Shown in pieces: positions 1-64,000 of a stretch of DNA of 64,000 nt. The stretch's first letter is position 1. Every line of letters begins with the position of its first letter. Below the pieces are notes generated by a model. The model did not search any database. It was given only the letters and a program-made list of their open reading frames with translations, and had not been told where the DNA came from. The DNA comes from an uncultured Phycisphaerae bacterium (GTDB taxonomy: Bacteria > Planctomycetota > Phycisphaerae > Sedimentisphaerales > Anaerohalosphaeraceae). A program made the translations under genes and the position numbers. The stretch is taken from positions 62,001 through 126,000 of the forward strand of contig CALEDR010000003.1 of NCBI GenBank assembly GCA_937949545.1. The letters are read 5' to 3'.

Positions 1-369
1 GATATCCGCCGGGGGCTTGATGTATCCGAAGTGGATATTGAACCCGTGGCAGAAGCCCAGTGTCTGGCCGGCCTTGAGATTGGGGGCGATTTCCGTTTGA
101 TAAACCTTGGCCTGGATTTCATCCGGGAGGGTGATGATAATCAGGGAGGCTCCTTTGACAGCCTCAGCAATCGGCCCCGGCTTGAATCCGTGTTCGACGG
201 CCAGTTTGTAATTGTCAGTGCCTTTTAATTCGGCAACGGCGACCTCAATGCCGCTGTCGCGGAGGTTCTGGCTGTGGGCGTGGCCCTGACTGCCGTAGCC
301 GATGACCGCAACTTTCTTGCCTTTCAGGGCGTCAATCGGAGCATCCTGTTCGTAATAAATCTTAGCCAT
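1..369 (-). CDS. ilvC: Ketol-acid reductoisomerase, N-terminal part (cut by window edge)
   Basis: This is the first 123 codons of acetohydroxyacid isomeroreductase, which performs the NADPH-dependent second step of branched-chain amino-acid synthesis in the cytoplasm. Translating the minus strand from the ATG at 369-367 gives MAKIYYEQDAP, then the Rossmann dinucleotide-binding motif VAVIGYGSQGHAHSQNL at about residues 20-36, and the conserved FCHGFNIHFG near residue 110. A GAGGAG ribosome-binding site lies just upstream of the start. The catalytic knotted C-terminal domain lies outside the window. The gene is divergent from the Rrf2 regulator. Identification is very secure from the N-terminal signature alone. 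Confidence 0.96.
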   Translation of the reverse strand, partial: MAKIYYEQDAPIDALKGKKVAVIGYGSQGHAHSQNLRDSGIEVAVAELKGTDNYKLAVEHGFKPGPIAEAVKGASLIIITLPDEIQAKVYQTEIAPNLKAGQTLGFCHGFNIHFGYIKPPADI

Positions 370-542
370 GATCGTTTGGTCTCCTCGTGTAATTCTTGAC
401 TGGTTTTGCAGGTATAAAGGCTGTAAAATACTCGAAGAACCGAAGGGTTTCAACTATTTTCCTTTCGATTCCAAGTTATTTACAAATGAAGGGGTTGGGG
501 GAAAGGTCTGATGATTTTTTTCCGGGGTATCTGGAAACTTTC

Positions 543-580
543 TTGATTTTTGGGGATTCTTGTCTATAATGTTTATAGAC
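543..580 (+). promoter_or_regulatory. Promoter with overlapping palindromic operator for the rrf2-pst operon
   Basis: A sigma-70-type promoter is visible: TTGATT at 543-548, a 16-base spacer, and TATAAT at 565-570. A 19-base inverted repeat, GTCTATA-atgtt-TATAGAC (562-580), covers the -10 box and the expected start site. Rrf2-family repressors commonly bind AT-rich palindromes in this position, so this is a probable autoregulatory site for the next gene. The sequence elements are seen directly; binding is inferred. Confidence 0.6.
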
Positions 581-608
581 TTGCAATAGTATTGTGGGGA
601 CAATTAGG

Positions 609-1010
609 ATGCGTCTGACCACAAAAAGCGAATACACCATTTTGGCACTGATTTATCTGGCCCGGCAGCCGGAGGGCGCTTTTGTAAAAATAGAGGAGAT
701 TTGCCGGCATTTTGAGATTCCCAAAAAGTACCTCGAGCTTCTTTTTATGACGTTGCGTCAGAATCGCTATCTTCAGACGCGTCGGGGTACAAACGGGGGG
801 TATCGGCTGATGCGGCCGGCCAGAGAAATCACGATTGCGGAGATTGTGCGGCTGATGGACGGGCCGCTGGCTCCGACGGAATCGGTCAGCAAGTATTTCT
901 TTGCTGATACGCCGCTGAGCAAGGAGCCCAAAATGCTGGCGGTGTGTAAAGAAATTCGGGATTTCATCGCGGAGCGTCTGGAGCGGCTAACGTTAGCGGA
1001 TTTGGCCTGA
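609..1010 (+). CDS. Rrf2-family transcriptional regulator
   Basis: This is a 133-residue winged-helix regulator of the Rrf2/IscR/CymR family. The start is placed at the ATG at 609 because MRLTTKSEYTILALIYLA is the canonical family N-terminus; a GTG at 594 would only add five residues. The recognition helix and wing (PKKYLELLF ... RGTNGGYRL, about residues 40-70) are intact. The three-cysteine Fe-S cluster motif of IscR/NsrR is absent: there are only two isolated cysteines, so it probably senses by protein contact or a small ligand like CymR rather than through an iron-sulfur cluster. It lies 14 bases upstream of pstS and is probably cotranscribed with it. Its own promoter carries a palindrome at 562-580. 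Confidence 0.88.
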   Translation: MRLTTKSEYTILALIYLARQPEGAFVKIEEICRHFEIPKKYLELLFMTLRQNRYLQTRRGTNGGYRLMRPAREITIAEIVRLMDGPLAPTESVSKYFFADTPLSKEPKMLAVCKEIRDFIAERLERLTLADLA

Positions 1011-1024
1011 TAAGGAGACGGAGT

Positions 1025-1984
1025 ATGAAACGAATTGTGTTGGGACTGTGTTTGACGGGGGTGTTTGTTTCATCGGGCTGCGGAAAAAGAACGGGAGCCT
1101 CTTTGGAAGGGGAATTGAACGGGACCATCTCGATTTCCGGGGCGTGGGCCTTGTATCCGATGGCGGTGCGGTGGGCGGAGGAATTTGGGAAGGTTCATCC
1201 GGGCGTACGGTTTGATATTTCTGCAGGCGGTGCCGGCAAGGGGATGGCCGATTGTCTGTCGGGTGCGGCGGATTTGGGGATGCTGTCGAGGGAAATTCAC
1301 AACTCGGAGCTGGAGAAAGGGGCCTGGCCGGTGGCGGTGGTGAAAGATGCCGTTGTGGCCGTGGCCAATCGAAATCATCCGGCCGCACAGACGCTTTTGA
1401 GCCGCGGTTTGACGCGTCAGGAATGCATCGATTTATGGACCGCCGGGCGATTGAAAATGTGGGGGCAGCTGGCCGGATTTTCGCTGAATGAGCCGGTTCA
1501 TGTTTACACCCGCTCCGATGCCTGCGGGGCGGCGGAGACCTGGGCGAAGTATCTGGGAAAAAATCAGGAAGATTTGCAGGGAATCGGTGTGTTTGGAGAC
1601 CCGGGACTGGCGGAAGCCGTGCGGAAAGACCCGCTGGGCGTTGGATACAACAATGTCAATTATGCCTATGATGCGGCCACGAAGAAACCGATGGACGGAC
1701 TGACAATCGTGCCGCTGGATTTGAACGAAAACGGCCGGATTGACCCGGAGGAATCGTTCTACGGAGACCGAGATGCGGTGACCCGGGCGATTGGCGAGGG
1801 ACGGTATCCTTCGCCGCCGGCGCGTTTGCTGTATCTGGTTTCGAATGGCAAACCCGCCCGACCGGAAGTCCTGGCTTTTTTGGAATGGATTCTTCGGGAC
1901 GGGCAGGTGTTTGCGGACGAGGCCGGATATGTGCCGCTTTCCAAAGAGGCGGCGATGAAAGAACTGGAAAAACTCGCCAGATGA
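1025..1984 (+). CDS. pstS: Phosphate ABC transporter, substrate-binding lipoprotein PstS
   Basis: This 319-residue periplasmic binding protein delivers phosphate to the PstCA permease. A lipoprotein signal peptide ends in VSSGC with the lipidated cysteine at residue 19. The start of the mature fold, ISISGAWALYPMA, matches the PstS phosphate-binding loop, and DISAGGAGKGMAD and TRSDACGAAETW correspond to the other ligand loops. It has the usual PstS size and sits first in a pstS-pstC-pstA-pstB order, which supports phosphate rather than tungstate or molybdate as the substrate. The start has a good GGAG site. The gene is close behind the Rrf2 regulator, an unusual partner for a pst operon. Confidence 0.9.
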   Translation: MKRIVLGLCLTGVFVSSGCGKRTGASLEGELNGTISISGAWALYPMAVRWAEEFGKVHPGVRFDISAGGAGKGMADCLSGAADLGMLSREIHNSELEKGAWPVAVVKDAVVAVANRNHPAAQTLLSRGLTRQECIDLWTAGRLKMWGQLAGFSLNEPVHVYTRSDACGAAETWAKYLGKNQEDLQGIGVFGDPGLAEAVRKDPLGVGYNNVNYAYDAATKKPMDGLTIVPLDLNENGRIDPEESFYGDRDAVTRAIGEGRYPSPPARLLYLVSNGKPARPEVLAFLEWILRDGQVFADEAGYVPLSKEAAMKELEKLAR

Positions 1985-1993
1985 GGCCGGTGG

Positions 1994-2899
1994 ATGGGGC
2001 TGTCGAATCGGACAAAACGTTCGCTGCTGTATGACAGAGCTGCCGCCGGCCTGATGGGGGTCATGACGCGGTTTTCCGGCCTGATTGTGGTTGTGATTGC
2101 GGCGGGGCTCTTTTGGAAGTCTGTGCCGATTCTGAAGAATCAGTCTCTTTTCTCGCTTTTGTTTTCTTCTGAGTGGTATCCTTTGCGGGGGCAGTTTGGA
2201 TTTCTGCCGTTTATTATGGGGTCTCTGTGGGTGACGGGGACGGCGATGATACTGGCGGTTCCGCCGTGTCTGTTGACGGCCATTTATCTGGCGGAGTACG
2301 CCCCGCGGGGAATTCGAGAGGGGGTGCGTCCGCTGATTGACCTGCTGGCGGGGATTCCCTCGGTGATCTATGGGGTCTGGGGGGTGCTGGTTGTAGTGCC
2401 GTGGGTCAAACGTGCCGCCGGATGGTTTGGGTATTCGACGAGCGGGTACTGCGTGCTGTCGGCGGGAATTGTGCTGGCGGTGATGATTTTTCCGGTGATT
2501 ATCCATATGACGGTGGAGATTGTGCGGGCGGTGCCGCAGGAGATTCGGGAAGCATCGCTTTCGCTGGGGGCGACCCAGTGGCAGACAATTAAAAAAGTGG
2601 TTCTTCGGAAAGCGTTCGGCGGGGTGCTGGCGGCGATTGTTCTGGGGCTTTCGCGGGCGTTCGGGGAAACGATGGCGGTGCTGATGGTGGCGGGAAATGC
2701 GGTGCGTTCACCGGCGGGGTTTCTCGACCCGGCGTATCCGCTGCCGGCGCTGATTGCCAATAACTACGGCGAGATGATGTCGATTCCGCTGTATGATTCG
2801 GCGATGATGCTGGCGTGTCTGATTCTGCTGGGGGTTGTTCTGGTGTTTAACATCTTGGCCAAGCTGGTGCTGATACGGATTCAAAAAGAGATTCAGTAA
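1994..2899 (+). CDS. pstC: Phosphate ABC transporter permease PstC
   Basis: This 301-residue inner-membrane permease has about six hydrophobic segments and the binding-protein-dependent transport (EAA-type) loop at REASLSLGATQWQTIKKVVL, which docks on the ATPase. The stretch AGIPSVIYGVWGVLVVVPW is characteristic of PstC. It follows pstS by nine bases and its stop overlaps the pstA start, so the two permeases are translationally coupled. An internal methionine at 2054 is an alternative start, but the longer form keeps a typical N-terminal cytoplasmic arm. Confidence 0.92.
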   Translation: MGLSNRTKRSLLYDRAAAGLMGVMTRFSGLIVVVIAAGLFWKSVPILKNQSLFSLLFSSEWYPLRGQFGFLPFIMGSLWVTGTAMILAVPPCLLTAIYLAEYAPRGIREGVRPLIDLLAGIPSVIYGVWGVLVVVPWVKRAAGWFGYSTSGYCVLSAGIVLAVMIFPVIIHMTVEIVRAVPQEIREASLSLGATQWQTIKKVVLRKAFGGVLAAIVLGLSRAFGETMAVLMVAGNAVRSPAGFLDPAYPLPALIANNYGEMMSIPLYDSAMMLACLILLGVVLVFNILAKLVLIRIQKEIQ

Positions 2900-3762
2900 T
2901 GAGGCGGAGTATGGACAGACGGCGGGTGGAAGAAGCGGTAATGAAGGGGCTGATGAAGGCGGCGACGCTTTTGATTGTGGGCGTGCTGGGGCTGATTATG
3001 CTGACGATTTTTGTGCGGGGGATTCGGGCGATGAGCTGGTCAATGCTCACACAAACCCCCAAAGGAGGGTTTTATCTGGGCAGGGAGGGGGGCATTTTGA
3101 ATGCGATTGTGGGGTCTTTTTATGTAGCCGGCGGGGCGACAGGGCTGGCATTTGCAGCGGCGGTGCCCGTGGTGCTTTATCTGAATGTGTTTTGTCGCCG
3201 AGGAAGCCGCACGGCGGCGGCCATTCGGTTTCTGCTGGATGTGCTCTGGGGAGTGCCTTCGATTGTGTTCGGGGCGTTCGGATTTCTTCTGATGCTGGCC
3301 GTGGGACTGCGGGCTTCTCTGCTGGGGGGAATTTTCACCGTATCGCTGTTTGTGCTTCCGATCCTGTGCCGGGCGATGGATGAAGTGGTTCGGATGATTC
3401 CTTCGGATTTGCTGGAGTCGTCCTATGCTCTGGGGGCGACGCGTCTGCAAACGGCCGTCCGGGTGGTGCTTCGGCAGGCGTCGGCGGGGATTTTGACGGC
3501 GGTTCTGATTGCCTTCGGGCGGGGGATTGGCGATGCGGCGTCGGTGCTGTTTACGGCCGGCTACAGCGACCAGATTCCTCAGTCGCTGACGCGTCCGGCG
3601 GCGACGCTGCCGCTGGCGATTTTTTTCCAGCTGGGCACGCCGTTTCCGCAGGTTCAGGACCGGGCGTATGCGGCGGCGCTGATTTTGACGATTCTTGTAC
3701 TGGCGACCAGTCTGCTTTCACGCTGGCTGGGACGCCGGCTGACTCGACATTCGATTCCGTGA
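2899..3762 (+). CDS. pstA: Phosphate ABC transporter permease PstA
   Basis: This 287-residue partner permease of PstC has six predicted membrane spans and the coupling motif ESSYALGATRLQTAVRVVL. LLDVLWGVPSIVFGAFGF is the PstA counterpart of the PstC motif. The ATG overlaps the pstC stop codon (TAATG). It precedes pstB by seven bases. PhoU, often encoded after pstB, is absent here. Confidence 0.92.
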   Translation: MRRSMDRRRVEEAVMKGLMKAATLLIVGVLGLIMLTIFVRGIRAMSWSMLTQTPKGGFYLGREGGILNAIVGSFYVAGGATGLAFAAAVPVVLYLNVFCRRGSRTAAAIRFLLDVLWGVPSIVFGAFGFLLMLAVGLRASLLGGIFTVSLFVLPILCRAMDEVVRMIPSDLLESSYALGATRLQTAVRVVLRQASAGILTAVLIAFGRGIGDAASVLFTAGYSDQIPQSLTRPAATLPLAIFFQLGTPFPQVQDRAYAAALILTILVLATSLLSRWLGRRLTRHSIP

Positions 3763-3769
3763 GGTCCCA

Positions 3770-4528
3770 ATGAATCAGCCCCATATCTGCGTGGAAAATC
3801 TGAATGTGTATTACGGGCCGGATCCTTCGCTTCGGGATGTTTCCATTACCCTGCCGGGCCGGCAGATTATTGCCGTCATTGGGCCGTCCGGCTGCGGCAA
3901 AACGACATTTCTGAAGTCGCTGAACCGGATGGTGGAGCTGGCGGAAGGGGCACGGGTGACCGGACGGGTGCTGGTGGACGGCGAAGATATTTACAGTCCG
4001 ACGGCGGAGGTGACGGCGATTCGGAAAAAGATGGGGCTGCTTTCGCAGACGCCTCGGCCGCTGCCGATGTCCATTTATGAGAATGTGGCGTACGGTCCGC
4101 GGATTCACGGGCTTAATGACCGCCGGAAACTGGATGAGATTGTGGAGTTTCGTCTGCGGCAGGTGGGGCTTTGGGAGGAGGTCAAAGACCGGCTCGGCCA
4201 GCCGGCATCGCGGATTTCAATTGGGCAGCAGCAGCGGCTGTGTCTGGCTCGAGGACTGGCGGTGGAGCCGGAGATTATTCTGGCGGATGAGCCGACGTCA
4301 GCGCTGGACCCGATGTCCAGCCGGCGGATTGAGGAGTGCTTTCTGGAGCTGAAAAAGGATTATACGATTGTGATTGTGACGCATATTCTCCGTCAGGCCC
4401 GGCGGCTGGCAGATTATGCGGCGTTTTTCTACTGCGGTCGGCTGGTGGAACACGGCCCGGCGGCTCGGATGTTTGAGAATCCGACCCAGCGGGAAACCAT
4501 CGAGTATGTGAAAGGAATTATCAGCTGA
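3770..4528 (+). CDS. pstB: Phosphate ABC transporter ATP-binding protein PstB
   Basis: This 252-residue ATPase powers the Pst importer. It has Walker A GPSGCGKTT (about residues 38-46), the PstB-specific PMSIYENVAYGPRIHG, Walker B IILADEPTSALDP and the H-loop histidine in IVTHI. The ABC signature reads ISIGQQQRL rather than the usual LSGGQQQRL; the changed first residues are conservative enough that activity is likely. It is last in the operon and its end abuts the convergent gene at 4529, with no room for a separate terminator. Confidence 0.92.
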   Translation: MNQPHICVENLNVYYGPDPSLRDVSITLPGRQIIAVIGPSGCGKTTFLKSLNRMVELAEGARVTGRVLVDGEDIYSPTAEVTAIRKKMGLLSQTPRPLPMSIYENVAYGPRIHGLNDRRKLDEIVEFRLRQVGLWEEVKDRLGQPASRISIGQQQRLCLARGLAVEPEIILADEPTSALDPMSSRRIEECFLELKKDYTIVIVTHILRQARRLADYAAFFYCGRLVEHGPAARMFENPTQRETIEYVKGIIS

Positions 4529-5209
4529 TCAGGGATTGCAGGTTTTGCAGGGCCTTCGTCCGGAGGCGGCTTCTTCCCTTGTGCGGAACAGAAGCCGCTT
4601 CTCTTCGGCGATGCGGACGGCATGAGGACAGCCGACCCGATGAAAGATTCGGCTGCCTTTGGAGGCGATGTAGCCCTGCGAGGGCTGGGGGGTTGTTTTA
4701 ACCGAAGAAGAGGCAGGAGCGATCGGCTGAAGAACCATCGAGGGGGCGGCGGGAGTTTCCGGTACCGCGCCGGCTGTCTGCTCGGCGTCAGGGGCTTTCA
4801 GGATTCGTTCGACCAGTCCCTGCTGGACGAGAAAGTCTCCGACATCCCGGCCGTTGATTTCCAAATCGGCAATCAGACAAAACGATTGTCCCCGCTGAAT
4901 ATTTTTGAGCAGGAGAACCTGGTTGGGGTCTCTGGGCTGTTTGCACAGAAGTGTTTGAAGATAGGTCTGGACTTTGGCATCGGCCTGTGTGCCGCCGGGC
5001 TGAAGTCCCCGGATATAAACCGGCATTTGTTCTCCCACAACGGGCGGATAATTGCGGATATTGCAGACCAGATGAAAGTCCGGAAGCACCTGGAGAACCT
5101 GAGCGATTTCGGCCTGGCCGTAATTGATTGCGGCGTAGGGCGGATTTTTAGAAGGATTGGATGGACCGCCGGGAATAGTCAGGAAAAACCAAAGAAAACA
5201 GAGAGTCAT
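4529..5209 (-). CDS. Secreted thermonuclease-like protein with C-terminal Ada-type metal-binding domain
   Basis: This is a 226-residue protein. The start is set at the ATG at 5209, which begins a hydrophobic export signal (MTLCFLWFFLTIPGG); the upstream extension would spoil it. Residues about 60-150 resemble a staphylococcal nuclease (TNase) fold: VYIRGLQPGG, then ADLEINGRDVGDFLVQQGLVER, though the classical catalytic Arg/Asp/Glu set is not obvious. A low-complexity Pro/Ala linker follows. The last 45 residues (RIFHRVGCPHAVRI ... GRRPCKTC) match the Ada-like metal-binding motif often appended to secreted nucleases. A promoter is visible upstream at 5264-5291. Nuclease function is inferred, not certain. 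Confidence 0.65.
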   Translation of the reverse strand: MTLCFLWFFLTIPGGPSNPSKNPPYAAINYGQAEIAQVLQVLPDFHLVCNIRNYPPVVGEQMPVYIRGLQPGGTQADAKVQTYLQTLLCKQPRDPNQVLLLKNIQRGQSFCLIADLEINGRDVGDFLVQQGLVERILKAPDAEQTAGAVPETPAAPSMVLQPIAPASSSVKTTPQPSQGYIASKGSRIFHRVGCPHAVRIAEEKRLLFRTREEAASGRRPCKTCNP

Positions 5210-5263
5210 TGTTGGGGCCCTTTCTCTCTCCAAATGCAAACAGCAGCCTTTCGTCCGAGAGCA

Positions 5264-5291
5264 ATTATAACGAGCTTTCCGGCAGGCACAA
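5264..5291 (-). promoter_or_regulatory. Candidate promoter for the TNase-like gene
   Basis: Read on the minus strand, TTGTGC (5291-5286) and TATAAT (5269-5264) are separated by 16 bases and lie about 55 bases upstream of the start codon at 5209. The -10 box is perfect and the -35 box is four of six. Confidence 0.5.
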
Positions 5292-5660
5292 AAGATTTCA
5301 CAAGTTTTCTGTAATATTCTGCAGAGAAAAATGAAAAGGCGGAAATGCAGGAGAACTTTTTGCAGAAGTCTCTGGAAAATCGAAGTTTATCGGATGCTTG
5401 TTTTTTCAGAGGCCTTTCAGCAAGAGGATGCGGCGGGAAAAACAATTGCTCTGGTTGAGTGTGTTTTGTAAAGTAAGCTTCGAGGTTTTGAGTCGCGGGC
5501 ATGGATGCCTGCGGCTCCCTTGTCCGTCTAAGAAGCACAGAGGGAGGAGGGGCAGGCAATCAAACAAAAAGGGACGTTAAAAGGGGAAAGATTTTTTTCT
5601 TAAGCCGGCATTCTGGATTCTATTTGGCTTGTTTATAGGACCTGAAGGGCCTTTTGGGTC
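5292..5660. other. Gene-poor spacer
   Basis: No convincing gene is seen. Short open frames on both strands lack ribosome-binding sites and family signatures. The stretch at about 5493-5522 (CGGGCATGGATGCCTGCGGC and its surroundings) resembles short dispersed intergenic elements seen in bacterial genomes, but with only one copy here this is weak. Confidence 0.4.
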
Positions 5661-5689
5661 TTGACTTGCCGGGTTCTACTGTGTATATT
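5661..5689 (+). promoter_or_regulatory. Promoter upstream of the 3D-domain gene
   Basis: TTGACT at 5661-5666 and TATATT at 5684-5689 are separated by an optimal 17 bases. It points into the 3D-domain gene, giving a leader of about 100 bases. Confidence 0.6.
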
Positions 5690-5800
5690 TATCCATACAT
5701 TCATTTGCTTCTCAATATCGAATTCCATTGAGTGATTGGAAGTATTTCTGCCACGGAAGGCCTTTTCAGACAAGGTGGGGGATAAAAAGCGGATGTTTTT

Positions 5801-6517
5801 TTGAGGTTTCAGCCGAGCGGTTCGGCAGAAAGGCCTCAAAAGAGTTGGTTTGGAAAGGTCCAAAGGTTGGCAAAGTGGGAGAAATCTGCTTGCTACAGCC
5901 GTCCGACTCACGGCGGCTATGAAGCGGCGCTGTTGTCCAGTCTTCTGATGGCAGTGCTGCTGGGGGTACTGGTTTGGCATTTTGAATTTCGGGGCCGCAA
6001 GGTTGTTTCGCTGTACAGTGCCTGGTCTCCGGTGCAGCCGGATGGCTCGGTTCAGGGATTTGCCGGGGAACAGCAGCTGTCTGCCGTTCATCCGGAGGCG
6101 GAGCTGCTGGATCTGCTTCGGGAGTTTGAACAGATCCCTGCGGACAATCTGAAGGTAGAGCCGTTTGCTCCTGTATGGAGACCCAAAGAGGCCAAGCAGC
6201 CGAAGGAGAAATGGCGTGTGGTTCGAATGCGGGTGACAGGGTACTGTCCCTGCGCCAAATGCTGCGGCCGATTTTCTGACGGGATTACAGCCTCGAATCA
6301 CCGGATTCGGCCGGGAGATGTTTTTGTAGCGGCCGACAAACGGTATTCGTTTGGGACTAAGATGATTATTCCCGGCTATAACGGTAACAGACCCGTTCAG
6401 GTCAAGGATCGCGGGCGGCTGATTAAAGGGAACCGGCTGGATGTGTTTTTTGCTTCCCACGAGCAGGCCCGAAAGTGGGGCAGCAAAACACTGAAGGTGC
6501 TGGTCAAAGAGGAATAA
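5801..6517 (+). CDS. Membrane-anchored 3D-domain protein (probable murein-acting enzyme)
   Basis: The C-terminal 100 residues carry a 3D domain, named for three conserved aspartates and related to the catalytic domain of MltA lytic transglycosylases: VTGYCPCAKCCG, then GDVFVAADKRYSFGTKMIIPG, VKDRG and RLDVFF. A single membrane span (ALLSSLLMAVLLGVLVW) precedes a proline-rich linker, so the domain should face the periplasm. The protein ends in KTLKVLVKEE and is followed at once by a strong terminator. The start is unsure: TTG at 5801 gives 238 residues, another TTG lies at about 5864, and the ATG at 5793 is one base out of frame across a run of seven T. Function in cell-wall turnover is inferred from the domain. 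Confidence 0.75.
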   Translation: MRFQPSGSAERPQKSWFGKVQRLAKWEKSACYSRPTHGGYEAALLSSLLMAVLLGVLVWHFEFRGRKVVSLYSAWSPVQPDGSVQGFAGEQQLSAVHPEAELLDLLREFEQIPADNLKVEPFAPVWRPKEAKQPKEKWRVVRMRVTGYCPCAKCCGRFSDGITASNHRIRPGDVFVAADKRYSFGTKMIIPGYNGNRPVQVKDRGRLIKGNRLDVFFASHEQARKWGSKTLKVLVKEE

Positions 6518-6540
6518 AGTCCGCTTTTGGACGACTTTTG

Positions 6541-6566
6541 GGGCCCTGTTTTACAGGGCCCTTTTT
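6541..6566 (+). terminator. Rho-independent terminator after the 3D-domain gene
   Basis: A perfect 8-bp stem, GGGCCCTG (6541-6548) with CAGGGCCC (6554-6561), closes a five-base loop and is followed by TTTTT. Confidence 0.9.
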
Positions 6567-6587
6567 GTTTCTTCACACAGAATTTTC

Positions 6588-6616
6588 TTGACAAAGTCGA
6601 GGAGATAATTTATGGT
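6588..6616 (+). promoter_or_regulatory. Strong promoter of a free-standing RNA
   Basis: A consensus -35 box TTGACA (6588-6593) is followed after 17 bases by TATGGT (6611-6616). It points to a transcript starting near 6623, in a space with no open frame, just after a terminator. Confidence 0.65.
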
Positions 6617-6622
6617 ATATAT

Positions 6623-6750
6623 GTTGCCTGTGCAAAGATGACGGTTTAACGCCTATGCACCATCCGCGGTAAGGTGCATTTACCGGCACAAGGCATCAGG
6701 GAGCGCGGCCCACAACCAGTTTTATCTATGCGCCGTCCTCCCTGTTTTTG
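6623..6750 (+). ncRNA. Candidate structured small RNA of about 128 nt
   Basis: No open frame is present between a strong promoter (6588-6616) and a terminator. Three helices can be drawn. The 5' end (6625-6633) pairs with 6686-6695 through nine base pairs with one bulged A. Inside it, ATGCACC (6655-6661) pairs with GGTGCAT (6673-6679) around an 11-base loop containing CCGCGG. The 3' end forms CAGGGAG (6697-6703) with CTCCCTG (6738-6744), plus an inner CGGC/GCCG, and runs into TTTTTGTTT, a classical terminator. It does not match 6S RNA (termini do not pair with each other), SRP RNA or tmRNA as I know them. No family is assigned; the structure is my own pairing by eye. Confidence 0.6.
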
Positions 6751-6752
6751 TT
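6697..6752 (+). terminator. Rho-independent terminator of the small RNA
   Basis: Stem CAGGGAG/CTCCCTG with an inner four-base-pair extension is followed by TTTTTGTTT from 6745. It lies directly downstream of the convergent symporter's stop codon, so it separates the two units. Confidence 0.7.
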
Positions 6753-6755
6753 TCC

Positions 6756-8211
6756 TCATTGTCCCGCCTGTCGGGTCTGCCGAAAGGTTGTTTCAAGCTC
6801 CTGTAAAATCGTCGTATCTGTCTGAGGAAGAAGGTAGTTGATTGTCATCAGCACAATGGTGTTGGCGGCAAAGCCGGGGGCCAATTCATAGAGCCGACTG
6901 CCGAAACCGAGGTATTTCCAGAAGACCAGCGTGAGTGTTCCGGCGAGCATTCCTGCCAAAGCAGAGTACCAGGTTGTTTTGCGAGAATAAAGGGCCGCCC
7001 AAAGGACCGGTCCGAATGCTGCTCCCAGTCCGCCCCACGCATAAGCGACGATTTTCAGGATGGTTTCTTTGGGATTCAGGGCCAGCAGAAGGGCCAGGGC
7101 GGAGATGCCGAGCACGCACAGCCGGCTGACCAGCAAGGCGGTTTTCTCCGATACGCCGGTCTGAATGGTTTTGCGGTAAACATCTTCGGTCAAGGCCGAG
7201 GCGGATACGAGAAGCTGAGAATCGATGGTGGACATAATGGCTGAAAGGATGGCGGACAGCATGATTCCCGTCAGCCAGGGATGACAGGTGTTTTGAATCA
7301 GGAGGATGAAGATTTTTTCTTCGTGTCCGCCGGACAATTCCGGAAAGACGGCGGCACCGATTTGTCCGACGGCAACGGCTCCGGCCAGGGCGGCGGCCGC
7401 CCAGATTGAGCCGATGCAGGCGGATTGAGAAAGATGCCGAAGTGACCGGACCGCCATAAAGCGTGTGAGAATATGGGGCTGCCCAAAATAGCCCAGACCC
7501 CAGGAAAGAGCGGACAGGACGGACAGGAAAGCGGGAGCCGCTGACGGGTCTTGAGGGGACCGGCGAAGCAGGACCGACCAGTCGGCTGACGGATTTTTCC
7601 AGACGGCCAGAAGCGGGACGGCCGCAATGGCGAAAATCATCAGGGCTCCCTGCAGAAGGTCCGTCCAGCAGACGGCCTTGAAGCCTCCCAAAAATGTGTA
7701 GAAGATGATGATAAAGCCTCCCAGCAGGACAGCGGCGGGATAGGGGATGGCGAAGGTTGATTCGAAAAGTTTGCCGGCCGCCACCAGTCCGGAAGCGGCA
7801 TACAGGGTAAAGAAGAGCAGAATGACAGCGGCCGAGACAAGGCGGAGGAGCCCGGTCGGGTCGCGGAATCGTTTTTCCAGAAAAGCGGGGAGTGTGAGGG
7901 AATTTGTCCGTTCAGTGAAGATTCTCAATCGCGGGGCCAGCCCATACCAGTTGATGACGGTTCCGGCCAGGAGCCCTGCCGCAATCCATCCTTCCTGAAG
8001 CCTTCTCAGGTAGACCGCGCCCGGCAGTCCCATCAGAAGCCAGCCGCTCATATCAGATGCCTGAGCGGAAAAGGCGGTTACCCAGCTGCCCATGGCCCGT
8101 CCGCCGAGCCAATAGCCCTGAGCGGCTGCCGAGCGGGTGTAAAAAAAGGAGCCCTACAGCCAGCAGGAAAAGAAAGTACGCTGCAAACGTAAAAACAACC
8201 GCTGGTTCCAT
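6756..8211 (-). CDS. Sodium:solute symporter, PutP-like, frameshifted near its N-terminus
   Basis: This is a sodium/solute symporter (SSS family) most like the sodium/proline symporter PutP. The main frame, 8093-6756, encodes 445 residues with about 11 membrane spans and the PutP signature WVTAFSAQASDMSGWLLMGLPG at its very start, where full-length family members have about 40 residues before it. Those residues are present upstream in another frame: from ATG 8211 the minus strand reads MEPAVVFTFAAYFLFLLAVG, and removing one T from the run of seven (8141-8147) continues it as FYTRSAAAQGYWLGGRAMGSW. The restored protein is 484 residues. The frameshift may be a sequencing indel, a real mutation or slippage; the start at 8093 alone would lose the first helix. 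The substrate is inferred, not certain. Confidence 0.85.
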
Positions 8212-8303
8212 TTCGTACTCTTATTATAGCAGGAAAAAATCGGAACACTATCCTTTCAGGAACGCTCTTGCCTGTTTGTCTATGGGGGGGTATAGTAGCT
8301 GCC

Positions 8304-8777
8304 ATGCAAATACGAAATGCACGAGTTCAGGATGTGCCGGCGATTCATGCTCTGATCAGCTGTTATGCAGAGCTGGACCGGATGCTGTTTCGTTCGCTGG
8401 CGGATATTTATGAAAATCTTCAGGTTTTTCAGGTGGCCGAAGCGAACGGAACGGTTGTGGGCTGCTGTGCGCTAAAGGTAATCTGGTCGAATCTGGCTGA
8501 GATTCAGTCTTTGGCGGTTGATAAGAGTTATTTTGGGAAGGGAATCGGGCGGGCCCTTGTCAATCAATGTCTGGAGGAGGCGCGTCGGCTGGGCATAAGC
8601 CAGGTCTTTACCCTGACGATGGAACCGGTTTTCTTCAAGAAAGTGGGTTTTCGTTGTGTGGATAAAAAAACGCTGCCGATGAAAGTCTGGAGTGATTGTG
8701 CCCGCTGTCCGAAGCAGGACCATTGTGACGAAACAGCGATGATCATTGATTTGGAAGAGCTGACAAAGGCCGTTTAA
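8304..8777 (+). CDS. GNAT acetyltransferase, short N-acetylglutamate synthase type
   Basis: This 157-residue GNAT enzyme probably makes N-acetylglutamate, the first intermediate of arginine synthesis. The start is the ATG at 8304 (MQIRNARVQDVPAIHALI). The acetyl-CoA loop is KGIGRALVNQCLEEARRLG (about residues 87-105). The tail, KVWSDCARCPKQDHCDE, has the Cys-rich pattern typical of the short stand-alone or argH-fused N-acetylglutamate synthases. It converges with the ABC-2 permease gene, overlapping its end by four bases. No other arginine genes are nearby, so the substrate is inferred from the family. Confidence 0.75.
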   Translation: MQIRNARVQDVPAIHALISCYAELDRMLFRSLADIYENLQVFQVAEANGTVVGCCALKVIWSNLAEIQSLAVDKSYFGKGIGRALVNQCLEEARRLGISQVFTLTMEPVFFKKVGFRCVDKKTLPMKVWSDCARCPKQDHCDETAMIIDLEELTKAV

Positions 8778-9754
8778 TATTGTCTGTTTTGCCCAACCTG
8801 TCTGTTTTGAAAGAGGGCGATTGCCAGAAAAAGGATAGCGGAAATATAAAGAACGGCGTAATAGAGCCCAATGAAAAGGTAATCAGCCGGTACTTGTTTG
8901 TTTTCATAGATGGCATCGCTGACCCAGAAGATTTGAAAGTTTGGGAAAAGGATATATCCGATTTTGGCCCAGAGGAATTTGTCTGCCAGCCGCCCGAAGA
9001 GCCAGTCTGTAATCAAGCCGATTAAAAAGACCCCAATGCAGCTTAAGAGCGTCAGAATGATGTTGAGGCGGGTTGAAAACATCACGGCCAGCGCCACCGT
9101 GATTAAGACGGCCAGAAGCAGCAGGGCCGAGGCATTGATGTCAAAGAGGTGGAAACCATTTTGGGAGGGATTTACTTTCCAATCTCGGTCTACAAACGCC
9201 AGAAACAGGAGAGCTGCTGAGCCGAGGATGGTGCCGATGACCACAGCGGTTGAGCAGAAGTGCCATTCGTAAAAGTAGTTTAATAAAGCACTTATAAGGA
9301 TGGTAAGCAGCAGGATGCTTGCGGCGGCCGTAATCACGACCCAGTCGGGTTCATCGGAGGCACGTTCCAGCACTCCGTGCCGGATTGCCAGGAGCATAGC
9401 GATAGAAAGTAAATAATGAGCCAGGGTTGCCGCCAGGGCCAGGCCGGTAAACTTCCCAAGGACAAATAGCGGACGCGGAAGCGGCTTGGACAAGACGGTG
9501 GTAATTGTTCCGGTTTCGATTTCTTCGGTCAGAGCTCCGCCGGCTGAGAAAACGGAAATGAACAAACCGGCCAGAAAGAGCGTAGAAAAGGCCAATTCTC
9601 GCAAGAGTTTAACGTCTTCATCCAGCGTGTACATGCTGATGGCTGGTGCCAGAAGGAGCAAAAGAAGGGCACAGATAATAATGATGATGTAAATCGGCTG
9701 ACGAAGGGTTTCGAATACGGTATTTTTGGCTATTGTAAACAGTTTTCCAATCAC
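8774..9754 (-). CDS. ABC-2 type transporter permease
   Basis: This 326-residue membrane protein has at least six hydrophobic segments. After the first span it carries SAGGALTEEIETGTITTVLSKPLPR, the EI-type cytoplasmic helix of ABC-2 permeases of the NosY/GldF kind. No ATPase is adjacent on this strand. Its N-terminus, IAKNTVFETLR, resembles the IAKNTIAQAVR of the permease at 17461, and it is divergent from that operon across 168 bases, so it may use the same ATPase. That partnership is an inference. Confidence 0.8.
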   Translation of the reverse strand: MIGKLFTIAKNTVFETLRQPIYIIIIICALLLLLLAPAISMYTLDEDVKLLRELAFSTLFLAGLFISVFSAGGALTEEIETGTITTVLSKPLPRPLFVLGKFTGLALAATLAHYLLSIAMLLAIRHGVLERASDEPDWVVITAAASILLLTILISALLNYFYEWHFCSTAVVIGTILGSAALLFLAFVDRDWKVNPSQNGFHLFDINASALLLLAVLITVALAVMFSTRLNIILTLLSCIGVFLIGLITDWLFGRLADKFLWAKIGYILFPNFQIFWVSDAIYENKQVPADYLFIGLYYAVLYISAILFLAIALFQNRQVGQNRQY

Positions 9755-9834
9755 AGACGGACCTTGATTATGACAAAAAAGTTTTCTTTTTCTACACTTT
9801 TTACCTAAAAACTTTTTTTTTGTAAACCCTTCTG

Positions 9835-9862
9835 TTGCATAATCCGGTAAATTTACTATATA
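9835..9862 (+). promoter_or_regulatory. Candidate promoter of the SPFH-ATPase-ABC operon
   Basis: TTGCAT (9835-9840), a 16-base spacer and TATATA (9857-9862) lie in an AT-rich region 60 bases before the first gene. The leader contains a strong AGGAGTTAGGA ribosome-binding region. Confidence 0.5.
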
Positions 9863-9922
9863 TACAAAAACTGTCTGGTATTGTTCGGGAAAGAATCGAA
9901 GAGGAGTTAGGAATCGAAAATT

Positions 9923-11983
9923 ATGGCAGATTCGTCACAGAGAGCATTTTACGTATCGTTATTCGGGCTGATTCTGAGTCTGCTTTTCTTTTTGTCGGCC
10001 CTGGTTTTGGGGGCTATTTTGTCAAGTCCTACCCTGTATCTTCTGTCCTGGCAGGTATTGGCGAGTTTTCTGATTTGGCTGGTTCTGATGATCCAGTTTT
10101 ATCATCGGCATCGGGCGGAGCAGGAGAAGCTGGACCTGGCGGAACTGAAGAGAGCTCGGGAAAAACACACGATTTTTGAGGGGCCAGAGGGGCGGCTGGA
10201 CCTGTTTGCGGTGGCTCAAAAACGGCTCGAATGGGTGGAAAAATGGCTTTTGCCCATCTGGGGGGTGCTGATTGCAGTCGGCCAGATTGTGCTGGGCTTT
10301 TTATTAATTCGATTTGTTTCGGGGCCCGCAAAGGAGTATTCGCTTCGTTCGCCGCTTTTGGGGGCGGCGATTCTGGTTTTGCTGTCGTTTTTCAGTTTTT
10401 TAATCAGCCGATATGCGACAGGCTTGAGTGCGATGCTGATTTGGCGTCCGCTTCGTGCGGGGGGGAGCAGTCTGCTGATGAGTTCGATTCTGGGGTTTGC
10501 AGCGGCCGTTTCGCTGGCCTTTGCCCAATACAAGTACCAGTTCGGGCTGGTTTTTTTGAACTGGTTTATCTCCATTCTTCTGATTGTGCTGGGCAGTGAA
10601 ACGATTCTGGCTGCTGTGCTGGATTTGTATCGTCCTCGGCTGGCGGGCCAATACAGCCGGGCGTGTTTTGACAGCCGTCTGCTGGGGCTAATCAATGAAC
10701 CCGGCGGGATTCTCCACACGGTCGCCAGCACGCTGGATTACCAGTTTGGGTTTCAGGTCTCTCAGACGTGGTTTTACAAACTGCTGGAGAAGGCAATCGC
10801 CCTGCTGCTTCTGTTTCTTCTGCTGGTGATTTATCTGTTCAGCTGTGTGGTGATTGTAGGGCCGGGAGAAGGGGCTGTGATTGAACGGTTTGGTTCGGCC
10901 CGACCGGAGGACGGCGGACGTCAGGTGGGGCCGGGATGGACGTGGAAATGGCCCTGGCCGTTTGAACGGGCTTATGTGTATCCGACCGAGAAGATTCATG
11001 TGCTTCATGTCGGATATGTTCCGTTGCCGGAGGATGCCGCCAAGCCGTTTTTGTGGGGTCAGAAACACTACAAGGAGGAATACAAGCTGCTTGTGGCGGT
11101 GGAAACCCGCCGTCAGGCGGTCCGGGGGGAAAAGGGGGCGGCGCCGGTCAGCTATATCATTGTGGATGTTCCGGTCCATTACAAGATTCGCGATTTGCAT
11201 CAATACCTGTATAATCACCACGATTCCCGAACGCTGCTGGAGGCGCTGTGCTATCGGGAGCTGGCTCGCTTTGCCGCCAGTGCCAAGATAGAACCGGATG
11301 AGGACCTCGGTCTTTTCGACCGACAGAAAAGTCTGCTGGGGGCCGGACAGGAACACGCCTGCCGGGTTCTTCGGACGCGGATGCAGGAGGCGGCGGATGC
11401 GGCGCAACTGGGGGTGGAGATTGTGTTTGTCGGGATGGTGGGGGTTCACCCGCCGCCTGAAGTGGCTCCGGATTATCAGGAGGTTGTCGCGGCGGTTCAG
11501 AAACAGCAGGCGACGATTCTGACCGCTCAGGCCGAGCACAACAAGATTTTGACGGAGCTGGCCGGGTCGATTGAAAAGGCCGATGCGATTTACGGGCTGG
11601 TTCGGCAGATTTCCCGGGCCTATCAGGAGTCGGATGCGGCCCGGGCGGAGACCCTCGTGCAGGAGATGGAATCGATGGTTCATCAGGCTCAGGGCAAGCT
11701 GTTTTCCACGCTGCGGCAGGCGGAGGCCTATGCTTTTGAGCGTACAGCGCGGGCCAAAGGCGAAGGGCTTCGTTTTGCCGGACAAATGAAAGCCCATCAG
11801 GCCGGCGGCAAACTCTTTCAGCGGTTCCGCCGTCTGCAGATTCTGGAAGAATCCCTGCCTTCGATTCGAAAATTTGTTGTCGCGACCGGGCCGGAGGACC
11901 AGGAAATTTATATTTTGAACCTGGAGGACAAGATGGCGACCGGTCTGTATGAAATGAATCTGGATTCTGTACTGAAGAAATAG
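9923..11983 (+). CDS. Polytopic SPFH/Band-7 domain protein
   Basis: This is a 686-residue protein with two halves. The first 310 or so residues contain about seven membrane spans, for example FYVSLFGLILSLLFFLSALV and KAIALLLLFLLLVIYLF. The rest is an SPFH (HflK/HflC-like, prohibitin) domain opening with VGPGEGAVIERFG and GPGWTWKWPWPFERAYVYP, followed by a long helical region rich in Ala, Glu and Gln (about 510-640) that could form a coiled coil. HflK and HflC have a single membrane anchor, so the added multi-span domain is unusual. It is first in a seven-gene operon and lies just upstream of two further SPFH proteins. It probably forms a membrane scaffold with them; the function is not known. 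Confidence 0.8.
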   Translation: MADSSQRAFYVSLFGLILSLLFFLSALVLGAILSSPTLYLLSWQVLASFLIWLVLMIQFYHRHRAEQEKLDLAELKRAREKHTIFEGPEGRLDLFAVAQKRLEWVEKWLLPIWGVLIAVGQIVLGFLLIRFVSGPAKEYSLRSPLLGAAILVLLSFFSFLISRYATGLSAMLIWRPLRAGGSSLLMSSILGFAAAVSLAFAQYKYQFGLVFLNWFISILLIVLGSETILAAVLDLYRPRLAGQYSRACFDSRLLGLINEPGGILHTVASTLDYQFGFQVSQTWFYKLLEKAIALLLLFLLLVIYLFSCVVIVGPGEGAVIERFGSARPEDGGRQVGPGWTWKWPWPFERAYVYPTEKIHVLHVGYVPLPEDAAKPFLWGQKHYKEEYKLLVAVETRRQAVRGEKGAAPVSYIIVDVPVHYKIRDLHQYLYNHHDSRTLLEALCYRELARFAASAKIEPDEDLGLFDRQKSLLGAGQEHACRVLRTRMQEAADAAQLGVEIVFVGMVGVHPPPEVAPDYQEVVAAVQKQQATILTAQAEHNKILTELAGSIEKADAIYGLVRQISRAYQESDAARAETLVQEMESMVHQAQGKLFSTLRQAEAYAFERTARAKGEGLRFAGQMKAHQAGGKLFQRFRRLQILEESLPSIRKFVVATGPEDQEIYILNLEDKMATGLYEMNLDSVLKK

Positions 11984-11993
11984 GGATGTGTTT

Positions 11994-12890
11994 ATGAAAA
12001 ATGTATGGGGTATCGTATTTCTGCTGGTGATTCTGACGATTCTCGGCTTTGTGGGCTTTACCTTCCAGGTTCGTCAGACGGAAAGCGCCCTGGTGACGTG
12101 TTTCGGCAATCCGGTGCGTTCGATTACAGAGCCGGGCTTGTATTTTCGCTGGCCGATTCCGATTCATCGGGTTCATCGATTTGATTCGCGGAGCCGGCTG
12201 CTGGAGGTTCAGATGCAGGAGACGGCTACGGCGGGCGGCGAGCCGATTATTATTGTCGGTTATCTGATTTGGCGGATTGGAGACCCGCTGCGGTTTTTGA
12301 CGAGTGTGCAGGATATTGACGGGGCGCAGGAAAAACTGCGGGTGCAGCTGCAGAATGCGGCCAATACGGTGGTGGGCCGGCATCCGTTCAGCGATTTTGT
12401 GAATACGGATCCGTCGAAACTCCGGTTTGAGGAGATTGAACAGGAAATTACGGCGGCGCTGCAGCAGCAGGCGGCGGCCAATTACGGCGTGGATGTGCGT
12501 CTGGCGGGCATCAAGCGTCTGATGGTGCCGGAGAAGGTCACGCAGGATGTGTTTGAGCGGATGAAGGCGGACCGGAAGGTCAAGACGGATACGATTGTGG
12601 CGGCGGGGAACGCCGAAGCGGACCGGATTCGCAGCGATGCGGAGGCCAAGCAGAAGGAGCTGCTGGCAGTGGCCGAAAGCCGGGCGCAGGCGATTCGCGG
12701 AGCGGGGGACGCCGAAGCAGCCCGATACTATAAAGAGCTGGAGGCTGACCCGGAACTGGCGATGTTCCTGCGTGACTTGGAGTCGCTGAAGCGGATTCTC
12801 AAAGAGCGGACGACGCTGGTATTGGGAACGGATATAGAACCGTTTTCTCTGCTGAAAAAGCGGCCGAGTCTGGAAACCAAACAACCCTGA
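11994..12890 (+). CDS. HflC-like SPFH membrane protein
   Basis: This is a 298-residue SPFH protein of HflC type: one N-terminal membrane span (VWGIVFLLVILTILGFVGFTF), the SPFH entry QTESALVTCFGNPV, then GLYFRWPIPIHRVHRFDSR. A helical stretch follows (VFERMKADRKVKTDTIVAAGNAEADRIRSDAEAKQ), as in HflC and prohibitins. I prefer ATG 11994 to the GTG at 11988; they differ by two residues. In Escherichia coli HflC with HflK restrains FtsH, but no FtsH is encoded here, and the neighbours suggest a different client. It follows the first SPFH gene by about ten bases. Confidence 0.85.
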   Translation: MKNVWGIVFLLVILTILGFVGFTFQVRQTESALVTCFGNPVRSITEPGLYFRWPIPIHRVHRFDSRSRLLEVQMQETATAGGEPIIIVGYLIWRIGDPLRFLTSVQDIDGAQEKLRVQLQNAANTVVGRHPFSDFVNTDPSKLRFEEIEQEITAALQQQAAANYGVDVRLAGIKRLMVPEKVTQDVFERMKADRKVKTDTIVAAGNAEADRIRSDAEAKQKELLAVAESRAQAIRGAGDAEAARYYKELEADPELAMFLRDLESLKRILKERTTLVLGTDIEPFSLLKKRPSLETKQP

Positions 12891-12910
12891 CCGGAGGACG
12901 GCAAGCGGCT

Positions 12911-14173
12911 ATGGACGAACGAGCGGTATCAGGTCTGAATAACGAACAGCAGATGGCGGCGGAGCCGGAACTGCTCCGACCCGGTCAAAAATCGCTGGCG
13001 GATGCCCTGCGGCTGAGTTTTCTGATTTTGAAAGTCATTATGGCGGCGGTGGCGGTTTTGTTTCTGGCCAGCGGGTTTTTCAGCGTGGAGCCTAACGAAC
13101 AGGCGCTGGTGCTGATTTTCGGCAAGGTTCAGGGGCAGGGAGATGAGCGAATCAAGCAGCCCGGTTATCACTGGACGTTTCCGGAGCCCGTCAGCGAGAT
13201 TATTCGGATCCCCGTCAAGGAGATTCGCAGTCTGCCGATTGATTCGTTCTGGTATTTTGAGACGGAGCAGGAAAAACTGGCCGGCGGAAAGAAAGTTGCT
13301 TACGGCGGGCTAAACCCTGTTCAGGACGGCTATTGTCTGACCCGCAATGAGCCGATTACCCAGCTGAAGGGCTCAGATTACAACATTGTGCATTCCAAAT
13401 GGACCGTGACGTATTCCATCGGGTCTCCGGTGCGTTTTTTTGAGAATGTTTATATTCCCAATCGAAAGCCGGGCGAATCTTTTATGGAGGTAGCAGCTCG
13501 GACGGTCAATCCGCTGATTGAGAGTCTGGCGTCGGATGCCATAGTTTCCACGATGGTGCGGTACAGTTTGGACGAGGCGCTAACGAGCTCGACGGGGATT
13601 TCGGAACGAGTTCGGCGGATTCTGCAGGACAAGCTGGATGCCGTTGAAAGCGGGATTCAGATTGATGATGTGCGGATCAATCGGACGAACTGGCCGCTGC
13701 AGGTGGATGATGCGTTTCAGGCCTCCAGCCAGGCGATTAACAAGAGTGAGCAGGCGATTGTGGACGCCCGTGCGTACAAGGAAAAACTTCTGACGGATAC
13801 GGCCGGTCCTCGGGCGGAGGAGCTGCTGGCCAAACTGCGGGATGAAACCCTGACGGACGAGCAGATGGAGGAGCTGATTCGTCAGATGGGCGGACGGGTT
13901 CAGGGGATTTTGGCGGAGGCGTGGGCCTATCGGACCCGAGCGGAACAGGACGCCAAAGCGGCGGCGGATTATTTGAAGAATCTGCTGCCGGAATACCGCA
14001 AGCGTCCGGCCCTGGTGCTCCAGAAACTCTATCAGGATGCCGTGGAGGAAATCCTTCAGAAGGTGGATGAGACAATGTTTGTGCCGCCTTCCGGCGACCG
14101 AGGGCGTGAAATTCGTGTGATGATTAATCGGGACTTTGCGCGGCCCCAAGAAGGGCAGGCGGACAAAAAATAG
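12911..14173 (+). CDS. HflK-like SPFH membrane protein
   Basis: This 420-residue SPFH protein of HflK type has an extended N-terminal cytoplasmic arm, a single span (ILKVIMAAVAVLFLASGFF, about residues 38-56), and the SPFH start FSVEPNEQALVLIFGKVQ with GYHWTFPEPVSEIIRIPVKEIR. An insertion around residues 115-160 (TEQEKLAGGKKVAYGGLNPV) distinguishes it from the HflC-like protein. The C-terminal half is helical and charged. It is third of three successive SPFH genes, and the pair with HflC is likely to form a ring at the membrane. The P-type ATPase begins 18 bases downstream. Confidence 0.83.
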   Translation: MDERAVSGLNNEQQMAAEPELLRPGQKSLADALRLSFLILKVIMAAVAVLFLASGFFSVEPNEQALVLIFGKVQGQGDERIKQPGYHWTFPEPVSEIIRIPVKEIRSLPIDSFWYFETEQEKLAGGKKVAYGGLNPVQDGYCLTRNEPITQLKGSDYNIVHSKWTVTYSIGSPVRFFENVYIPNRKPGESFMEVAARTVNPLIESLASDAIVSTMVRYSLDEALTSSTGISERVRRILQDKLDAVESGIQIDDVRINRTNWPLQVDDAFQASSQAINKSEQAIVDARAYKEKLLTDTAGPRAEELLAKLRDETLTDEQMEELIRQMGGRVQGILAEAWAYRTRAEQDAKAAADYLKNLLPEYRKRPALVLQKLYQDAVEEILQKVDETMFVPPSGDRGREIRVMINRDFARPQEGQADKK

Positions 14174-14191
14174 TCATTTGCAGAGGTGGAC

Positions 14192-16186
14192 ATGGCACAT
14201 CAGCACCTTGGAATCAAGTGTCAGGAAATGGGATGCTCGCACGAGGGGCATTCCCATATGCATGAAGGGGTAGCCGCCTCGGCGGCGGGCCAGCAGACGC
14301 GGATCAGTCTGGCGGTGTTCGGCACGCTGACCGGCGGCGTGCTGCTGCTGAGCGCTTCCCTGGCTCAGGTTCGCTGGCTGTACGGACCGGGCGATTTGAG
14401 TCAATTGGTAGCCCTGATTGGGGCGGTGCTGCTGGGGCTGCCGGTGATTGTTCATGCCGTGCGGGGCCTGCTGGAAGGCCATACGCATATGGATGAGCTG
14501 GTGGCGCTGGCGATTCTGGCGGCGCTGGCTGCCGGCCAGTATTTTGAGGCGGGCGTGGTGGCCTTTATTATGCTGCTGGCGGAGCTGATGGAGACCCGGA
14601 CGGCCCTGGGGGCTCGGGCGGCGATTGAATCGCTGATTAAGCTGACCCCGACGACGGCTCGTTTGGTGCGTGTGGACGGGACGGAGACGGAAGTGAACGT
14701 CAGTCAGCTCAAACCCGGAGATTTGATTCGGGTCCGTCCCGGCGACAACATTCCGGCGGACGGGGTGATTCGCCAGGGGTTAAGTTCGGTCAATGAGGCC
14801 ACGATTACCGGAGAATCGCTGCCGGTGGATAAGGTCATTGGGATGCAGGTGTTTGCCGGTACGACGAACCTGACGGGGATGCTGGATATTGAGGTGACCA
14901 AGGCCGGTCAGGATACCACGCTGGGCAAGGTGCAGCAGCTGATTATGGCGGCGGAAAAGACGCAGCTGCCGATTATGCGGCTGATTGACCGGTATGTGAA
15001 ATGGTATCTGCCGACGATTTTGATGATCAGCGGGATTGTTTACTTTTTCACGAAGGATTTTGAAAAGACAATCTCGATTCTGGTGATTTCGTGCCCGTGT
15101 CCGATTATTATGGCGACGCCGACGGCGATGGTGGCGGCGCTGTCGGCGGCGGCGCGTCTGGGGGTGCTGATTAAGAATGTGTCGCTTCTGGAAATCGCCG
15201 GCAAGATTACGGCGGTTGTTTTTGACAAGACCGGAACCCTGACGACGGGGCAATTGTATGTGACCAAGCTGGAGCCGGCGGCGGATGTGGAGCCGGAAAC
15301 GCTGCTGTCGCTGGCGGCCTCGGCGGAGGAGATGAGCAAGCATCCGGCGGCCCGGGCGGTGCTGAATCTGGCTAGGGAGGCCAACGTGAGTTTTGTGCGG
15401 GCGACAGAGTTTCAGGAAACGCCGGGCAAAGGCGTGACGGCCCGTGTAAACGGTTCGCTGGTTCGGGTGGGACGCGACACATTCCTGACGGAAAACGGGA
15501 TTGATATTCATACAGTGGCCGACCCGGCTCTTCACGAGGAGCAGGGGTTCAGCACGCTGTATGTTTCCTGCGGCAATCGGTGCATTGGTTGGATTGGGCT
15601 TCAGGACAAGACGCGTCCGGAGGCCCGGCAGGCAGTGGAGGAGCTGTTTGCGGCCCGGATTCGCCGGGTGACGATGCTGACGGGTGACCGCCGGGATGTG
15701 GCCAATCGCGTCAGTGCGGAGCTGGGCTGTACGGATTACAAGGCCCAGTGCCTGCCGCAGGATAAGCTGGCGGTGGTGGAGTCGATTCGCAAGGAAGGTC
15801 ATATTGTGGCGGTGGTCGGGGACGGCATCAATGACGCCCCGGCGCTGGCGGCGGGGGATTTGGGCATTGCGATGGGAGCGGCCGGCAGTGATGTGGCCAT
15901 CAACTCAGCTTCGATTGCCCTGATGAGCAATGACCTTCGGCGTCTGCCGTTTTTGGTGCATTTGTCGCGGAAGACGCGGGCGGTCATTCATCAAAATCTG
16001 CTCTTCGGCGTGATTTTTATTCTGCTGGGGATGCTGGGGATTATGGTCGGCTGGGTGAAGCTGATTCTGGCGGCGTTTCTGCATTTGGTCGGGGCGCTGG
16101 TGGTTATCTTCAACAGTGCCCGTCTGGTGCGGTACGGAGAGCATCTGGAGCCGCACGGACCGGCTGCGGAAAGCCCCGAAGCATAA
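14192..16186 (+). CDS. P1B-type heavy-metal-transporting ATPase
   Basis: This 664-residue metal-pumping ATPase has the TGES actuator motif (about residue 206), a CPC transmembrane metal site (SCPCP, C301 and C303), the phosphorylated aspartate in DKTGTLT (D345), the P1B hallmark SKHPAARAV and the hinge GDGINDAPALA. There is no N-terminal HMA domain with CxxC; instead the first 25 residues are rich in His and Cys (HQHLGIKCQEMGCSHEGHSHMH). CPC suggests Cu, Zn or Cd, but the last spans have LHLVGALVVIFNSARL, with a histidine instead of the acidic residue of ZntA, so the metal is not clear. Being within an SPFH/ABC operon is unusual. The start is ATG 14192; a GTG two codons earlier is possible. 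Confidence 0.88.
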   Translation: MAHQHLGIKCQEMGCSHEGHSHMHEGVAASAAGQQTRISLAVFGTLTGGVLLLSASLAQVRWLYGPGDLSQLVALIGAVLLGLPVIVHAVRGLLEGHTHMDELVALAILAALAAGQYFEAGVVAFIMLLAELMETRTALGARAAIESLIKLTPTTARLVRVDGTETEVNVSQLKPGDLIRVRPGDNIPADGVIRQGLSSVNEATITGESLPVDKVIGMQVFAGTTNLTGMLDIEVTKAGQDTTLGKVQQLIMAAEKTQLPIMRLIDRYVKWYLPTILMISGIVYFFTKDFEKTISILVISCPCPIIMATPTAMVAALSAAARLGVLIKNVSLLEIAGKITAVVFDKTGTLTTGQLYVTKLEPAADVEPETLLSLAASAEEMSKHPAARAVLNLAREANVSFVRATEFQETPGKGVTARVNGSLVRVGRDTFLTENGIDIHTVADPALHEEQGFSTLYVSCGNRCIGWIGLQDKTRPEARQAVEELFAARIRRVTMLTGDRRDVANRVSAELGCTDYKAQCLPQDKLAVVESIRKEGHIVAVVGDGINDAPALAAGDLGIAMGAAGSDVAINSASIALMSNDLRRLPFLVHLSRKTRAVIHQNLLFGVIFILLGMLGIMVGWVKLILAAFLHLVGALVVIFNSARLVRYGEHLEPHGPAAESPEA

Positions 16187-16214
16187 ACAAAATTTTTTCA
16201 GGTGCAATGGACTC

Positions 16215-17471
16215 ATGGATTCTTCCGGTTCTTCCTATGCGATTGAAACAATCAATCTGACGAAAATCTTTCCGGATTGGTGGGGACGTCCGAAGGTCAA
16301 GGCCGTTGTCGATTTAAATCTGAAGGTTCGCTACAACGAGATTTACGGTTTTCTGGGGCCCAACGGTTCGGGAAAGACCACGACCATCAAGATGCTGCTG
16401 AACCTGCTGCATCCGACGAAGGGACATGCGTTTGTCCTGGGGGGCCGTAGCACCGACCCGGCGATTGCCGCCCGAATCGGGTATTTGCCGGAGGAATCGT
16501 ATTTGTATCGGTACCTGACGGCACGGGAGACGCTGGATTTTTACGGGCGGATTTTCGGTCTGCCAGCACCGGTTCGCAAGAGCCGGATTGATACGCTCTT
16601 GGAGATGGTGGGGCTGGCGGGGCTGGGCAGTCGGCGCATCGGGACATATTCGAAAGGGATGATGCGGCGGATTGGACTGGCGCAGGCCCTGATTAACGAC
16701 CCCGACCTGCTGATTCTGGATGAACCGACGTCGGGAATGGATCCTATCGGGACCCGTCAGATTAAAGATTTGCTGCTGGAGCTGGCACGTCGGGGCAAGA
16801 CGATTCTTCTTTGCAGCCATTTGCTGGCGGATGTGGAGGATGTCTGCGACCGGATTGGGATTATGTACGGCGGCCGGATGCAGGTCGAAGGGCCGGTTCG
16901 GGAGCTCCTGCAGCATCGGGATGAGCTGCAGATTTTGACCGGTCCGCTGACTCCAGAGGCCAGGGAAGAGATAAAATCCGTTATTCGACGGGAAGGGTCG
17001 TGGTGCAAAATGACGACTCCGGTCGATAAATTGGAGACCTTTTTTGTCAATATAATCACCAAGGCGCAGGCGTCCCAGCCGACCAGCGGGGCCAAACCCG
17101 GCACGGGAATTCAGGGCTTTCTGGCGGCCCCGCCGGCATCGCCCTCGAAGGCGGTTCTGGAGCAGCTGGTTGCTAAGAAACCTCAGCCGGCGGCGGAGGC
17201 CGGTCCGGCGGAAGCCGCCGAGACGGAGCCGACCCAGTCCAGACCGGCACCGAAAAAAGATCTTCTGGAGCAGCTGACGGGAAAGCCGGCTGAGCCGACG
17301 GTTTCCCCCACTGAGGCTCCAACGGAAAAACCGTCGGAGCCGCCGGCGGTGCCGAAGTTGTCTGTCCGGCAGGATGTTCTGCAAAAACTGCTGGGCGGAC
17401 GGAAAGGGCCGGATGGTTCGACGGAACAGACCCGTCGTCCGGAATCGGAGGAGCCCCGGAATGCGGAATAG
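16215..17471 (+). CDS. ABC transporter ATPase with Pro-rich C-terminal repeat tail
   Basis: This is a 418-residue ATPase. Residues 1-295 are a standard ABC-2 exporter ATPase: Walker A GPNGSGKTT, signature YSKGMMRRIGLAQA, Walker B LLILDEPTSGMDP. The start is ATG 16215 (MDSSGSSYAIETINLTKIF), since the upstream frame overlaps the end of the ATPase gene. The last 120 residues are Pro/Ala/Glu-rich and hold three copies of a short helical motif: KAVLEQLVAKK (from residue 312), KDLLEQLTGKP (from 347) and RQDVLQKLLGG (from 385). Such tails are not part of the ABC fold and look like docking motifs, perhaps for an SPFH neighbour. Its stop overlaps the start of the permease gene. Confidence 0.87.
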   Translation: MDSSGSSYAIETINLTKIFPDWWGRPKVKAVVDLNLKVRYNEIYGFLGPNGSGKTTTIKMLLNLLHPTKGHAFVLGGRSTDPAIAARIGYLPEESYLYRYLTARETLDFYGRIFGLPAPVRKSRIDTLLEMVGLAGLGSRRIGTYSKGMMRRIGLAQALINDPDLLILDEPTSGMDPIGTRQIKDLLLELARRGKTILLCSHLLADVEDVCDRIGIMYGGRMQVEGPVRELLQHRDELQILTGPLTPEAREEIKSVIRREGSWCKMTTPVDKLETFFVNIITKAQASQPTSGAKPGTGIQGFLAAPPASPSKAVLEQLVAKKPQPAAEAGPAEAAETEPTQSRPAPKKDLLEQLTGKPAEPTVSPTEAPTEKPSEPPAVPKLSVRQDVLQKLLGGRKGPDGSTEQTRRPESEEPRNAE

Positions 17472-18831
17472 CTGGGCGATTGCCAAAAACACCATCGCAC
17501 AGGCTGTTCGAATGAAGATTGCGGCGGCTGTTCTTGTCCTGCTGCTGATTCTTCTGCCGACGATGGCCTGGATGCTCACAGGGGACGGGACCCTGTTGGG
17601 CAGACTCCAAAGTTTCTCTAGCTACAGCATCAGTCTGGTTGGGTTTTTGCTTTCTCTGCTGACGATAGCCGTGTCGTGTTATTCTCTCCACAGCGATTTT
17701 CGGGTGCGAACAATTGATTTGGTGATTACCAAACCGATCGCCCGGCATCAGATTGTCCTGGGGAAGTTTTGGGGGGCGGCGGGGCTGAATCTGTTTCTGC
17801 TGGCGGGGTTTTCATGCATGATTTACGGATTGACGGCGGCGATCCCGCGTCTTTCAAAGGCGCCGGAGGATCAGATTGCTCGGGCTCAGACGGAGTTCTT
17901 TACGGCCCGCCGGGTGGTGGCTCCACAGACCTCGGAGGAGGAGATTGTCAAACGTGTCGAGGAGCGGATAGAGACACTGCGGAAAAACCGTCAGCTGCCG
18001 GACCTGTCGATGGAGCAAATTCGGCAGACGCTTTTGGAACAGGAACGGATTGCTCAAAAATCAGTGGAGCCGGCGGCGGCCAAGGAGTGGGATTTTCAGA
18101 CGATTTTTCCGCCGAAAGACCCCAATTCCGTTATGTTTGTCCGGTACAAGTTTCAGGCAGCGCCGGAACCGCCGAATCAGGAGATTTTCGGACAGTGGCG
18201 GGTAGGGGATTTTCGGCAGTTTCGGACGGGTCTTCGGGAATACAAGACGCCCATTTACGGACTGGAGCGGTCCGAGGCCGCCCGTACCCTGCACAGTTTT
18301 ACTGTGCCCGGGAATGCGGCGGCGGACGACGGACTGGTTACGGTGGGCTTTTTTAATTCGCCGGAAAGGAATTTTTCTACGGTGATTTTTGACCAGATGG
18401 AGGTGCTGTATCCGGTCGGCGGATTTGGAGTCAACTTTTTCCGGGTTGTGCTGCTGATGGCGGTTCGCCTGATCTTTCTGGCGGCGCTGGGGATTTCCCT
18501 GAGCACATGGCTGTCGTTTCCGGTGGCGACGCTGTTCAGTTTGATGGTGTTTTTTGCAGGACTGATTAACGGGTTTATTCTGGAATCCATCGAAGGACTT
18601 GGAGCTGTTTTGGGGATGGTGTACCGATTTACGATTCGATGGTTTCTTTATGCGATTCCGCGTTTTGACGGGCCGTACAGTCCGACGGATTATTTGGTTT
18701 CCGGGGAGGTGCTTTCCTGGACCTTTTTGGGGAAAGCGGCTTTGATTACGCTTGTTGTGCAAATGGTGCTTCTGCTGGTGATTGGAATCTGGATTTTTTC
18801 GAGGCGTGAAATCGCCAAGATTACGGTTTAA
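17461..18831 (+). CDS. ABC-2 type permease with large external domain
   Basis: This 456-residue permease starts at ATG 17461, inside the end of the ATPase gene, so the two are coupled. After the first span comes SLVGFLLSLLTIAVSCYSLHSDFRVRTIDLVITKPIARH, the cytoplasmic helix typical of ABC-2 permeases. A hydrophilic domain of about 170 residues (roughly 140-315), with several charged helices, lies between spans 3 and 4 and should be extracytoplasmic. Four further spans end the protein. It pairs with the ATPase just upstream as an exporter or membrane-remodelling complex of unknown substrate. Confidence 0.82.
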   Translation: MRNSWAIAKNTIAQAVRMKIAAAVLVLLLILLPTMAWMLTGDGTLLGRLQSFSSYSISLVGFLLSLLTIAVSCYSLHSDFRVRTIDLVITKPIARHQIVLGKFWGAAGLNLFLLAGFSCMIYGLTAAIPRLSKAPEDQIARAQTEFFTARRVVAPQTSEEEIVKRVEERIETLRKNRQLPDLSMEQIRQTLLEQERIAQKSVEPAAAKEWDFQTIFPPKDPNSVMFVRYKFQAAPEPPNQEIFGQWRVGDFRQFRTGLREYKTPIYGLERSEAARTLHSFTVPGNAAADDGLVTVGFFNSPERNFSTVIFDQMEVLYPVGGFGVNFFRVVLLMAVRLIFLAALGISLSTWLSFPVATLFSLMVFFAGLINGFILESIEGLGAVLGMVYRFTIRWFLYAIPRFDGPYSPTDYLVSGEVLSWTFLGKAALITLVVQMVLLLVIGIWIFSRREIAKITV

Positions 18832-18842
18832 TAGTTTTTCGA

Positions 18843-20615
18843 ATGCGCTGGAAAAACAGACTCATCATCTTGGTTTGTGTTCTTGCGGCGGCTGGGCTGC
18901 TGATCGGGGCCTGGCGGATGCAGCCGAAGATTCACCAGAAACGGTCTGAGATGGGGCTGGTTTTGAATGACCCTTTGGAGAATGCTCCGCCTTCTTTGGC
19001 TTTTGCCACAGTGGCGATGGGGGCCTTCCGCGGGCTGGTTGTAGATGTGCTTTGGATTCGGGCTGACCGGCTCAAGCAGGAAGGGAAGTTTTTTGATGCC
19101 AAGCAGCTGGCGGAATGGATTACCGTCTTACAGCCGCGTTTTGCAAAGGTCTGGGATTTTCACGCCTGGAATATGGCCTACAACATTTCGGTGGCAATTC
19201 CCAATACGCAGTGTGCCCAGCGATGGCGGTGGGTTCGCAACGGCTACGAGCTGCTTCGGGACCGGGGGATTCCGCTGAATCCGCAGGATATTTCGCTGTA
19301 TCGGTCTCTGGGGTGGATTTTCTGGCATAAGATAGGGGACAATCTGGACGACTGCCATCGCTACTACAAGATGCAGCTGCTGCTGGAGATGCGGGCACTT
19401 CTGGGAGAGCAGACAAACGAAGAATATGAACGTCTGGCGGCGGCTCCGCAGACCCTTTCGGAGATTTTGTCGGATCCGGATGTGTCTGAGTTGGTTGAGG
19501 CGCTGTCCAGGGCCGATTCGAAGTTTCAGAAAACCGACGGACTGGTCGATAATTTTCTGGCTCTGCGCCGCCAGCCCGGCCAGTTTCCGCGGGTGGCGTT
19601 CGAGGTGATTGATTCGTTCCGGGACAAGCCGGGTCTGGCAAAGTTCGACACGTTTGCCCGCGCATGGGTGCTTCGAAATACCTGGAAGATGGACCCGGCT
19701 TTGATGGTTCAGATTAACAGGCAGTACGGACGGACGTCGGTTGATGACCCGAACAAGCGGCTGCCGATTAACTGGGAGCATCCCGGGGCTCATGCGATTT
19801 ACTGGGCGGTCCTGGGGCTTCAAAAGGCCTCTCGTCCGGAACAGTATCGGATTGATGAGAAGAATACGGACCGGATTGTCTTTCACAGCCTTCAGCAGCT
19901 GTATCGCAGCGGCAATCTGATTCTTTATACGGGACCGGACCGGGAGACGGCTCTGTTTATTCGGCCGGACCCGAGAATGTTTACCGCCTGCGACCAGATT
20001 TGGCGGACGATTATTGAAAAATACGAGAAGCTGGAAAAGGGCAATCCGAAAGCAGTTCGGGGCGGTCATAAGAACTTTCTTGAAAATGCGCTGATGTCAA
20101 TGTATCAGGCGGGGCATGAGCGGCGGGCCCGGCAGATTTATCAGGAGCTTCGGCAGCTTTATCCGAGAGATGACGCCGGCTATATTCGACAGGAGTACCT
20201 CAAGCCGTTTGAGGAGTTTGTCCAGTGGCATTTTCAGCAGGAGATGGAGGGGCTGGGGTTTGACGACGCCACGGAGGCGATTCTTTTCCGCCTGCAGGAG
20301 GCCTATTTCTATTATGCAATTCGGGAGGATAACGAGGCCTTTGCCCGCGAAAGACTGGCCCAGCAGATTTATGATTATTATATGCAGGAGCTCGGAAGCG
20401 AGGCCCTTCAGCGGCTGGGGCTGCCGCCGATGGATTTGATTCGATATACGGCCTTTCGGGGGTTTATGGAGGATCCGGAATATCCGCCGTCTTTCAAGAT
20501 GAGTCTGCTGGGCCGGATTCAGATTGAGCGTCCGGAGCTGTTTGAGAAGCTTCAGCAGCAGGAGCAGTGGCTTCTGGAGCAGATCCGGCGGTTTCAGCAG
20601 CAGCAAACCCCCTGA
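18843..20615 (+). CDS. Membrane-anchored protein of unknown function, last gene of the SPFH-ABC operon
   Basis: This 590-residue protein has one N-terminal span (LIILVCVLAAAGLLIGAW) and an otherwise soluble, helix-rich body rich in aromatic and Arg/Glu residues. A striking block follows the anchor: PPSLAFATVAMGAFRGLVVDVLWIRADRL, with later WDFHAWNMAYNIS and SLGWIFWHKIGDN. The helical pairs suggest tetratricopeptide-like repeats, but I cannot assign a named family. It starts 11 bases after the permease and is the distal gene of the operon, so it is likely an accessory part of the ABC/SPFH assembly. Function unknown. Confidence 0.7.
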   Translation: MRWKNRLIILVCVLAAAGLLIGAWRMQPKIHQKRSEMGLVLNDPLENAPPSLAFATVAMGAFRGLVVDVLWIRADRLKQEGKFFDAKQLAEWITVLQPRFAKVWDFHAWNMAYNISVAIPNTQCAQRWRWVRNGYELLRDRGIPLNPQDISLYRSLGWIFWHKIGDNLDDCHRYYKMQLLLEMRALLGEQTNEEYERLAAAPQTLSEILSDPDVSELVEALSRADSKFQKTDGLVDNFLALRRQPGQFPRVAFEVIDSFRDKPGLAKFDTFARAWVLRNTWKMDPALMVQINRQYGRTSVDDPNKRLPINWEHPGAHAIYWAVLGLQKASRPEQYRIDEKNTDRIVFHSLQQLYRSGNLILYTGPDRETALFIRPDPRMFTACDQIWRTIIEKYEKLEKGNPKAVRGGHKNFLENALMSMYQAGHERRARQIYQELRQLYPRDDAGYIRQEYLKPFEEFVQWHFQQEMEGLGFDDATEAILFRLQEAYFYYAIREDNEAFARERLAQQIYDYYMQELGSEALQRLGLPPMDLIRYTAFRGFMEDPEYPPSFKMSLLGRIQIERPELFEKLQQQEQWLLEQIRRFQQQQTP

Positions 20616-20713
20616 GTGAAGGGATTTTCCAATACAGGTCTTGTCTGAACCGGCATTTTGACGTACACTGCGTTTTTCAAACCATGAATGCGGTCTGAGT
20701 CTGCGGGTAGGGA

Positions 20714-22861
20714 ATGAATTCGGAACGGATACTGGAAGGGTTGACGGAATCGCAGCGTCGTGCGGTGCTGCATCGGGAAGGACCTTTGCTGGTTTTGGCA
20801 GGGCCTGGCAGCGGCAAGACGCGGGTGATTACCTGTCGAATAGCGATGCTGATTCACAGCGGCGTGCGTCCGTCGCAGATTTGCGCGATTACATTTACCA
20901 ATAAAGCGGCTCAGGAGATGCGGCAGCGTGTGCTGTCGATGGGGGTGCCGGCGGGCAGCCATCTGAGCACCTTTCATTCACTGTGTGTGCGGATTCTTCG
21001 GCGGTATGGGCAGGCGGCGGGGATAGAGCCGACCTTCAGTATTTATGATGAATCCGACCAGCTCCGCTGTATGAAAGAGGCAGTGGCGGCCTGTCAGATT
21101 TCCTCGTCCAATTTTTCCCCGGCCCGGATGCTGTCCATCATTTCCCGGCTGAAGAATGACCTGGAGGATGAGGAGGTGTTTGCGGCCCGCGTGAATGACT
21201 TTTTCGGGCAGACGGCCGCCTCGATTTATCGAAAATATCAGGAGATTCTGCGGCACAACCAGGCCCTCGATTTTGACGATTTGCTCGTGCAGACGGCCCT
21301 GCTGATGCGAAACTTCCCTCCGATTCGCCAGGAGCTGTCCGAGCGGTTTCGGTATCTGCTGATTGACGAGTATCAGGATACCAACCACGCCCAGTATCAG
21401 ATAGCCCGGGGGCTGGCCGCCGGACACGGGAATATCTGCGTGACAGGGGACCCGGACCAGTCGATTTACCGCTGGCGCGGGGCGGATATCGGCAATATTC
21501 TGGCGTTTGAACGGGACTGGCCGAATGCAGCGGTCATTAAGCTGGAGGAGAATTTCCGTTCGACGCCGAATATTCTGCGCCGAGCGGACCGGCTGATTGC
21601 GGGCAACAAGAAACGGAAGGCCAAGACGCTGATTCCGACGCGGCCGGAAGGAGAGGATGTGGTGATTCGGGTCTGTGAGGATGAACAGGATGAGGCGGAG
21701 CAGGTGGCGGCGGATATTTCCGGTCTGCTCAGTCAGGGGGTCCATCCGCAGGAGATTGCGGTCTTTTACCGGGTCAATGCGATGAGCCGCTCCGTAGAGG
21801 AGGCGTTTATCCGCCGGCGGATTCCCTATCAGGTGGTGCGGGGGGTGGAGTTTTATGCCCGCAAGGAAGTGAAGGATTTTCTCAGTTATCTGAAGCTGAT
21901 TGTCAACCCGTCGGATGATGTGGCGTTTGTGCGGGCAGTCTCCACGCACAGCCGCGGAATCGGGGACAAGACGATTGAGCGTCTGCAGGAGTATGCCTCC
22001 CGGAATCGTCTGCCGCTTTTGGCGGCGGCCGGGCAGGCCGGACGGATTGAGACGATTGCCTCCGGTACTCGCAAACGGCTGACGGATTTTGCGGTTTTTT
22101 TTGAACGGTTTCGGAAAGAGCCGGACCAGGAGGCATCGGCGATTATGAACCGCGTGTTCGCCGAAAGCGGTCTGTCGGAGGCGTTTGAGGAGGCGGGAGA
22201 TGAGGAAGCAATTGAGAATATCAATGAGCTGATTAATGCGGCGGCCGAGTATGACCGCACGGCGGAAAATCCGTCATTGGCTGATTTTCTCCAGAGCATT
22301 GCCCTGTACAGCGATACGGATGCGTTTGACCCGAATGCCGGACAGGTGTCCCTGATGACGCTGCATGCCGCCAAGGGGCTGGAGTTTTCCTGCGTGTTTA
22401 TCATCGGTCTGGAGGAAGGAGTGCTGCCGCATGAGCGTTCTCTGGAAGGCGGACCGGATGAAATGGAGGAGGAGCGGCGGCTGTTTTTTGTGGGAATGAC
22501 GCGGGCCAAGGACCGCCTGACCATCAGTTACGCCCGCCATCGGCTTTTGCGGGGGCAGTTTCTGCGGTCGGTTCCTTCCCCGTTTCTTTATGAAATCGGC
22601 TTTGCCGGAGAAACGCAGGTTCGAGACCGAACGGAGGACTGGGAAGGATATTGCGGCCTGTCCAAAGAGCCGAAAAGCCGACCGGAGAAAACGGGGCCGA
22701 AGTTTGCCGTCAATGAACGGGTGGAGCATTCCAAGTTCGGTCGGGGAAGCGTGAAGGAATTTCTGGACCTGGGCGAGGACAGCATCGTTGTGGTGCGTTT
22801 TGATTCAGGGGCGACGAAGTCTCTGGTGCTCAAATATGCGTCGCTGGTGAAAGTTCGATAA
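20714..22861 (+). CDS. pcrA: ATP-dependent DNA helicase PcrA/UvrD
   Basis: This is a 715-residue superfamily 1A 3'-5' DNA helicase used in nucleotide-excision repair and replication-fork processing. Motifs are in order: Q-motif LTESQRRAV, Walker A AGPGSGKTR, Ia ITFTNKAAQEM, II DEYQDTN, III GDPDQSIYRWRGA, IV ENFRST, V LMTLHAAKGLEFSCVF, VI FVGMTRAKDRL. The tail, VEHSKFGRGSVKEFLDLGEDSIVVVRFDSG, is the Tudor-like C-terminal domain that binds RNA polymerase in PcrA. Monocistronic. Confidence 0.94.
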   Translation: MNSERILEGLTESQRRAVLHREGPLLVLAGPGSGKTRVITCRIAMLIHSGVRPSQICAITFTNKAAQEMRQRVLSMGVPAGSHLSTFHSLCVRILRRYGQAAGIEPTFSIYDESDQLRCMKEAVAACQISSSNFSPARMLSIISRLKNDLEDEEVFAARVNDFFGQTAASIYRKYQEILRHNQALDFDDLLVQTALLMRNFPPIRQELSERFRYLLIDEYQDTNHAQYQIARGLAAGHGNICVTGDPDQSIYRWRGADIGNILAFERDWPNAAVIKLEENFRSTPNILRRADRLIAGNKKRKAKTLIPTRPEGEDVVIRVCEDEQDEAEQVAADISGLLSQGVHPQEIAVFYRVNAMSRSVEEAFIRRRIPYQVVRGVEFYARKEVKDFLSYLKLIVNPSDDVAFVRAVSTHSRGIGDKTIERLQEYASRNRLPLLAAAGQAGRIETIASGTRKRLTDFAVFFERFRKEPDQEASAIMNRVFAESGLSEAFEEAGDEEAIENINELINAAAEYDRTAENPSLADFLQSIALYSDTDAFDPNAGQVSLMTLHAAKGLEFSCVFIIGLEEGVLPHERSLEGGPDEMEEERRLFFVGMTRAKDRLTISYARHRLLRGQFLRSVPSPFLYEIGFAGETQVRDRTEDWEGYCGLSKEPKSRPEKTGPKFAVNERVEHSKFGRGSVKEFLDLGEDSIVVVRFDSGATKSLVLKYASLVKVR

Positions 22862-22887
22862 ACGGTCTGTTTTTAAGGGAATGAACT

Positions 22888-24297
22888 GTGAGTGCGAAGA
22901 ATATCCATTTTTACTACAAGAATGTTTGTGAAGAAATTTTAGGGCCGGAACACGGGATTACTTCCGGTCAGTTAGCGGAGCTGGCGAAGAAGACGACACC
23001 GCTGATTGAGCGGCTCAATCAGGAACGAAAAGGCGGCAAGACGCCCTATCGGGACCTGCCGTATCATCCCCGGTATCCGAAAGAAGTCAAGGAGCTGGCG
23101 GTCCGGCTTCAGCAGGAATGTGAAAACTTTGTGGTGTTGGGTATCGGCGGCTCGGCGCTGGGGAATATTGCCCTGCAGACGGCGCTGAACCCGTATTTGT
23201 ACAATTTGGATTCTAAACAGCGGAAAGGGCCGCGTCTGTTTGTGTTTGACAATGTAGACCCGGTTCAGTTCGGCAGTTTTCTGGACTGGATTGGAGACCA
23301 ACTGAACAAGACCGTCTTTAACGTCATCAGCAAATCCGGTCAGACAGCGGAGACGGCGGCTCAGTTTCTCGTGATTCGGCAGATGCTTCTGGAGCGGCTG
23401 GGGCCGGAAGGATACAAAAAGCAGATCGTTGCCACGACCGACCCGAAGAAGGGAACGCTGCGGGCCATTGCAGACAAGGCCGGCTTTCGTGCGCTGGAGG
23501 TGCCGGACGGCGTGGGAGGGCGGTTCAGCGTGCTCAGTCCGGTCGGCCTTTTGAGTGCGGCGGTTTGCGGAATTGATATTGAGGCGCTGCTGGAGGGGGC
23601 TCGTCAGATGGATGAGCGGGTCAGCCGGACGGACTTTTTCGCAAATCCGGCAGCTCTGAATGCAGCGATTCAGTGGCATTATTACCAAAGAGGCAAGCGG
23701 ATTTCAGTAATGATGCCGTACTGCCATGCTCTGAAGGACCTTTCGGACTGGTATCGTCAGCTTTGGGCGGAAAGTCTGGGCAAGAAGACGGATTTGGACG
23801 GCAAGGCGGTTTATGTAGGGCCGACTCCGGTCAACGCTCTGGGGACGACCGACCAGCACAGTCAGGTGCAGCTCTACCGGGAGGGGCCGAATGATAAGGT
23901 TTTCACGTTCCTGCAGGTCAAGCAGTTTAGACGGGATGTGGTGATGGGGGACTGTCCGCCGGAGGCGCCGGAGCTGGAGTATTTGGCCCGGGCCAGTATG
24001 GCGAAATTACTGAACAGCGAGAAGCTGGCGACGGAATATGCCCTGATTCAGGACAAGAGGCCGTGTTTAACAGTGCTTTTCGATTCAGTATGTCCTGAAA
24101 CGGTCGGGCAGTTTTTCTATCTGTATGAAGTGACCACCTCGTTGGCCGGAATGCTTTTCCATATTAACGCCTATGACCAGCCGGCGGTGGAATTGGGCAA
24201 AGAGGCCACGTTTGCACTGATGGGACGAGCGGGATACGAAGAGAGGGCCAAGAAGATTCGGCCGTTCCAGGAGACGGACAGCCGGTATCTTGTATAG
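22888..24297 (+). CDS. pgi: Glucose-6-phosphate isomerase
   Basis: This 469-residue sugar-phosphate isomerase interconverts glucose-6-phosphate and fructose-6-phosphate. The phosphate-binding segments are VLGIGGSALGNIALQTAL and ISKSGQTAETAAQF; GGRFSVLSPVGLLSAA, and GTTDQHSQVQLYREGPNDK with the catalytic acid/base region, are also conserved. The length is that of the short bacterial form. It starts at GTG 22888, eight bases after AAGGGA. A strong inverted repeat lies downstream at 24326-24358. Confidence 0.92.
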   Translation: MSAKNIHFYYKNVCEEILGPEHGITSGQLAELAKKTTPLIERLNQERKGGKTPYRDLPYHPRYPKEVKELAVRLQQECENFVVLGIGGSALGNIALQTALNPYLYNLDSKQRKGPRLFVFDNVDPVQFGSFLDWIGDQLNKTVFNVISKSGQTAETAAQFLVIRQMLLERLGPEGYKKQIVATTDPKKGTLRAIADKAGFRALEVPDGVGGRFSVLSPVGLLSAAVCGIDIEALLEGARQMDERVSRTDFFANPAALNAAIQWHYYQRGKRISVMMPYCHALKDLSDWYRQLWAESLGKKTDLDGKAVYVGPTPVNALGTTDQHSQVQLYREGPNDKVFTFLQVKQFRRDVVMGDCPPEAPELEYLARASMAKLLNSEKLATEYALIQDKRPCLTVLFDSVCPETVGQFFYLYEVTTSLAGMLFHINAYDQPAVELGKEATFALMGRAGYEERAKKIRPFQETDSRYLV

Positions 24298-24321
24298 AAG
24301 CGCGATAAGCACGCGATAAGC

Positions 24322-24358
24322 AAAAAAGGCCTTGCAAGTCATAGACTTGCAAGGCCTT
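24322..24358. terminator. Bidirectional terminator between pgi and tRNA-Lys
   Basis: A perfect 15-bp stem (24326-24340 with 24344-24358) closes a three-base ATA loop. On the minus strand it is followed by a run of T, so it best ends the tRNA-Lys transcript, and it lies 28 bases after pgi. Just before it, GCGATAAGC occurs twice. Confidence 0.85.
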
Positions 24359-24367
24359 AAGTTTGAA

Positions 24368-24440
<73 letters not shown>

Positions 24441-24549
24441 TTTTTTTGGGGGGCTGTATTGTAGCAGAGGGACAGGATTTCGGCAAGCAGAGATTGACGC
24501 GGACTGCAAAAAAACGCATTTCCGGAGAGATTTGCTTGTCCGTTTATGA

Positions 24550-24621
24550 AGCCGAAGATGGGATTTGAACCCACAACCCCGGCTTTACGAAAGCCGTGCT
24601 CTACCGTTGAGCTACTTCGGC
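24550..24621 (-). tRNA. tRNA-Thr (CGU)
   Basis: The minus strand gives acceptor GCCGAAG/CTTCGGC, D-loop AGCTCAACGGTAGAGC, anticodon stem CGGCT/AGCCG around TTCGTAA (anticodon CGT) and T-arm GTGGGTTCAAATCCCAT. CCA is not encoded. It lies 109 bases upstream of tRNA-Lys on the same strand, so the two may be cotranscribed. Confidence 0.95.
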
Positions 24622-24864
24622 GGTAAAGAAATCTTCTTATATCGTTTTTGCAGGAAAAAAGCAAGCCTTTCGAGAAAAGATTTCCCAATCACCGTTGTTC
24701 TGGCTGAAGGCAGGGAAATCCCTTTACAGATTCGGCAAGTCCGATTATAACTACGAAGCAAAATTAAAGCAGGTTGTTGCTCCGGTTCGTTCTGTTGCCG
24801 GAGCAGAGGCGGAGAAAGGGCCGAGACGGGTTTGAACAAGTTCCCTTTTGAAGGGTAATCGTCC

Positions 24865-26976
24865 ATGACGGGTTTGGAGCGTTTTTTTGAGCCCCGTTCT
24901 ATAGCGATTGTGGGGGCATCGAGGGAACCGGGCAAGGTGGGCTATGAACTATTTGCCGCAATGCAGAAAGCGGGATATCCCGGGGCTCTTTATCCGGTCA
25001 ATCCCCACGCTTCGGAAATCGGGGGGCTGCCGTGTTATCCGAATCTGAAGGCTATCGGTTCCGTTCCGGATTTGGTGGTGGTGGCGGTGGCGGCCAAACT
25101 GGTTCCGCAGGTGATCAAGGAGTGTGCGGAAATCGGGATTCAGGCGGTTATCATTATTTCGTCCGGCTTTAAGGAAACCGGGCCGGAGGGGGGCCGTCTG
25201 GAGCAGGAGATTCTTCAAACGGCGCGGGCCGCCGGCATCCGCATCATTGGGCCCAACTGCATCGGGATTATGGTGCCGTCCAGGAAAATCAATGCCAGTT
25301 TCGGCGGGGAGCTTCCGGAGCCGGGCAATGTGGCTTATTTTTCCCAGTCCGGTTCGCTGATGGCCGCGTTTGTGGATATGGCTCGAAACTGGGGGATGGG
25401 CTTCAGCAAGCTGGTGAGCATCGGCAACAAGGCGGATGTGGATGAATTGACGCTGATTCGGGCGCTGGGGGATGACCCGGAGACGGCGGTGATTGCCGGC
25501 TATCTGGAAACAATTTCAGACGGGGATGCGTTCATCAAACAGGCCGAGCGAATCAGCCGGCGCAAGCCGATTCTGCTTTTGAAAGCCGGCTTTACGAAGG
25601 CCGGGGCTCGGGCGGCTTCGTCGCATACGGGACGTCTGGCGGAGGCGGAAACGGCTTATGAATGTGTGTTTGAACGGGCGGGGGTGATTCGGTGTGAATC
25701 CGTCAAACATCAGTTTTATTATGCTCAGGCGTTTGCTTATGAACCCTGTCCGGCCGGACCGCGGGTGGCGGTGATAGCCAATGCGGGGGGAGCGGGGATT
25801 ATGGCCACGGATGCCATAGAGCGGGAGAAACTGGAGCTGGCTTCTTTTACGGAGCAGACGCTTCGAACTCTTCAGCAGTCCCAGCAGATGGCCCGGGCGG
25901 CTAACCTCCGCAATCCGATTGACCTGTTGGGTGATGCGCTGGAGGACCGGTACGAGTTTGCCTTGCGGACGGTGCTGGATGACCCAAATGTGGACAGTGT
26001 GCTGGTGCTGCTCAGTCCGCATGCGATGACGGCCTGTGTGGCGACGGCGGAGGCGATTGTCCGTGTGGCCAGAGAGAAGCCGGACAAACCGGTGCTGGCC
26101 TGTTTTTTAGGGGCCAGCCGGGTTGCCGAAGCGCTGAAGGTTCTTCGGGACGGGCATATTCCCCAGTACGACTGTCCGGAGAGCGCTGTCCGCACACTGA
26201 AGGTGATGACGCAGTATCATGCGTGGCGGAATCGGCCGAAACGGGTGGTGAAACTGTTTAATGTGAACCGCCGGAAGGTAGAACGGATTATTGAGCGGCA
26301 TCTGCGAATCGGGCAGATGGAAGTCGGGGAGATGGAAACCAAAGAGGTGCTGGAGGCATACGGGTTTGTCACGCCGGCCGGCGGGATAGCGACGACTCCG
26401 GAACAAGCCGTCAGTATTGCCAAGCAAATCGGTTTTCCGGTGGTGCTGAAGGTCTGGTCTCCGGATATTATTCACAAAACAGAAGTGGGGGGGGTCAAAG
26501 TCAACATCACCAGTGAGCAGGAGGTGATGGATGTATTTGATTTAATGATGTACCGCATTCCGAAAAAAGCGCCGCATGCTCACATTCTGGGCATCAGTGT
26601 GGAACAGATGTGCAACACCGGCAAAGAGGTGATTTTGGGAATGACTCGCGATCCGCGTTTTGGGCCGCTGATGATGTTCGGAATGGGCGGAAAGCTGGTG
26701 GAAGTGCTGGAGGATGTGGCGTTTTATCCGGCTCCGCTTACAGCCGAAGAAGCTAAAGAAATGCTAGTCCGTACCAAAACGTATGATATTTTAAGGGGAA
26801 CTCGGGGTGAAGAGGGGGTAGATCTGGATGCCATTGCGGAGGCCCTGCAGCGTTTGAGCCAGCTGGTGACGGAGTTTCCCCAAATCAAGGAAATGGACAT
26901 CAACCCGTTTGTGGTCGGCAAAGAGGGGGTCACGCCGATTGCGGTGGATGCAATGATGACCCTCGAAAAACGCTGA
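24865..26976 (+). CDS. ADP-forming acyl-CoA synthetase (acetate-CoA ligase), fused alpha and beta subunits
   Basis: This 703-residue enzyme converts an acyl-CoA, ADP and phosphate to the acid, CoA and ATP. The order is a CoA-binding domain (IAIVGASREPGKVGYELF, about residues 13-30), a succinyl-CoA ligase-like domain with the phosphohistidine in SSHTGRLAE (H254), and an ATP-grasp domain at the C-terminal end (GFPVVLKVWSPDIIHKTEVGGV). Unlike protein acetyltransferase Pat, it has no GNAT domain at either end. It is followed 32 bases later by the CoA-transferase/GNAT fusion, which suggests a shared acyl-CoA pathway, plausibly substrate-level phosphorylation in fermentation. Substrate preference cannot be read from the sequence. 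Confidence 0.9.
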   Translation: MTGLERFFEPRSIAIVGASREPGKVGYELFAAMQKAGYPGALYPVNPHASEIGGLPCYPNLKAIGSVPDLVVVAVAAKLVPQVIKECAEIGIQAVIIISSGFKETGPEGGRLEQEILQTARAAGIRIIGPNCIGIMVPSRKINASFGGELPEPGNVAYFSQSGSLMAAFVDMARNWGMGFSKLVSIGNKADVDELTLIRALGDDPETAVIAGYLETISDGDAFIKQAERISRRKPILLLKAGFTKAGARAASSHTGRLAEAETAYECVFERAGVIRCESVKHQFYYAQAFAYEPCPAGPRVAVIANAGGAGIMATDAIEREKLELASFTEQTLRTLQQSQQMARAANLRNPIDLLGDALEDRYEFALRTVLDDPNVDSVLVLLSPHAMTACVATAEAIVRVAREKPDKPVLACFLGASRVAEALKVLRDGHIPQYDCPESAVRTLKVMTQYHAWRNRPKRVVKLFNVNRRKVERIIERHLRIGQMEVGEMETKEVLEAYGFVTPAGGIATTPEQAVSIAKQIGFPVVLKVWSPDIIHKTEVGGVKVNITSEQEVMDVFDLMMYRIPKKAPHAHILGISVEQMCNTGKEVILGMTRDPRFGPLMMFGMGGKLVEVLEDVAFYPAPLTAEEAKEMLVRTKTYDILRGTRGEEGVDLDAIAEALQRLSQLVTEFPQIKEMDINPFVVGKEGVTPIAVDAMMTLEKR

Positions 26977-27008
26977 AATCTGCCTGAGTTTTTGGAGGTC
27001 TTCCGATT

Positions 27009-28871
27009 ATGTCGTTCTTTGACTGGAAGCAGAAATACGCGAATCGGGTATGCACGGCCCGCGAGGCGATGAAGCTGATTAAGCCGGGAGACCGAATTTT
27101 TATCGGGACCGGCTGCGGGCAGCCGCAACACCTTGTGCAGGCCCTGGTGGAATACGGCGACCATATTTACGATGCCCACATTATTCACCTGCTGACGATG
27201 GGGGCGGCGCCCTATGTGGAGCCGAAATTCCGCGAGAAGTTCAAGATGAACTCCTTTTTTATTGCCGAAAATGTGCGCGGGGCGATGGAGGAAGGGGTGG
27301 GAGACTACACGCCGATATTTCTTTCAGATATTCCCCGCCAGTTTGAAAGCGGCGGGATTCCGCTGGATGCGGCGCTGATTTCCGTGACGGAGCCGGATGT
27401 CAACGGGCTGTGCAGTCTGGGGGTGTCGGTGGATATTGTCAAGTCGGCGGCGGCCAATGCTAAATATGTGATTGCCCAGGTCAATCGGTATATGCCTCGC
27501 ACGCTGGGCAACAGTTTCATCCATGTTCATTCGATTGATGCGATGGTGCCTTACGATGAGCCGATTATCACGGTGGAGCCGCCGACGAGCAATGAGGTGC
27601 TGCGGAAAATCGGGCAGAATCTGAGCCGGCTGATCGAGGACGGCAGCACCATTGAGTGCGGGATTGGACGGATTCCGCAGGCGATGGCCGAGTTTCTTCA
27701 CGACAAAAAGGAGCTGGGCGTTCATACGGAGATGTTCGGGGACTGGATTATTGAACTGATTGAGTGCGGAGCGGTGACCTGTTCCAAGAAGACCATTAAC
27801 AACGGGCGAGTGGTGGCCAGTTTTTGTATGGGGTCTCAGCGGCTTTATGACTATATTGACAACAATCCGTTTTTTGAATTTCATCCGACGGAGTACGTCA
27901 ATGACCCGTTTGTGATCGCGCAGCACGACAAGATGGTCGGGATTAATGTGGGGCTGGAGATTGATTTGACCGGACAGGTATGTGCGGACTCGCTGGGATA
28001 CCGGTTTTACAGCGGCATCGGCGGTCAGGTGGATTTTATTCGGGGATGCGCCCGCAGCCGGGGCGGCAAGCCGATTATCGCAATGCCCTCCACCGCCAAA
28101 GACGATACGGTTTCCCGCATCGTGCCGGCGCTGACGGAGGGGGCAGGAGTCGTAACTACGCGGGGCGATGTGCATTATGTGGTGACCGAATACGGAATCG
28201 CCTACCTGCACGGCAAAAGCATCCGGGAGCGGGCGCTGGCTTTGATTAATATCGCCCATCCGAAATTCCGCAAGGAGCTGATTCATGCGGCCAAGGCCCG
28301 CAAGTATATTTCGCCGGACCAGATTGAGATTGAATGGGACAAGGTTCGGTATCCGCAGGAACTGGAAAAGTATGAGACGCTCAAAGACGGAACGGAAATC
28401 TTTCTGCGTCCGGTCAAGCCGACCGATGAGAGTGCTTTGTCAGAGATGCTGTATTCGCTCAGTCCGGATTCTGTGAAGAAGCGGTACTTTACCCATACGA
28501 AAACATTCCCTCATAAGGATGTTCAGAAACTGACCAATGTGGATTATGAGCAGAATCTGGCGATTGTAGGGGTGGTGCCGGGGCCGGAGGGGCAGGAGGA
28601 GATTGTGGCGATAGCCCAGTATTTTCTGGACCCCAAGACAATGACGGCGGAAGTAGCTTTCATTGTTCAGGATGAATGGCAGGACAAGGGGATGGGCTTT
28701 CTGCTTCTGGAATATCTGGTTCAAATCGCCCGCAAGCGCGGCGTCAAGAGTTTTTATGCAACCGTGCTGCCGATGAACAAGGCGATGCTGACGATATTTT
28801 ACAATTCCGGTTATAAGATCCATACAAAGTTTGACGGAGAGGCCTACAGCATCACCTTTGATATTCAGTGA
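27009..28871 (+). CDS. Acetyl-CoA hydrolase/CoA-transferase fused to a C-terminal GNAT domain
   Basis: This is a 620-residue fusion. Residues 1-440 form a class I CoA transferase of the 4-hydroxybutyrate/acetyl-CoA hydrolase type: PGDRIFIGTGCGQPQHLV, ECGIGRIPQAMAEFL, GGQVDFIRGCARSRGGKPI, VVTEYGIAYLHGKS. Residues 455-620 are a GNAT acetyltransferase domain: TEIFLRPVKPTDESALSEM and the acetyl-CoA-binding region EWQDKGMGFLLLEYL. The GNAT half resembles the acetyltransferase half of Pat, which normally is joined to an ADP-forming synthetase such as the preceding gene. The same functions are thus split differently here. The arrangement is known in databases but its regulation is not established. 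Confidence 0.88.
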   Translation: MSFFDWKQKYANRVCTAREAMKLIKPGDRIFIGTGCGQPQHLVQALVEYGDHIYDAHIIHLLTMGAAPYVEPKFREKFKMNSFFIAENVRGAMEEGVGDYTPIFLSDIPRQFESGGIPLDAALISVTEPDVNGLCSLGVSVDIVKSAAANAKYVIAQVNRYMPRTLGNSFIHVHSIDAMVPYDEPIITVEPPTSNEVLRKIGQNLSRLIEDGSTIECGIGRIPQAMAEFLHDKKELGVHTEMFGDWIIELIECGAVTCSKKTINNGRVVASFCMGSQRLYDYIDNNPFFEFHPTEYVNDPFVIAQHDKMVGINVGLEIDLTGQVCADSLGYRFYSGIGGQVDFIRGCARSRGGKPIIAMPSTAKDDTVSRIVPALTEGAGVVTTRGDVHYVVTEYGIAYLHGKSIRERALALINIAHPKFRKELIHAAKARKYISPDQIEIEWDKVRYPQELEKYETLKDGTEIFLRPVKPTDESALSEMLYSLSPDSVKKRYFTHTKTFPHKDVQKLTNVDYEQNLAIVGVVPGPEGQEEIVAIAQYFLDPKTMTAEVAFIVQDEWQDKGMGFLLLEYLVQIARKRGVKSFYATVLPMNKAMLTIFYNSGYKIHTKFDGEAYSITFDIQ

Positions 28872-28921
28872 GCGGTCTGTCTGTTGTTCTCGGAAGGATT
28901 GAGAAAGGAGCTGCGGAGATT

Positions 28922-30325
28922 ATGACAGACATCCTGCATGCCTTTTGGGCCTGGCTTCTGACCAATATCGTTGCGATTGCGGGCTTTTTGCTGGGTGTTT
29001 TGCTGGTGGCGTATATTCTTCTGCAGAAGCGGTCTTTTTCCGGAACGATTGCCTGGCTGCTGGCGGTTATTTTGATTCCGTACATTGGTGTTCCGCTTTA
29101 TCTGATATTCGGGGGTCGTAAAATCCTCCGGGAGGCTGGGAAGAAAGATGAGCTTGGGCTGATTCAGCAGAAAGGCGAAGAGCGGGATTTGGGGCCGATT
29201 GAGCGGCTGCTCCGTTCCTATGGGCATCCGCCTGCGGAGGCTGGACACAATCTACTGCTGTGCCGGACGGGGGAAGAGACATATCTGGAATTGATGAAGA
29301 TGCTTCATTCCGCCCAGGAATCCATCTATTTGGCCACCTTCATCTTTCGAAAGGACAAGCGAGGGATAGAAGTGCTGGAGGTGCTTTCCGAAAAGGCCCG
29401 GGCGGGCGTACGAGTGTGTCTGCTTCTGGACGGGGTGGGGTGCCTTCATACGCGGGGACGATTTCTCCGCCCCTTGGTCGAATCCGGCGGTCAGTATGCT
29501 CATTTTATGCCGGTTTTTCATCGCCCGTTCCGCGGACGGGCGAACCTTCGCAATCACCGCAAAATTGTTGTCGTGGACGAAAAGAAGGTTTTGTCGGGGG
29601 GAACGAATATCGGGCGGGAATATATGGGGCCGGTGCCGTATGAGGGGCGGTGGCGGGATTTGGCGTTTACTCTCGAAGGGCCGGCTGTGCGGCATTATAC
29701 GCAGGTTTTCCGGTATGACTGGTATTTTGCCAGCGGTCAGCATCTCCCGGAAATCCGTCCGGAGCGATTGGCCGAGAAGGGAAGCGGCCAGGCGGTTGTG
29801 CAGGTTGTCCCGAGCGGGCCGGATGTACCCAATGATGCGCTGTATGACGCAATTCTGACTGCGGTTTTTGCGGCTCAGGAGCGGTTTTGGGTGGTCACGC
29901 CGTATTTTGTGCCGGACGATTCCCTCACGCAGGCGCTGGTACTGGCCGCACGCCGGGGCATCGATGTGCGGATTATTCTGCCTCGTCGGTCGAATCATCC
30001 TTTGGCGGACTGGGGGCGGGGGATTCCGCTTCGGGAGATTCAGCAGGCGGGGGGAAAGATTCTTTTCTTTACGCCGGGGATGCTGCACGCCAAGGTTGTG
30101 CTGATGGATCGGCAGATGGCCATCCTCGGGTCGGCTAATATTGACTACCGGAGTCTGCTGATTAATTATGAGATTGCGATGTGTGTGTATAGTCCGGCGG
30201 AGATTGAGGCGGTTGAAACCTGGATTCGGATGCTGTTCGGGGGCTGCCAGAAGGGAATCGCTCAGGCCGGTCTGGGGCGTCATTTGTGCGAAAGCATTGT
30301 CCGCACACTGACCCCGCTGCTGTAG
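28922..30325 (+). CDS. cls: Cardiolipin synthase, phospholipase D family
   Basis: This 467-residue membrane enzyme makes cardiolipin from phosphatidylglycerol. The start is ATG 28922, preceded by GGAG; longer starts only extend into a poor leader. Two N-terminal spans form the usual anchor (NIVAIAGFLLGVLLVAYILL and IAWLLAVILIPYIGVPLYLIF). The two HKD motifs are HRKIVVVDE (H212) and HAKVVLMDR (H389), each followed by GSAN- or GTN-type residues. Terminal location and no adjacent partner gene suggest a monocistronic unit. Confidence 0.93.
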   Translation: MTDILHAFWAWLLTNIVAIAGFLLGVLLVAYILLQKRSFSGTIAWLLAVILIPYIGVPLYLIFGGRKILREAGKKDELGLIQQKGEERDLGPIERLLRSYGHPPAEAGHNLLLCRTGEETYLELMKMLHSAQESIYLATFIFRKDKRGIEVLEVLSEKARAGVRVCLLLDGVGCLHTRGRFLRPLVESGGQYAHFMPVFHRPFRGRANLRNHRKIVVVDEKKVLSGGTNIGREYMGPVPYEGRWRDLAFTLEGPAVRHYTQVFRYDWYFASGQHLPEIRPERLAEKGSGQAVVQVVPSGPDVPNDALYDAILTAVFAAQERFWVVTPYFVPDDSLTQALVLAARRGIDVRIILPRRSNHPLADWGRGIPLREIQQAGGKILFFTPGMLHAKVVLMDRQMAILGSANIDYRSLLINYEIAMCVYSPAEIEAVETWIRMLFGGCQKGIAQAGLGRHLCESIVRTLTPLL

Positions 30326-30328
30326 CGG

Positions 30329-30880
30329 TCAGGGCAGTTCCGGTTTCCACGGGGGCTGCGGCAGGCAGGCGGAGACAAATCGAACCGCCGTCTGCATATC
30401 TTTGGCAAGGTTGTCCATTTCCGTTTCGAGCGGCTGCTGAAGCGAGTCGGCAAGCAGCTGATTTTGGATTGTATAGAGGTCAGTGGTCAGTGCACGCTGG
30501 AGAGGGTTGATTCCCTCCGGAACACTCGGACCGGGAACAGGATTCTTGCGATTCCGCAGCAGCCCAAAGAGGGCGGCTGAAATCAGTACGGCGGCCGCTA
30601 TGCGGGTCAGCGCACGCAGCCGCCGGTGTATTTGCGGCCGGACAAGAACCGTCCCGGATTCGTTGCGGATTCTGGAGAGAATCTTTTCTTCGAGAGCGGA
30701 TACATCCGCATCGGGCCGGTCCGGCATTTCTCGTCGGAGTTTTGCTTCTACCCGAAGCAGACTTTCATAATAAAACCGACAGGACGGGCAGCAGTCAAGA
30801 TGCTTTCTGACCTTCGAGGAAAGGGGGGATTGTCTGTCGACGAAATGGTTTATCTGTTTTTTAATGAAGCTACAATACAT
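30329..30880 (-). CDS. Anti-sigma factor with zinc-binding N-terminus and one membrane span
   Basis: This 183-residue protein begins at ATG 30880, with GGAG six to nine bases upstream; it overlaps the end of the sigma gene by 11 bases. Residues about 20-40 (RKHLDCCPSCRFYYE) hold the H-x3-C-x2-C motif of zinc-containing anti-sigma domains. A membrane span follows (IAAAVLISAALFGLL), then a short outer domain. It should bind the adjacent ECF sigma factor at the inner face of the membrane. Confidence 0.8.
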   Translation of the reverse strand: MYCSFIKKQINHFVDRQSPLSSKVRKHLDCCPSCRFYYESLLRVEAKLRREMPDRPDADVSALEEKILSRIRNESGTVLVRPQIHRRLRALTRIAAAVLISAALFGLLRNRKNPVPGPSVPEGINPLQRALTTDLYTIQNQLLADSLQQPLETEMDNLAKDMQTAVRFVSACLPQPPWKPELP

Positions 30881-31502
30881 AATCGGCTCCTTTTTTGGCA
30901 TACGCAAGGTCTGTGGGATGGAGACAAAGAGAGGCGGAATCTGAGGCAGTTTCTTTTCGCTGAATGATTTCGGCCAGTCGGCGTCTGGCACGGTGCAGCA
31001 TGACGCGGGTACTCAGACGGCTTTTGCGGAGGATTCGAGCGATTTCCTCTGTAGAGAGTTCTTCTTTGTACTTCAGCCACAGGAGGGTGTACTGTTCGGC
31101 GGGCAGTTCCCGGGCCCAGGTCCAGATAGTTTCCAAATCGTGGTTTTGCGGGTTTGAAGAGGCTGCCTCGGCGGATAAGAGTTGTAAGGAGCCGGAGGTC
31201 GGAAGTTTCTTTTTTCGAAGAAACGAGACGGTTTCGTGATAGGCAATGGAAAACAGCCAGGTTTTCAGAGAACTTTGCCCGTCGAAGGAATCCCGTGAGC
31301 GGAAGGCCTTCAGAAAGGTTTCCTGACAGATGTCTTCGGCATCCTCCGGACAGCGGACACGGGTATAAATAAACCGCATCAGGGGGGCGGTGTAATCCCG
31401 GACAATTTGCTCAAAGGCCGAGAAGACCGTTTCTTCGGCTTGGAAACGGTCTTCTCGGCAGGCGTTGTCCTGTGTCGGATTTGTGTCTCGGTGTTTCTGC
31501 AT
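30870..31502 (-). CDS. ECF RNA polymerase sigma factor
   Basis: This 210-residue ECF sigma factor has region 2 (FEQIVRDYTAPLMRFIYTRV, then DAEDICQETFLKAFRSRDSF) and region 4 (LPAEQYTLLWLKYKEELSTEEIARIL). The start at 31502 (MQKHRDTNPT) gives a normal length; the open frame extends upstream but without a better site. It is between a secreted protein gene and its anti-sigma partner, reading in one direction, and the sigma/anti-sigma pair overlap. Confidence 0.87.
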   Translation of the reverse strand: MQKHRDTNPTQDNACREDRFQAEETVFSAFEQIVRDYTAPLMRFIYTRVRCPEDAEDICQETFLKAFRSRDSFDGQSSLKTWLFSIAYHETVSFLRKKKLPTSGSLQLLSAEAASSNPQNHDLETIWTWARELPAEQYTLLWLKYKEELSTEEIARILRKSRLSTRVMLHRARRRLAEIIQRKETASDSASLCLHPTDLAYAKKGADYVL

Positions 31503-31530
31503 TCCGAAGCTCTTTGTCGGACGAACAAAA

Positions 31531-32490
31531 TTACGGATTCGGCTGAGCGGCTCCGCTGCGGGCCTGATGCCATTGCTGCAGGACCTGATAAACAGACTCC
31601 GAGGGCATTTCCATCTGAAGCAGGACGGCATTTTCCTCCCGGATGAGTCGACAGTTGTCGAGCAGGACAGCCAGGGGAGAGGAATTAGAAGTGCCGGCGG
31701 CGGAAGCTGAGGCGGCCTGACTTAAGGCGAGGAATGCCTTCATGCCCAAAACGGCCTGCTCAAGCCGCAGGGCGGTTTGAGGATTGTCTGTCTGAAGAAG
31801 GATTTGAATCTGGAAAGAACCGTTGTTTTCACTGACAGACAGAAAGACGGTTTGGGTGTTGGCCAGCAGGGCCGCCTGGGGCTGACCGGCGGTGAGTTCT
31901 TTGACTCCGCAGGCGGCTCCGAGGAGAATCGGGGTCGCGGGGGCCCGTCCGTTGCCACTCAACCAAGGTGCATGGGTCAGCGGGGGCCGCTTGCCGTCCA
32001 GAACATCCAGGGCCTGCTGAAGGGCTTGCGGGTTTTGAGAAATCGCAATCAGATTGTCCCGGGCGAAGGTGCCGATTTGGTATTTTCCGTGGTGCTGGGC
32101 AAACCACTCGTGCAGGATGTAATTGCCGTAGGTGCTTTTCTGGTACTGGGGATTGAGCATCAGCAGGGCGAGCAGTTTCTGCTGACTGAAGCGGCCTTCC
32201 GCCAGCAGGACGGCGTTTTGCTCCTGATGGTCCGGACCGTATAAGGTAAAATGGTTGAAATCTGTTAACACATTTGATCCGATCAGCTCCTGAAGGGCTT
32301 GAATTTTTTCACCGAATTGGGTTTGAATATCGGTCAGAATCAGTGTCCCCAATTTGGATTGTCGGAATGCCTCCAGGTCCAAGTGCAGGACCCAGCGTGC
32401 ATCGGCATCGATGGAATTCTTGTTTAGCGGGGCGGCCGCGGCACTGAAAACCGATGCACTCAGACACACAAGAAAAGTCCAGCGTTTCAT
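31531..32490 (-). CDS. Secreted protein of unknown function, upstream of an ECF sigma gene
   Basis: This 319-residue protein has a signal peptide ending in FSAAAA (MKRWTFLVCLSASVFSAAAAPL). The mature part is an alpha/beta protein with no motif I recognise; a stretch of DADARWVLHLDLEAFRQSKLGTLI and repeated hydrophobic heptads suggest helices. Downstream are sigma and anti-sigma genes 28 bases away, so it may be the sensed component or a member of the same operon. It may resemble planctomycete proteins with duplicated globular domains. No function is proposed. Confidence 0.7.
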   Translation of the reverse strand: MKRWTFLVCLSASVFSAAAAPLNKNSIDADARWVLHLDLEAFRQSKLGTLILTDIQTQFGEKIQALQELIGSNVLTDFNHFTLYGPDHQEQNAVLLAEGRFSQQKLLALLMLNPQYQKSTYGNYILHEWFAQHHGKYQIGTFARDNLIAISQNPQALQQALDVLDGKRPPLTHAPWLSGNGRAPATPILLGAACGVKELTAGQPQAALLANTQTVFLSVSENNGSFQIQILLQTDNPQTALRLEQAVLGMKAFLALSQAASASAAGTSNSSPLAVLLDNCRLIREENAVLLQMEMPSESVYQVLQQWHQARSGAAQPNP

Positions 32491-32557
32491 AAGCGGTTCC
32501 TTTCAAAGAGTTTGGGTTGTTTGTTTCCCCCAGTAATACGTTCCGGGGCCCCAAACG

Positions 32558-33004
32558 TTACATCTCCGGCGTTTTTTTCGAATCGTTTTCACCGAGAATC
32601 TGGCAAACAATGGTTCGGCTTCTTGGCCGTGTGTCAAAATCAATCAGGACAATCTGCTGCCATGTTCCGAGGGTCAGCCGGCCGTCCGTGAAGGGAACGG
32701 TCAGAGAAGGCCCCAGAAGGGCCGCCCGAACGTGAGAATGACCGTTGTCGTCGTTCCAGGTGTTCTCGTGTGCGTAGATTTCGTTTTTGGGGGCGATTCG
32801 TTCAAAGGCCGCTTTGATATCGGTTTGAACCAGACCCGGTTCATATTCGAGTGTAGTCAGGCCTGCTGTCGAGCCGACGGCAAACAGAACGGCAATGCCG
32901 GACGGGAGTCCGGAGTCTTTTACGGCTTGCTGCACTTGGGTTGTAATATCCAGAATCTGGGTGTTTCCGTTTGTTTTGATGGATAGATGCTTGGTGATTA
33001 CCAT
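32558..33004 (-). CDS. yjbQ: YjbQ-family (UPF0047) protein
   Basis: This 148-residue protein of the YjbQ/UPF0047 family has MVITKHLSIKTNGNTQILDITTQV, VGSTAGLTTLEYEPGLVQTD and ENTWNDDNGHSHVRAALLG followed by LGTWQQIVLIDFD. Family members form a small metal-binding beta barrel; some have thiamine phosphate synthase activity in vitro, and the physiological role is debated. The start at 33004 has a GAGAAG site. It follows queC by seven bases. Confidence 0.88.
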   Translation of the reverse strand: MVITKHLSIKTNGNTQILDITTQVQQAVKDSGLPSGIAVLFAVGSTAGLTTLEYEPGLVQTDIKAAFERIAPKNEIYAHENTWNDDNGHSHVRAALLGPSLTVPFTDGRLTLGTWQQIVLIDFDTRPRSRTIVCQILGENDSKKTPEM

Positions 33005-33011
33005 AATCTTC

Positions 33012-33701
33012 TCACGAAACGTATCGGGTGGGGTCCGGGACTCCTGCTTCCCGAAACCCTTTCTTCCGCAGACGGCAGGAATCGCACAGACCGCATGCCA
33101 GGCCCTGCGGGGAGGGGTCATAACAGCTGTGAGTAATTGAATAGTCCACCCCAAGCTGAAGGCCTGTTTTGATGATTTCGGCTTTGGTCATCTGGATAAT
33201 CGGGGTATGGATTTGAAAGGTTCCTTTGCCATCGACGACGGCAGCGGCGGCAAGGTTGGCTGTTTTTTGGAAGGCCTCGAAAAATTCGGGCCGGCAGTCC
33301 GGATAGCCGCTGTAATCGACGGCATTGGCGCCAATGAAGATATGGAATGCCTTGAGTACTTCGGCCCAGGCAAGGGCGTACGAGAGAAAAATCAGATTTC
33401 GGACCGGGACATACGTGATGGGGATTAAGGATGGGTCTGGTCCTGTTTTGGGGACCTTAATGGCAGGGTCTGTTAAGGCGGAACCGCCGAACGAGGCCAA
33501 ATCAATCGAGAGAATTCGATGTTCGAATGCCCCTAAGGCCCTGGCAATTGCCGCAGCTGCTTGGATTTCGACTGCGTGCCGTTGGCCGTAGCGAAAACTG
33601 AGTGCATAACAGCGGAAACCCTGATGCCGGGCGATGGCCAGAGTGGTGGCGGAGTCCAATCCTCCGCTGAGCAGAACGACGGCTTTTTTTTGCAGGTTCA
33701 T
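33012..33701 (-). CDS. queC: 7-cyano-7-deazaguanine synthase
   Basis: This 229-residue ATP-dependent enzyme forms preQ0 from 7-carboxy-7-deazaguanine in queuosine biosynthesis. The PP-loop is SGGLDS (residues 12-17) and a zinc site ends the protein in [19 protein letters not shown]. It is divergent from queF, which reduces its product, across about 70 bases. queD and queE are not in the window. Confidence 0.95.
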
Positions 33702-33772
33702 AGTCTTATCTTGAAATCCAGATGGTTTTTGTTAAGATACTCAGTATAACAGATTGTCAGCCGGGAGTCCAA

Positions 33773-34141
33773 ATGAGTGTTGAAAAACCTGCGATTGAGC
33801 TGTTCGATAATCCCTATCCTCGACGCGATTATGTGATTACCATCCGCTGTCCGGAATTTACGAGTGTGTGCCCGAAAACCGGCCAGCCCGATTTTGGTCA
33901 GATTCTGATTGAGTATATTCCCGAACGCAAGTGTATTGAGCTGAAAAGTCTGAAGTATTATCTGCAAAGCTACCGCAACCGGGGGGTTTTTTATGAGCAT
34001 TTGACCAATGAGATTCTGGATGACCTGTGCCGGGCGGCGGCTCCTCGATGGATGCAGATTACTTCCTCTTTTACGCCGCGAGGCGGTATTACAACGGAAG
34101 TTCGGGCAGAGTATCGGAAAGGCAACCGCAAACGAGCTTAG
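33773..34141 (+). CDS. queF: NADPH-dependent 7-cyano-7-deazaguanine reductase
   Basis: This 122-residue enzyme reduces preQ0 to preQ1. The thioimide-forming cysteine is C33 in [12 protein letters not shown], and [23 protein letters not shown] provides the substrate-binding Glu/His residues. It is the short type I form. The start at ATG 33773 ([15 protein letters not shown]) is the conserved one. Divergent from queC. Confidence 0.93.
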
Positions 34142-34163
34142 AGAGGGTTCATAAGGGGGTTTT

Positions 34164-34667
34164 ATGCCTATCAGTTTTCACTGCGAATCCTGCAAGAAAA
34201 AAATCAAAGCCCCGGATCAGGCAGGCGGCAAATGGGGGAGCTGTCCTTACTGCGGGCATCGGTGCTATATCCCGCTGCCCAAGTCGGGGGATGAGGAGGA
34301 GCTTCGTCTGGCTCCGATCGATGAAGCGGAAGAGAGCCGCATTCAGGAAATGATGCGGGAGACGCATAACTTGACGCAGCATATTCTGCATGAAAGCCGG
34401 CTGCCGAGTGAAGAAACGGCTGTTTCGACGGCGGAGCTGGATGAGACCGAGGTGATCAAGAAGGTGATCCTTTATCTGCGGCAGATGGCGGACGGGGAGC
34501 TGGCTTCTGCGGACAAAACATTTCTGGCCCTCAAACCGATGAAGAAAATGACGCTGCGGATTCTGGCGGCGATGGCCCGAGCGGAACGCCCGGAACCGGA
34601 ACTGAGCGATCTTCCTCCCAGCGTGCTGCAGGGGCTGATTCGGAACCTTTCCGCCAAATTGAGCTGA
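34164..34667 (+). CDS. Zinc-ribbon protein of unknown function
   Basis: This 167-residue protein has a zinc ribbon at its N-terminus with cysteines in FHCESCKKK and GSCPYCGHR (about residues 7-33), a type widespread in planctomycetes. A charged acidic linker and a helical C-terminus follow, ending ALKPMKKMTLRILAAMARAER. It begins 22 bases after queF and may be cotranscribed with it. No specific function can be proposed. Confidence 0.7.
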   Translation: MPISFHCESCKKKIKAPDQAGGKWGSCPYCGHRCYIPLPKSGDEEELRLAPIDEAEESRIQEMMRETHNLTQHILHESRLPSEETAVSTAELDETEVIKKVILYLRQMADGELASADKTFLALKPMKKMTLRILAAMARAERPEPELSDLPPSVLQGLIRNLSAKLS

Positions 34668-34945
34668 GCAGGCAAAAGAAACATTTTCTGACGTGATGTC
34701 GTTTTCGCTTTTGCGAACCTTTTTGTTTGTCCGATAATTCTTCGGACAATCCTCTGTTTGGATTCGAGCGCCGAGCGGAGTTTCCACGTCCTATAAACGA
34801 AAGTCAGGACAGGAAAACATCTCCTTTCAAAAAAATTTCATTTTAGAAGATTTTTTTTCTTCTGTTGTTTTTGGTTTTCACCTTCATCATCCAAAGCACT
34901 ATCGGTCCTTCGCAGGAATGTGTCAAAATAGGGGGTTTGGGAATC
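34668..34945. other. Spacer before the flagellin promoter
   Basis: No gene is seen. TTGTCCGA at 34727-34734 and TCGGACAA at 34742-34749 form an 8-bp hairpin that is not followed by T residues, perhaps a weak terminator for the zinc-ribbon gene. The remainder up to the promoter is AT-rich and unremarkable. Confidence 0.5.
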
Positions 34946-34972
34946 TAAAGTGGGGTTTTTGCTGTTCGATAA
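34946..34972 (+). promoter_or_regulatory. Sigma-28 (FliA) promoter of the flagellin gene
   Basis: TAAA (34946-34949), 15 bases, then TTCGATAA (34965-34972) matches the sigma-28 consensus TAAA-N15-GCCGATAA in 10 of 12 positions. Transcription should start near 34980, with a leader of about 120 bases before flagellin. Confidence 0.7.
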
Positions 34973-35099
34973 TGGTAATGGATTTCAGAGCTGTTCGGAG
35001 TCGGCGGCTCTGCAATTGATGTTTGAAAAGTCGAAGCGGAAACGTCCCGTGGAAATGTCCTAACAGGGACAAAGACAAACCTTCTTTAGGAGTCAGATT

Positions 35100-35915
35100 A
35101 TGCTGTCAATCAAAAGCAACATTATGGCGGAAAATGCCGCCCGCCAGCTTGGCATGAGCTATGATTCGTTGGCGCGGTCGATTGAGCGGTTGTCGTCCGG
35201 TCAGCGCATCAACAGCGCCAAGGATGATGCGGCAGGATTGGCGGTTCGTGAGTTGATGCGGGCCGACATTGCGGTGATCAAGCAGGGCTCTCGAAACGCT
35301 CAGGACGCCATCAGTATGCTCCAGGTGATGGAAGGTGCGATGGCGACCATTGACAACGCGCTGATTCGAATGAAAGAGCTGGCTGAGCAGGCGGCTACGG
35401 GCTCTTATTCAGAACAGCAGCGGAACATTATGAACAACGAGTTCCAGCAGATGATGCTGGAAATTGACCGAATTGCACAAACGGCCAACTTTAACAGCAT
35501 CAACATGCTGAACAGTTCCGCTGTGATTCGGGTCCACTTCGGTGAAGATTCCTATATTGACGTCAATTCGGTGGATGTGCAGACGTCCGCTCTCTTCGGA
35601 AGCTCTGCGGTTTCGATTGCCGGTGCAACGGGAAGCAGTGCCGAAGCGGCGTTGAGTCTGGTCACCGCGGCGATCGAAATGAAAGACAGCGCCCGGGCCT
35701 ATCTGGGTTATATGATCAACCGCCTGGAAAGCACGAACGAAGTGCTGAATATTCAGACCGAAAACCTGATGGCCTCCGAGTCGCGCATTTCGGATGTCGA
35801 TGTAGCGACGGAGATGGCGGCCCTGACCCGCAAGCAGGTGCTGGCGCAGGCCGGTGTAGCGATGCTGGCTCAGGCCAACTCCATGCCTCAGATGGCGCTG
35901 AATCTGCTTCGGTAA
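35100..35915 (+). CDS. fliC: Flagellin
   Basis: This 271-residue flagellin is short. The conserved N-terminus (YDSLARSIERLSSGQRINSAKDDAAGLAV) and C-terminus (ESRISDVDVATEMAALTRKQVLAQAGVAMLAQANSMPQMALNLLR) meet through a region of only about 90 residues, so the variable D2/D3 domains exposed on the filament are essentially lacking. A good ribosome-binding site precedes ATG 35100. A terminator follows, then fliS. No other structural flagellar genes are in the window. Confidence 0.93.
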   Translation: MLSIKSNIMAENAARQLGMSYDSLARSIERLSSGQRINSAKDDAAGLAVRELMRADIAVIKQGSRNAQDAISMLQVMEGAMATIDNALIRMKELAEQAATGSYSEQQRNIMNNEFQQMMLEIDRIAQTANFNSINMLNSSAVIRVHFGEDSYIDVNSVDVQTSALFGSSAVSIAGATGSSAEAALSLVTAAIEMKDSARAYLGYMINRLESTNEVLNIQTENLMASESRISDVDVATEMAALTRKQVLAQAGVAMLAQANSMPQMALNLLR

Positions 35916-35943
35916 ACGCCTCTGGCAGGATTCAGGATAAAAC

Positions 35944-35987
35944 CGGAGAACGGCCGCTGAAAAACGGCGGCCGTTTTCCGAATCTTT
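35944..35987 (+). terminator. Terminator after flagellin
   Basis: A 14-bp stem with one G-T pair (35944-35957 with 35967-35980) closes a short A-rich loop and is followed by AATCTTT. It would separate flagellin from fliS, at least partly. Confidence 0.75.
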
Positions 35988-36055
35988 AACCAAGGCGGTC
36001 AGGGAAGGGAAGTCTCCGGTGCTGCGGCCGGAAGGAAATTGTCCGGAGTATGCTT

Positions 36056-36412
36056 ATGAACGGATTCAATGTCTATCAGGAAACCGCCATCAGCACCCAA
36101 AGCCGCGGGCGTCTGATTGTGATGCTTTATGACGGAGCGATTAAATTTCTTCGTCAGGCCCTGGAGGATTTGCGGCGGGGAGATATGGCAGCCAAAGGAA
36201 GGCACATCGGCAAGGCCCAGGATATTCTGTTTGAGCTGAACACTGTGCTGGATATGGAAAAGGGCGGCCAGATTGCTCAGAATCTTCGAGCCCTTTACAA
36301 TTTTATGCAGCGTCACCTGACGCAGGCCAACATCCGAAAAGACGCGAAAATGATTGAAGAAGTGATTTCGCTTCTGGAGGAGCTCAATCAGAGCTGGCGG
36401 GCCGTTTGCTGA
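36056..36412 (+). CDS. fliS: Flagellar export chaperone FliS
   Basis: This 118-residue cytoplasmic chaperone binds flagellin's C-terminus before export. NGFNVYQETAISTQSRGRLIVMLYDGAIKFL is the family signature and the rest is a four-helix bundle. ATG 36056 has seven bases from GGAG; ATG 36050 is too close to it. Placed directly after flagellin, as usual. Confidence 0.92.
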   Translation: MNGFNVYQETAISTQSRGRLIVMLYDGAIKFLRQALEDLRRGDMAAKGRHIGKAQDILFELNTVLDMEKGGQIAQNLRALYNFMQRHLTQANIRKDAKMIEEVISLLEELNQSWRAVC

Positions 36413-36437
36413 CAGGGCCGTTTGTTCGGAAGAATAC

Positions 36438-36467
36438 AAGCCGTTTCACAGGAAACGGCTTTTTTTA
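36438..36467 (+). terminator. Terminator after fliS
   Basis: A perfect 10-bp stem AAGCCGTTTC/GAAACGGCTT (36438-36447 with 36452-36461) is followed by TTTTTT. Confidence 0.9.
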
Positions 36468-36503
36468 TGGACAGCGCAAAACATCCGCCTACAATAAATC
36501 GCT

Positions 36504-37187
36504 ATGAATCGAAGAATCTTGATTGTGGATGATCAGCAGGACCTGCTGGACCTGCTGCAGATGAGTTTGGAGCAGCACGGCTATCAGGTTCGCACGGCGC
36601 TGTGCGGACAGGAAGCCCTTCGTGAAATTGAAAAAGAACCGCCGGATTTGATCCTGCTGGATATCCTGCTGGGGGATATTTCGGGAATTCAGCTGACGGC
36701 CCGGCTGAAGAACAGCGAAAAGACCGCCTCCATTCCGATTGTCCTGCTGACCGCCAAGGACACGGAGACGGATATCATTGTCGGGCTGAGTGTCGGGGCG
36801 GATGACTATATCACCAAGCCGTTCAGCATGCCGGTACTGCTGGCGCGGATGGAGGCCGTTCTGCGCCGAAGCCGGCCGATTCCGTCAAGTGTCCAGGAAA
36901 TTCTTACCGTCGGGTCGGTACGTGTGTTTCCGTCGGGACGGCAGGTGTTTGTGGAAGGCAAACCGGTGGATTTGACGCCGGCAGAATTTCATATTCTGAC
37001 GGAACTTATTCGGGCGGAAGGGGCTGTTCGAAGCCGGGAAGAACTTTTGAAGGCCGCCGGTCCTTCTTCCTCCGGAGAAAATGAACGGATTGTGGATGTC
37101 CACGTGGCTGCTCTTCGCAAAAAACTGGGGCCCGCCCGCAATCTGATCAAGACTGTTCACGGCCAGGGCTATCGGATTTCTTTCTGA
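36504..37187 (+). CDS. OmpR/PhoB-family response regulator
   Basis: This 227-residue two-component regulator has a receiver domain with acidic residues D9/D10, the phosphorylated D53 in LLDILLG, and K in YITKPFS. A winged-helix DNA-binding domain follows (VDLTPAEFHILTELI ... VDVHVAALRKKLG ... TVHGQGYRISF). It resembles PhoB, but no histidine kinase is adjacent, so it is an orphan and its signal is unknown. A PhoB role for the pst operon is possible but not shown. Confidence 0.88.
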   Translation: MNRRILIVDDQQDLLDLLQMSLEQHGYQVRTALCGQEALREIEKEPPDLILLDILLGDISGIQLTARLKNSEKTASIPIVLLTAKDTETDIIVGLSVGADDYITKPFSMPVLLARMEAVLRRSRPIPSSVQEILTVGSVRVFPSGRQVFVEGKPVDLTPAEFHILTELIRAEGAVRSREELLKAAGPSSSGENERIVDVHVAALRKKLGPARNLIKTVHGQGYRISF

Positions 37188-37198
37188 CGGCCGGTGTT

Positions 37199-37630
37199 TC
37201 AGGGGGCTGCGGGAAGGTCGCGGCCGGCTCTTTGGCGGAAGGCATCTGCCTGCTCAAGCAGCTGTTCGGCTGTTGGGTTGACAGCGGGCTCCAGGGCAAA
37301 GCTCCATACAATGTTCCGCCGAATGGTGCCGGGCCAGAGCACTTCCGCCAGAAAATCGAGGGGGAAATAATCTTCCGGCGGGCGCTTCATGGCTTTGTTT
37401 GTGCGGATGATTTCGTACCCTTCTTTTTCGATGAGGACTTTGTAGTCTCCGTACCAGTTAAAGCCTACGGTGACCGGTGTTCGGCCGATTTCTTCATCAT
37501 TGAGCCACACCAGGGCATCCGGCGGGTCCGTCAGAATCGTCAGACGCCGTTCGACACAGCCGTTCAGCCCCAAAAGGACCGCGGCGAGCACCCCTCCCCT
37601 CCATAAGTTCAAATAAACCGGACTTTTCAT
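37199..37630 (-). CDS. PEGA-domain lipoprotein
   Basis: This 143-residue protein starts at ATG 37630 after AAGGGA and has a lipoprotein signal ending LLGLNGC with C25. A PEGA domain follows (LTILTDPPDALVWLNDEEIGRTPVTVGFNWYGDYKVLIEKEGYE), a beta-sandwich thought to bind or present at the cell surface. The C-terminus is helical with no known motif. It is convergent with the response regulator. Confidence 0.78.
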   Translation of the reverse strand: MKSPVYLNLWRGGVLAAVLLGLNGCVERRLTILTDPPDALVWLNDEEIGRTPVTVGFNWYGDYKVLIEKEGYEIIRTNKAMKRPPEDYFPLDFLAEVLWPGTIRRNIVWSFALEPAVNPTAEQLLEQADAFRQRAGRDLPAAP

Positions 37631-37699
37631 AAAATTTCCCTTTTGAACCGCTGTTTTCTTCCGAATAAGAGTAGCAGGAAGAGAGGAGAATAGCAAGAC

Positions 37700-37745
37700 A
37701 GAAAAAAATCGGGCCTCGAACAGCGGCGACTGTCCGAGGCCCGAT
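37700..37745 (-). terminator. Strong terminator reading leftward
   Basis: An 11-bp stem ATCGGGCCTCG/CGAGGCCCGAT (37708-37718 with 37735-37745), with a 4-bp inner ACAG/CTGT, is followed on the minus strand by seven T. It would end minus-strand transcription coming out of the repeat array and protect the PEGA gene. Confidence 0.8.
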
Positions 37746-37749
37746 TGGC

Positions 37750-37782
37750 GGGCAAAATCTGAAGGGGCTTTTGCCCTTTTTT
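37750..37782 (+). terminator. Rightward terminator-like hairpin
   Basis: GGGCAAAA (37750-37757) and TTTTGCCC (37769-37776) pair around an 11-base loop and are followed by TTTTTT. There is no obvious plus-strand gene ending here. Confidence 0.6.
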
Positions 37783-37789
37783 GTATTCA

Positions 37790-37858
37790 GCAGACCGTGG
37801 GTCTGCCTGGCTGATAATGTCGGGTTCGCAGTCGTCAGGGCTGGCGGCTGGCGAACCC
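37790..37858. repeat. Two hairpins flanking the repeat array
   Basis: GCAGACC-gtg-GGTCTGC (37790-37806) and GGGTTCGC/GCGAACCC (37822-37829 with 37851-37858). The second hairpin occupies the place, relative to the GGAGGAGGAGG track, that the repeat-unit hairpins hold, but with different sequence. Confidence 0.6.
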
Positions 37859-37860
37859 AA

Positions 37861-38182
37861 CTGGAGGAGGAGGAAAAGATATTGTTTCGCGGAGACCGCT
37901 GCTCCGCGTCTGATTTCGTGTCGGGCTTAGACCACCGTTCGTTGGCATGCAAGCCCGACATTTGGAGGAGGAGGAAAGATATTGTTTCGCGAGGCCTTGG
38001 GCTCCGCGGCTGTTTTTGTGTCGGGCTTAAACCACCGTTCGTTGGCATGCAAGCCCGACATTTGGAGGAGGAGGAAAGATATTGTTTCGCGAGGCCTTGG
38101 GCCCCGCGGCTGTTTTTGTGTCGGGCTTAGACCACCGTTCGTTGGCATGCAAGCCCGACATTGGAGGAGGAGGAAAGATATT
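37861..38182. repeat. Tandem 100-bp repeat array, three full units and a partial one
   Basis: Units begin at 37861, 37961, 38061 and 38161 with an exact 100-base period. Each has GGAGGAGGAGG plus AAAGATATTGT, a GC-rich middle that varies in the first unit, and ends in a 42-base hairpin TGTCGGGCTT ... AAGCCCGACA (first copy 37919-37928 with 37951-37960). Units 2 and 3 differ at two of 100 bases by eye; unit 1 diverges in its middle. 100 is not a multiple of 3, so successive units lie in all three frames and it is not protein-coding. It is flanked by terminators and lies between two minus-strand genes. Function unknown. Confidence 0.9.
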
Positions 38183-38257
38183 GTCTTCGTCCGGAAGTCC
38201 GGACGTTTGTTTACTCCTGCTGTTCTGCTCCGCTGTTTTGCGGAGCAGCTCTTTCTC

Positions 38258-38662
38258 CTACAGTTCTTTCACAGCGTAAAGATCTTTGAGCACCGCGGTA
38301 TCCCGCAGTCCGAGCACGCCGCAGACGATCTCCCGGAAATGTTCTTCTGAACAATCCTCTGTGACTACGGCGGAGACGCCCAGTGAACGGGCCTGAATCT
38401 CCTGCTGAGGATTGTTGGATTCAATCACGGCGATGGTGGGCATGTCGGGACGGATGCTTTTGAGACCTTTCAGAAAGACCCCGTCCGGCATATCCTTCAG
38501 GTGCCAATGACTGATTACGCTGTGAATCGTTTCATTTTTCAAAGAGCGAACTGCATCGTTTCCGCGATTCAGACAAATCAATCGAATCGGCAATTCTTTT
38601 AAGGATTCGATTCGTTTGTGCACTCCAATTGCTAAGACATTTGCTTTGGCGACAACGTACAT
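38258..38662 (-). CDS. Degenerate receiver-like (CheY-fold) protein
   Basis: This 134-residue protein has the length and pattern of a stand-alone receiver domain: hydrophobic strands at residues 6-13, 27-31, 47-51 and 76-80, and the helix after strand 3 (PDGVFLKGLKSIRPDMPTIAVIES). However, the expected phospho-aspartate position is H52 in SHWHLKDMPDG, the N-terminal acidic pair is missing, and the conserved lysine is replaced (AVVTEDCS). It should not be phosphorylated in the usual way; it may be a pseudo-receiver that binds partners. There is no kinase or output domain. It lies upstream of the repeat array. Confidence 0.65.
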   Translation of the reverse strand: MYVVAKANVLAIGVHKRIESLKELPIRLICLNRGNDAVRSLKNETIHSVISHWHLKDMPDGVFLKGLKSIRPDMPTIAVIESNNPQQEIQARSLGVSAVVTEDCSEEHFREIVCGVLGLRDTAVLKDLYAVKEL

Positions 38663-38987
38663 TTGTAAGGTCTTTACTCTTTTTCATTCAAGAACGTGAA
38701 CTGACAGGACTAAATACAAAGGCCGTGCCGACATAACAGATTTTCTTTAAAAAATTTACAACTGCCTGATAAATAAAGAGATACGCTGTTTCTGTGTTCG
38801 ATAAAAAGAGAACCGCTGGGGAGGGCGGGACTGACCGGAACGGCCGTTTCGTTTTTCGAACAAATGATAAAACCTGTGTTTAGAAAAAACGATACGGAAA
38901 AAAGTCCATTTTGGCCGGGGGGGACCAAAACAGCCGCAGATTTGCCGGAAAGAGAGCGGGTAGATACGTCCTTGTGAGAGATGGAAA
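38663..38987. other. AT-rich spacer upstream of the receiver-like gene
   Basis: No gene is seen between the receiver-like gene and the dapA terminator. Short frames here lack start sites and signatures. The minus-strand start of the receiver-like gene is at 38662, so its promoter should be in this stretch, but no convincing pair of boxes is visible. Confidence 0.5.
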
Positions 38988-39029
38988 GAAAAAACGCAGA
39001 CCGCTCTTTTTCACAAGAAATGTCTGCGT
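38988..39029 (-). terminator. Terminator of the pdxJ-dapA operon
   Basis: On the minus strand ACGCAGAC (39029-39022) pairs with GTCTGCGT (39001-38994) across a 20-base loop and is followed by six T. It lies 35 bases after the dapA stop. Confidence 0.7.
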
Positions 39030-39064
39030 GGGACTCTCAGGGGGAAAACGGAATGAAAAGCGCC

Positions 39065-39940
39065 TCAGGAAAGGATGCCGTATTGGACGAGGACTTCGCG
39101 GAGCTGCGCTTTCTGAGCGTCATTCAGAGGTGTCAGCGGCAGACGCAGTTCTTCCGGTGCCAGATTGAGCATGGCCATTGCTGCTTTGATGGGAATCGGA
39201 TTCGAGGCCAGTCCGAGCATGGCCTTTGCCAGCGGGAAGAGTTTCCGGTGCCATTTGCGGGCGGAAACGAAGTCGCCTTCAAGAATCAAGTCGGTCATGG
39301 CTTTCACATCGGCGGGGACAATATTGGCTATCACACTGATAACGCCTTTGCCGCCGACCGAACAGATGGGAAGGGTCAGGGAGTCATCTCCGGACAGCAC
39401 AGTGATATTGCACAGAGAGAGAATCTCGCTGGTCATATCCAGAGAGCCGGTGGCTTCCTTGATGGCGACGATATTTTCAATTTCGGCCAGACGGGCGACG
39501 GTTTGAGGCGTCAGACCTGTTCCGCCGCAGCGGCTGGGAATATTGTACAGAACCAGCGGAATATCGACCTCTTCCGCGATGGCCTTGAAATGCTGATAGA
39601 AGCCCTCTTGCGTGGGTTTGTTGTAGTAGGGGCAGACCTGCAGGGAGGCGTCGGCGCCGACTTTGCGGGCAAAAGCGGTCAGTTCAATGGCCTCTGCCGT
39701 GCTGTTGGAGCCCGTGCCGGCAATCACAGGGACTCTTCCGCCGACGGTTTTGACAACCCATTCGATGACTTTTTTGTGTTCATCATAGCTGAGGGTGGGA
39801 GACTCCCCGGTTGTCCCGACCGGCACGATGCCGTCTGTGCCGTTTTCCAGATGAAATTCTACCAGTTCTTCGAGGGTTTCAAAATCGACCTGCCCGTCCT
39901 GAAAGGGGGTAATAATCGCTACCATGCTCCCGCTGAACAT
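39065..39940 (-). CDS. dapA: 4-hydroxy-tetrahydrodipicolinate synthase
   Basis: This 291-residue enzyme condenses pyruvate and aspartate semialdehyde in lysine/diaminopimelate synthesis. The Schiff-base lysine is K161 in AIKEATGS, the catalytic tyrosine is Y132 in LYNIPSR, and GTTGESPTLS is the substrate-loop signature. It begins 10 bases after pdxJ in the same direction, so the two are cotranscribed. Confidence 0.95.
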   Translation of the reverse strand: MFSGSMVAIITPFQDGQVDFETLEELVEFHLENGTDGIVPVGTTGESPTLSYDEHKKVIEWVVKTVGGRVPVIAGTGSNSTAEAIELTAFARKVGADASLQVCPYYNKPTQEGFYQHFKAIAEEVDIPLVLYNIPSRCGGTGLTPQTVARLAEIENIVAIKEATGSLDMTSEILSLCNITVLSGDDSLTLPICSVGGKGVISVIANIVPADVKAMTDLILEGDFVSARKWHRKLFPLAKAMLGLASNPIPIKAAMAMLNLAPEELRLPLTPLNDAQKAQLREVLVQYGILS

Positions 39941-39950
39941 TTTTGCTTCC

Positions 39951-40670
39951 TTATTTGTTTTGGATTAATCGAATCATTTCTTCCGCTGCCTGCCGCAGGC
40001 CGACCAGCACCGCCCGCGAGATAATGCTGTGTCCGATATTCAGTTCACAGAGGCCTTCAATCCGGGCGATGGGCCGAATGTTGCGGTAGGTTAGTCCGTG
40101 TCCGGCATGGACAACCAGTCCGGCGGCAAACGCAATATCCCGTCCGTCGCGCAGCTGATTGAGGGTTTGCTCAATGGCTTGATCGGTTTTGGCGTTGGCG
40201 TAAAGGCCTGTATGCAGTTCCACGGCGTCACAGCCGGCTTCGGCGGCGGCTGTAATCTGGTTTTCTTCCGGCAGGATAAAAGCGCTGACAAGAATGCCTT
40301 TTTTATGCATCCTTTTGACGATTTTTTGAATCTGTTTTTGGCAGCGGATGCAATCCAGCCCGCCTTCCGTCGTCAGTTCGGCTCGATTTTCCGGCACGAG
40401 GGTGACCTGATCTGGGACGACCTGCTCGGCAATTCGGACAATCGGCTCCGCCAGGGACATTTCCAGATTAAACTTGCAGGCGACAGTTTCCTTTAAAAGC
40501 CGGACATCTCTGTCATTGATGTGTCTGCGGTCCTGGCGGAGATGGACTGTAATGCCGTTTGCTCCGGCCAGTTCGCACTCGACGGCCGCCCAAACGGGGT
40601 CCGGTTCGTCGGTTCTTCGGGCCTGACGAATCGTCGCTACGTGGTCGATATTTACGTTTAATAAAGCCAT
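39951..40670 (-). CDS. pdxJ: Pyridoxine 5'-phosphate synthase
   Basis: This 239-residue TIM-barrel enzyme completes the ring of vitamin B6 in the DXP-dependent pathway. LNVNIDHVATIRQARRTDEPDPV, GITVHLRQDRRHINDRDV, and the histidine/aspartate in AGHGLTYRNI are the known active-site segments. It precedes dapA and reads from a promoter at 40695-40722. Confidence 0.95.
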   Translation of the reverse strand: MALLNVNIDHVATIRQARRTDEPDPVWAAVECELAGANGITVHLRQDRRHINDRDVRLLKETVACKFNLEMSLAEPIVRIAEQVVPDQVTLVPENRAELTTEGGLDCIRCQKQIQKIVKRMHKKGILVSAFILPEENQITAAAEAGCDAVELHTGLYANAKTDQAIEQTLNQLRDGRDIAFAAGLVVHAGHGLTYRNIRPIARIEGLCELNIGHSIISRAVLVGLRQAAEEMIRLIQNK

Positions 40671-40694
40671 TTTTCAGAACCTCTTAGGGTGGCT

Positions 40695-40722
40695 ATTATA
40701 CTCTTATCCGGCGGTTCATCAA
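40695..40722 (-). promoter_or_regulatory. Promoter of the pdxJ-dapA operon
   Basis: On the minus strand TTGATG (40722-40717), 16 bases and TATAAT (40700-40695) lie about 25 bases before the pdxJ start. Confidence 0.65.
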
Positions 40723-40786
40723 GTCTGTATCCGAAAACCCTTTTCAGAATGTTTTACTTGATGTGTTCATCCGGATAAATTACACT

Positions 40787-41530
40787 ATGACAAGAATGGA
40801 TTTGCGAGGAAAAACGGCGCTTATTACCGGTTCGACCGGGAAAATCGGGCGGTTTTTGGCGGAAACGCTGGCCCAGGAGGGGGTACAATGCCTCTGCCAG
40901 TATCATCGTCAAGACCGGTTGGCAAACAAGCTTGTTCAGGACATCCGCCGCCGCGGGGGTCGGGCCTTTGCATTTCGAACGGACTTTCGGGATGCGGCGC
41001 AAATCCGCCGGCTGTTTCAGGAAGCTCAGAGATACGGTCCAATCGATATTTTGATTCATTCGGCGGGTCTTTTTGAGAAAACTCCGCTGAAAAACTGCAC
41101 GGAACAGCAGATAGAAGACCTGATTCGTCTGAATCTGACGGTTCCCCTGTTCTTGACCCGTTTGTTTGTAAAGTCCCGCCCTTCCTACGGACGAAAAAGG
41201 CCTTTTGCCAAGGTTCTTTTTTTTGCAGACATTGGGGCCTTTCGTCCATGGCGGGACTATTCTGTTTACTGTGCAGCCAAGGCCGGTTTGACTGCCGCAA
41301 CCAGGTCCCTGGCAAAAGAGCTGGCTCCCGGCATTACGGTCAATGCGATTGCGCCGGGAATTGTCGAGGGGACAATCCGCAATCGCAAAGAAGCGGCCGA
41401 ACGGCAGGCGAGAATTCCTTTGGGGCGGTTTGTTCCGGTGAAAGATTTGATGGAGGCGGTCTTGTTTCTTCTCAAAACAGACTCGATGACCGGCGAGGTT
41501 TTGGCGATTGACGGCGGGGCTGTGCTCTAA
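40787..41530 (+). CDS. SDR-family oxidoreductase, pteridine-reductase-like
   Basis: This short-chain dehydrogenase has an N-terminal cofactor loop TGSTGKIG, the structural HSAG, and the catalytic YCAAK (Y about 160), with a serine/aspartate position at FFADIG. The pattern [19 protein letters not shown] and the length (about 247 residues from ATG 40787; another ATG lies at 40796) is closer to pteridine reductases (FolM-like) than to FabG. The catalytic serine appears replaced by Ala/Asp in the FADIG segment, as in pteridine reductases. Substrate is inferred only. It stands next to ribBA, which also uses GTP-derived compounds. Confidence 0.7.
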
Positions 41531-41568
41531 GTCTTTCTGCGGAGAACGCTTGCGTATCTGAACAATCC

Positions 41569-41597
41569 TTTACTTTTTCCGGAGAAGGGGCTATACT
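41569..41597 (+). promoter_or_regulatory. Promoter of ribBA
   Basis: TTTACT (41569-41574) and TATACT (41592-41597) with a 17-base spacer lie about 35 bases before ribBA. No FMN riboswitch is seen in the short leader. Confidence 0.6.
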
Positions 41598-41632
41598 TTT
41601 TGTATCTTTTCTGATTGAACGACGAGGTCTGA

Positions 41633-42877
41633 ATGGCGATTTTCAGTGAAATACCGGAAATTCTGGATGAGCTTCGGCAGGGTCGAATGATTGTCCTGGT
41701 GGATGATGAAGACCGGGAGAATGAGGGGGATTTGGTGTGCGCTGCGGAGCTGGTAACTCCGGAAATTATCAATTTTATGGCCACACACGGACGGGGGCTT
41801 ATTTGTCTGCCGATGGATGAAGAGTACTGCGATCGGCTGGGTCTTCATCCGCAGTGTACGGAAAACACGGCCCGTCTGGGTACGGCTTTTACTGTCAGTA
41901 TTGATGCGAGAGAGGGCATCACAACGGGCATCAGTGCAGCGGACCGGGCCAGGACCATCCGGGCTGCCGTATCCCCCAACGCCAAAGCGGCTGACTTGGC
42001 ACGCCCGGGGCATGTTTTTCCGCTTCGGGCCCGAAAAGGGGGCGTGCTTGTACGGGCCGGGCAGACGGAAGGGGCGGTGGACCTGATGCGTTTGGCAGGC
42101 TTGAGGCCGGCGGGCGTTATTTGTGAGATTTTGAATGATGACGGGACGATGGCTCGTGTGCCTGATTTGGAGGAATACTGCAAGAAGCATTCTCTGAAGA
42201 TGACAACGGTGGCCAAAGTGATTGAGTACCGCCTTCAGCGGGAACAGCAGGTCCGCCGCATTCAGCAGATTCGTCTGCCGACGGATTACGGCGAATTTAC
42301 CCTTATTGGATATGAAAGCCCCGGTTCAACGGAACCGCATTTGGCCCTGTGCAAGGGGGGGGTTGGGGATTTGGATGAACAGGGAAGGGTCATTGAGCAT
42401 CCGGAACCGGTTCTGATTCGGGTGCATTCCGAGTGTATGACAGGGGATCTGTTTCATTCGCAGCGCTGTGAGTGCGGCTATCAGCTGGTCGAGGCGATGA
42501 AGCGGATTCAGGCCGAGGGCAAAGGGGCTTTGATTTATTTGCGACAGGAAGGGCGGGGAATCGGACTGGCCAACAAACTTCATGCGTATAAGCTTCAGGA
42601 GCAGGGGTTTGATACGGTGGAAGCCAATCTGAAATTGGGGTTTTTGCCGGATAAACGGGATTACGGGATTGGGGCTCAAATCTGCCGCGATTTGGGGCTT
42701 CGAAACGTTCGGATTCTGACCAACAATCCCAAGAAAATCAGCCGGCTGGAGGTTTACGGAATTCATATTGTGGAGCAAATTCCTCTGCAGGCCAAGCCGG
42801 GTGAACATAATCGAAAATATCTTCAAACGAAAAAAAACCGTCTTGGACATCTTCTTCGTGAAGATATTCATGAATAA
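41633..42877 (+). CDS. ribBA: Bifunctional 3,4-dihydroxy-2-butanone-4-phosphate synthase / GTP cyclohydrolase II
   Basis: This 414-residue enzyme feeds both arms of riboflavin synthesis. The RibB half (1-200) has [41 protein letters not shown] and [26 protein letters not shown]. The RibA half has the zinc site [18 protein letters not shown] and the catalytic RQEGRGIGL, ending [13 protein letters not shown]. The gene overlaps the lipoprotein gene downstream. Confidence 0.95.
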
Positions 42878-43388
42878 TCCAAATGGGTTGTCCAGATTGA
42901 TTCTGAAAATCGTTGGTCTGATTTGGTGGGGCGTTCTGCTGTTTGGGGGCTGTGAAACACCTCCCGGTTCGATTCCGGAGGTTTCCTGTACAAGTGCCGG
43001 GTTCCAGCCGGCTCTGATTCGATTCGGGGGGTTGACGGAAATTCTCCGGGACAAGGAGACCAAAAAACCGACCGCCCTTCGGGTTTTTCTGGAGCTGCGG
43101 GACCGATTTGATTCCAGACTGAAGGTTCCTTTCAGTGTTCGTTTCGAATTGTATCGGTATCAGTTGTCCAGCCCCAACCCTAAGGGGCCTCATTTGAAGA
43201 GCTGGCCGGTGCAGATTTTGACCGAAGCGGGCACCAATAATTTTTATTGGAGAGATTATCTGAGGTCGTATGAGTTCCTGCTTGATTTGGAAGGGGAAGT
43301 CGCCGAGGAACCGCTGCTGCTTTCGGCAATCTGCCGCACGGCGGAAGGGATGAGTCTTGAAACCATTTATGTATTTCCGACAGACTGA
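42870..43388 (+). CDS. Lipoprotein of unknown function
   Basis: This 172-residue protein starts at ATG 42870 inside the ribBA end and has a lipoprotein signal ending in LLFGGC (C28). The mature part (beta-rich, with RVFLELRDRFDSRLKVPFSVRFELYRYQ) has no motif I can name; it looks like a beta sandwich. Translational coupling to ribBA is probably accidental. Planctomycete homologues are likely but the role is not known. Confidence 0.7.
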   Translation: MNNPNGLSRLILKIVGLIWWGVLLFGGCETPPGSIPEVSCTSAGFQPALIRFGGLTEILRDKETKKPTALRVFLELRDRFDSRLKVPFSVRFELYRYQLSSPNPKGPHLKSWPVQILTEAGTNNFYWRDYLRSYEFLLDLEGEVAEEPLLLSAICRTAEGMSLETIYVFPTD

Positions 43389-43484
43389 GAAGAAAGTCAG
43401 GAAAAAAATTGATTTTATCGGACTTTTAGGCCACTATTTCGGTTTTTCGCGTTAAACAGAGACCCAGTTTCGGCAGACAAAAGT

Positions 43485-44102
43485 GTGAAAGACAGCTCGG
43501 CTTTCCAAAGCAAGACCCTCGAAGAAGAGCTGCTGATTAAGCAGTCTCAGCGCGGCGATTTAGAGGCCGCCGGGCTTCTGATTGTCCGGTATCAAGACAG
43601 GTTGTATAATACAATTCTCAAAATTTGTTCAAATCCTGACGATGCCGCGGAACTTGCTCAGGAAACATTTGTCAAAGCATTAGAGAAGATAACCGACTTT
43701 AAGGGCAAAAGCAGTTTTTATACGTGGCTCTTTCGAATCGGGGTGAACCTGACGCTGAATTTTTGCAAACGAAGGGGCCGCCTTTCGATGCATTCCATCG
43801 ATGCATCGATGGGTACGGAAGAAACGGATCGTGCCTCGGCTCGGCTGGCTGGGTATCTGATGTGTCGAGAGAAAGCAGACCCTGCCGGGTTGGCTCAGGA
43901 CAAAGAGGCTCGAGAGATTGTCCTTAAAGCGTTAGGACGTTTGGAGGAAGAGCAGCGTGTCGTGCTGGTTTTGCGGGATATTGAAGGTCTGAGTTATCAG
44001 GAAATTGCGGAGATTCTGGATATCGAACTGGGGACTGTCAAAAGCCGAATCAGTCGGGCTCGAGCCGGACTGAGGGATTTGCTGGAAGCAGTGTTGGCAT
44101 GA
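43485..44102 (+). CDS. ECF RNA polymerase sigma factor (RpoE-like)
   Basis: This 205-residue ECF sigma factor begins at GTG 43485. Region 2 has LIVRYQDRLYNTILKICSNPDDAAELAQETFVKAL and region 4 has LEEEQRVVLVLRDIEGLSYQEIAEILDIELGTVKSRISRAR. A four-base ATGA overlap with the next gene marks sigma/anti-sigma coupling. Upstream, a spacer of 96 bases may hold its own recognised promoter. Confidence 0.92.
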   Translation: MKDSSAFQSKTLEEELLIKQSQRGDLEAAGLLIVRYQDRLYNTILKICSNPDDAAELAQETFVKALEKITDFKGKSSFYTWLFRIGVNLTLNFCKRRGRLSMHSIDASMGTEETDRASARLAGYLMCREKADPAGLAQDKEAREIVLKALGRLEEEQRVVLVLRDIEGLSYQEIAEILDIELGTVKSRISRARAGLRDLLEAVLA

Positions 44103-45112
44103 ACGAACAAGAACGGGAACATGTTGATTCGCTCATTCACGGTTTTCTGGATGGACAGCTCAACGAGCGTCAGCAGACAGAACTGAAGCGTCTGGCCCAG
44201 CATAATCCCTTTATCCGTAAGGATTTGCATGCTTTATTCCGCCAGAAAGAGCTGCTGGGATTTCTGCCGATTGAGAAAGCCCCGAATGGCCTGAAGGAAG
44301 AGGTGCTCGCCCGTCTGGAGCGTCGGCTGATACTGAGTATGGAGTCACCCCGTCCGTCCGTCCGCACAGGCCGGTTTGTGCTGCTTGTTCGCTGGGTCTC
44401 GGCGGCGGCGGCGATGGTGATGCTGCCGCTGGCGATTTTGGGGCTCCTGGTGCTTCAGATTGTTAAACCGCCCGAGCCGAAAACTGTTCCTGTGGCTCTG
44501 ACTGCACCGGGACAGACGGCCGAACCGCTGCAGGCGGGGGAGGGGACGGCTTCAGGAGAAGGGCCGGTGCTGGTGTTGGGAACTCTGACCTTTCTTACGG
44601 AGCATCCGATTCCGCTCAATGAGTCCATCAAAAAAGCGGTTGTCGCTCATAAGCTTCTTTCTTCCGCCTCCTCAGAGCGTTTTGAGGACCGTGCCGTTTA
44701 TCGAATTCAGTGCTCTCAGAGGCAGATGCTGTCGCTGATTCAGATGCTGAGGCCGGTCTGGGAATTGTCTTCGAAGCCGCAGTTTGTTTTGGCGGGGGGG
44801 GAGTCGCCTGCACGAACGGTTGTCGTGGAGGGGATACGTCCGGAGCAGATGGAGAAACTGATCCGCCAAAGCAGCCCGTCCCGTCTGCAGATGACGGCTT
44901 CGCATCTGGAGCGTCTGAACCGCCGGGGACTTTCGGATGTGGCGATTCGGGTGCCTGCGGAAGAGACGGGAGAGGGTGAGCGGATTCTTCTGCCGGCGGA
45001 GCCCCGACTGGCTTGGGAAAAAGAGCCGACGGAACTGCCGGGCGGGATGACGGCGGATGGACCGGCGGTTGTGCTTGTGATTGAAGTGAGAAGTCCGTCG
45101 GAGAAAAAATAG
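44099..45112 (+). CDS. Membrane-bound anti-sigma factor, zinc-less
   Basis: This 337-residue protein has an N-terminal helical domain (VDSLIHGFLDGQLNERQQTELKRLAQHNPFIRKDLHALFRQ), similar to RseA-type or planctomycete anti-sigma domains but without the H-x3-C-x2-C zinc site. A membrane span follows (WVSAAAAMVMLPLAILGLLVL, about residues 99-119), then a 200-residue external domain with no motif I recognise. It overlaps the sigma gene by four bases and should hold it at the membrane. Confidence 0.78.
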   Translation: MNEQEREHVDSLIHGFLDGQLNERQQTELKRLAQHNPFIRKDLHALFRQKELLGFLPIEKAPNGLKEEVLARLERRLILSMESPRPSVRTGRFVLLVRWVSAAAAMVMLPLAILGLLVLQIVKPPEPKTVPVALTAPGQTAEPLQAGEGTASGEGPVLVLGTLTFLTEHPIPLNESIKKAVVAHKLLSSASSERFEDRAVYRIQCSQRQMLSLIQMLRPVWELSSKPQFVLAGGESPARTVVVEGIRPEQMEKLIRQSSPSRLQMTASHLERLNRRGLSDVAIRVPAEETGEGERILLPAEPRLAWEKEPTELPGGMTADGPAVVLVIEVRSPSEKK

Positions 45113-45116
45113 ACGC

Positions 45117-45677
45117 ATGAGAAACGCCGCATCGAATCTTTTGACCCCCTCACAGAGCTGTCTGGTCCTGGTGGATGTTCAGGAAAAGCTGGCGGCCGTG
45201 ATGAGCCGTCGGGAAGAGCTGATTGCACGATGTGCGGTGCTTTTGCGGACAGCGCGGGCTTTGCAGATGCCGGTGTTATGGTGTGAGCAGGCGCCGCGAG
45301 CGCTTGGACCGACGGTCCGGGAATTGCGGGAGCTGCTGGACGGGCAGAAGCCCTTTGAAAAGACGGCTTTCAGCTGCTGCGGAGCGGAGGGGTTTCTGCC
45401 GCGGCTGGAGGCGAGCGGCCGTCGAGCGGCTGTTCTATGCGGGATTGAAGCGCATGTGTGCGTGTTTCAAACCGCTGTGGATTTGCTCAATCGGGGGTTC
45501 GATGTTCATGTGATTGCCGATGCGGTTTCTTCCAGAACTGAGGAAAACAAAGCCGTCGGGCTCGGGCGGATGTCGGCGGCCGGAGCGGTTGTCAGCTCGA
45601 CGGAGATGCTGCTCTTTGAACTGCTGCGGGATGCACGGCATGAGCAGTTTAAGGAACTGGCAGCGATGATCAAATAA
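45117..45677 (+). CDS. Isochorismatase-family hydrolase
   Basis: This 186-residue cysteine hydrolase is of the isochorismatase/nicotinamidase fold. The catalytic triad is D20 (LVLVDVQEKL), K82 (FEKTAF) and C115 (GIEAHVCVFQTA). The closest relatives are YcaC-like hydrolases without a defined substrate. The nicotinamidase zinc-binding set is not obvious, so deamidation of nicotinamide is not claimed. It lies four bases downstream of the anti-sigma gene. Confidence 0.85.
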   Translation: MRNAASNLLTPSQSCLVLVDVQEKLAAVMSRREELIARCAVLLRTARALQMPVLWCEQAPRALGPTVRELRELLDGQKPFEKTAFSCCGAEGFLPRLEASGRRAAVLCGIEAHVCVFQTAVDLLNRGFDVHVIADAVSSRTEENKAVGLGRMSAAGAVVSSTEMLLFELLRDARHEQFKELAAMIK

Positions 45678-45699
45678 TGGGAGAAACTTTTCCCTCCGC

Positions 45700-45732
45700 C
45701 GCAAAGCGGCACTCCCCCTTTCCAGGGGGAGT
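45700..45732. terminator. Hairpins between convergent genes
   Basis: CCGC-AAA-GCGG followed by ACTCCCCC/GGGGGAGT (45711-45718 with 45725-45732) are two small GC hairpins between the hydrolase and GH130. No T run follows, so if they terminate it is weakly. Confidence 0.45.
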
Positions 45733-45810
45733 ACCGGAATTGTTTCAGCAGGACATCATTCTTCCGGCAGATGCTGCACAGAAGAGGCAGGCGTTTTTAA
45801 AACGCTCGGT

Positions 45811-46620
45811 TTATTGGTTTGCGGGGCAGGACAGCAGGTAATCGAGCAGCTTGTTGAGTTTGCAGGTGGCCAATCCGACATATTTGTCTGCGGCTCCGTA
45901 ATAGACAAACAGGGTATCGTTGATAACAACTTTTCCGCAGGGGAAGACAACCCCGCCGCCGTCATAGCATCCCTGCGTTTCATACCATTCCTCGGGCTGG
46001 AGAATCCAGTCTTTGGTACGATGGGTAGCCCTGGCCGGATTGTTCAGGTCCAAAAGCATTGCTCCGAGGCGGTAGTACCGATCCGGGCCGACAGCGTGGT
46101 AAAGGGTCAGCCAGCCATGCGGGGTGCGGATGGGCGGGGTATTGCCGCCGATTTTGCATTCCCAATCTTCCTTTGCGGCGGCCAGCAGGGTGCTTTGGGG
46201 CCAGTGGAGCAGGTCTTCCGAAAAGGATATCCAGATGGCTGGGTGTTCAGTCCCATATTCCGGTCCGACCCAATTCATTGGCCGATGAAGCATTACGAAT
46301 TTTCCGTTCACCTTTTCGGGAAAGAGAATGACATCGCGGTCATCAACCAGCGGGTTGGTGATGCGTCCGGCCCGAATCCATGTTTTGAAGTCGTTGGTCA
46401 GGGCCAGGCCGGTCACGGTGGCGTTTTCCCGAATCAGATAGGGAAACTCCGGCGGGCTCTGTTTCCAGACCTGGGGTTTTCCGGCGGCCAGCCAGTATCG
46501 GCCCGGAGGATAAAAACGGGCGGCGTAGGTGATGTAGTAGTACTCGCCGATTTTGATGATGCGGGGGTCTTCGACACAGCCGGCGTCAAATCCGTCGGCA
46601 CTGGGGCGAAAGACCCCATG
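45811..46620 (-). pseudogene. GH130 glycoside phosphorylase/hydrolase lacking its N-terminus
   Basis: On the minus strand the reading frame carries a clear GH130 core: GCVEDPRIIKIGEYYYITYAA, HPAIWISFSEDLLHW, CKIGGNTPPIRTPHGWLTLYHAV, YRLGAMLLDLNNP, and YYGAADKYVGLATCKLNKLLDYLL. GH130 enzymes phosphorolyse or hydrolyse beta-mannosides. About 270 residues fit, but a full-length enzyme is over 300 and begins with another conserved block, missing here. The fit stops near GVFRPSADGF at about 46620; beyond it the frame is antisense to another gene and has no GH130 signature. The gene is cut at a junction with a second truncated glycosidase, either a rearrangement or an assembly join. Confidence 0.75.
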
Positions 46621-48084
46621 GGACAAAAACCCATTTTTGTGACGGAGTATATGACCGGAAACCGCATTTTCCACGGAGTGGAGTATCCTTCGCCCGGCTC
46701 CGCTTACACCTATTCGGCTTCGGATACGGTTCCGTTTGCCGTTCGGGTCTTTGAAAATACGCTCTCGCTGCTGAACGGCGGGGCGTCGGTTCCGTTTGTC
46801 TGGGAGGCGGCCGACCAGAGCTGGTCGAATACGAGCTGGGGTCTTCAGCGCCGGGCGGCGGACGGAAGCGTCAGGCGGCCTGTTTATTATGCCTTGAAGA
46901 TTTTGACGGATTTGGTACCGCCCGGGGCTCAGGTTTTGTCGGCAGGTCCGCAGGAGCAGGGGATTTACTGTGCGGCCTTCCGCTATGACAAGGGGATTGT
47001 TTTGGCGGCGGTGAACAGCACGGAAAGCACGCAAAGCCGGATTGTACGCCTGAACGGCTCCCAGCCCAAAGAATGGGGTTGTGCACTGAGTTATTCCGCC
47101 GGAGGAATCGGCGACGGGAGCCGGTATTTGCAGTTGACGGAGCCGAATGTGCTCGAACTGACTCTGCCGTCTGATACAGCTCTTACAGCGGCATTTGAAT
47201 TTTCGTCGAATCGGCCGCAAAAGGTGCTGGAATGGAAATTTGAGGGCAATCTGACGGATACCAGCGGCTGGGGGAATGATGCGACAACAGTGCAGGGAGG
47301 ATTTCGGTTCGGTAAAGGGCGAATCGGTCAGGCCCTGTCGCTGGATGGGACGGAGGTTTTGATTGAGTTGGTCAACGGAACCAATCTGCCGCTGAATGCC
47401 GAGGACGACTGGTCAATGAATCTGTGGGTTCGTCCGAATGCGGCCATTTCTGTTGGCGGCGATTATCATGCACTGGCCTTGGCGGCTTTTGGGACAAACA
47501 GCTGGTCCAAGAACGGCAATGCCCGAAGCATCGGCAACTGGGGCTGGGGGAAGGGAATCAGTTTTTACAGCACGACGATGGTGCCGACGTATGCGAATGT
47601 TCCCTATGATGCGGGTGTCTGGCAGATGATTACAATTACCTATGAACATGCTCTCTGGCGGCAGCAGGGCACGGATACGACGGGCCAGGCCCTGAAGATT
47701 TACAAGAATGGAAGTCTCATTGCTTCGTTTAATCCGCAGGGGCGATATTACACGGGGGGATTTCGCACAGCGGATAACCGTGTTTCAATTCTGCCGGCAA
47801 TTCCGGACCAGGCGCCGAGGCGGTTTGCGGGAAAACTGGATGAGTTTACTGTCTGGAGGGGAGTCTTGTCGCCGGCGCAGATTCTAAGAATGGCGGTTCG
47901 GCAGATGCCGGCGGCGGATTTGTCCGGCAATGGGGAAGTAAACCTGAATGATTTGGAAGTTCTGTGTACATATTGGCTTGAGGAGGGTTCTGACTATGCG
48001 GCAGACTTGAATGACGACGGTTTTGTCAATTGGGAAGATTTTCGTGTGTGGAGTGTGTGGAGAAATAATCCTGAACTTTTTTAA
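46618..48084 (+). CDS. C-terminal part of a LamG/dockerin-tailed glycosidase (5' end missing)
   Basis: The usable frame begins near ATG 46618 and encodes 488 residues. The first stretch, KPIFVTEYMTGNRIFHG then NGGASVPFVWEAADQSW, resembles the last strands of a TIM-barrel glycosidase, with a possible catalytic Glu in VTEY, and a beta domain follows. Residues about 200-420 are a LamG/concanavalin-like domain (VLEWKFEGNLTDTSGWGNDATTV ... FAGKLDEFTVWRGVLSPAQI). The tail holds two dockerin-like repeats, ADLSGNGEVNLNDLEVL and ADLNDDGFVNWEDF. The catalytic barrel's N-terminal half and any signal peptide are absent, so this is a fragment. The frame happens to stay open into the antisense of GH130. 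Confidence 0.75.
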   Translation: MGQKPIFVTEYMTGNRIFHGVEYPSPGSAYTYSASDTVPFAVRVFENTLSLLNGGASVPFVWEAADQSWSNTSWGLQRRAADGSVRRPVYYALKILTDLVPPGAQVLSAGPQEQGIYCAAFRYDKGIVLAAVNSTESTQSRIVRLNGSQPKEWGCALSYSAGGIGDGSRYLQLTEPNVLELTLPSDTALTAAFEFSSNRPQKVLEWKFEGNLTDTSGWGNDATTVQGGFRFGKGRIGQALSLDGTEVLIELVNGTNLPLNAEDDWSMNLWVRPNAAISVGGDYHALALAAFGTNSWSKNGNARSIGNWGWGKGISFYSTTMVPTYANVPYDAGVWQMITITYEHALWRQQGTDTTGQALKIYKNGSLIASFNPQGRYYTGGFRTADNRVSILPAIPDQAPRRFAGKLDEFTVWRGVLSPAQILRMAVRQMPAADLSGNGEVNLNDLEVLCTYWLEEGSDYAADLNDDGFVNWEDFRVWSVWRNNPELF

Positions 48085-48105
48085 CCTTTTTTGGAGGAAA
48101 GAAAG

Positions 48106-48780
48106 ATGAAGAAGTGTTTGGCAATTTTGATGATTTTGGGCTGTATCGGTCTTGTTCAGGCGACGTTTGTCACGGTTGTGGATGATTTTGAAGGATATGC
48201 CGACAGTGCGGCTTTGCGGGCAGCCTGGGTGGTCAATCCGAATTCAAACATAACCAGCGAAACACTTGAATCGGTGCTGAACGGCAAGTGTATGCTGATT
48301 CAGAACAATCAGAACTCGCCCTATTACGCTCAGACCAAGTATGCTTTGCCGGGGGCTGTGTGGCAGGTTCATGGGGTCAATCTGACCTATCCGGGATATT
48401 ACATGATTAAGATGACTTTTGCGGTTCCCAAAAACGATGGGGTTCCACCGTGGGGTACACTGGGCGGTTCCGGCGGCGATGTATTCCTGAGTATGTTTGA
48501 CTGCTGGGGACAGAAAGTGTTCGGTGCCAGCTATCCCGGTGATGTGACCCCCAGCGGCACAGGGTGGCCGAATGGGATAGTCTGGGAAATGGATTTTGCC
48601 ACCTATACGGTTCCGGGGATGAATCTGGAGAACGTGATGTATATCACGGTTGGATATGATAAGACCTACTATGGCACCGGAGCCCTTTTTGTGGATGACA
48701 TTATTCTGGTTGGGGTTCCGGAACCGGCATCGATGATTCTGCTGTCGCTGGGAGGACGGCTGATGCTGCGCCGCCGGTAA
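48106..48780 (+). CDS. PEP-CTERM sorting-domain protein
   Basis: This 224-residue exported protein has a signal peptide (MKKCLAILMILGCIGLVQA) and a beta-rich body beginning DDFEGYADSAALRAAW, of the kind seen as a carbohydrate-binding-like jelly roll. It ends VPEPASMILLSLGG followed by LMLRRR, a PEP-CTERM tail for exosortase processing. GGAGG lies nine bases before ATG 48106. Confidence 0.85.
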   Translation: MKKCLAILMILGCIGLVQATFVTVVDDFEGYADSAALRAAWVVNPNSNITSETLESVLNGKCMLIQNNQNSPYYAQTKYALPGAVWQVHGVNLTYPGYYMIKMTFAVPKNDGVPPWGTLGGSGGDVFLSMFDCWGQKVFGASYPGDVTPSGTGWPNGIVWEMDFATYTVPGMNLENVMYITVGYDKTYYGTGALFVDDIILVGVPEPASMILLSLGGRLMLRRR

Positions 48781-48817
48781 ACAAACGCAGAACTCTTGAC
48801 AGACTCAAAACAAGAAA

Positions 48818-48846
48818 AGCCGTCTTTTTAAGGACGGCTTTTTTTA
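48818..48846 (+). terminator. Terminator after the PEP-CTERM gene
   Basis: AGCCGTC (48818-48824) and GACGGCT (48833-48839) form a stem followed by TTTTTT. Confidence 0.85.
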
Positions 48847-48912
48847 TCGGAACTTTTCAGGGCAGCCTGCAGGTTGTCCGGGATTTTTCATGCGGAGTCG
48901 GAGGAGCCCGGG

Positions 48913-50073
48913 TCAATCGGTCATTGTGGCTTCGCTTTTCATCGCATCGTGGAAGCTTTTGAGGTCATTGGCCCATTTCTGGGCTTCAGGCAGTGTGATG
49001 ACGCCCTGTTTGACCAGGATAGCCAGGTGGCTTTCGAACGTGATCATCTTTTCCTCGGTGGTGTCTTTGGTTTTGACCTGCATCTGAGAATAGATCTGTT
49101 CGATTTTGTTTTTTCGGATGAGATTGGCAACGGCGTAATTGTTATTCAGAATTTCCATGACGGCCGCACGGCCCTTTCCGTCTTTGCGGGGAATGAGTTT
49201 CTGGCTGATGATGTAGCGCAGGCCCAGGGACAGCTGGTTGCGGACCTCTTCTTGGCGGCCCTCCGGGAAAAAGTCGAGAATGCGGGTAACGGTGCCGACG
49301 ACGTCCCGGGTGTGAAGGGTGGAAAAGACCAGGTGGCCGGTTTCCGCTGCGGTGAGCGTAAGAGCGACGGTTTCGGCGTCACGCATCTCGCCGACGAAGA
49401 TGATGTCCGGGTCTTCCCGCATCATCGAGCGGAGACCGTGAGCAAAGGTATCAACATCCCGGCCGACCTCCCGCTGAGAAATCATTGAGTTTTTCTGACT
49501 GAAGACATATTCGATAGGGTCTTCCAGTGTGATGATTCGGCAGGCGCGGTCCTCGTTGATGCGTTCAATCAGGGAGGCGATGGTGGTGCTTTTGCCAGCC
49601 CCTGTAATGCCGGTAAAGAGGACCAGGCCCTGGGTCTTTCGAACAATGTCCTTCCAGACGTTGTTGGGAAAACCGATATGCTCGGGTTTAGGAATTTCGG
49701 TTCCGAGAGCCCGAATGGCAATGGCCATACCGTCGTTGTCCATGAAGGCATTCAGCCGAAACTGGAGCGTACCGTAGCGGTAGGAACAGTCCACGGCCAA
49801 ATCCCGCTGAAGGGCTTCGATATTTTTCGGGCCGAGCAGGGGAAAGGCCAGCTGCTCTACAATTTCCTGAGTGACGATACCGCCTTTAAGCCGCACGAGA
49901 TCCCCGTCAATCCGATAGCAGGGCTGGGTGCCGACTTTGATGTGGAGGTCGGAGACTCGCATTGCGCCCATTTTTTCAAAATAGGCAAGCATGTCATTGA
50001 TGCTTAAAAAAGCGCCCTCGCCGGCTGGATAGACTTTGGCATCGGGGGAGTATGATTGATTATTTGTCTTCAT
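48913..50073 (-). CDS. pilT: PilT-type retraction ATPase
   Basis: This 386-residue type IV pilus/type II secretion ATPase is of PilT kind. Walker A is GITGAGKSTT, followed by the Asp box (RIITLEDPIEYVF), Walker B DPDIIFVGEMRD and the His box GHLVFSTLHT. The N-terminal PAS-like domain (MRVSDLHIKVGTQP) is intact. It has the C-terminal retraction region of PilT/PilU but lacks the GspE/PilB zinc-binding insertion. No pilus operon is alongside; a pseudopilin is at 57650. Confidence 0.92.
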   Translation of the reverse strand: MKTNNQSYSPDAKVYPAGEGAFLSINDMLAYFEKMGAMRVSDLHIKVGTQPCYRIDGDLVRLKGGIVTQEIVEQLAFPLLGPKNIEALQRDLAVDCSYRYGTLQFRLNAFMDNDGMAIAIRALGTEIPKPEHIGFPNNVWKDIVRKTQGLVLFTGITGAGKSTTIASLIERINEDRACRIITLEDPIEYVFSQKNSMISQREVGRDVDTFAHGLRSMMREDPDIIFVGEMRDAETVALTLTAAETGHLVFSTLHTRDVVGTVTRILDFFPEGRQEEVRNQLSLGLRYIISQKLIPRKDGKGRAAVMEILNNNYAVANLIRKNKIEQIYSQMQVKTKDTTEEKMITFESHLAILVKQGVITLPEAQKWANDLKSFHDAMKSEATMTD

Positions 50074-50220
50074 ATAATATCCAAAAAGTCTTTATATAAT
50101 ATTTTTTAATTGAAAAGTAATTATACTCACAAATTTTCTGAAAAAAATAAGATTATAAGAAAAGAACTTCAGGAAAACGCACTAAGGATATCCGGAATAT
50201 TTTTTAATTTTGTTTTTTAT

Positions 50221-50248
50221 TTGCTTTTTTTCACAAAAAAAGTATATT
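50221..50248 (+). promoter_or_regulatory. Candidate promoter of the PEP-CTERM gene at 50322
   Basis: TTGCTT (50221-50226), 16 bases and TATATT (50243-50248) lie in a very AT-rich spacer. The region between pilT and this gene (50074-50321) otherwise holds no gene. Confidence 0.4.
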
Positions 50249-50321
50249 GGTATCCTAAGGTATTATAGATCCAAAGACAGCGGGAAAGAGAAGAGTAACT
50301 CTTGTTGTTGAGGAGAGCTGG

Positions 50322-50948
50322 ATGATGAAAAATCTCTTTCTGAGAGCGGGTCTCCTGTTTATTCTCATTTCGACCTCTTCCTTTGGTGCTCTTTCTTTCA
50401 AGATGACTGCAGCGAAAACGACTCTGGCCATTGGTGAGACAACGGTGGTGACGCTGTTTGCCTTTGCGGAAGATGCCGTCGGTTTGAATGGACTGAACAG
50501 CTGGCAATTAAGCGCCTTTGCTTCCGGTACAGGCATGCTGAAAGTTGTACCGGGAAGCGTGAATGTGGTCAGACCGTTTGCAGCGGATGTGATGTGGTCA
50601 AGCATCAATGCTCCGATGGGAACCATTCGGGACTTGTCGATGACCTCGACAGCAGCGCGTGTGGATTCAGCCCTTGGTGTCGGCAGTTATCATAAAATTG
50701 CCGAGTTTGTGGTGGAGGCTGTCGAAGTCGGTCAGGTGGTGTATTCCCTGGGCAACGGCGGGGCGGGATACGGCGGGCTTCTTCGCGACTACAATCCGCT
50801 CAATCCGATGACCTGGGGCAACATGCTGGAGGGAGTATTTAACGCCGCGGAGTCACAGCGGGCCTTTACGATTGTCCCGGAACCGGGGACACTGCTGCTG
50901 CTCGGTTCGATGGGGCTGATGGTGTTCAGGACCCGCTGCAGGAAATAA
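50322..50948 (+). CDS. PEP-CTERM sorting-domain protein
   Basis: This 208-residue exported protein has a signal peptide (LFLRAGLLFILISTSSFG) and a cohesin-like or Ig-like beta domain (FKMTAAKTTLAIGETTVVTLFAFAEDAVGLNGLNSWQLS), ending VPEPGTLLLLGSMGLMVFRTR. The beta domain's opening (TLAIGETTVVTLF) resembles the start of cohesin domains, but this is a faint similarity. It is followed by TIGR03790. Confidence 0.82.
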   Translation: MMKNLFLRAGLLFILISTSSFGALSFKMTAAKTTLAIGETTVVTLFAFAEDAVGLNGLNSWQLSAFASGTGMLKVVPGSVNVVRPFAADVMWSSINAPMGTIRDLSMTSTAARVDSALGVGSYHKIAEFVVEAVEVGQVVYSLGNGGAGYGGLLRDYNPLNPMTWGNMLEGVFNAAESQRAFTIVPEPGTLLLLGSMGLMVFRTRCRK

Positions 50949-51038
50949 GCTGAACGGAAACGTCTCGTCAGGGGCGGAAGGAGTGCCAGCGCATTCCGTT
51001 CAGGGAGAGAGGAAACCCCTTTTTGGTAAGGATGTCCG

Positions 51039-52868
51039 ATGGCGAAACGAGGAGGAAGAAGGAGGGGGGATGGTGCATTCTATTGGGTCTGTTTGTCTGT
51101 TTTCCTGTTTTTGTCCTGTTCTGTATGTGCGGACCTGGGCCCGTCTGATGTGCTGATTCTGGTGAATGCCCAGAGTCCTACCAGTCGATATATTGCCCGG
51201 ATGTACCGCTGGTATTATCCATCGATTCAGGACTGGCAGGTGCTGGAGCTGCAGGGGCTGGCGGACTGCAGCGGACCGAATTCAACGGCCGCGGATGAAA
51301 TCATTACACGAGAACAATACAACAATCAGATCGCCGGACCGGTACGTTCTTATCTGCTGGCTAACGGAATTGAAAAGCAGATTAAGGTGATTATCACAAC
51401 GGCGGGGCTTCCGTACCGCATTCAGGATACCAAACCAAACTTTGCCGACGTGGTTTACCCGGGCGGTTCCAACTGGCAGATTGTGATGAATGCGGAGTGC
51501 CAGGTTGATGCGGCTTCAGTGGAGTCGGAATTAACGTGTTTGTGGTATTTGGATTACGGGAGCAATCCCTGTCCGATTGAAAATCGGATCGTGAATCCTT
51601 ATCAGGGCTGTCGGAGTCGATTTGATTTGTTTGAGCGGCAGATGCCGTATGCGGACGATTTGACCTGGTCCTTTGCCATTTCACGCAAACCTGGAGTGGA
51701 CTCCCCTTATATGGAGGGGAGGGCCTACGGGTACGGGACTGTCAATCGCCGCTTTGGTCCGGGTAGGATGTATTTGGTCTGCCGACTGGATGGCCCCAAA
51801 AATCAGGGACAGAGTGCGGTTTTTTCCGTTCGGGCTATGCTCGAGCGGGCCAGGCGGGCCGGTTCTCCGCAGTTCGGGGTCAATCCGAAGCAGGCCGTTG
51901 TGGTGCTGGATGATGCCCCCAAGGCGCCTGCGGGAGATATTGACTACAATCGGGTGTTCAATCTGCACGACAGCAGCATGAATTTCTGGGAATATCAGGG
52001 AGTACCCTGGCCTCCGGATGCGTATGGAAACTGCGTAAAGAATGATTACGTGGAAGCATTTAACAGTCTGTCTGTGGGATACTTTGCTCAGGGGGCTTTG
52101 TATTTTGGTTCTTCGTCCGTCACATATGATCTGCCGGTGATACTGGACTACCGGGAACGAGTCAGCACGTTCTCCGCCGATTTTGCGAATTTGTCGGTTT
52201 ATTTTCCGGGGCGGACGGGGCCCCAGGGGGTCATTGGGTTCAGCTGCTTTGGGATGAATGGGGACGAAGGAAGGGCCAAGACTTATTTGCTTAACAGCGG
52301 TGCCGGCGGGGGGCCGCTGTTTAATTTTCTCAATGGAGCCGTCTTTACGTCGCTGGAGAGTTTTAATGCAGTGACAATGTTTTCGGATTTTTCAACGACC
52401 CAGGCAAAGATTGTGGATTTTATCAGGGCGGGCGGAACGGCGGCAATCGGGCACAGTTTTGAGCCGCAGTCCGATGCAGCGATTGACAATCAGTTTTTGT
52501 ACAGCAATCTGCTGGCGGACCGGGATGGGGATGGACGGGCGGATTTGACGTTTGTGGAGGCCGCCTGGGCGGCAATTCCTTATTTGAGCTGGTCAGAAGT
52601 GGTCATTGGCGACCCATTAATGCGGATATCGTATGGCCCAGGCCAGCCTAAGTCGTGGAGTTGCCTATTTGCCGACACAAATATGGATAAAGTTGTTAAT
52701 TTTGTTGATGTTTATATTGTTCGGTATTTTTATGGGGGTATCCTCAATTCAGCAGAGAACGAATGGTTTGAACGATATTATGATTTGGCCGATTTGGACC
52801 AGAATGGTGTGATTAATTTTGTCGATGTGTACATTGTAAGGTATTTATTCGGTACAATCTATGAATAA
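51039..52868 (+). CDS. TIGR03790-family secreted protein with C-terminal dockerin-like repeats
   Basis: This 609-residue protein is exported (WVCLSVFLFLSCSVCA). Its body matches the TIGR03790 family: PSDVLILVNAQSPTSRYIARMYRWYY, VIITTAGLPYRIQ, MYLVCRLDGP, and GGTAAIGHSFEPQSDA with VVIGDPLMRISYG. The family is found in planctomycetes and acidobacteria and has no known activity. The C-terminus carries two dockerin-like calcium-binding repeats (NMDKVVNFVDVYIVRYF and DQNGVINFVDVYIVRYLFG). The start is ATG 51039 after AAGGA. The last 200 bases are AT-richer than the rest. Confidence 0.85.
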   Translation: MAKRGGRRRGDGAFYWVCLSVFLFLSCSVCADLGPSDVLILVNAQSPTSRYIARMYRWYYPSIQDWQVLELQGLADCSGPNSTAADEIITREQYNNQIAGPVRSYLLANGIEKQIKVIITTAGLPYRIQDTKPNFADVVYPGGSNWQIVMNAECQVDAASVESELTCLWYLDYGSNPCPIENRIVNPYQGCRSRFDLFERQMPYADDLTWSFAISRKPGVDSPYMEGRAYGYGTVNRRFGPGRMYLVCRLDGPKNQGQSAVFSVRAMLERARRAGSPQFGVNPKQAVVVLDDAPKAPAGDIDYNRVFNLHDSSMNFWEYQGVPWPPDAYGNCVKNDYVEAFNSLSVGYFAQGALYFGSSSVTYDLPVILDYRERVSTFSADFANLSVYFPGRTGPQGVIGFSCFGMNGDEGRAKTYLLNSGAGGGPLFNFLNGAVFTSLESFNAVTMFSDFSTTQAKIVDFIRAGGTAAIGHSFEPQSDAAIDNQFLYSNLLADRDGDGRADLTFVEAAWAAIPYLSWSEVVIGDPLMRISYGPGQPKSWSCLFADTNMDKVVNFVDVYIVRYFYGGILNSAENEWFERYYDLADLDQNGVINFVDVYIVRYLFGTIYE

Positions 52869-53000
52869 TACCCGGATTTAAAAAAATTTTTAATTTTAGC
52901 ATATTTTTTTGATTTTTTGGGGGTTTTTTGATAATTTTATAGGATGGAGAGAAAGGTATGTCTTCGTATCACGAAGGCTGAAATACCGGAGGATGGAAAG

Positions 53001-53744
53001 ATGACAAATGAAAGAGGTGTTGGAAAAGGATGGGCCGCATTGCTGATGATGAGTGCTTTTGTTGCGGTTGCGTCCGGGGCAATCAAATACGTCGATGCTG
53101 TCGATTTAGACATCAGTGAGTTTTACTTCTACAATCATTCCACTCAGCGGTTTGTTCTGTTTACTTTCCTGGGAGGAAGTGAGATTCCGATTGATGCGGG
53201 CAATATCCATATTGCCGGCGGCGGGTGGGATTATTCCTTTGTGGGGAAAATCATTGTAACGGCCAGTGATTTATTCTGGAAGAACACAAGCGGCGTCAAG
53301 GCTCAGGCAATCTTTACCAACGGCTCTTCCGCCGGTCCGGCCGCGATGACGATTATTGCTACAGAGCTGACGGATATGACCAGCGGAACGGTTCTTTTCA
53401 ATTCTTCCAGTCATCCCGGCGGTGTTGTCCTTCTGACGGCTCAGCTGAATGACAGTGACAACATGTGGCTTGTCTCGGAAACAGGAAACTATACGGATGC
53501 TTTTGTTGGGGATACCCAATATGCCATTACCGGCGGCGAATTGAAAAACGGTTCGCTGCTGAGGATGCTGGACTTTCGTGCGGTCTGGGCTCTGGGACAG
53601 TGCGGTCCGGCGAATATCTCCACGTTTAATCAGAATTTGTACAGTCTGATGCCGTCGCTGGAACTTATCCCGTTCGGGATTCCTGAGCCGATGTCGCTCG
53701 GACTGCTGGCTGTCGGAGCTTTGCTGATCTTAAAAAGAAAATAG
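53001..53744 (+). CDS. PEP-CTERM sorting-domain protein
   Basis: This 247-residue protein has a signal peptide (WAALLMMSAFVAVASGA), a beta-rich body (IKYVDAVDLDISEFYFYNHSTQRFVLF) and a tail IPEPMSLGLLAVGALLILKRK. ATG 53001 follows GGAGG by ten bases. No named domain is recognised in the body. Confidence 0.8.
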   Translation: MTNERGVGKGWAALLMMSAFVAVASGAIKYVDAVDLDISEFYFYNHSTQRFVLFTFLGGSEIPIDAGNIHIAGGGWDYSFVGKIIVTASDLFWKNTSGVKAQAIFTNGSSAGPAAMTIIATELTDMTSGTVLFNSSSHPGGVVLLTAQLNDSDNMWLVSETGNYTDAFVGDTQYAITGGELKNGSLLRMLDFRAVWALGQCGPANISTFNQNLYSLMPSLELIPFGIPEPMSLGLLAVGALLILKRK

Positions 53745-53808
53745 ACCGCTTCTGTGAACGTGTGTCGGTCGGAAGATTTCTGAATTCGTTGATATGAGGA
53801 GGAAAGTG

Positions 53809-54495
53809 ATGAAAAAGAGGATGGTTTTTGGGGTGGCGGGGATTTTGCTTTTGTCTGTGTCGTCCTGGAGTGCTTTAACGGTTCAATGCATTCGGGTCGA
53901 TTCTCTGCAGGGAGATGGTTTTACGGCGGAGTATAACCATACCCAGCAAGCTCTGACCTGGACAGGCGGAGCCAGTGTTTCGCTGTATTCAAGCTCTTCG
54001 GGTACAGGAACTCCCGTAGCGACGTTTGTGGGTAATGTGAATATTCAGGGCAGTTTTACAGGGCTCAATGATCTGTCTTCCGGATCTGTAGCCCGGGCTA
54101 CCTTCAGCCAGATTAACTGGTCTGTTTCTGTTCTGAATGTCCCGGTGATTTGGGGGACTCATAAGCCCGGCGAACTCTTTTTGGAAGAAGAGCAGTATGA
54201 GCAAATCGGCCCGTGGATTTTTGACAGCGGGATTCTGTGGGGCAGCGGTGTAGTTCAGGTTACCGGCTGTGCTCTGGACCAGCTGGGCGGGTTCTACTGG
54301 GACGATGACAACGGCGATGCTCGTCTGAAATCACAGGTTGTAGTCAACTCTGCTTTTAACAGTTATCTGATGCAGTCCTACAACACTATCAATACAACCA
54401 TGTGGCTGTTTGCCGATGAAACGGTGATTCCGGAACCGGCGACGATGGCTCTGCTGGGACTGGGCAGTCTGATTGCTCTGCGCAAAAGAAATTAA
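53809..54495 (+). CDS. PEP-CTERM sorting-domain protein
   Basis: This 228-residue exported protein has a signal peptide (MKKRMVFGVAGILLLSVSSWSA), a beta-rich body with many aromatic and Ser/Gly residues, and IPEPATMALLGLGSLIALRKRN at the C-terminus. ATG 53809 is preceded by GAGGAGG. It may be cotranscribed with the previous PEP-CTERM gene. Confidence 0.8.
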   Translation: MKKRMVFGVAGILLLSVSSWSALTVQCIRVDSLQGDGFTAEYNHTQQALTWTGGASVSLYSSSSGTGTPVATFVGNVNIQGSFTGLNDLSSGSVARATFSQINWSVSVLNVPVIWGTHKPGELFLEEEQYEQIGPWIFDSGILWGSGVVQVTGCALDQLGGFYWDDDNGDARLKSQVVVNSAFNSYLMQSYNTINTTMWLFADETVIPEPATMALLGLGSLIALRKRN

Positions 54496-54938
54496 GCTTT
54501 TTCATCCATTCCGGATAGTTCCTTCTCGAGGGAATATCAAAGGCCGTCTTTGATAAGGCGGCTTTTTTTATTTGATCAGACCAGCAGGCAAAATGACAAA
54601 GCAGAAAGAAAAAGGTCTGGATGCCTGCCTGCGCGGGAATGACCGTTCGGTTTGTCAGACACACTTGGTCCCTTTCATACCCTCGCGGATGCATCTGTTT
54701 TCTTGTTAAAAAGCGGTTTTCCGATGCTATGAAATGACTTATTCCATTGCGCCCTGCCATTTCCGCAGTCTGCCCTTCGCAGCTGTGACGGAAAAAGACG
54801 GGAGACCATATTGGGGGGACAGGTTTTTATTAGGCGGGCATAGAATTTCTGCATCTGAGGTTTGAAAAAGCCTATACAGATGCGTATAATCAAAGCTTCT
54901 TTGGAATCTTTTGCGGTTGACGGGAGCGGCGGTCACAA
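54496..54938. other. Intergenic region with terminator and a REP-like element
   Basis: GCCGTCTT/AAGGCGGC (54543-54550 with 54555-54562, one G-T pair) followed by TTTTTTT ends the PEP-CTERM unit. At 54617-54643 lies a copy of the dispersed element whose minus strand begins GTCATTCCCGCGCAGGC, found in many bacterial genomes and often mistranslated as VIPAQAGIQ. The rest has no gene. Confidence 0.6.
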
Positions 54939-56396
54939 ATGGGCATCGCATCGTTTTTGGGACTGAAACGAAAGGAATCGGCCGAAGGGCTTCGAATTCG
55001 TCTTCGTTTTTTGGGGGCGGCGGGGAATGTGACCGGCTCCCGTCATCTGCTCGAGTTTGACGGCACGAAGGTTCTGATTGACTGCGGGCTGTATCAGGAA
55101 CGGCAGTATCAGAGCCGCAACTGGGAGGATTTCGGATTTGACCCCTCTTTGCTGTCAGCGGTGCTTCTGACGCATGCCCATCTGGACCATTGCGGGCTTC
55201 TTCCGAAACTGGTTAAGGAGGGCTTTCGAGGGCCGGTTTACTGTACTCAGGCGACGGCGGAACTGGCCCAAATTGTTCTTTTGGATGCCGGCAAGCTGCA
55301 GGAAGAAGATGCTGAGTTTAAGCGAAGACGCCACCGCAAGGCCGGCTATACACCGCCTCGTCCGGTCGAACCGCTCTATACGATGGAGGAAGCGAAGGCC
55401 TGTTTTCAGCAGTTTCGTCCGTTGCCGTTTCATGAGCCGGTTCGGCTGGGGCCGGGGCTGGAGGCGGATTTTCATGAGGCGGGCCATATTCTCGGGGCTT
55501 CGATGATTCGGATCGGCGTCTGTCGAGACGGCCGATGCCGAACGATCGTTTATACGGGGGATTTGGGACGCATCGGCCGGCCGATTCTTCGCGACCCGGA
55601 GACCTTTGACCAGGCGGATTATCTTCTGGTAGAGTCCACCTACGGCGATCGGGAGCATCAGACCCCAGAGGATACAAAGCGACAGCTGGAAGCGGCGGTC
55701 AATCGGACCTGGCAGGCCGGCGGCAATCTGGTTGTGCCCAGTTTTTCCATCGGACGCAGCCAGGAGGTTCTGTATTATATGAACCAGCTCCTTTTGGAGA
55801 ACCGAATCCCGCATATTCTGACGTTTCTGGACAGTCCGATGGCTGTGCAGGCAACACGGGTCTTTGAGAAATACACCAACCTGTATGACAATGAAATGTC
55901 GCAGCTGGTTTTGAATCATGAGTCGCCGTTCAGCTTTCGAGGTCTGAAACTGATTGAATCGCCGCGGGAGTCAAAGGCGATCAATCACATCAAAGGCACG
56001 GTTATGATTATCGCCGGCTCCGGGATGTGCACGGGCGGGCGCATCAAGCACCATTTGGTCAACAACATCAGCCGTCCGGAGAGTACGATTCTCTTTGTCG
56101 GGTACCAGGCGCAGGGAACGCTGGGGCGGAAGATTTTGGACGGGGAGCCGGAGGTGCGAATTTTAGGACAGATGCTGCCGGTGAGGGCGGCGGTTGTGAG
56201 GGTTCATGGGTTTTCGGCCCATGCGGACCGACGGGAGATTCTTGAATGGCTCAAAAAACTGCAGAAAAGCCCCCGGAAGGTCTTTTTGATTCACGGTGAA
56301 AAAGAAAGTGCCGAAAACTTCAAAACGTACTTAACGGAAAAAACAGGTTGGGATATCCACGTGCCTGAGTTTCAGGAAGAGATGGTGATTGAGTGA
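54939..56396 (+). CDS. Beta-CASP metallo-beta-lactamase-fold RNase/exonuclease
   Basis: This 485-residue nuclease belongs to the CPSF73-like group. The metallo-beta-lactamase core has FLGAAGNVTGSRHLLE, LTHAHLDHCGLLP (zinc ligands), and GHILGAS, with GDLG. The beta-CASP cap is marked by ESTYGDREH and later SGMCTGGRI with HGFSAHADR. It probably acts in RNA processing. It has a short N-terminal extension (MGIASFLGLKRKESAEG). Confidence 0.88.
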   Translation: MGIASFLGLKRKESAEGLRIRLRFLGAAGNVTGSRHLLEFDGTKVLIDCGLYQERQYQSRNWEDFGFDPSLLSAVLLTHAHLDHCGLLPKLVKEGFRGPVYCTQATAELAQIVLLDAGKLQEEDAEFKRRRHRKAGYTPPRPVEPLYTMEEAKACFQQFRPLPFHEPVRLGPGLEADFHEAGHILGASMIRIGVCRDGRCRTIVYTGDLGRIGRPILRDPETFDQADYLLVESTYGDREHQTPEDTKRQLEAAVNRTWQAGGNLVVPSFSIGRSQEVLYYMNQLLLENRIPHILTFLDSPMAVQATRVFEKYTNLYDNEMSQLVLNHESPFSFRGLKLIESPRESKAINHIKGTVMIIAGSGMCTGGRIKHHLVNNISRPESTILFVGYQAQGTLGRKILDGEPEVRILGQMLPVRAAVVRVHGFSAHADRREILEWLKKLQKSPRKVFLIHGEKESAENFKTYLTEKTGWDIHVPEFQEEMVIE

Positions 56397-56523
56397 AGGT
56401 GAACAGAGTCATTCAGGATATGTCTCCTCGGAAATCGTGCTGCCGTTCTATAAAATACTTTCCTTTCAGCTGCGAAAGGGGTATACTTATAACCTGAGGT
56501 TTTTGGAAGGGAAAGGGAAATCA

Positions 56524-57489
56524 ATGGCAGAACGGATTCCCAAGGTGGTCATCATCGGGCCTGCTTATGTAGAAATGGCTGTCAAGTGCGATGCTTGTCC
56601 GGAACCCGGTCAAACCAAAGAGGGAATGGGGTTTACCTGTGTCCCGACAGGGCCGGGGGTCAATCGGGCCATTCAGGCGGCCCTTTGCGGGTGCGATGTG
56701 TTTGTCCTGGGACGTATCGGAGAGGACTGCTTTGGGGAGATGATTAAGCAAAACCTCAGCCGCTACGGAGTCTCCACGGATTTGCTGTATGCATCGCCGG
56801 CCATCAGTACGGGGATTATCCTGACGCTGGTCGATGGACGGGGGGCGAATCGGTCTTGTTGTTCGGCAGGGGCCAACAAAGTTTTTGGAAGAGATGAGAT
56901 TGAATATGCGGCGGCGGAACAGACAATAAGTTCGGCAAATGTGTGTCTGATTCACGACAGTTTTTCGCCAGATGCTGTTGTGGCGGCCGTCCGGTGTGCC
57001 CAGATACACAAGACGCGGACAATTCTTGAGGTAAATCTTCCGATTCCGGACCGGGGGGTGGTGCACGCGATTGACTGGCCGGTCGATTTTTACAATGCAG
57101 ATATTCTGGTTTTGCGGTTTGCGGGATTGTGGAGCCGGACGGAACTAGGGGCCAGCGGCGAACAGGATATCAGGTTTATTGCAACCGAATTGGTGGCTAA
57201 GGGAGCCGGTTGTGTTCTAATCAGTCTGGGCACACACGGAGCTTTGCTGGTGGACCGTCAGGGGACTCACTGGATTAAGGGCATTGCAACTGAGATGGTG
57301 GACTATACGGGCTGTGAAGATGCTTTTTGCGGAGCCTTGGCGGCCTGTTATGCGACTGGTGACAGTCCATTGTCGGCGGCTCGTTTTGCGGTAGCGGCGG
57401 AGGCCCTGACCCGCAGCCGGTTCGGTCTGCAGGATGCCCTGCCGGTAAAAGAAGAGATTATTACTCTTCTTCAGGAGCAGCCGGATTAA
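56524..57489 (+). CDS. PfkB/ribokinase-family carbohydrate kinase
   Basis: This 321-residue sugar kinase has VVIIGPAYVEMAVKCD, TGPGVNRAIQAALCGCDVFVLGRIGEDCFG and the phosphotransfer region DYTGCEDAFCGALAACYAT. The usual anion-hole/catalytic motif GAGD is GCED at 263-266; the catalytic Asp266 is kept but the next-but-one glycine is replaced by Glu, which may reduce activity. The start is ATG 56524, preceded by GGGAAAGGG; the longer reading from 56389 has no site. The substrate is probably ribose or another sugar but cannot be told. Confidence 0.78.
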   Translation: MAERIPKVVIIGPAYVEMAVKCDACPEPGQTKEGMGFTCVPTGPGVNRAIQAALCGCDVFVLGRIGEDCFGEMIKQNLSRYGVSTDLLYASPAISTGIILTLVDGRGANRSCCSAGANKVFGRDEIEYAAAEQTISSANVCLIHDSFSPDAVVAAVRCAQIHKTRTILEVNLPIPDRGVVHAIDWPVDFYNADILVLRFAGLWSRTELGASGEQDIRFIATELVAKGAGCVLISLGTHGALLVDRQGTHWIKGIATEMVDYTGCEDAFCGALAACYATGDSPLSAARFAVAAEALTRSRFGLQDALPVKEEIITLLQEQPD

Positions 57490-57649
57490 TCCCTGAACCA
57501 TTCTTTGGCGAAATTCCGTAAACCTCCCCAATTATTTCAGGTTTTTCCTCTATCGTTATCGGGCATAACTCCTTTGCTTTTCCTTAAGCCCTTGTGCAGA
57601 TTTGACGATACTTTTAGGGAAGATGTTCTGTCTGTTTCAGGGGAAAAGA

Positions 57650-58153
57650 ATGGCTTCAAAGGGTTTTACATTATTGGAAGTGCTGATTGTTGTCGCCGTG
57701 TTAGGCATTCTTGCGGCGATTGTGATTCCCCAGATGCAGGGTCAGACCCAGGCGGCCAAGGAAAGTATGGCCAAAGATACCCTGCGCATCTGGCGGACTC
57801 AGATAGAATTGTACAAAATGCAGCACGGAGGACTGGCCCCGGGATACATAAAGGGACCGGTCAATATTGCTCCCGTACCTATTGATAATCAGATGATTGG
57901 AACCTCCGCAGAGAATGGAATGGCCCAGGAAAGTTCGGTTCCCAGCGGGGCTTATTTGTATGGGCCTTATCTGAAGAGCATCCCGAAAAATCCATTCAAT
58001 AATCTGAAGACGATTACCTACGTTGGCGACAGCGAGACATTTGAATCGAAGGCAGACGGCCAATCGGGCTGGCTGTATAAGCGTGCAACAGCGGACATCC
58101 GCCTGAACTGGCCGGGGACGGACAGCCGGGGAGAGAAGTATGTGGATTATTGA
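57650..58153 (+). CDS. Type II secretion/type IV pseudopilin (GspG-like)
   Basis: This 167-residue prepilin has the class III signal MASKG-FTLLEVLIVVAVLGILAAIVIPQM, with processing after G5 and the conserved Glu5 of the mature protein. The globular part ends with PWP-like GTDSRGEKYVDY and has aromatic residues. The length is that of a minor or major pseudopilin (GspG). It may work with the PilT ATPase at 48913, but no other secretion genes are next to it. Confidence 0.85.
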   Translation: MASKGFTLLEVLIVVAVLGILAAIVIPQMQGQTQAAKESMAKDTLRIWRTQIELYKMQHGGLAPGYIKGPVNIAPVPIDNQMIGTSAENGMAQESSVPSGAYLYGPYLKSIPKNPFNNLKTITYVGDSETFESKADGQSGWLYKRATADIRLNWPGTDSRGEKYVDY

Positions 58154-58159
58154 GAGAGA

Positions 58160-60952
58160 TTAATCCTCCAGATTGAGGAGGATGGGGGTTGTTTCATCTC
58201 CTGAAGTTTTTTGTATTTCTTTTTCCGTTATCAGTTCCACAAAGACCTTTCGCGGAGGCCGCGGTCTTTGCCCTTCCTGACGGCTGATTTGAATCGAAAC
58301 CGTCTTTCCATTGCGGCGGGCGGTGTATTCGGTAAGCAGATATTGTCCTTTTTCGAATTCCCATCCGTCTCCGGCATCTTCATAGAGAAGACCTTTAGCG
58401 GTTCCATTTTCATCGAGGCAGACCAAAAGGGTCAGTTCGTCTAAGAAGTTTTCTTCGGTGTTTTGGACAATTTTTCCGAGTGGTAAAACGGCTCCGCCGC
58501 GAATCTTCAGATCACACTGGTACGGGTTGCCGGAATCATCATCCGCCAGTGAAATGGTTCGCCAAATGCCCGAAGGCAGCGAGGGCTTGACGGCCCAGCG
58601 GGGAATCACCAGCAGGTCGCTGCCGAGGAGAAAGGCCTGGTCTTCGGTTCGAAGAGAAGGATTGTCGGGTTCGGCAAACAGGACAGGCCGGGCGACCGGC
58701 AGGCCGGTTTTGTGCGATTCGTAAAAGAGGGTGTACAGATAAGGCATCAGGCGATACCGTCTCTGCAGGGCAATACGGGCGGCTTTTTCCGTTTCCAGGC
58801 CGAAAGACCATGGTTCCTGATCACCGGATTCCTTGACGGTATGGGCCCGGCTGAACGGATAAAAGGCCCCGACGGCAATCCAGTGAGCCCACAGTTCCGG
58901 TGTCGCATTGCCGTCAAAGCCGCCGATGTCCGGGCCGCTGAAGGGCTGGCCGGACAGGCCGAGATTCAGAGACATCGGGATCGACCATTTCAGGTGTTCC
59001 CAGATTGCCTTGTTGTCGCCGGTCCAGGTGGCGGCGTAGCGGTGGCCGCCGAGAAAGTTGGCTCGGGAAAGGATGAAGGGCCGTTTGTTCGGCCGTGCCT
59101 GCAGAATTCCTTCGCGGGAGGCTTTGACCATCAGCATTCCATAGACATTGTGGTATTGAATATGGGGGCCGCAGGGCAGACCGTCTCCGCCGCGATGAAA
59201 GCAGTTGTCCGGCATGGTTCCGAGTTCATTGAAGACGGCCGGCTCGTTCATGTCATTCCAGACGCCGTCGATGCCCATTTCGAGGAAGTCTTTGTACAGA
59301 GCGGCCCACCAGCGGCGGGCTTTGGGTATAGTATAATCGGGAAAGACGCAGTTTCCGGGCCAGACGGGGCCGACAAAGGGTTTTCCAGAGGCATCGAGGA
59401 CCCAAATATCTTCTTGGGTTCCGCTTTCATAGACAAAATAGCCGGGTTCATATTTGACGCCCGGGTCAATCATCCAGACGGTTTTAAATCCGAGGGTGTG
59501 AAGATACTGAGTGAGTCCTTTCGGATCGGGAAAGCGGGCCGAATCGAACGTGAAAACGCGAAAGCCGTCCATGTAGTCAATGTCAAGCCAGATGACATCG
59601 CAGGGGATTTGTTTGGCACGGAAGGTTTCCGCGATTTGGCGGACGCGGCTGTCAGGGTAGTAGGAATAGCGGCACTGATGATACCCCAATGCCCAGCGCG
59701 GAGGCATCGGCATCCGTCCGGTCAGGTCGGCCAGATGCCGCAGAATGTCCTGCGGGTTTTGTCCCTCGAGGATATAAACGGGGAAGTCAGGGGCTTGGGC
59801 CGGCACGGAAAAGATGATGCCGGTTCTCAAGTCCAGCCGGGCCTGCCACGGGGTGTCAAAGATGACGCCGAATGCCGAGCCGTCAGGACGTACAGCCAGG
59901 ACCCAGGGATGGGACTGGTAAAGCTGGTCGGGCTTGCCGTAGCCGTAATTGTCCTTGTTATAAAGAACAACTTGTGTACCGTTTCGAAGGAGCCGTCCGG
60001 TGACCTCGCCCGTGCCGTACAGGTCGATGTCGGGGGACAGTTCGACGAGAACGTATTTTCGTCCATCAATTTGTGCAAATTTCGGTTTGACTTTCCAATC
60101 AGAGCCAAGTGTACCGATGGAGGGACGCGGCTTTTCGAGAGCGAAAGAAGGCAGGGCTTTGGACTTGTCGGCTCCTTTCGGCCAGAAACGGGCGATTTGC
60201 GGAGCGACGCGTTCGGATGTGCCCGGGATGTCGGCTGAATTCAGAAGTTTTGAAATGTATTCCCCGGGGCTGCTGTTCGGATGGAGGATGGACTGCCAGT
60301 CGGTTCCAATGCGAATTTCGTCGAATTCCCATGTATTGGATTGGTTTCCGGTACGAAGACGGATTTGATTGAAGGATAATTCCTGTTCAAGGTCGCTGAT
60401 GAGGTTAGAAGGCTGGGACTCTTCGGCTCGAGCGTCGAGAGGATTGAGCCAGATACGGATTTGTTCGGGCCCCTGCGGATACTGCTGGATTCGAAGGACA
60501 ATCCGATGGATGTGTTTATCCACGGCGGTCGGAATCTGTCCGATGGGAACGCCCCGCCCGTCAGAACTCCAGTAGGCGAAATGTTCGGACGCCCAGTCAT
60601 TGCCGACGCCGAAGACTTCGCGGTCATCCTGATAGAAGAAGAGCCCTGCATATTTTTCCTTATTGCTGTCATCCAGATTGCGGAGCAGAAAGCTGATGTA
60701 CAGGGTTTGGCCGGGCGAAGTATCTTTAAGAAAATCAGCAGGGAATCTGATTCCCTGGCTGCAGTCTTGCAGCCGCAGCCGTCCGCCGGTTTCCTGATGA
60801 AACGGGAAATCCAAACTGCCGTCTATCCACTGGACTTGTTCGGAAGTTTTCAATGAATCGGGTTGGGTGAACGATTCCTCCCAGAGAAGGCGGGCGGGAG
60901 CAGAAGAAAGAAGAGCCCAAAAAAAGAGAGGGAAGACCTGTTTTTTGCACAT
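58160..60952 (-). CDS. Glycoside hydrolase family 31 (alpha-glucosidase/xylosidase type)
   Basis: This 930-residue exported enzyme hydrolyses alpha-linked oligosaccharides. ATG 60952, after AAAGGA, starts a signal peptide (MCKKQVFPLFFWALLSSAPA); the frame continues upstream but this start fits best. Residues about 20-240 form an extra beta domain resembling LamG. The catalytic barrel has WLDIDYMDGFRVFTFDSARFP and the nucleophile region GVWNDMNEPAVF; the acid/base is in ATWTGDNKAIWEHL, and GLSGQPFSGPDIGGF follows. It overlaps no gene; the GH13 gene lies 49 bases upstream in the same direction. Confidence 0.93.
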   Translation of the reverse strand: MCKKQVFPLFFWALLSSAPARLLWEESFTQPDSLKTSEQVQWIDGSLDFPFHQETGGRLRLQDCSQGIRFPADFLKDTSPGQTLYISFLLRNLDDSNKEKYAGLFFYQDDREVFGVGNDWASEHFAYWSSDGRGVPIGQIPTAVDKHIHRIVLRIQQYPQGPEQIRIWLNPLDARAEESQPSNLISDLEQELSFNQIRLRTGNQSNTWEFDEIRIGTDWQSILHPNSSPGEYISKLLNSADIPGTSERVAPQIARFWPKGADKSKALPSFALEKPRPSIGTLGSDWKVKPKFAQIDGRKYVLVELSPDIDLYGTGEVTGRLLRNGTQVVLYNKDNYGYGKPDQLYQSHPWVLAVRPDGSAFGVIFDTPWQARLDLRTGIIFSVPAQAPDFPVYILEGQNPQDILRHLADLTGRMPMPPRWALGYHQCRYSYYPDSRVRQIAETFRAKQIPCDVIWLDIDYMDGFRVFTFDSARFPDPKGLTQYLHTLGFKTVWMIDPGVKYEPGYFVYESGTQEDIWVLDASGKPFVGPVWPGNCVFPDYTIPKARRWWAALYKDFLEMGIDGVWNDMNEPAVFNELGTMPDNCFHRGGDGLPCGPHIQYHNVYGMLMVKASREGILQARPNKRPFILSRANFLGGHRYAATWTGDNKAIWEHLKWSIPMSLNLGLSGQPFSGPDIGGFDGNATPELWAHWIAVGAFYPFSRAHTVKESGDQEPWSFGLETEKAARIALQRRYRLMPYLYTLFYESHKTGLPVARPVLFAEPDNPSLRTEDQAFLLGSDLLVIPRWAVKPSLPSGIWRTISLADDDSGNPYQCDLKIRGGAVLPLGKIVQNTEENFLDELTLLVCLDENGTAKGLLYEDAGDGWEFEKGQYLLTEYTARRNGKTVSIQISRQEGQRPRPPRKVFVELITEKEIQKTSGDETTPILLNLED

Positions 60953-61001
60953 AGATTCCAATCCTTTTCTGCAGAGACCATCCATTTTGCTTTGTCGTTT
61001 T

Positions 61002-63020
61002 TTATTGCTGAAGCCAATGCTGAATAAAAAAAGCCAAATCCTCCATATCGACCCGTCCGGACAAGTTGAAGTCGGCTCCGCCGCAGGTGTCCCACGGGTC
61101 GCAGTCGGACTGCCAGCGGGCGGCAAAGATCGCCCAGTCGACCAAATCCACCGTGCCCGAATTGTTCAGGTCGGGTGTTGTGCCCTGCGAAAAGATGACA
61201 AGAGAATAAGGGCCGATGCGGATAGTTGCGTTATAGGCCAGCCCGTCTTTAGGGCCCGGCACGGCCGAAACATCCAGTGTACTCCAGTTTCCGAAGGAGG
61301 AATCGTAACCGTTCCAGTCGCTGTTGAAGCGGACTCGCCAGCGTCCCGGACGGGGAAAGCCGATGTTATAGTTGGTAAAGCCCTGATAAGAAAAGTTGGC
61401 GGCGACGACGACATCATCCCGCGGTCCGCCGTTCCACCAGCGGTGGAAAGCGATCACCTTGGCGGAGTTGTTCACGTGAAAGACGTTGACATTTTTAGCC
61501 ATGAGGCCCTTGGTCAGGCCGGTGCGGTTTCGGCGGAGAGAAATCAGGTCTGTATAGAGCTGCCGAATGCCGGCGAAGGTTGTATTTTTGGTCCAGTCCA
61601 GCGGGGTACCATCGTTCCATGAACCGCTTTCGAGGAATTCCTGGCCCATAAAAAGAAGCGGGATGCCGGGACTGGTCAAAACCAGGCCGGCGCCGAGTGT
61701 CGAGCGTTTTTTGGAATAATAGCTGTCGGGATGTTCGGGCCAGATTCGTGTCGGGACTCGGGATTTTCCGCTGGCTGAGCCGGCCTCATCGTGGTTTTCG
61801 GTATAGATGACCCGCTGCGTGTCCCAGCCGTTGTACAGATGCACGATTGCATCCCGGATATCCCACATATTGCGGGATTCGTCGTAGGGGGTTTCGAGAG
61901 CAGCAACGACTTTGTGATGGAATCCGGGGTCCCATTGAGAATCGAATCCGGCCCCGCCGGCACCGGTCGGTTTGGTAATCCAGTCATTGTCCCGCATATC
62001 CTCGGCGATGGAGATTTTGGCGGGGAAGGCGGCGTCGATTTCGTTGTTAATCCACTGCATCAGGGACCATCCGGCGGGGATTTCGGGGCCGCCGATGTCC
62101 ACTTCCCGGATGTAGGCGGTGCCGTCCATCCGGATGCCGTCGAGGTTGTAGTCGGTCAGCCAGTACATCACATTGTCTCGGATGAAGGAGCGGACCGGTC
62201 CGCTGTCGAAATTGGGTCGGTCTCCCCAGGGGGTGTAGCGAAAATTGTTTTCGTAAAAGTAAATGCCGCCGGTGTCCGGGTAGGTGCTGAAGCCGTCGAA
62301 CTGCCAGAGAGAATACCCCAAATCCGTCGGTCCCCAGTGGTTGTACACGACATCTAGAAGGACGGCGATTCCCCGCTGGTGGCAGGCGTCGATGAACTGA
62401 CGCATCTGGGCGGGGGTGCCGTAAGCGCTTTCCGGGGCGAAGAGGTTGCAGGGATTGTAGCCGAGGGAATAGTCGCCCGGAAATTCGGCCGCAGGCATCA
62501 GCTGGACGGCATTGACCCCCAACGCGGCAAGATGGTCCAGTTTGGCCATAGCCGACAGCCAGGTTCCGGGCTTTCCGTCCGAAAGATTTGTGTCATGGAA
62601 GGTCCCGATGTGCAGCTCATAAATGACGAGTTCATTCCAGGGCGGGATGGTGAAGGGAGTCCATGTGTGGCTTGTGCTGACAATGATTCCGTTGCCGGTA
62701 GAATTGACGACGTCGCGGGCACGAGGGTCGATTTTCCAGAGAGAGCCGTTGATGACATATTTGTATTGCTGGTAGAGGGCGGCTCCTTCGACATCGGCGG
62801 ACCAAAGGCCGTCGTCCTCGTAAGCCAGGGGGTTTGCGGTGGTGCTCCAGTTATTAAAATTGCCGGCGACGGCCACGGAGGAGGCATTCGGCGCCCAGAC
62901 CCGGAAGGTGGTGCCGGTGGCGTAGGGAACGGCTCCCATGCCCGGGCGTGCGGAGGGGACAGCGGCCCATAAGGAGGCTGTCAGCGGCAAAAGAAGCAGA
63001 CAAATAATCCTTTGCGGCAT
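61002..63020 (-). CDS. GH13 alpha-glucan enzyme with CBM48 and dockerin-like tail
   Basis: This 672-residue exported enzyme has a signal peptide (MPQRIICLLLLPLTASLWAA). A CBM48 domain (GTTFRVWAPNASSVAVAGNFNNW, about 36-58) precedes a GH13 barrel: VVYNHWGPTD (region I), LDGIRMDGTAYI (region II, nucleophile Asp), SIAEDM (region III) and YTENHDE (region IV). This arrangement is typical of branching or debranching enzymes, acting on alpha-1,6 glucan links. The last 60 residues hold two dockerin-like repeats (DLNNSGTVDLVDWAIFA and DFNLSGRVDMEDLAFF). It is upstream of GH31 in the same direction. Confidence 0.93.
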   Translation of the reverse strand: MPQRIICLLLLPLTASLWAAVPSARPGMGAVPYATGTTFRVWAPNASSVAVAGNFNNWSTTANPLAYEDDGLWSADVEGAALYQQYKYVINGSLWKIDPRARDVVNSTGNGIIVSTSHTWTPFTIPPWNELVIYELHIGTFHDTNLSDGKPGTWLSAMAKLDHLAALGVNAVQLMPAAEFPGDYSLGYNPCNLFAPESAYGTPAQMRQFIDACHQRGIAVLLDVVYNHWGPTDLGYSLWQFDGFSTYPDTGGIYFYENNFRYTPWGDRPNFDSGPVRSFIRDNVMYWLTDYNLDGIRMDGTAYIREVDIGGPEIPAGWSLMQWINNEIDAAFPAKISIAEDMRDNDWITKPTGAGGAGFDSQWDPGFHHKVVAALETPYDESRNMWDIRDAIVHLYNGWDTQRVIYTENHDEAGSASGKSRVPTRIWPEHPDSYYSKKRSTLGAGLVLTSPGIPLLFMGQEFLESGSWNDGTPLDWTKNTTFAGIRQLYTDLISLRRNRTGLTKGLMAKNVNVFHVNNSAKVIAFHRWWNGGPRDDVVVAANFSYQGFTNYNIGFPRPGRWRVRFNSDWNGYDSSFGNWSTLDVSAVPGPKDGLAYNATIRIGPYSLVIFSQGTTPDLNNSGTVDLVDWAIFAARWQSDCDPWDTCGGADFNLSGRVDMEDLAFFIQHWLQQ

Positions 63021-63100
63021 GTTCAGATGCCTTTCCTCAGTTTTTTGTTAAATCCCCTTCCCGACGAAAGGGGCCGGGAAGGGGAAAATCTGGTACAAAC

Positions 63101-63802
63101 TTATTTTTTGCGGCGTATAGCCAACAAACCACCTATGCCGAGCAGTGTCAGAACGGTCGGCTCAGGAATCATCACCCCGTCCCCGAACACGGGGCGGTAT
63201 CCTGTTGTTCCGGCAGGCCAGGAGGCATCGACGGTGTCATAGATACCTTCGCGGGTCATCCATGCCCAGACCATCACCTGGTGCGAGCCGCCGATGACAG
63301 ACAGGGGGATTGTCAGTTCGTCGTTTGGGGAATCCTCATTCCAGCCGTAATAGGTGCCGGCGTTGGTCCAGCCGTTCCAGTTCCAGTACGTGCCGGCCCA
63401 ATTGCAGGTTTCATACCAGCCTGCACCGCCCGCATAGCAGTAGATAAAATCGGGCCGCAGGGTACCGGCGAAAGACAGGATGCCGTAGCCGTCCTGTGAA
63501 GCGCCGCTGCCGGCGATGCCGTCAATGTCAATGGCCACGAAGAATGAATCATGAGCCCAATAGTCATCGCCGAGATAGCGGTTGGTGGAGTTGCGGTCAA
63601 CGGCCAGATAGAGGTTGCTGGTGTCCCAGCCGGCCAGCAGGGTATAGGTGCCCACGTCAATGCCTGGCTGCGTGCCCAGATTGACAATTCCGGGGCCCGT
63701 CCATTCGTTCAGAACTCCATCCAGGACCGGTGTGAAGGCCCCAACCTGTGCGGCGGCCGCCAGCAAACATACTACACTCATCATCCACGTTCCTTTTTTC
63801 AT
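63101..63802 (-). CDS. PEP-CTERM sorting-domain protein
   Basis: This 233-residue exported protein has a signal peptide (MMSVVCLLAAAAQVGA) and a beta-rich body like a carbohydrate-binding module: DGVLNEWTGPGIVNLG, DTSNLYLAVDRNSTNRYLG, AIDIDG. It ends IPEPTVLTLLGIGGLLAIRRK. The DGVLNEW/VAIDID pattern fits a CBM9-like fold. It lies upstream of the GH13 gene in the same direction and may bind the same polysaccharide. Confidence 0.82.
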   Translation of the reverse strand: MKKGTWMMSVVCLLAAAAQVGAFTPVLDGVLNEWTGPGIVNLGTQPGIDVGTYTLLAGWDTSNLYLAVDRNSTNRYLGDDYWAHDSFFVAIDIDGIAGSGASQDGYGILSFAGTLRPDFIYCYAGGAGWYETCNWAGTYWNWNGWTNAGTYYGWNEDSPNDELTIPLSVIGGSHQVMVWAWMTREGIYDTVDASWPAGTTGYRPVFGDGVMIPEPTVLTLLGIGGLLAIRRKK

Positions 63803-63839
63803 TTTCCCATCCTCTCAAAAAAGTTTTCCTTCTTTTTAA

Positions 63840-63873
63840 GGATTGTCCGCCTCCGGGCGGAAGCGGACAATCC
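63840..63873 (-). terminator. Hairpin between two minus-strand genes
   Basis: GGATTGTCCGC (63840-63850) and GCGGACAATCC (63863-63873) form an 11-bp stem. On the minus strand it is followed by TTAAAAAG, a weak T tract; it lies just after the stop codon at 63890. Confidence 0.6.
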
Positions 63874-63889
63874 TGCCTGATTTTGCCTG

Positions 63890-64000
63890 TTAGTACTGCG
63901 GAGCAATGCTCGTGTTGAAAAGCCATTTGGAAGCCAAAAGGGCCAAATCATTCAGATTAATCCGGCAGTCGCCGTTGAGGTCGTTCTCCAGCGGTGCCGG
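63890..64000 (-). CDS. C-terminal fragment of a dockerin-tailed secreted protein (cut by window edge)
   Basis: Translating the minus strand gives the last 36 residues, ending ASKWLFNTSIAPQY and stop. They include a dockerin-like repeat DLNGDCRINLNDLALLA. The rest lies outside the window; from context it is likely another exported polysaccharide-acting protein. Confidence 0.75.
   Translation of the reverse strand, partial: PAPLENDLNGDCRINLNDLALLASKWLFNTSIAPQY

Follow-up and report, generated by a model that had tools for sequence, protein, structure and literature searches.

Two genes annotated as glycosidases, a GH130 gene on the minus strand and a LamG/dockerin protein gene on the plus strand, stand head to head in a planctomycete genome and both lack their beginnings. 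Was DNA lost between them, were they wrongly joined in assembly, or are they naturally short? The window, i.e., the whole 64,000-nucleotide stretch that was analysed, is C3:62001-126000 of the genome G000 (2.84 Mb, 52 contigs, 99.7%-complete), which in the named collection stands closest to planctomycete assemblies that carry the labels Planctomycetota or Phycisphaerales/Phycisphaerae. Both truncations meet at a single point, as the first-pass annotation had claimed; the place given there (46615-46625) has to be moved slightly to the left, to 46604-46607. The orthologues in the sister genome G003 (341 and 758 aa) are longer at their starts and bear out the truncation of both genes. By alignment with them, the GH130 gene lost its start codon and the first 77 residues and kept residues 78-341, and the plus-strand gene is without its first 266 residues including the signal-peptide region. 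The features are collected in Table 1.

Table 1. Features at the junction and content of the stretch missing from the window (missing genes left to right as in G003).
Feature	Position	Strand	Remark
Left flank: isochorismatase-family gene	45117-45677	+	adjoins right flank at the empty site, G003 C41
Residue of ~15.3-kb cluster	45706-48776		cluster whole in G003 (L042:2094-17429) and G004
GH130 remnant (beta-mannoside phosphorylase-like)	45811-46607	-	C-terminal 264 of 341 residues; PF04041 E 6.8e-44, orthologue alignment
Deletion junction (very probable), GGGC common to both breakpoints	46604-46607		12,316 bp (vs G003), 12,383 bp (vs G004) missing here
Multidomain protein remnant, LamG-like and dockerin-like ends	46604-48084	+	residues 267-758 of 758 kept; orthologue L042:14461-16737
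PEP-CTERM protein gene, intact, final gene of cluster	48103-48780	+	TIGR02595 above cut-off; Pfam match below cut-off
Right flank: PilT-like ATPase (by eye)	48913-50073	-	adjoins left flank in G003 C41
Missing: first 77 residues of GH130	leftmost of missing stretch	GH130 strand	
Missing: GH5-like protein, 982 aa	next		weak GH5 (Cellulase) match E 5e-4, below cut-off
Missing: sodium:solute symporter, 658 aa	then		
Missing: beta-lactamase-family protein (hydrolase), 602 aa	then		
Missing: LacI regulator, 357 aa		other strand	
Missing: LamG protein, 727 aa		as LacI regulator	
Missing: pilin-like protein, 261 aa		as LacI regulator	
Missing: first 266 residues of 758-aa protein	rightmost	as LacI regulator	

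The window GH130 copy scores 150.5 bits against PF04041 (cut-off 26) and the intact G003 copy 177.2 bits; with 77 of 341 residues gone at the N-terminus it is a remnant and not a complete family member. Its best solved relatives are 9fj8 (1,2-beta-oligomannan phosphorylase) and 7fip (beta-1,2-mannobiose phosphorylase), which it resembles as a GH130 beta-1,2-mannoside phosphorylase would, whereas the loss of its first 77 residues sets it apart from them. Even the intact G003 protein is far under the NCBIfam equivalog cut-offs, and therefore no substrate was assigned to the window gene. Just past the GH130 stop a strong hairpin is found at 45708-45736; G003 shares it in this position, G004 has a variant, and it is probably an operon terminator. 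A dispersed repeat was also considered for this hairpin and rejected, as allowing up to 2 mismatches it matches once in G000, once in G003 and not at all in G004 and G001.

In the plus-strand remnant Laminin_G_3 (E 6.9e-9) and Dockerin_1 (E 4.1e-4, under its cut-off) were matched. The first 280 residues of the intact gene gave no Pfam match even at E 10 and no solved relative other than dockerins. By eye, we read an NEP motif in the lost part (N168-P170) and VTEYM in the kept part (from 278), which we take as a likeness to clan GH-A enzymes; the protein may thus carry a GH-A-like barrel, judged by eye only. The PEP-CTERM gene behind it now stands without the upstream part of the cluster, and homology to G003 stops at 48776. 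The ATPase of the right flank looks PilT-like by eye.

Each remnant protein was searched separately in 59 genomes. In three of the five other genomes of the genus (G003 C5, G004 C8 and G001 C30) the two genes share a contig and the divergent arrangement, with 10.8-12.4 kb between the matched parts. The single-contig genome G037, from the same taxonomic order, has this arrangement too, with about 10.3 kb between; G002 and G005 show only the GH130 side, on short contigs. Intact divergent versions, proposed earlier as a check, are present in G003, G004 and G001. In the alignments to G003 and G004, and to G001 at 72-79% identity, both flanks are collinear with the intact locus and one internal stretch is missing. 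Base-level registers place the window 12,316 bp short of G003 and 12,383 bp short of G004, against which no other large indel is found across the 64 kb. On the left the match runs to the end of GGGGC at 46603-46607, and on the right it sets in with GGGC at 46604, so that 4 bp (GGGC) are common; around them the breakpoints resemble each other imperfectly. The suggestion of a single deletion across a divergent promoter agrees with this conserved order and orientation and with the 12.3-12.4 kb missing; the loss is larger than had been implied, comprising six whole genes plus both 5' ends.

Both frames are open through the junction (469 aa on the minus strand, 756 aa on the plus strand), as they would be if the short genes were ancestral and functional and the sisters carried an insertion or extra N-termini. 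We regard this as barely conceivable. Among the GH130 relatives kept from named genomes, the frame stays open for 55 codons or more upstream of the junction residue in 78 of 80, across phyla; the exceptions are L132, with a late match start and a short frame, and L134 at a contig edge. Only the open-codon count was used here, since a score of the upstream residues against the G003 N-terminus was equalled by shuffles and discarded. In addition, no single insertion could have made two unrelated genes whole in one step, and the plus-strand remnant is without the signal-peptide region of its orthologue. Homologues starting at the same short position, named in the first-pass annotation as the finding that would speak against truncation, were looked for and not found.

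The mis-join considered there, in which a chimeric read or the assembler linked separate points within a single intact locus, with the intervening 12.3 kb lost or unbinned, is less likely than a deletion and in our view unlikely in itself. What the join leaves out is exactly one collinear stretch of a single locus. The missing DNA was searched in two pieces against all contigs and is absent elsewhere in this 99.7%-complete genome, including the missing 5' ends, for which a search of other contigs had been proposed; besides the junction ends the query gave 13 short matches in G000, 12 of them in the start of the pilin-like gene. Assemblers usually require far longer shared sequence than the 4 bp common to the two sides. 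On the other side, the assembly is in 52 contigs and the remnants are without decay, and the join may yet be chimeric or come from a minority strain. The shortness of the junction homology also counts for an artefact. At least 4 shared bases arise by chance in 0.016 (formula) or 0.019 (sampled) of random joins. Passages of a study of Salmonella (PMC3411829), on true deletions versus chimeric reads, put the microhomology level deduced for the true deletions at 8 bp or more, and by those passages 4 bp lie in the range where homology alone cannot rule out chimeric reads. In favour of a real deletion, the junction lies well inside the 130-kb contig, with over 20 kb to each side.

Two small inverted repeats at the junction, GGGG-cgaaaga-CCCC and ATGGG-acaaaaa-CCCAT, had been put forward as a recombination focus. 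Both exist, and one fits a terminator-like pattern. That they drove the deletion is nonetheless highly improbable. GGGG-CGAAAGA-CCCC occurs at neither breakpoint in G003 or G004 and was therefore created by the join, and ATGGG-N7-CCCAT is native coding sequence in the intact G003 gene (L042:15271) and is absent in G004. Such shapes are also common and not notable in the window, where repeats with a 7-bp loop number 55 for GC-only 4-bp arms and 114 for 5-bp arms, the junction pair counted.

A real, recent and ordinary deletion of about 12.3 kb is very probably what explains both truncated genes. It would have fused the interior of the GH130 gene to the interior of the divergent LamG/dockerin gene and taken their common promoter region, the 5' end of each and the six genes between. 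End joining or replication slippage at the short homology may have produced it. Ku-dependent end joining was rejected, as Ku (PF02735) was found in none of four genomes of the genus, with a control match in one of 14 genomes, Bacillus subtilis. Microhomology-type (illegitimate) deletions of bacteria are similar in the collinear loss, the few shared junction bases and the absence of a visible mobile element there; 12.3 kb with only 4 shared bases differs from them, and the mechanism is proposed only. Because their own promoters and starts are lost, the remnants are best read as pseudogenes. Their frames are still open with dN/dS of 0.07-0.10 versus G003 and G004, and 28 nonsynonymous and 74 synonymous changes are unique to the G000 side against 29 and 106 for the two sisters (Fisher p 0.36), and therefore no decay is seen yet. 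This fits a recent deletion and equally an artefact. Relaxed selection was also tried as a clock for the deletion and dropped, since neither dN/dS nor the unique changes gave a sign of it. With such a deletion, the glycan that the cluster serves, whichever it is, would no longer have been used.

As an event the deletion is of an ordinary kind, and more is to be learned from the moved cluster. The whole ~15-kb cluster occupies the window site in G000 and G004. In G003 it lies elsewhere (C5:23095-38429), about 100 bp after tRNA-Leu, and C41:58545-58712 is the empty window site, where 166 bp separate the isochorismatase-family gene from the right-flank gene. The window flanks are collinear with G003 C41 (75-88% identity by block) and with G004 C8 (88-91%). 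The second, G003-type site is empty in G001 (C36:157571-157745), which has its own cluster on C30. The cluster therefore sits at no fewer than two different sites, probably three, and with sites occupied in some genomes and empty in others, as for an island, it has changed place within the genus or has been acquired and lost there. No integrase or transposase was found among the cluster genes by Pfam family search, no direct repeats of at least 9 bp at the G003 cluster edges (the longest at the window edges is 8 bp), and no useful direct repeats or tRNA at the cluster edges in the window.

Versus G003, dS of the remaining cluster genes is 0.24-0.43, compared with 0.80-2.53 for the nine nearest background frames (rank test p 0.005). 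The contrast shrinks when all 46 background frames serve as the reference (p 0.03; 16 of the 46 have values as low as those of the cluster), and therefore a transfer of the cluster between species is likely, not demonstrated, on these synonymous divergences. An old duplication with differing losses is the alternative. Identity alone was rejected as proof of transfer, as background dS between G000 and G003 ranges from 0.14 to 2.53. Across window 1-54500 synonymous divergence is patchy between genes versus G003 and more even versus G004; interspecies recombination or differing codon constraint may underlie this. Separately, about 120 bp at 37963-38083 are aligned twice, in overlapping blocks, to G003 and likewise to G004, which looks like a short duplication that differs among the species.

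Glycan-utilisation gene clusters are gained and lost as islands. The present cluster is like them in that its divergent operons combine a regulator and a transporter with phosphorylase and hydrolase-like genes, and in its differing sites in sisters; it is unlike them in that the searches named above showed no integrase, transposase or direct repeats. That it is a horizontally exchanged island which shifts place without an integrase of its own, with the deletion as one step of decay in the window lineage, is a reading that we neither favour nor disfavour. A limited literature search found nothing on this locus, and we do not claim its absence from print.

One event thus accounts for two odd truncated genes, and caution is advised against annotating such remnants as working enzymes. 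The different site of the cluster in sister genomes shows, on a small scale and clearly, how a glycan-degradation locus is gained and lost among uncultured planctomycetes. If the exchanged island is real, a handful of sister genomes would record how one glycan-use cluster was gained, transferred and lost.
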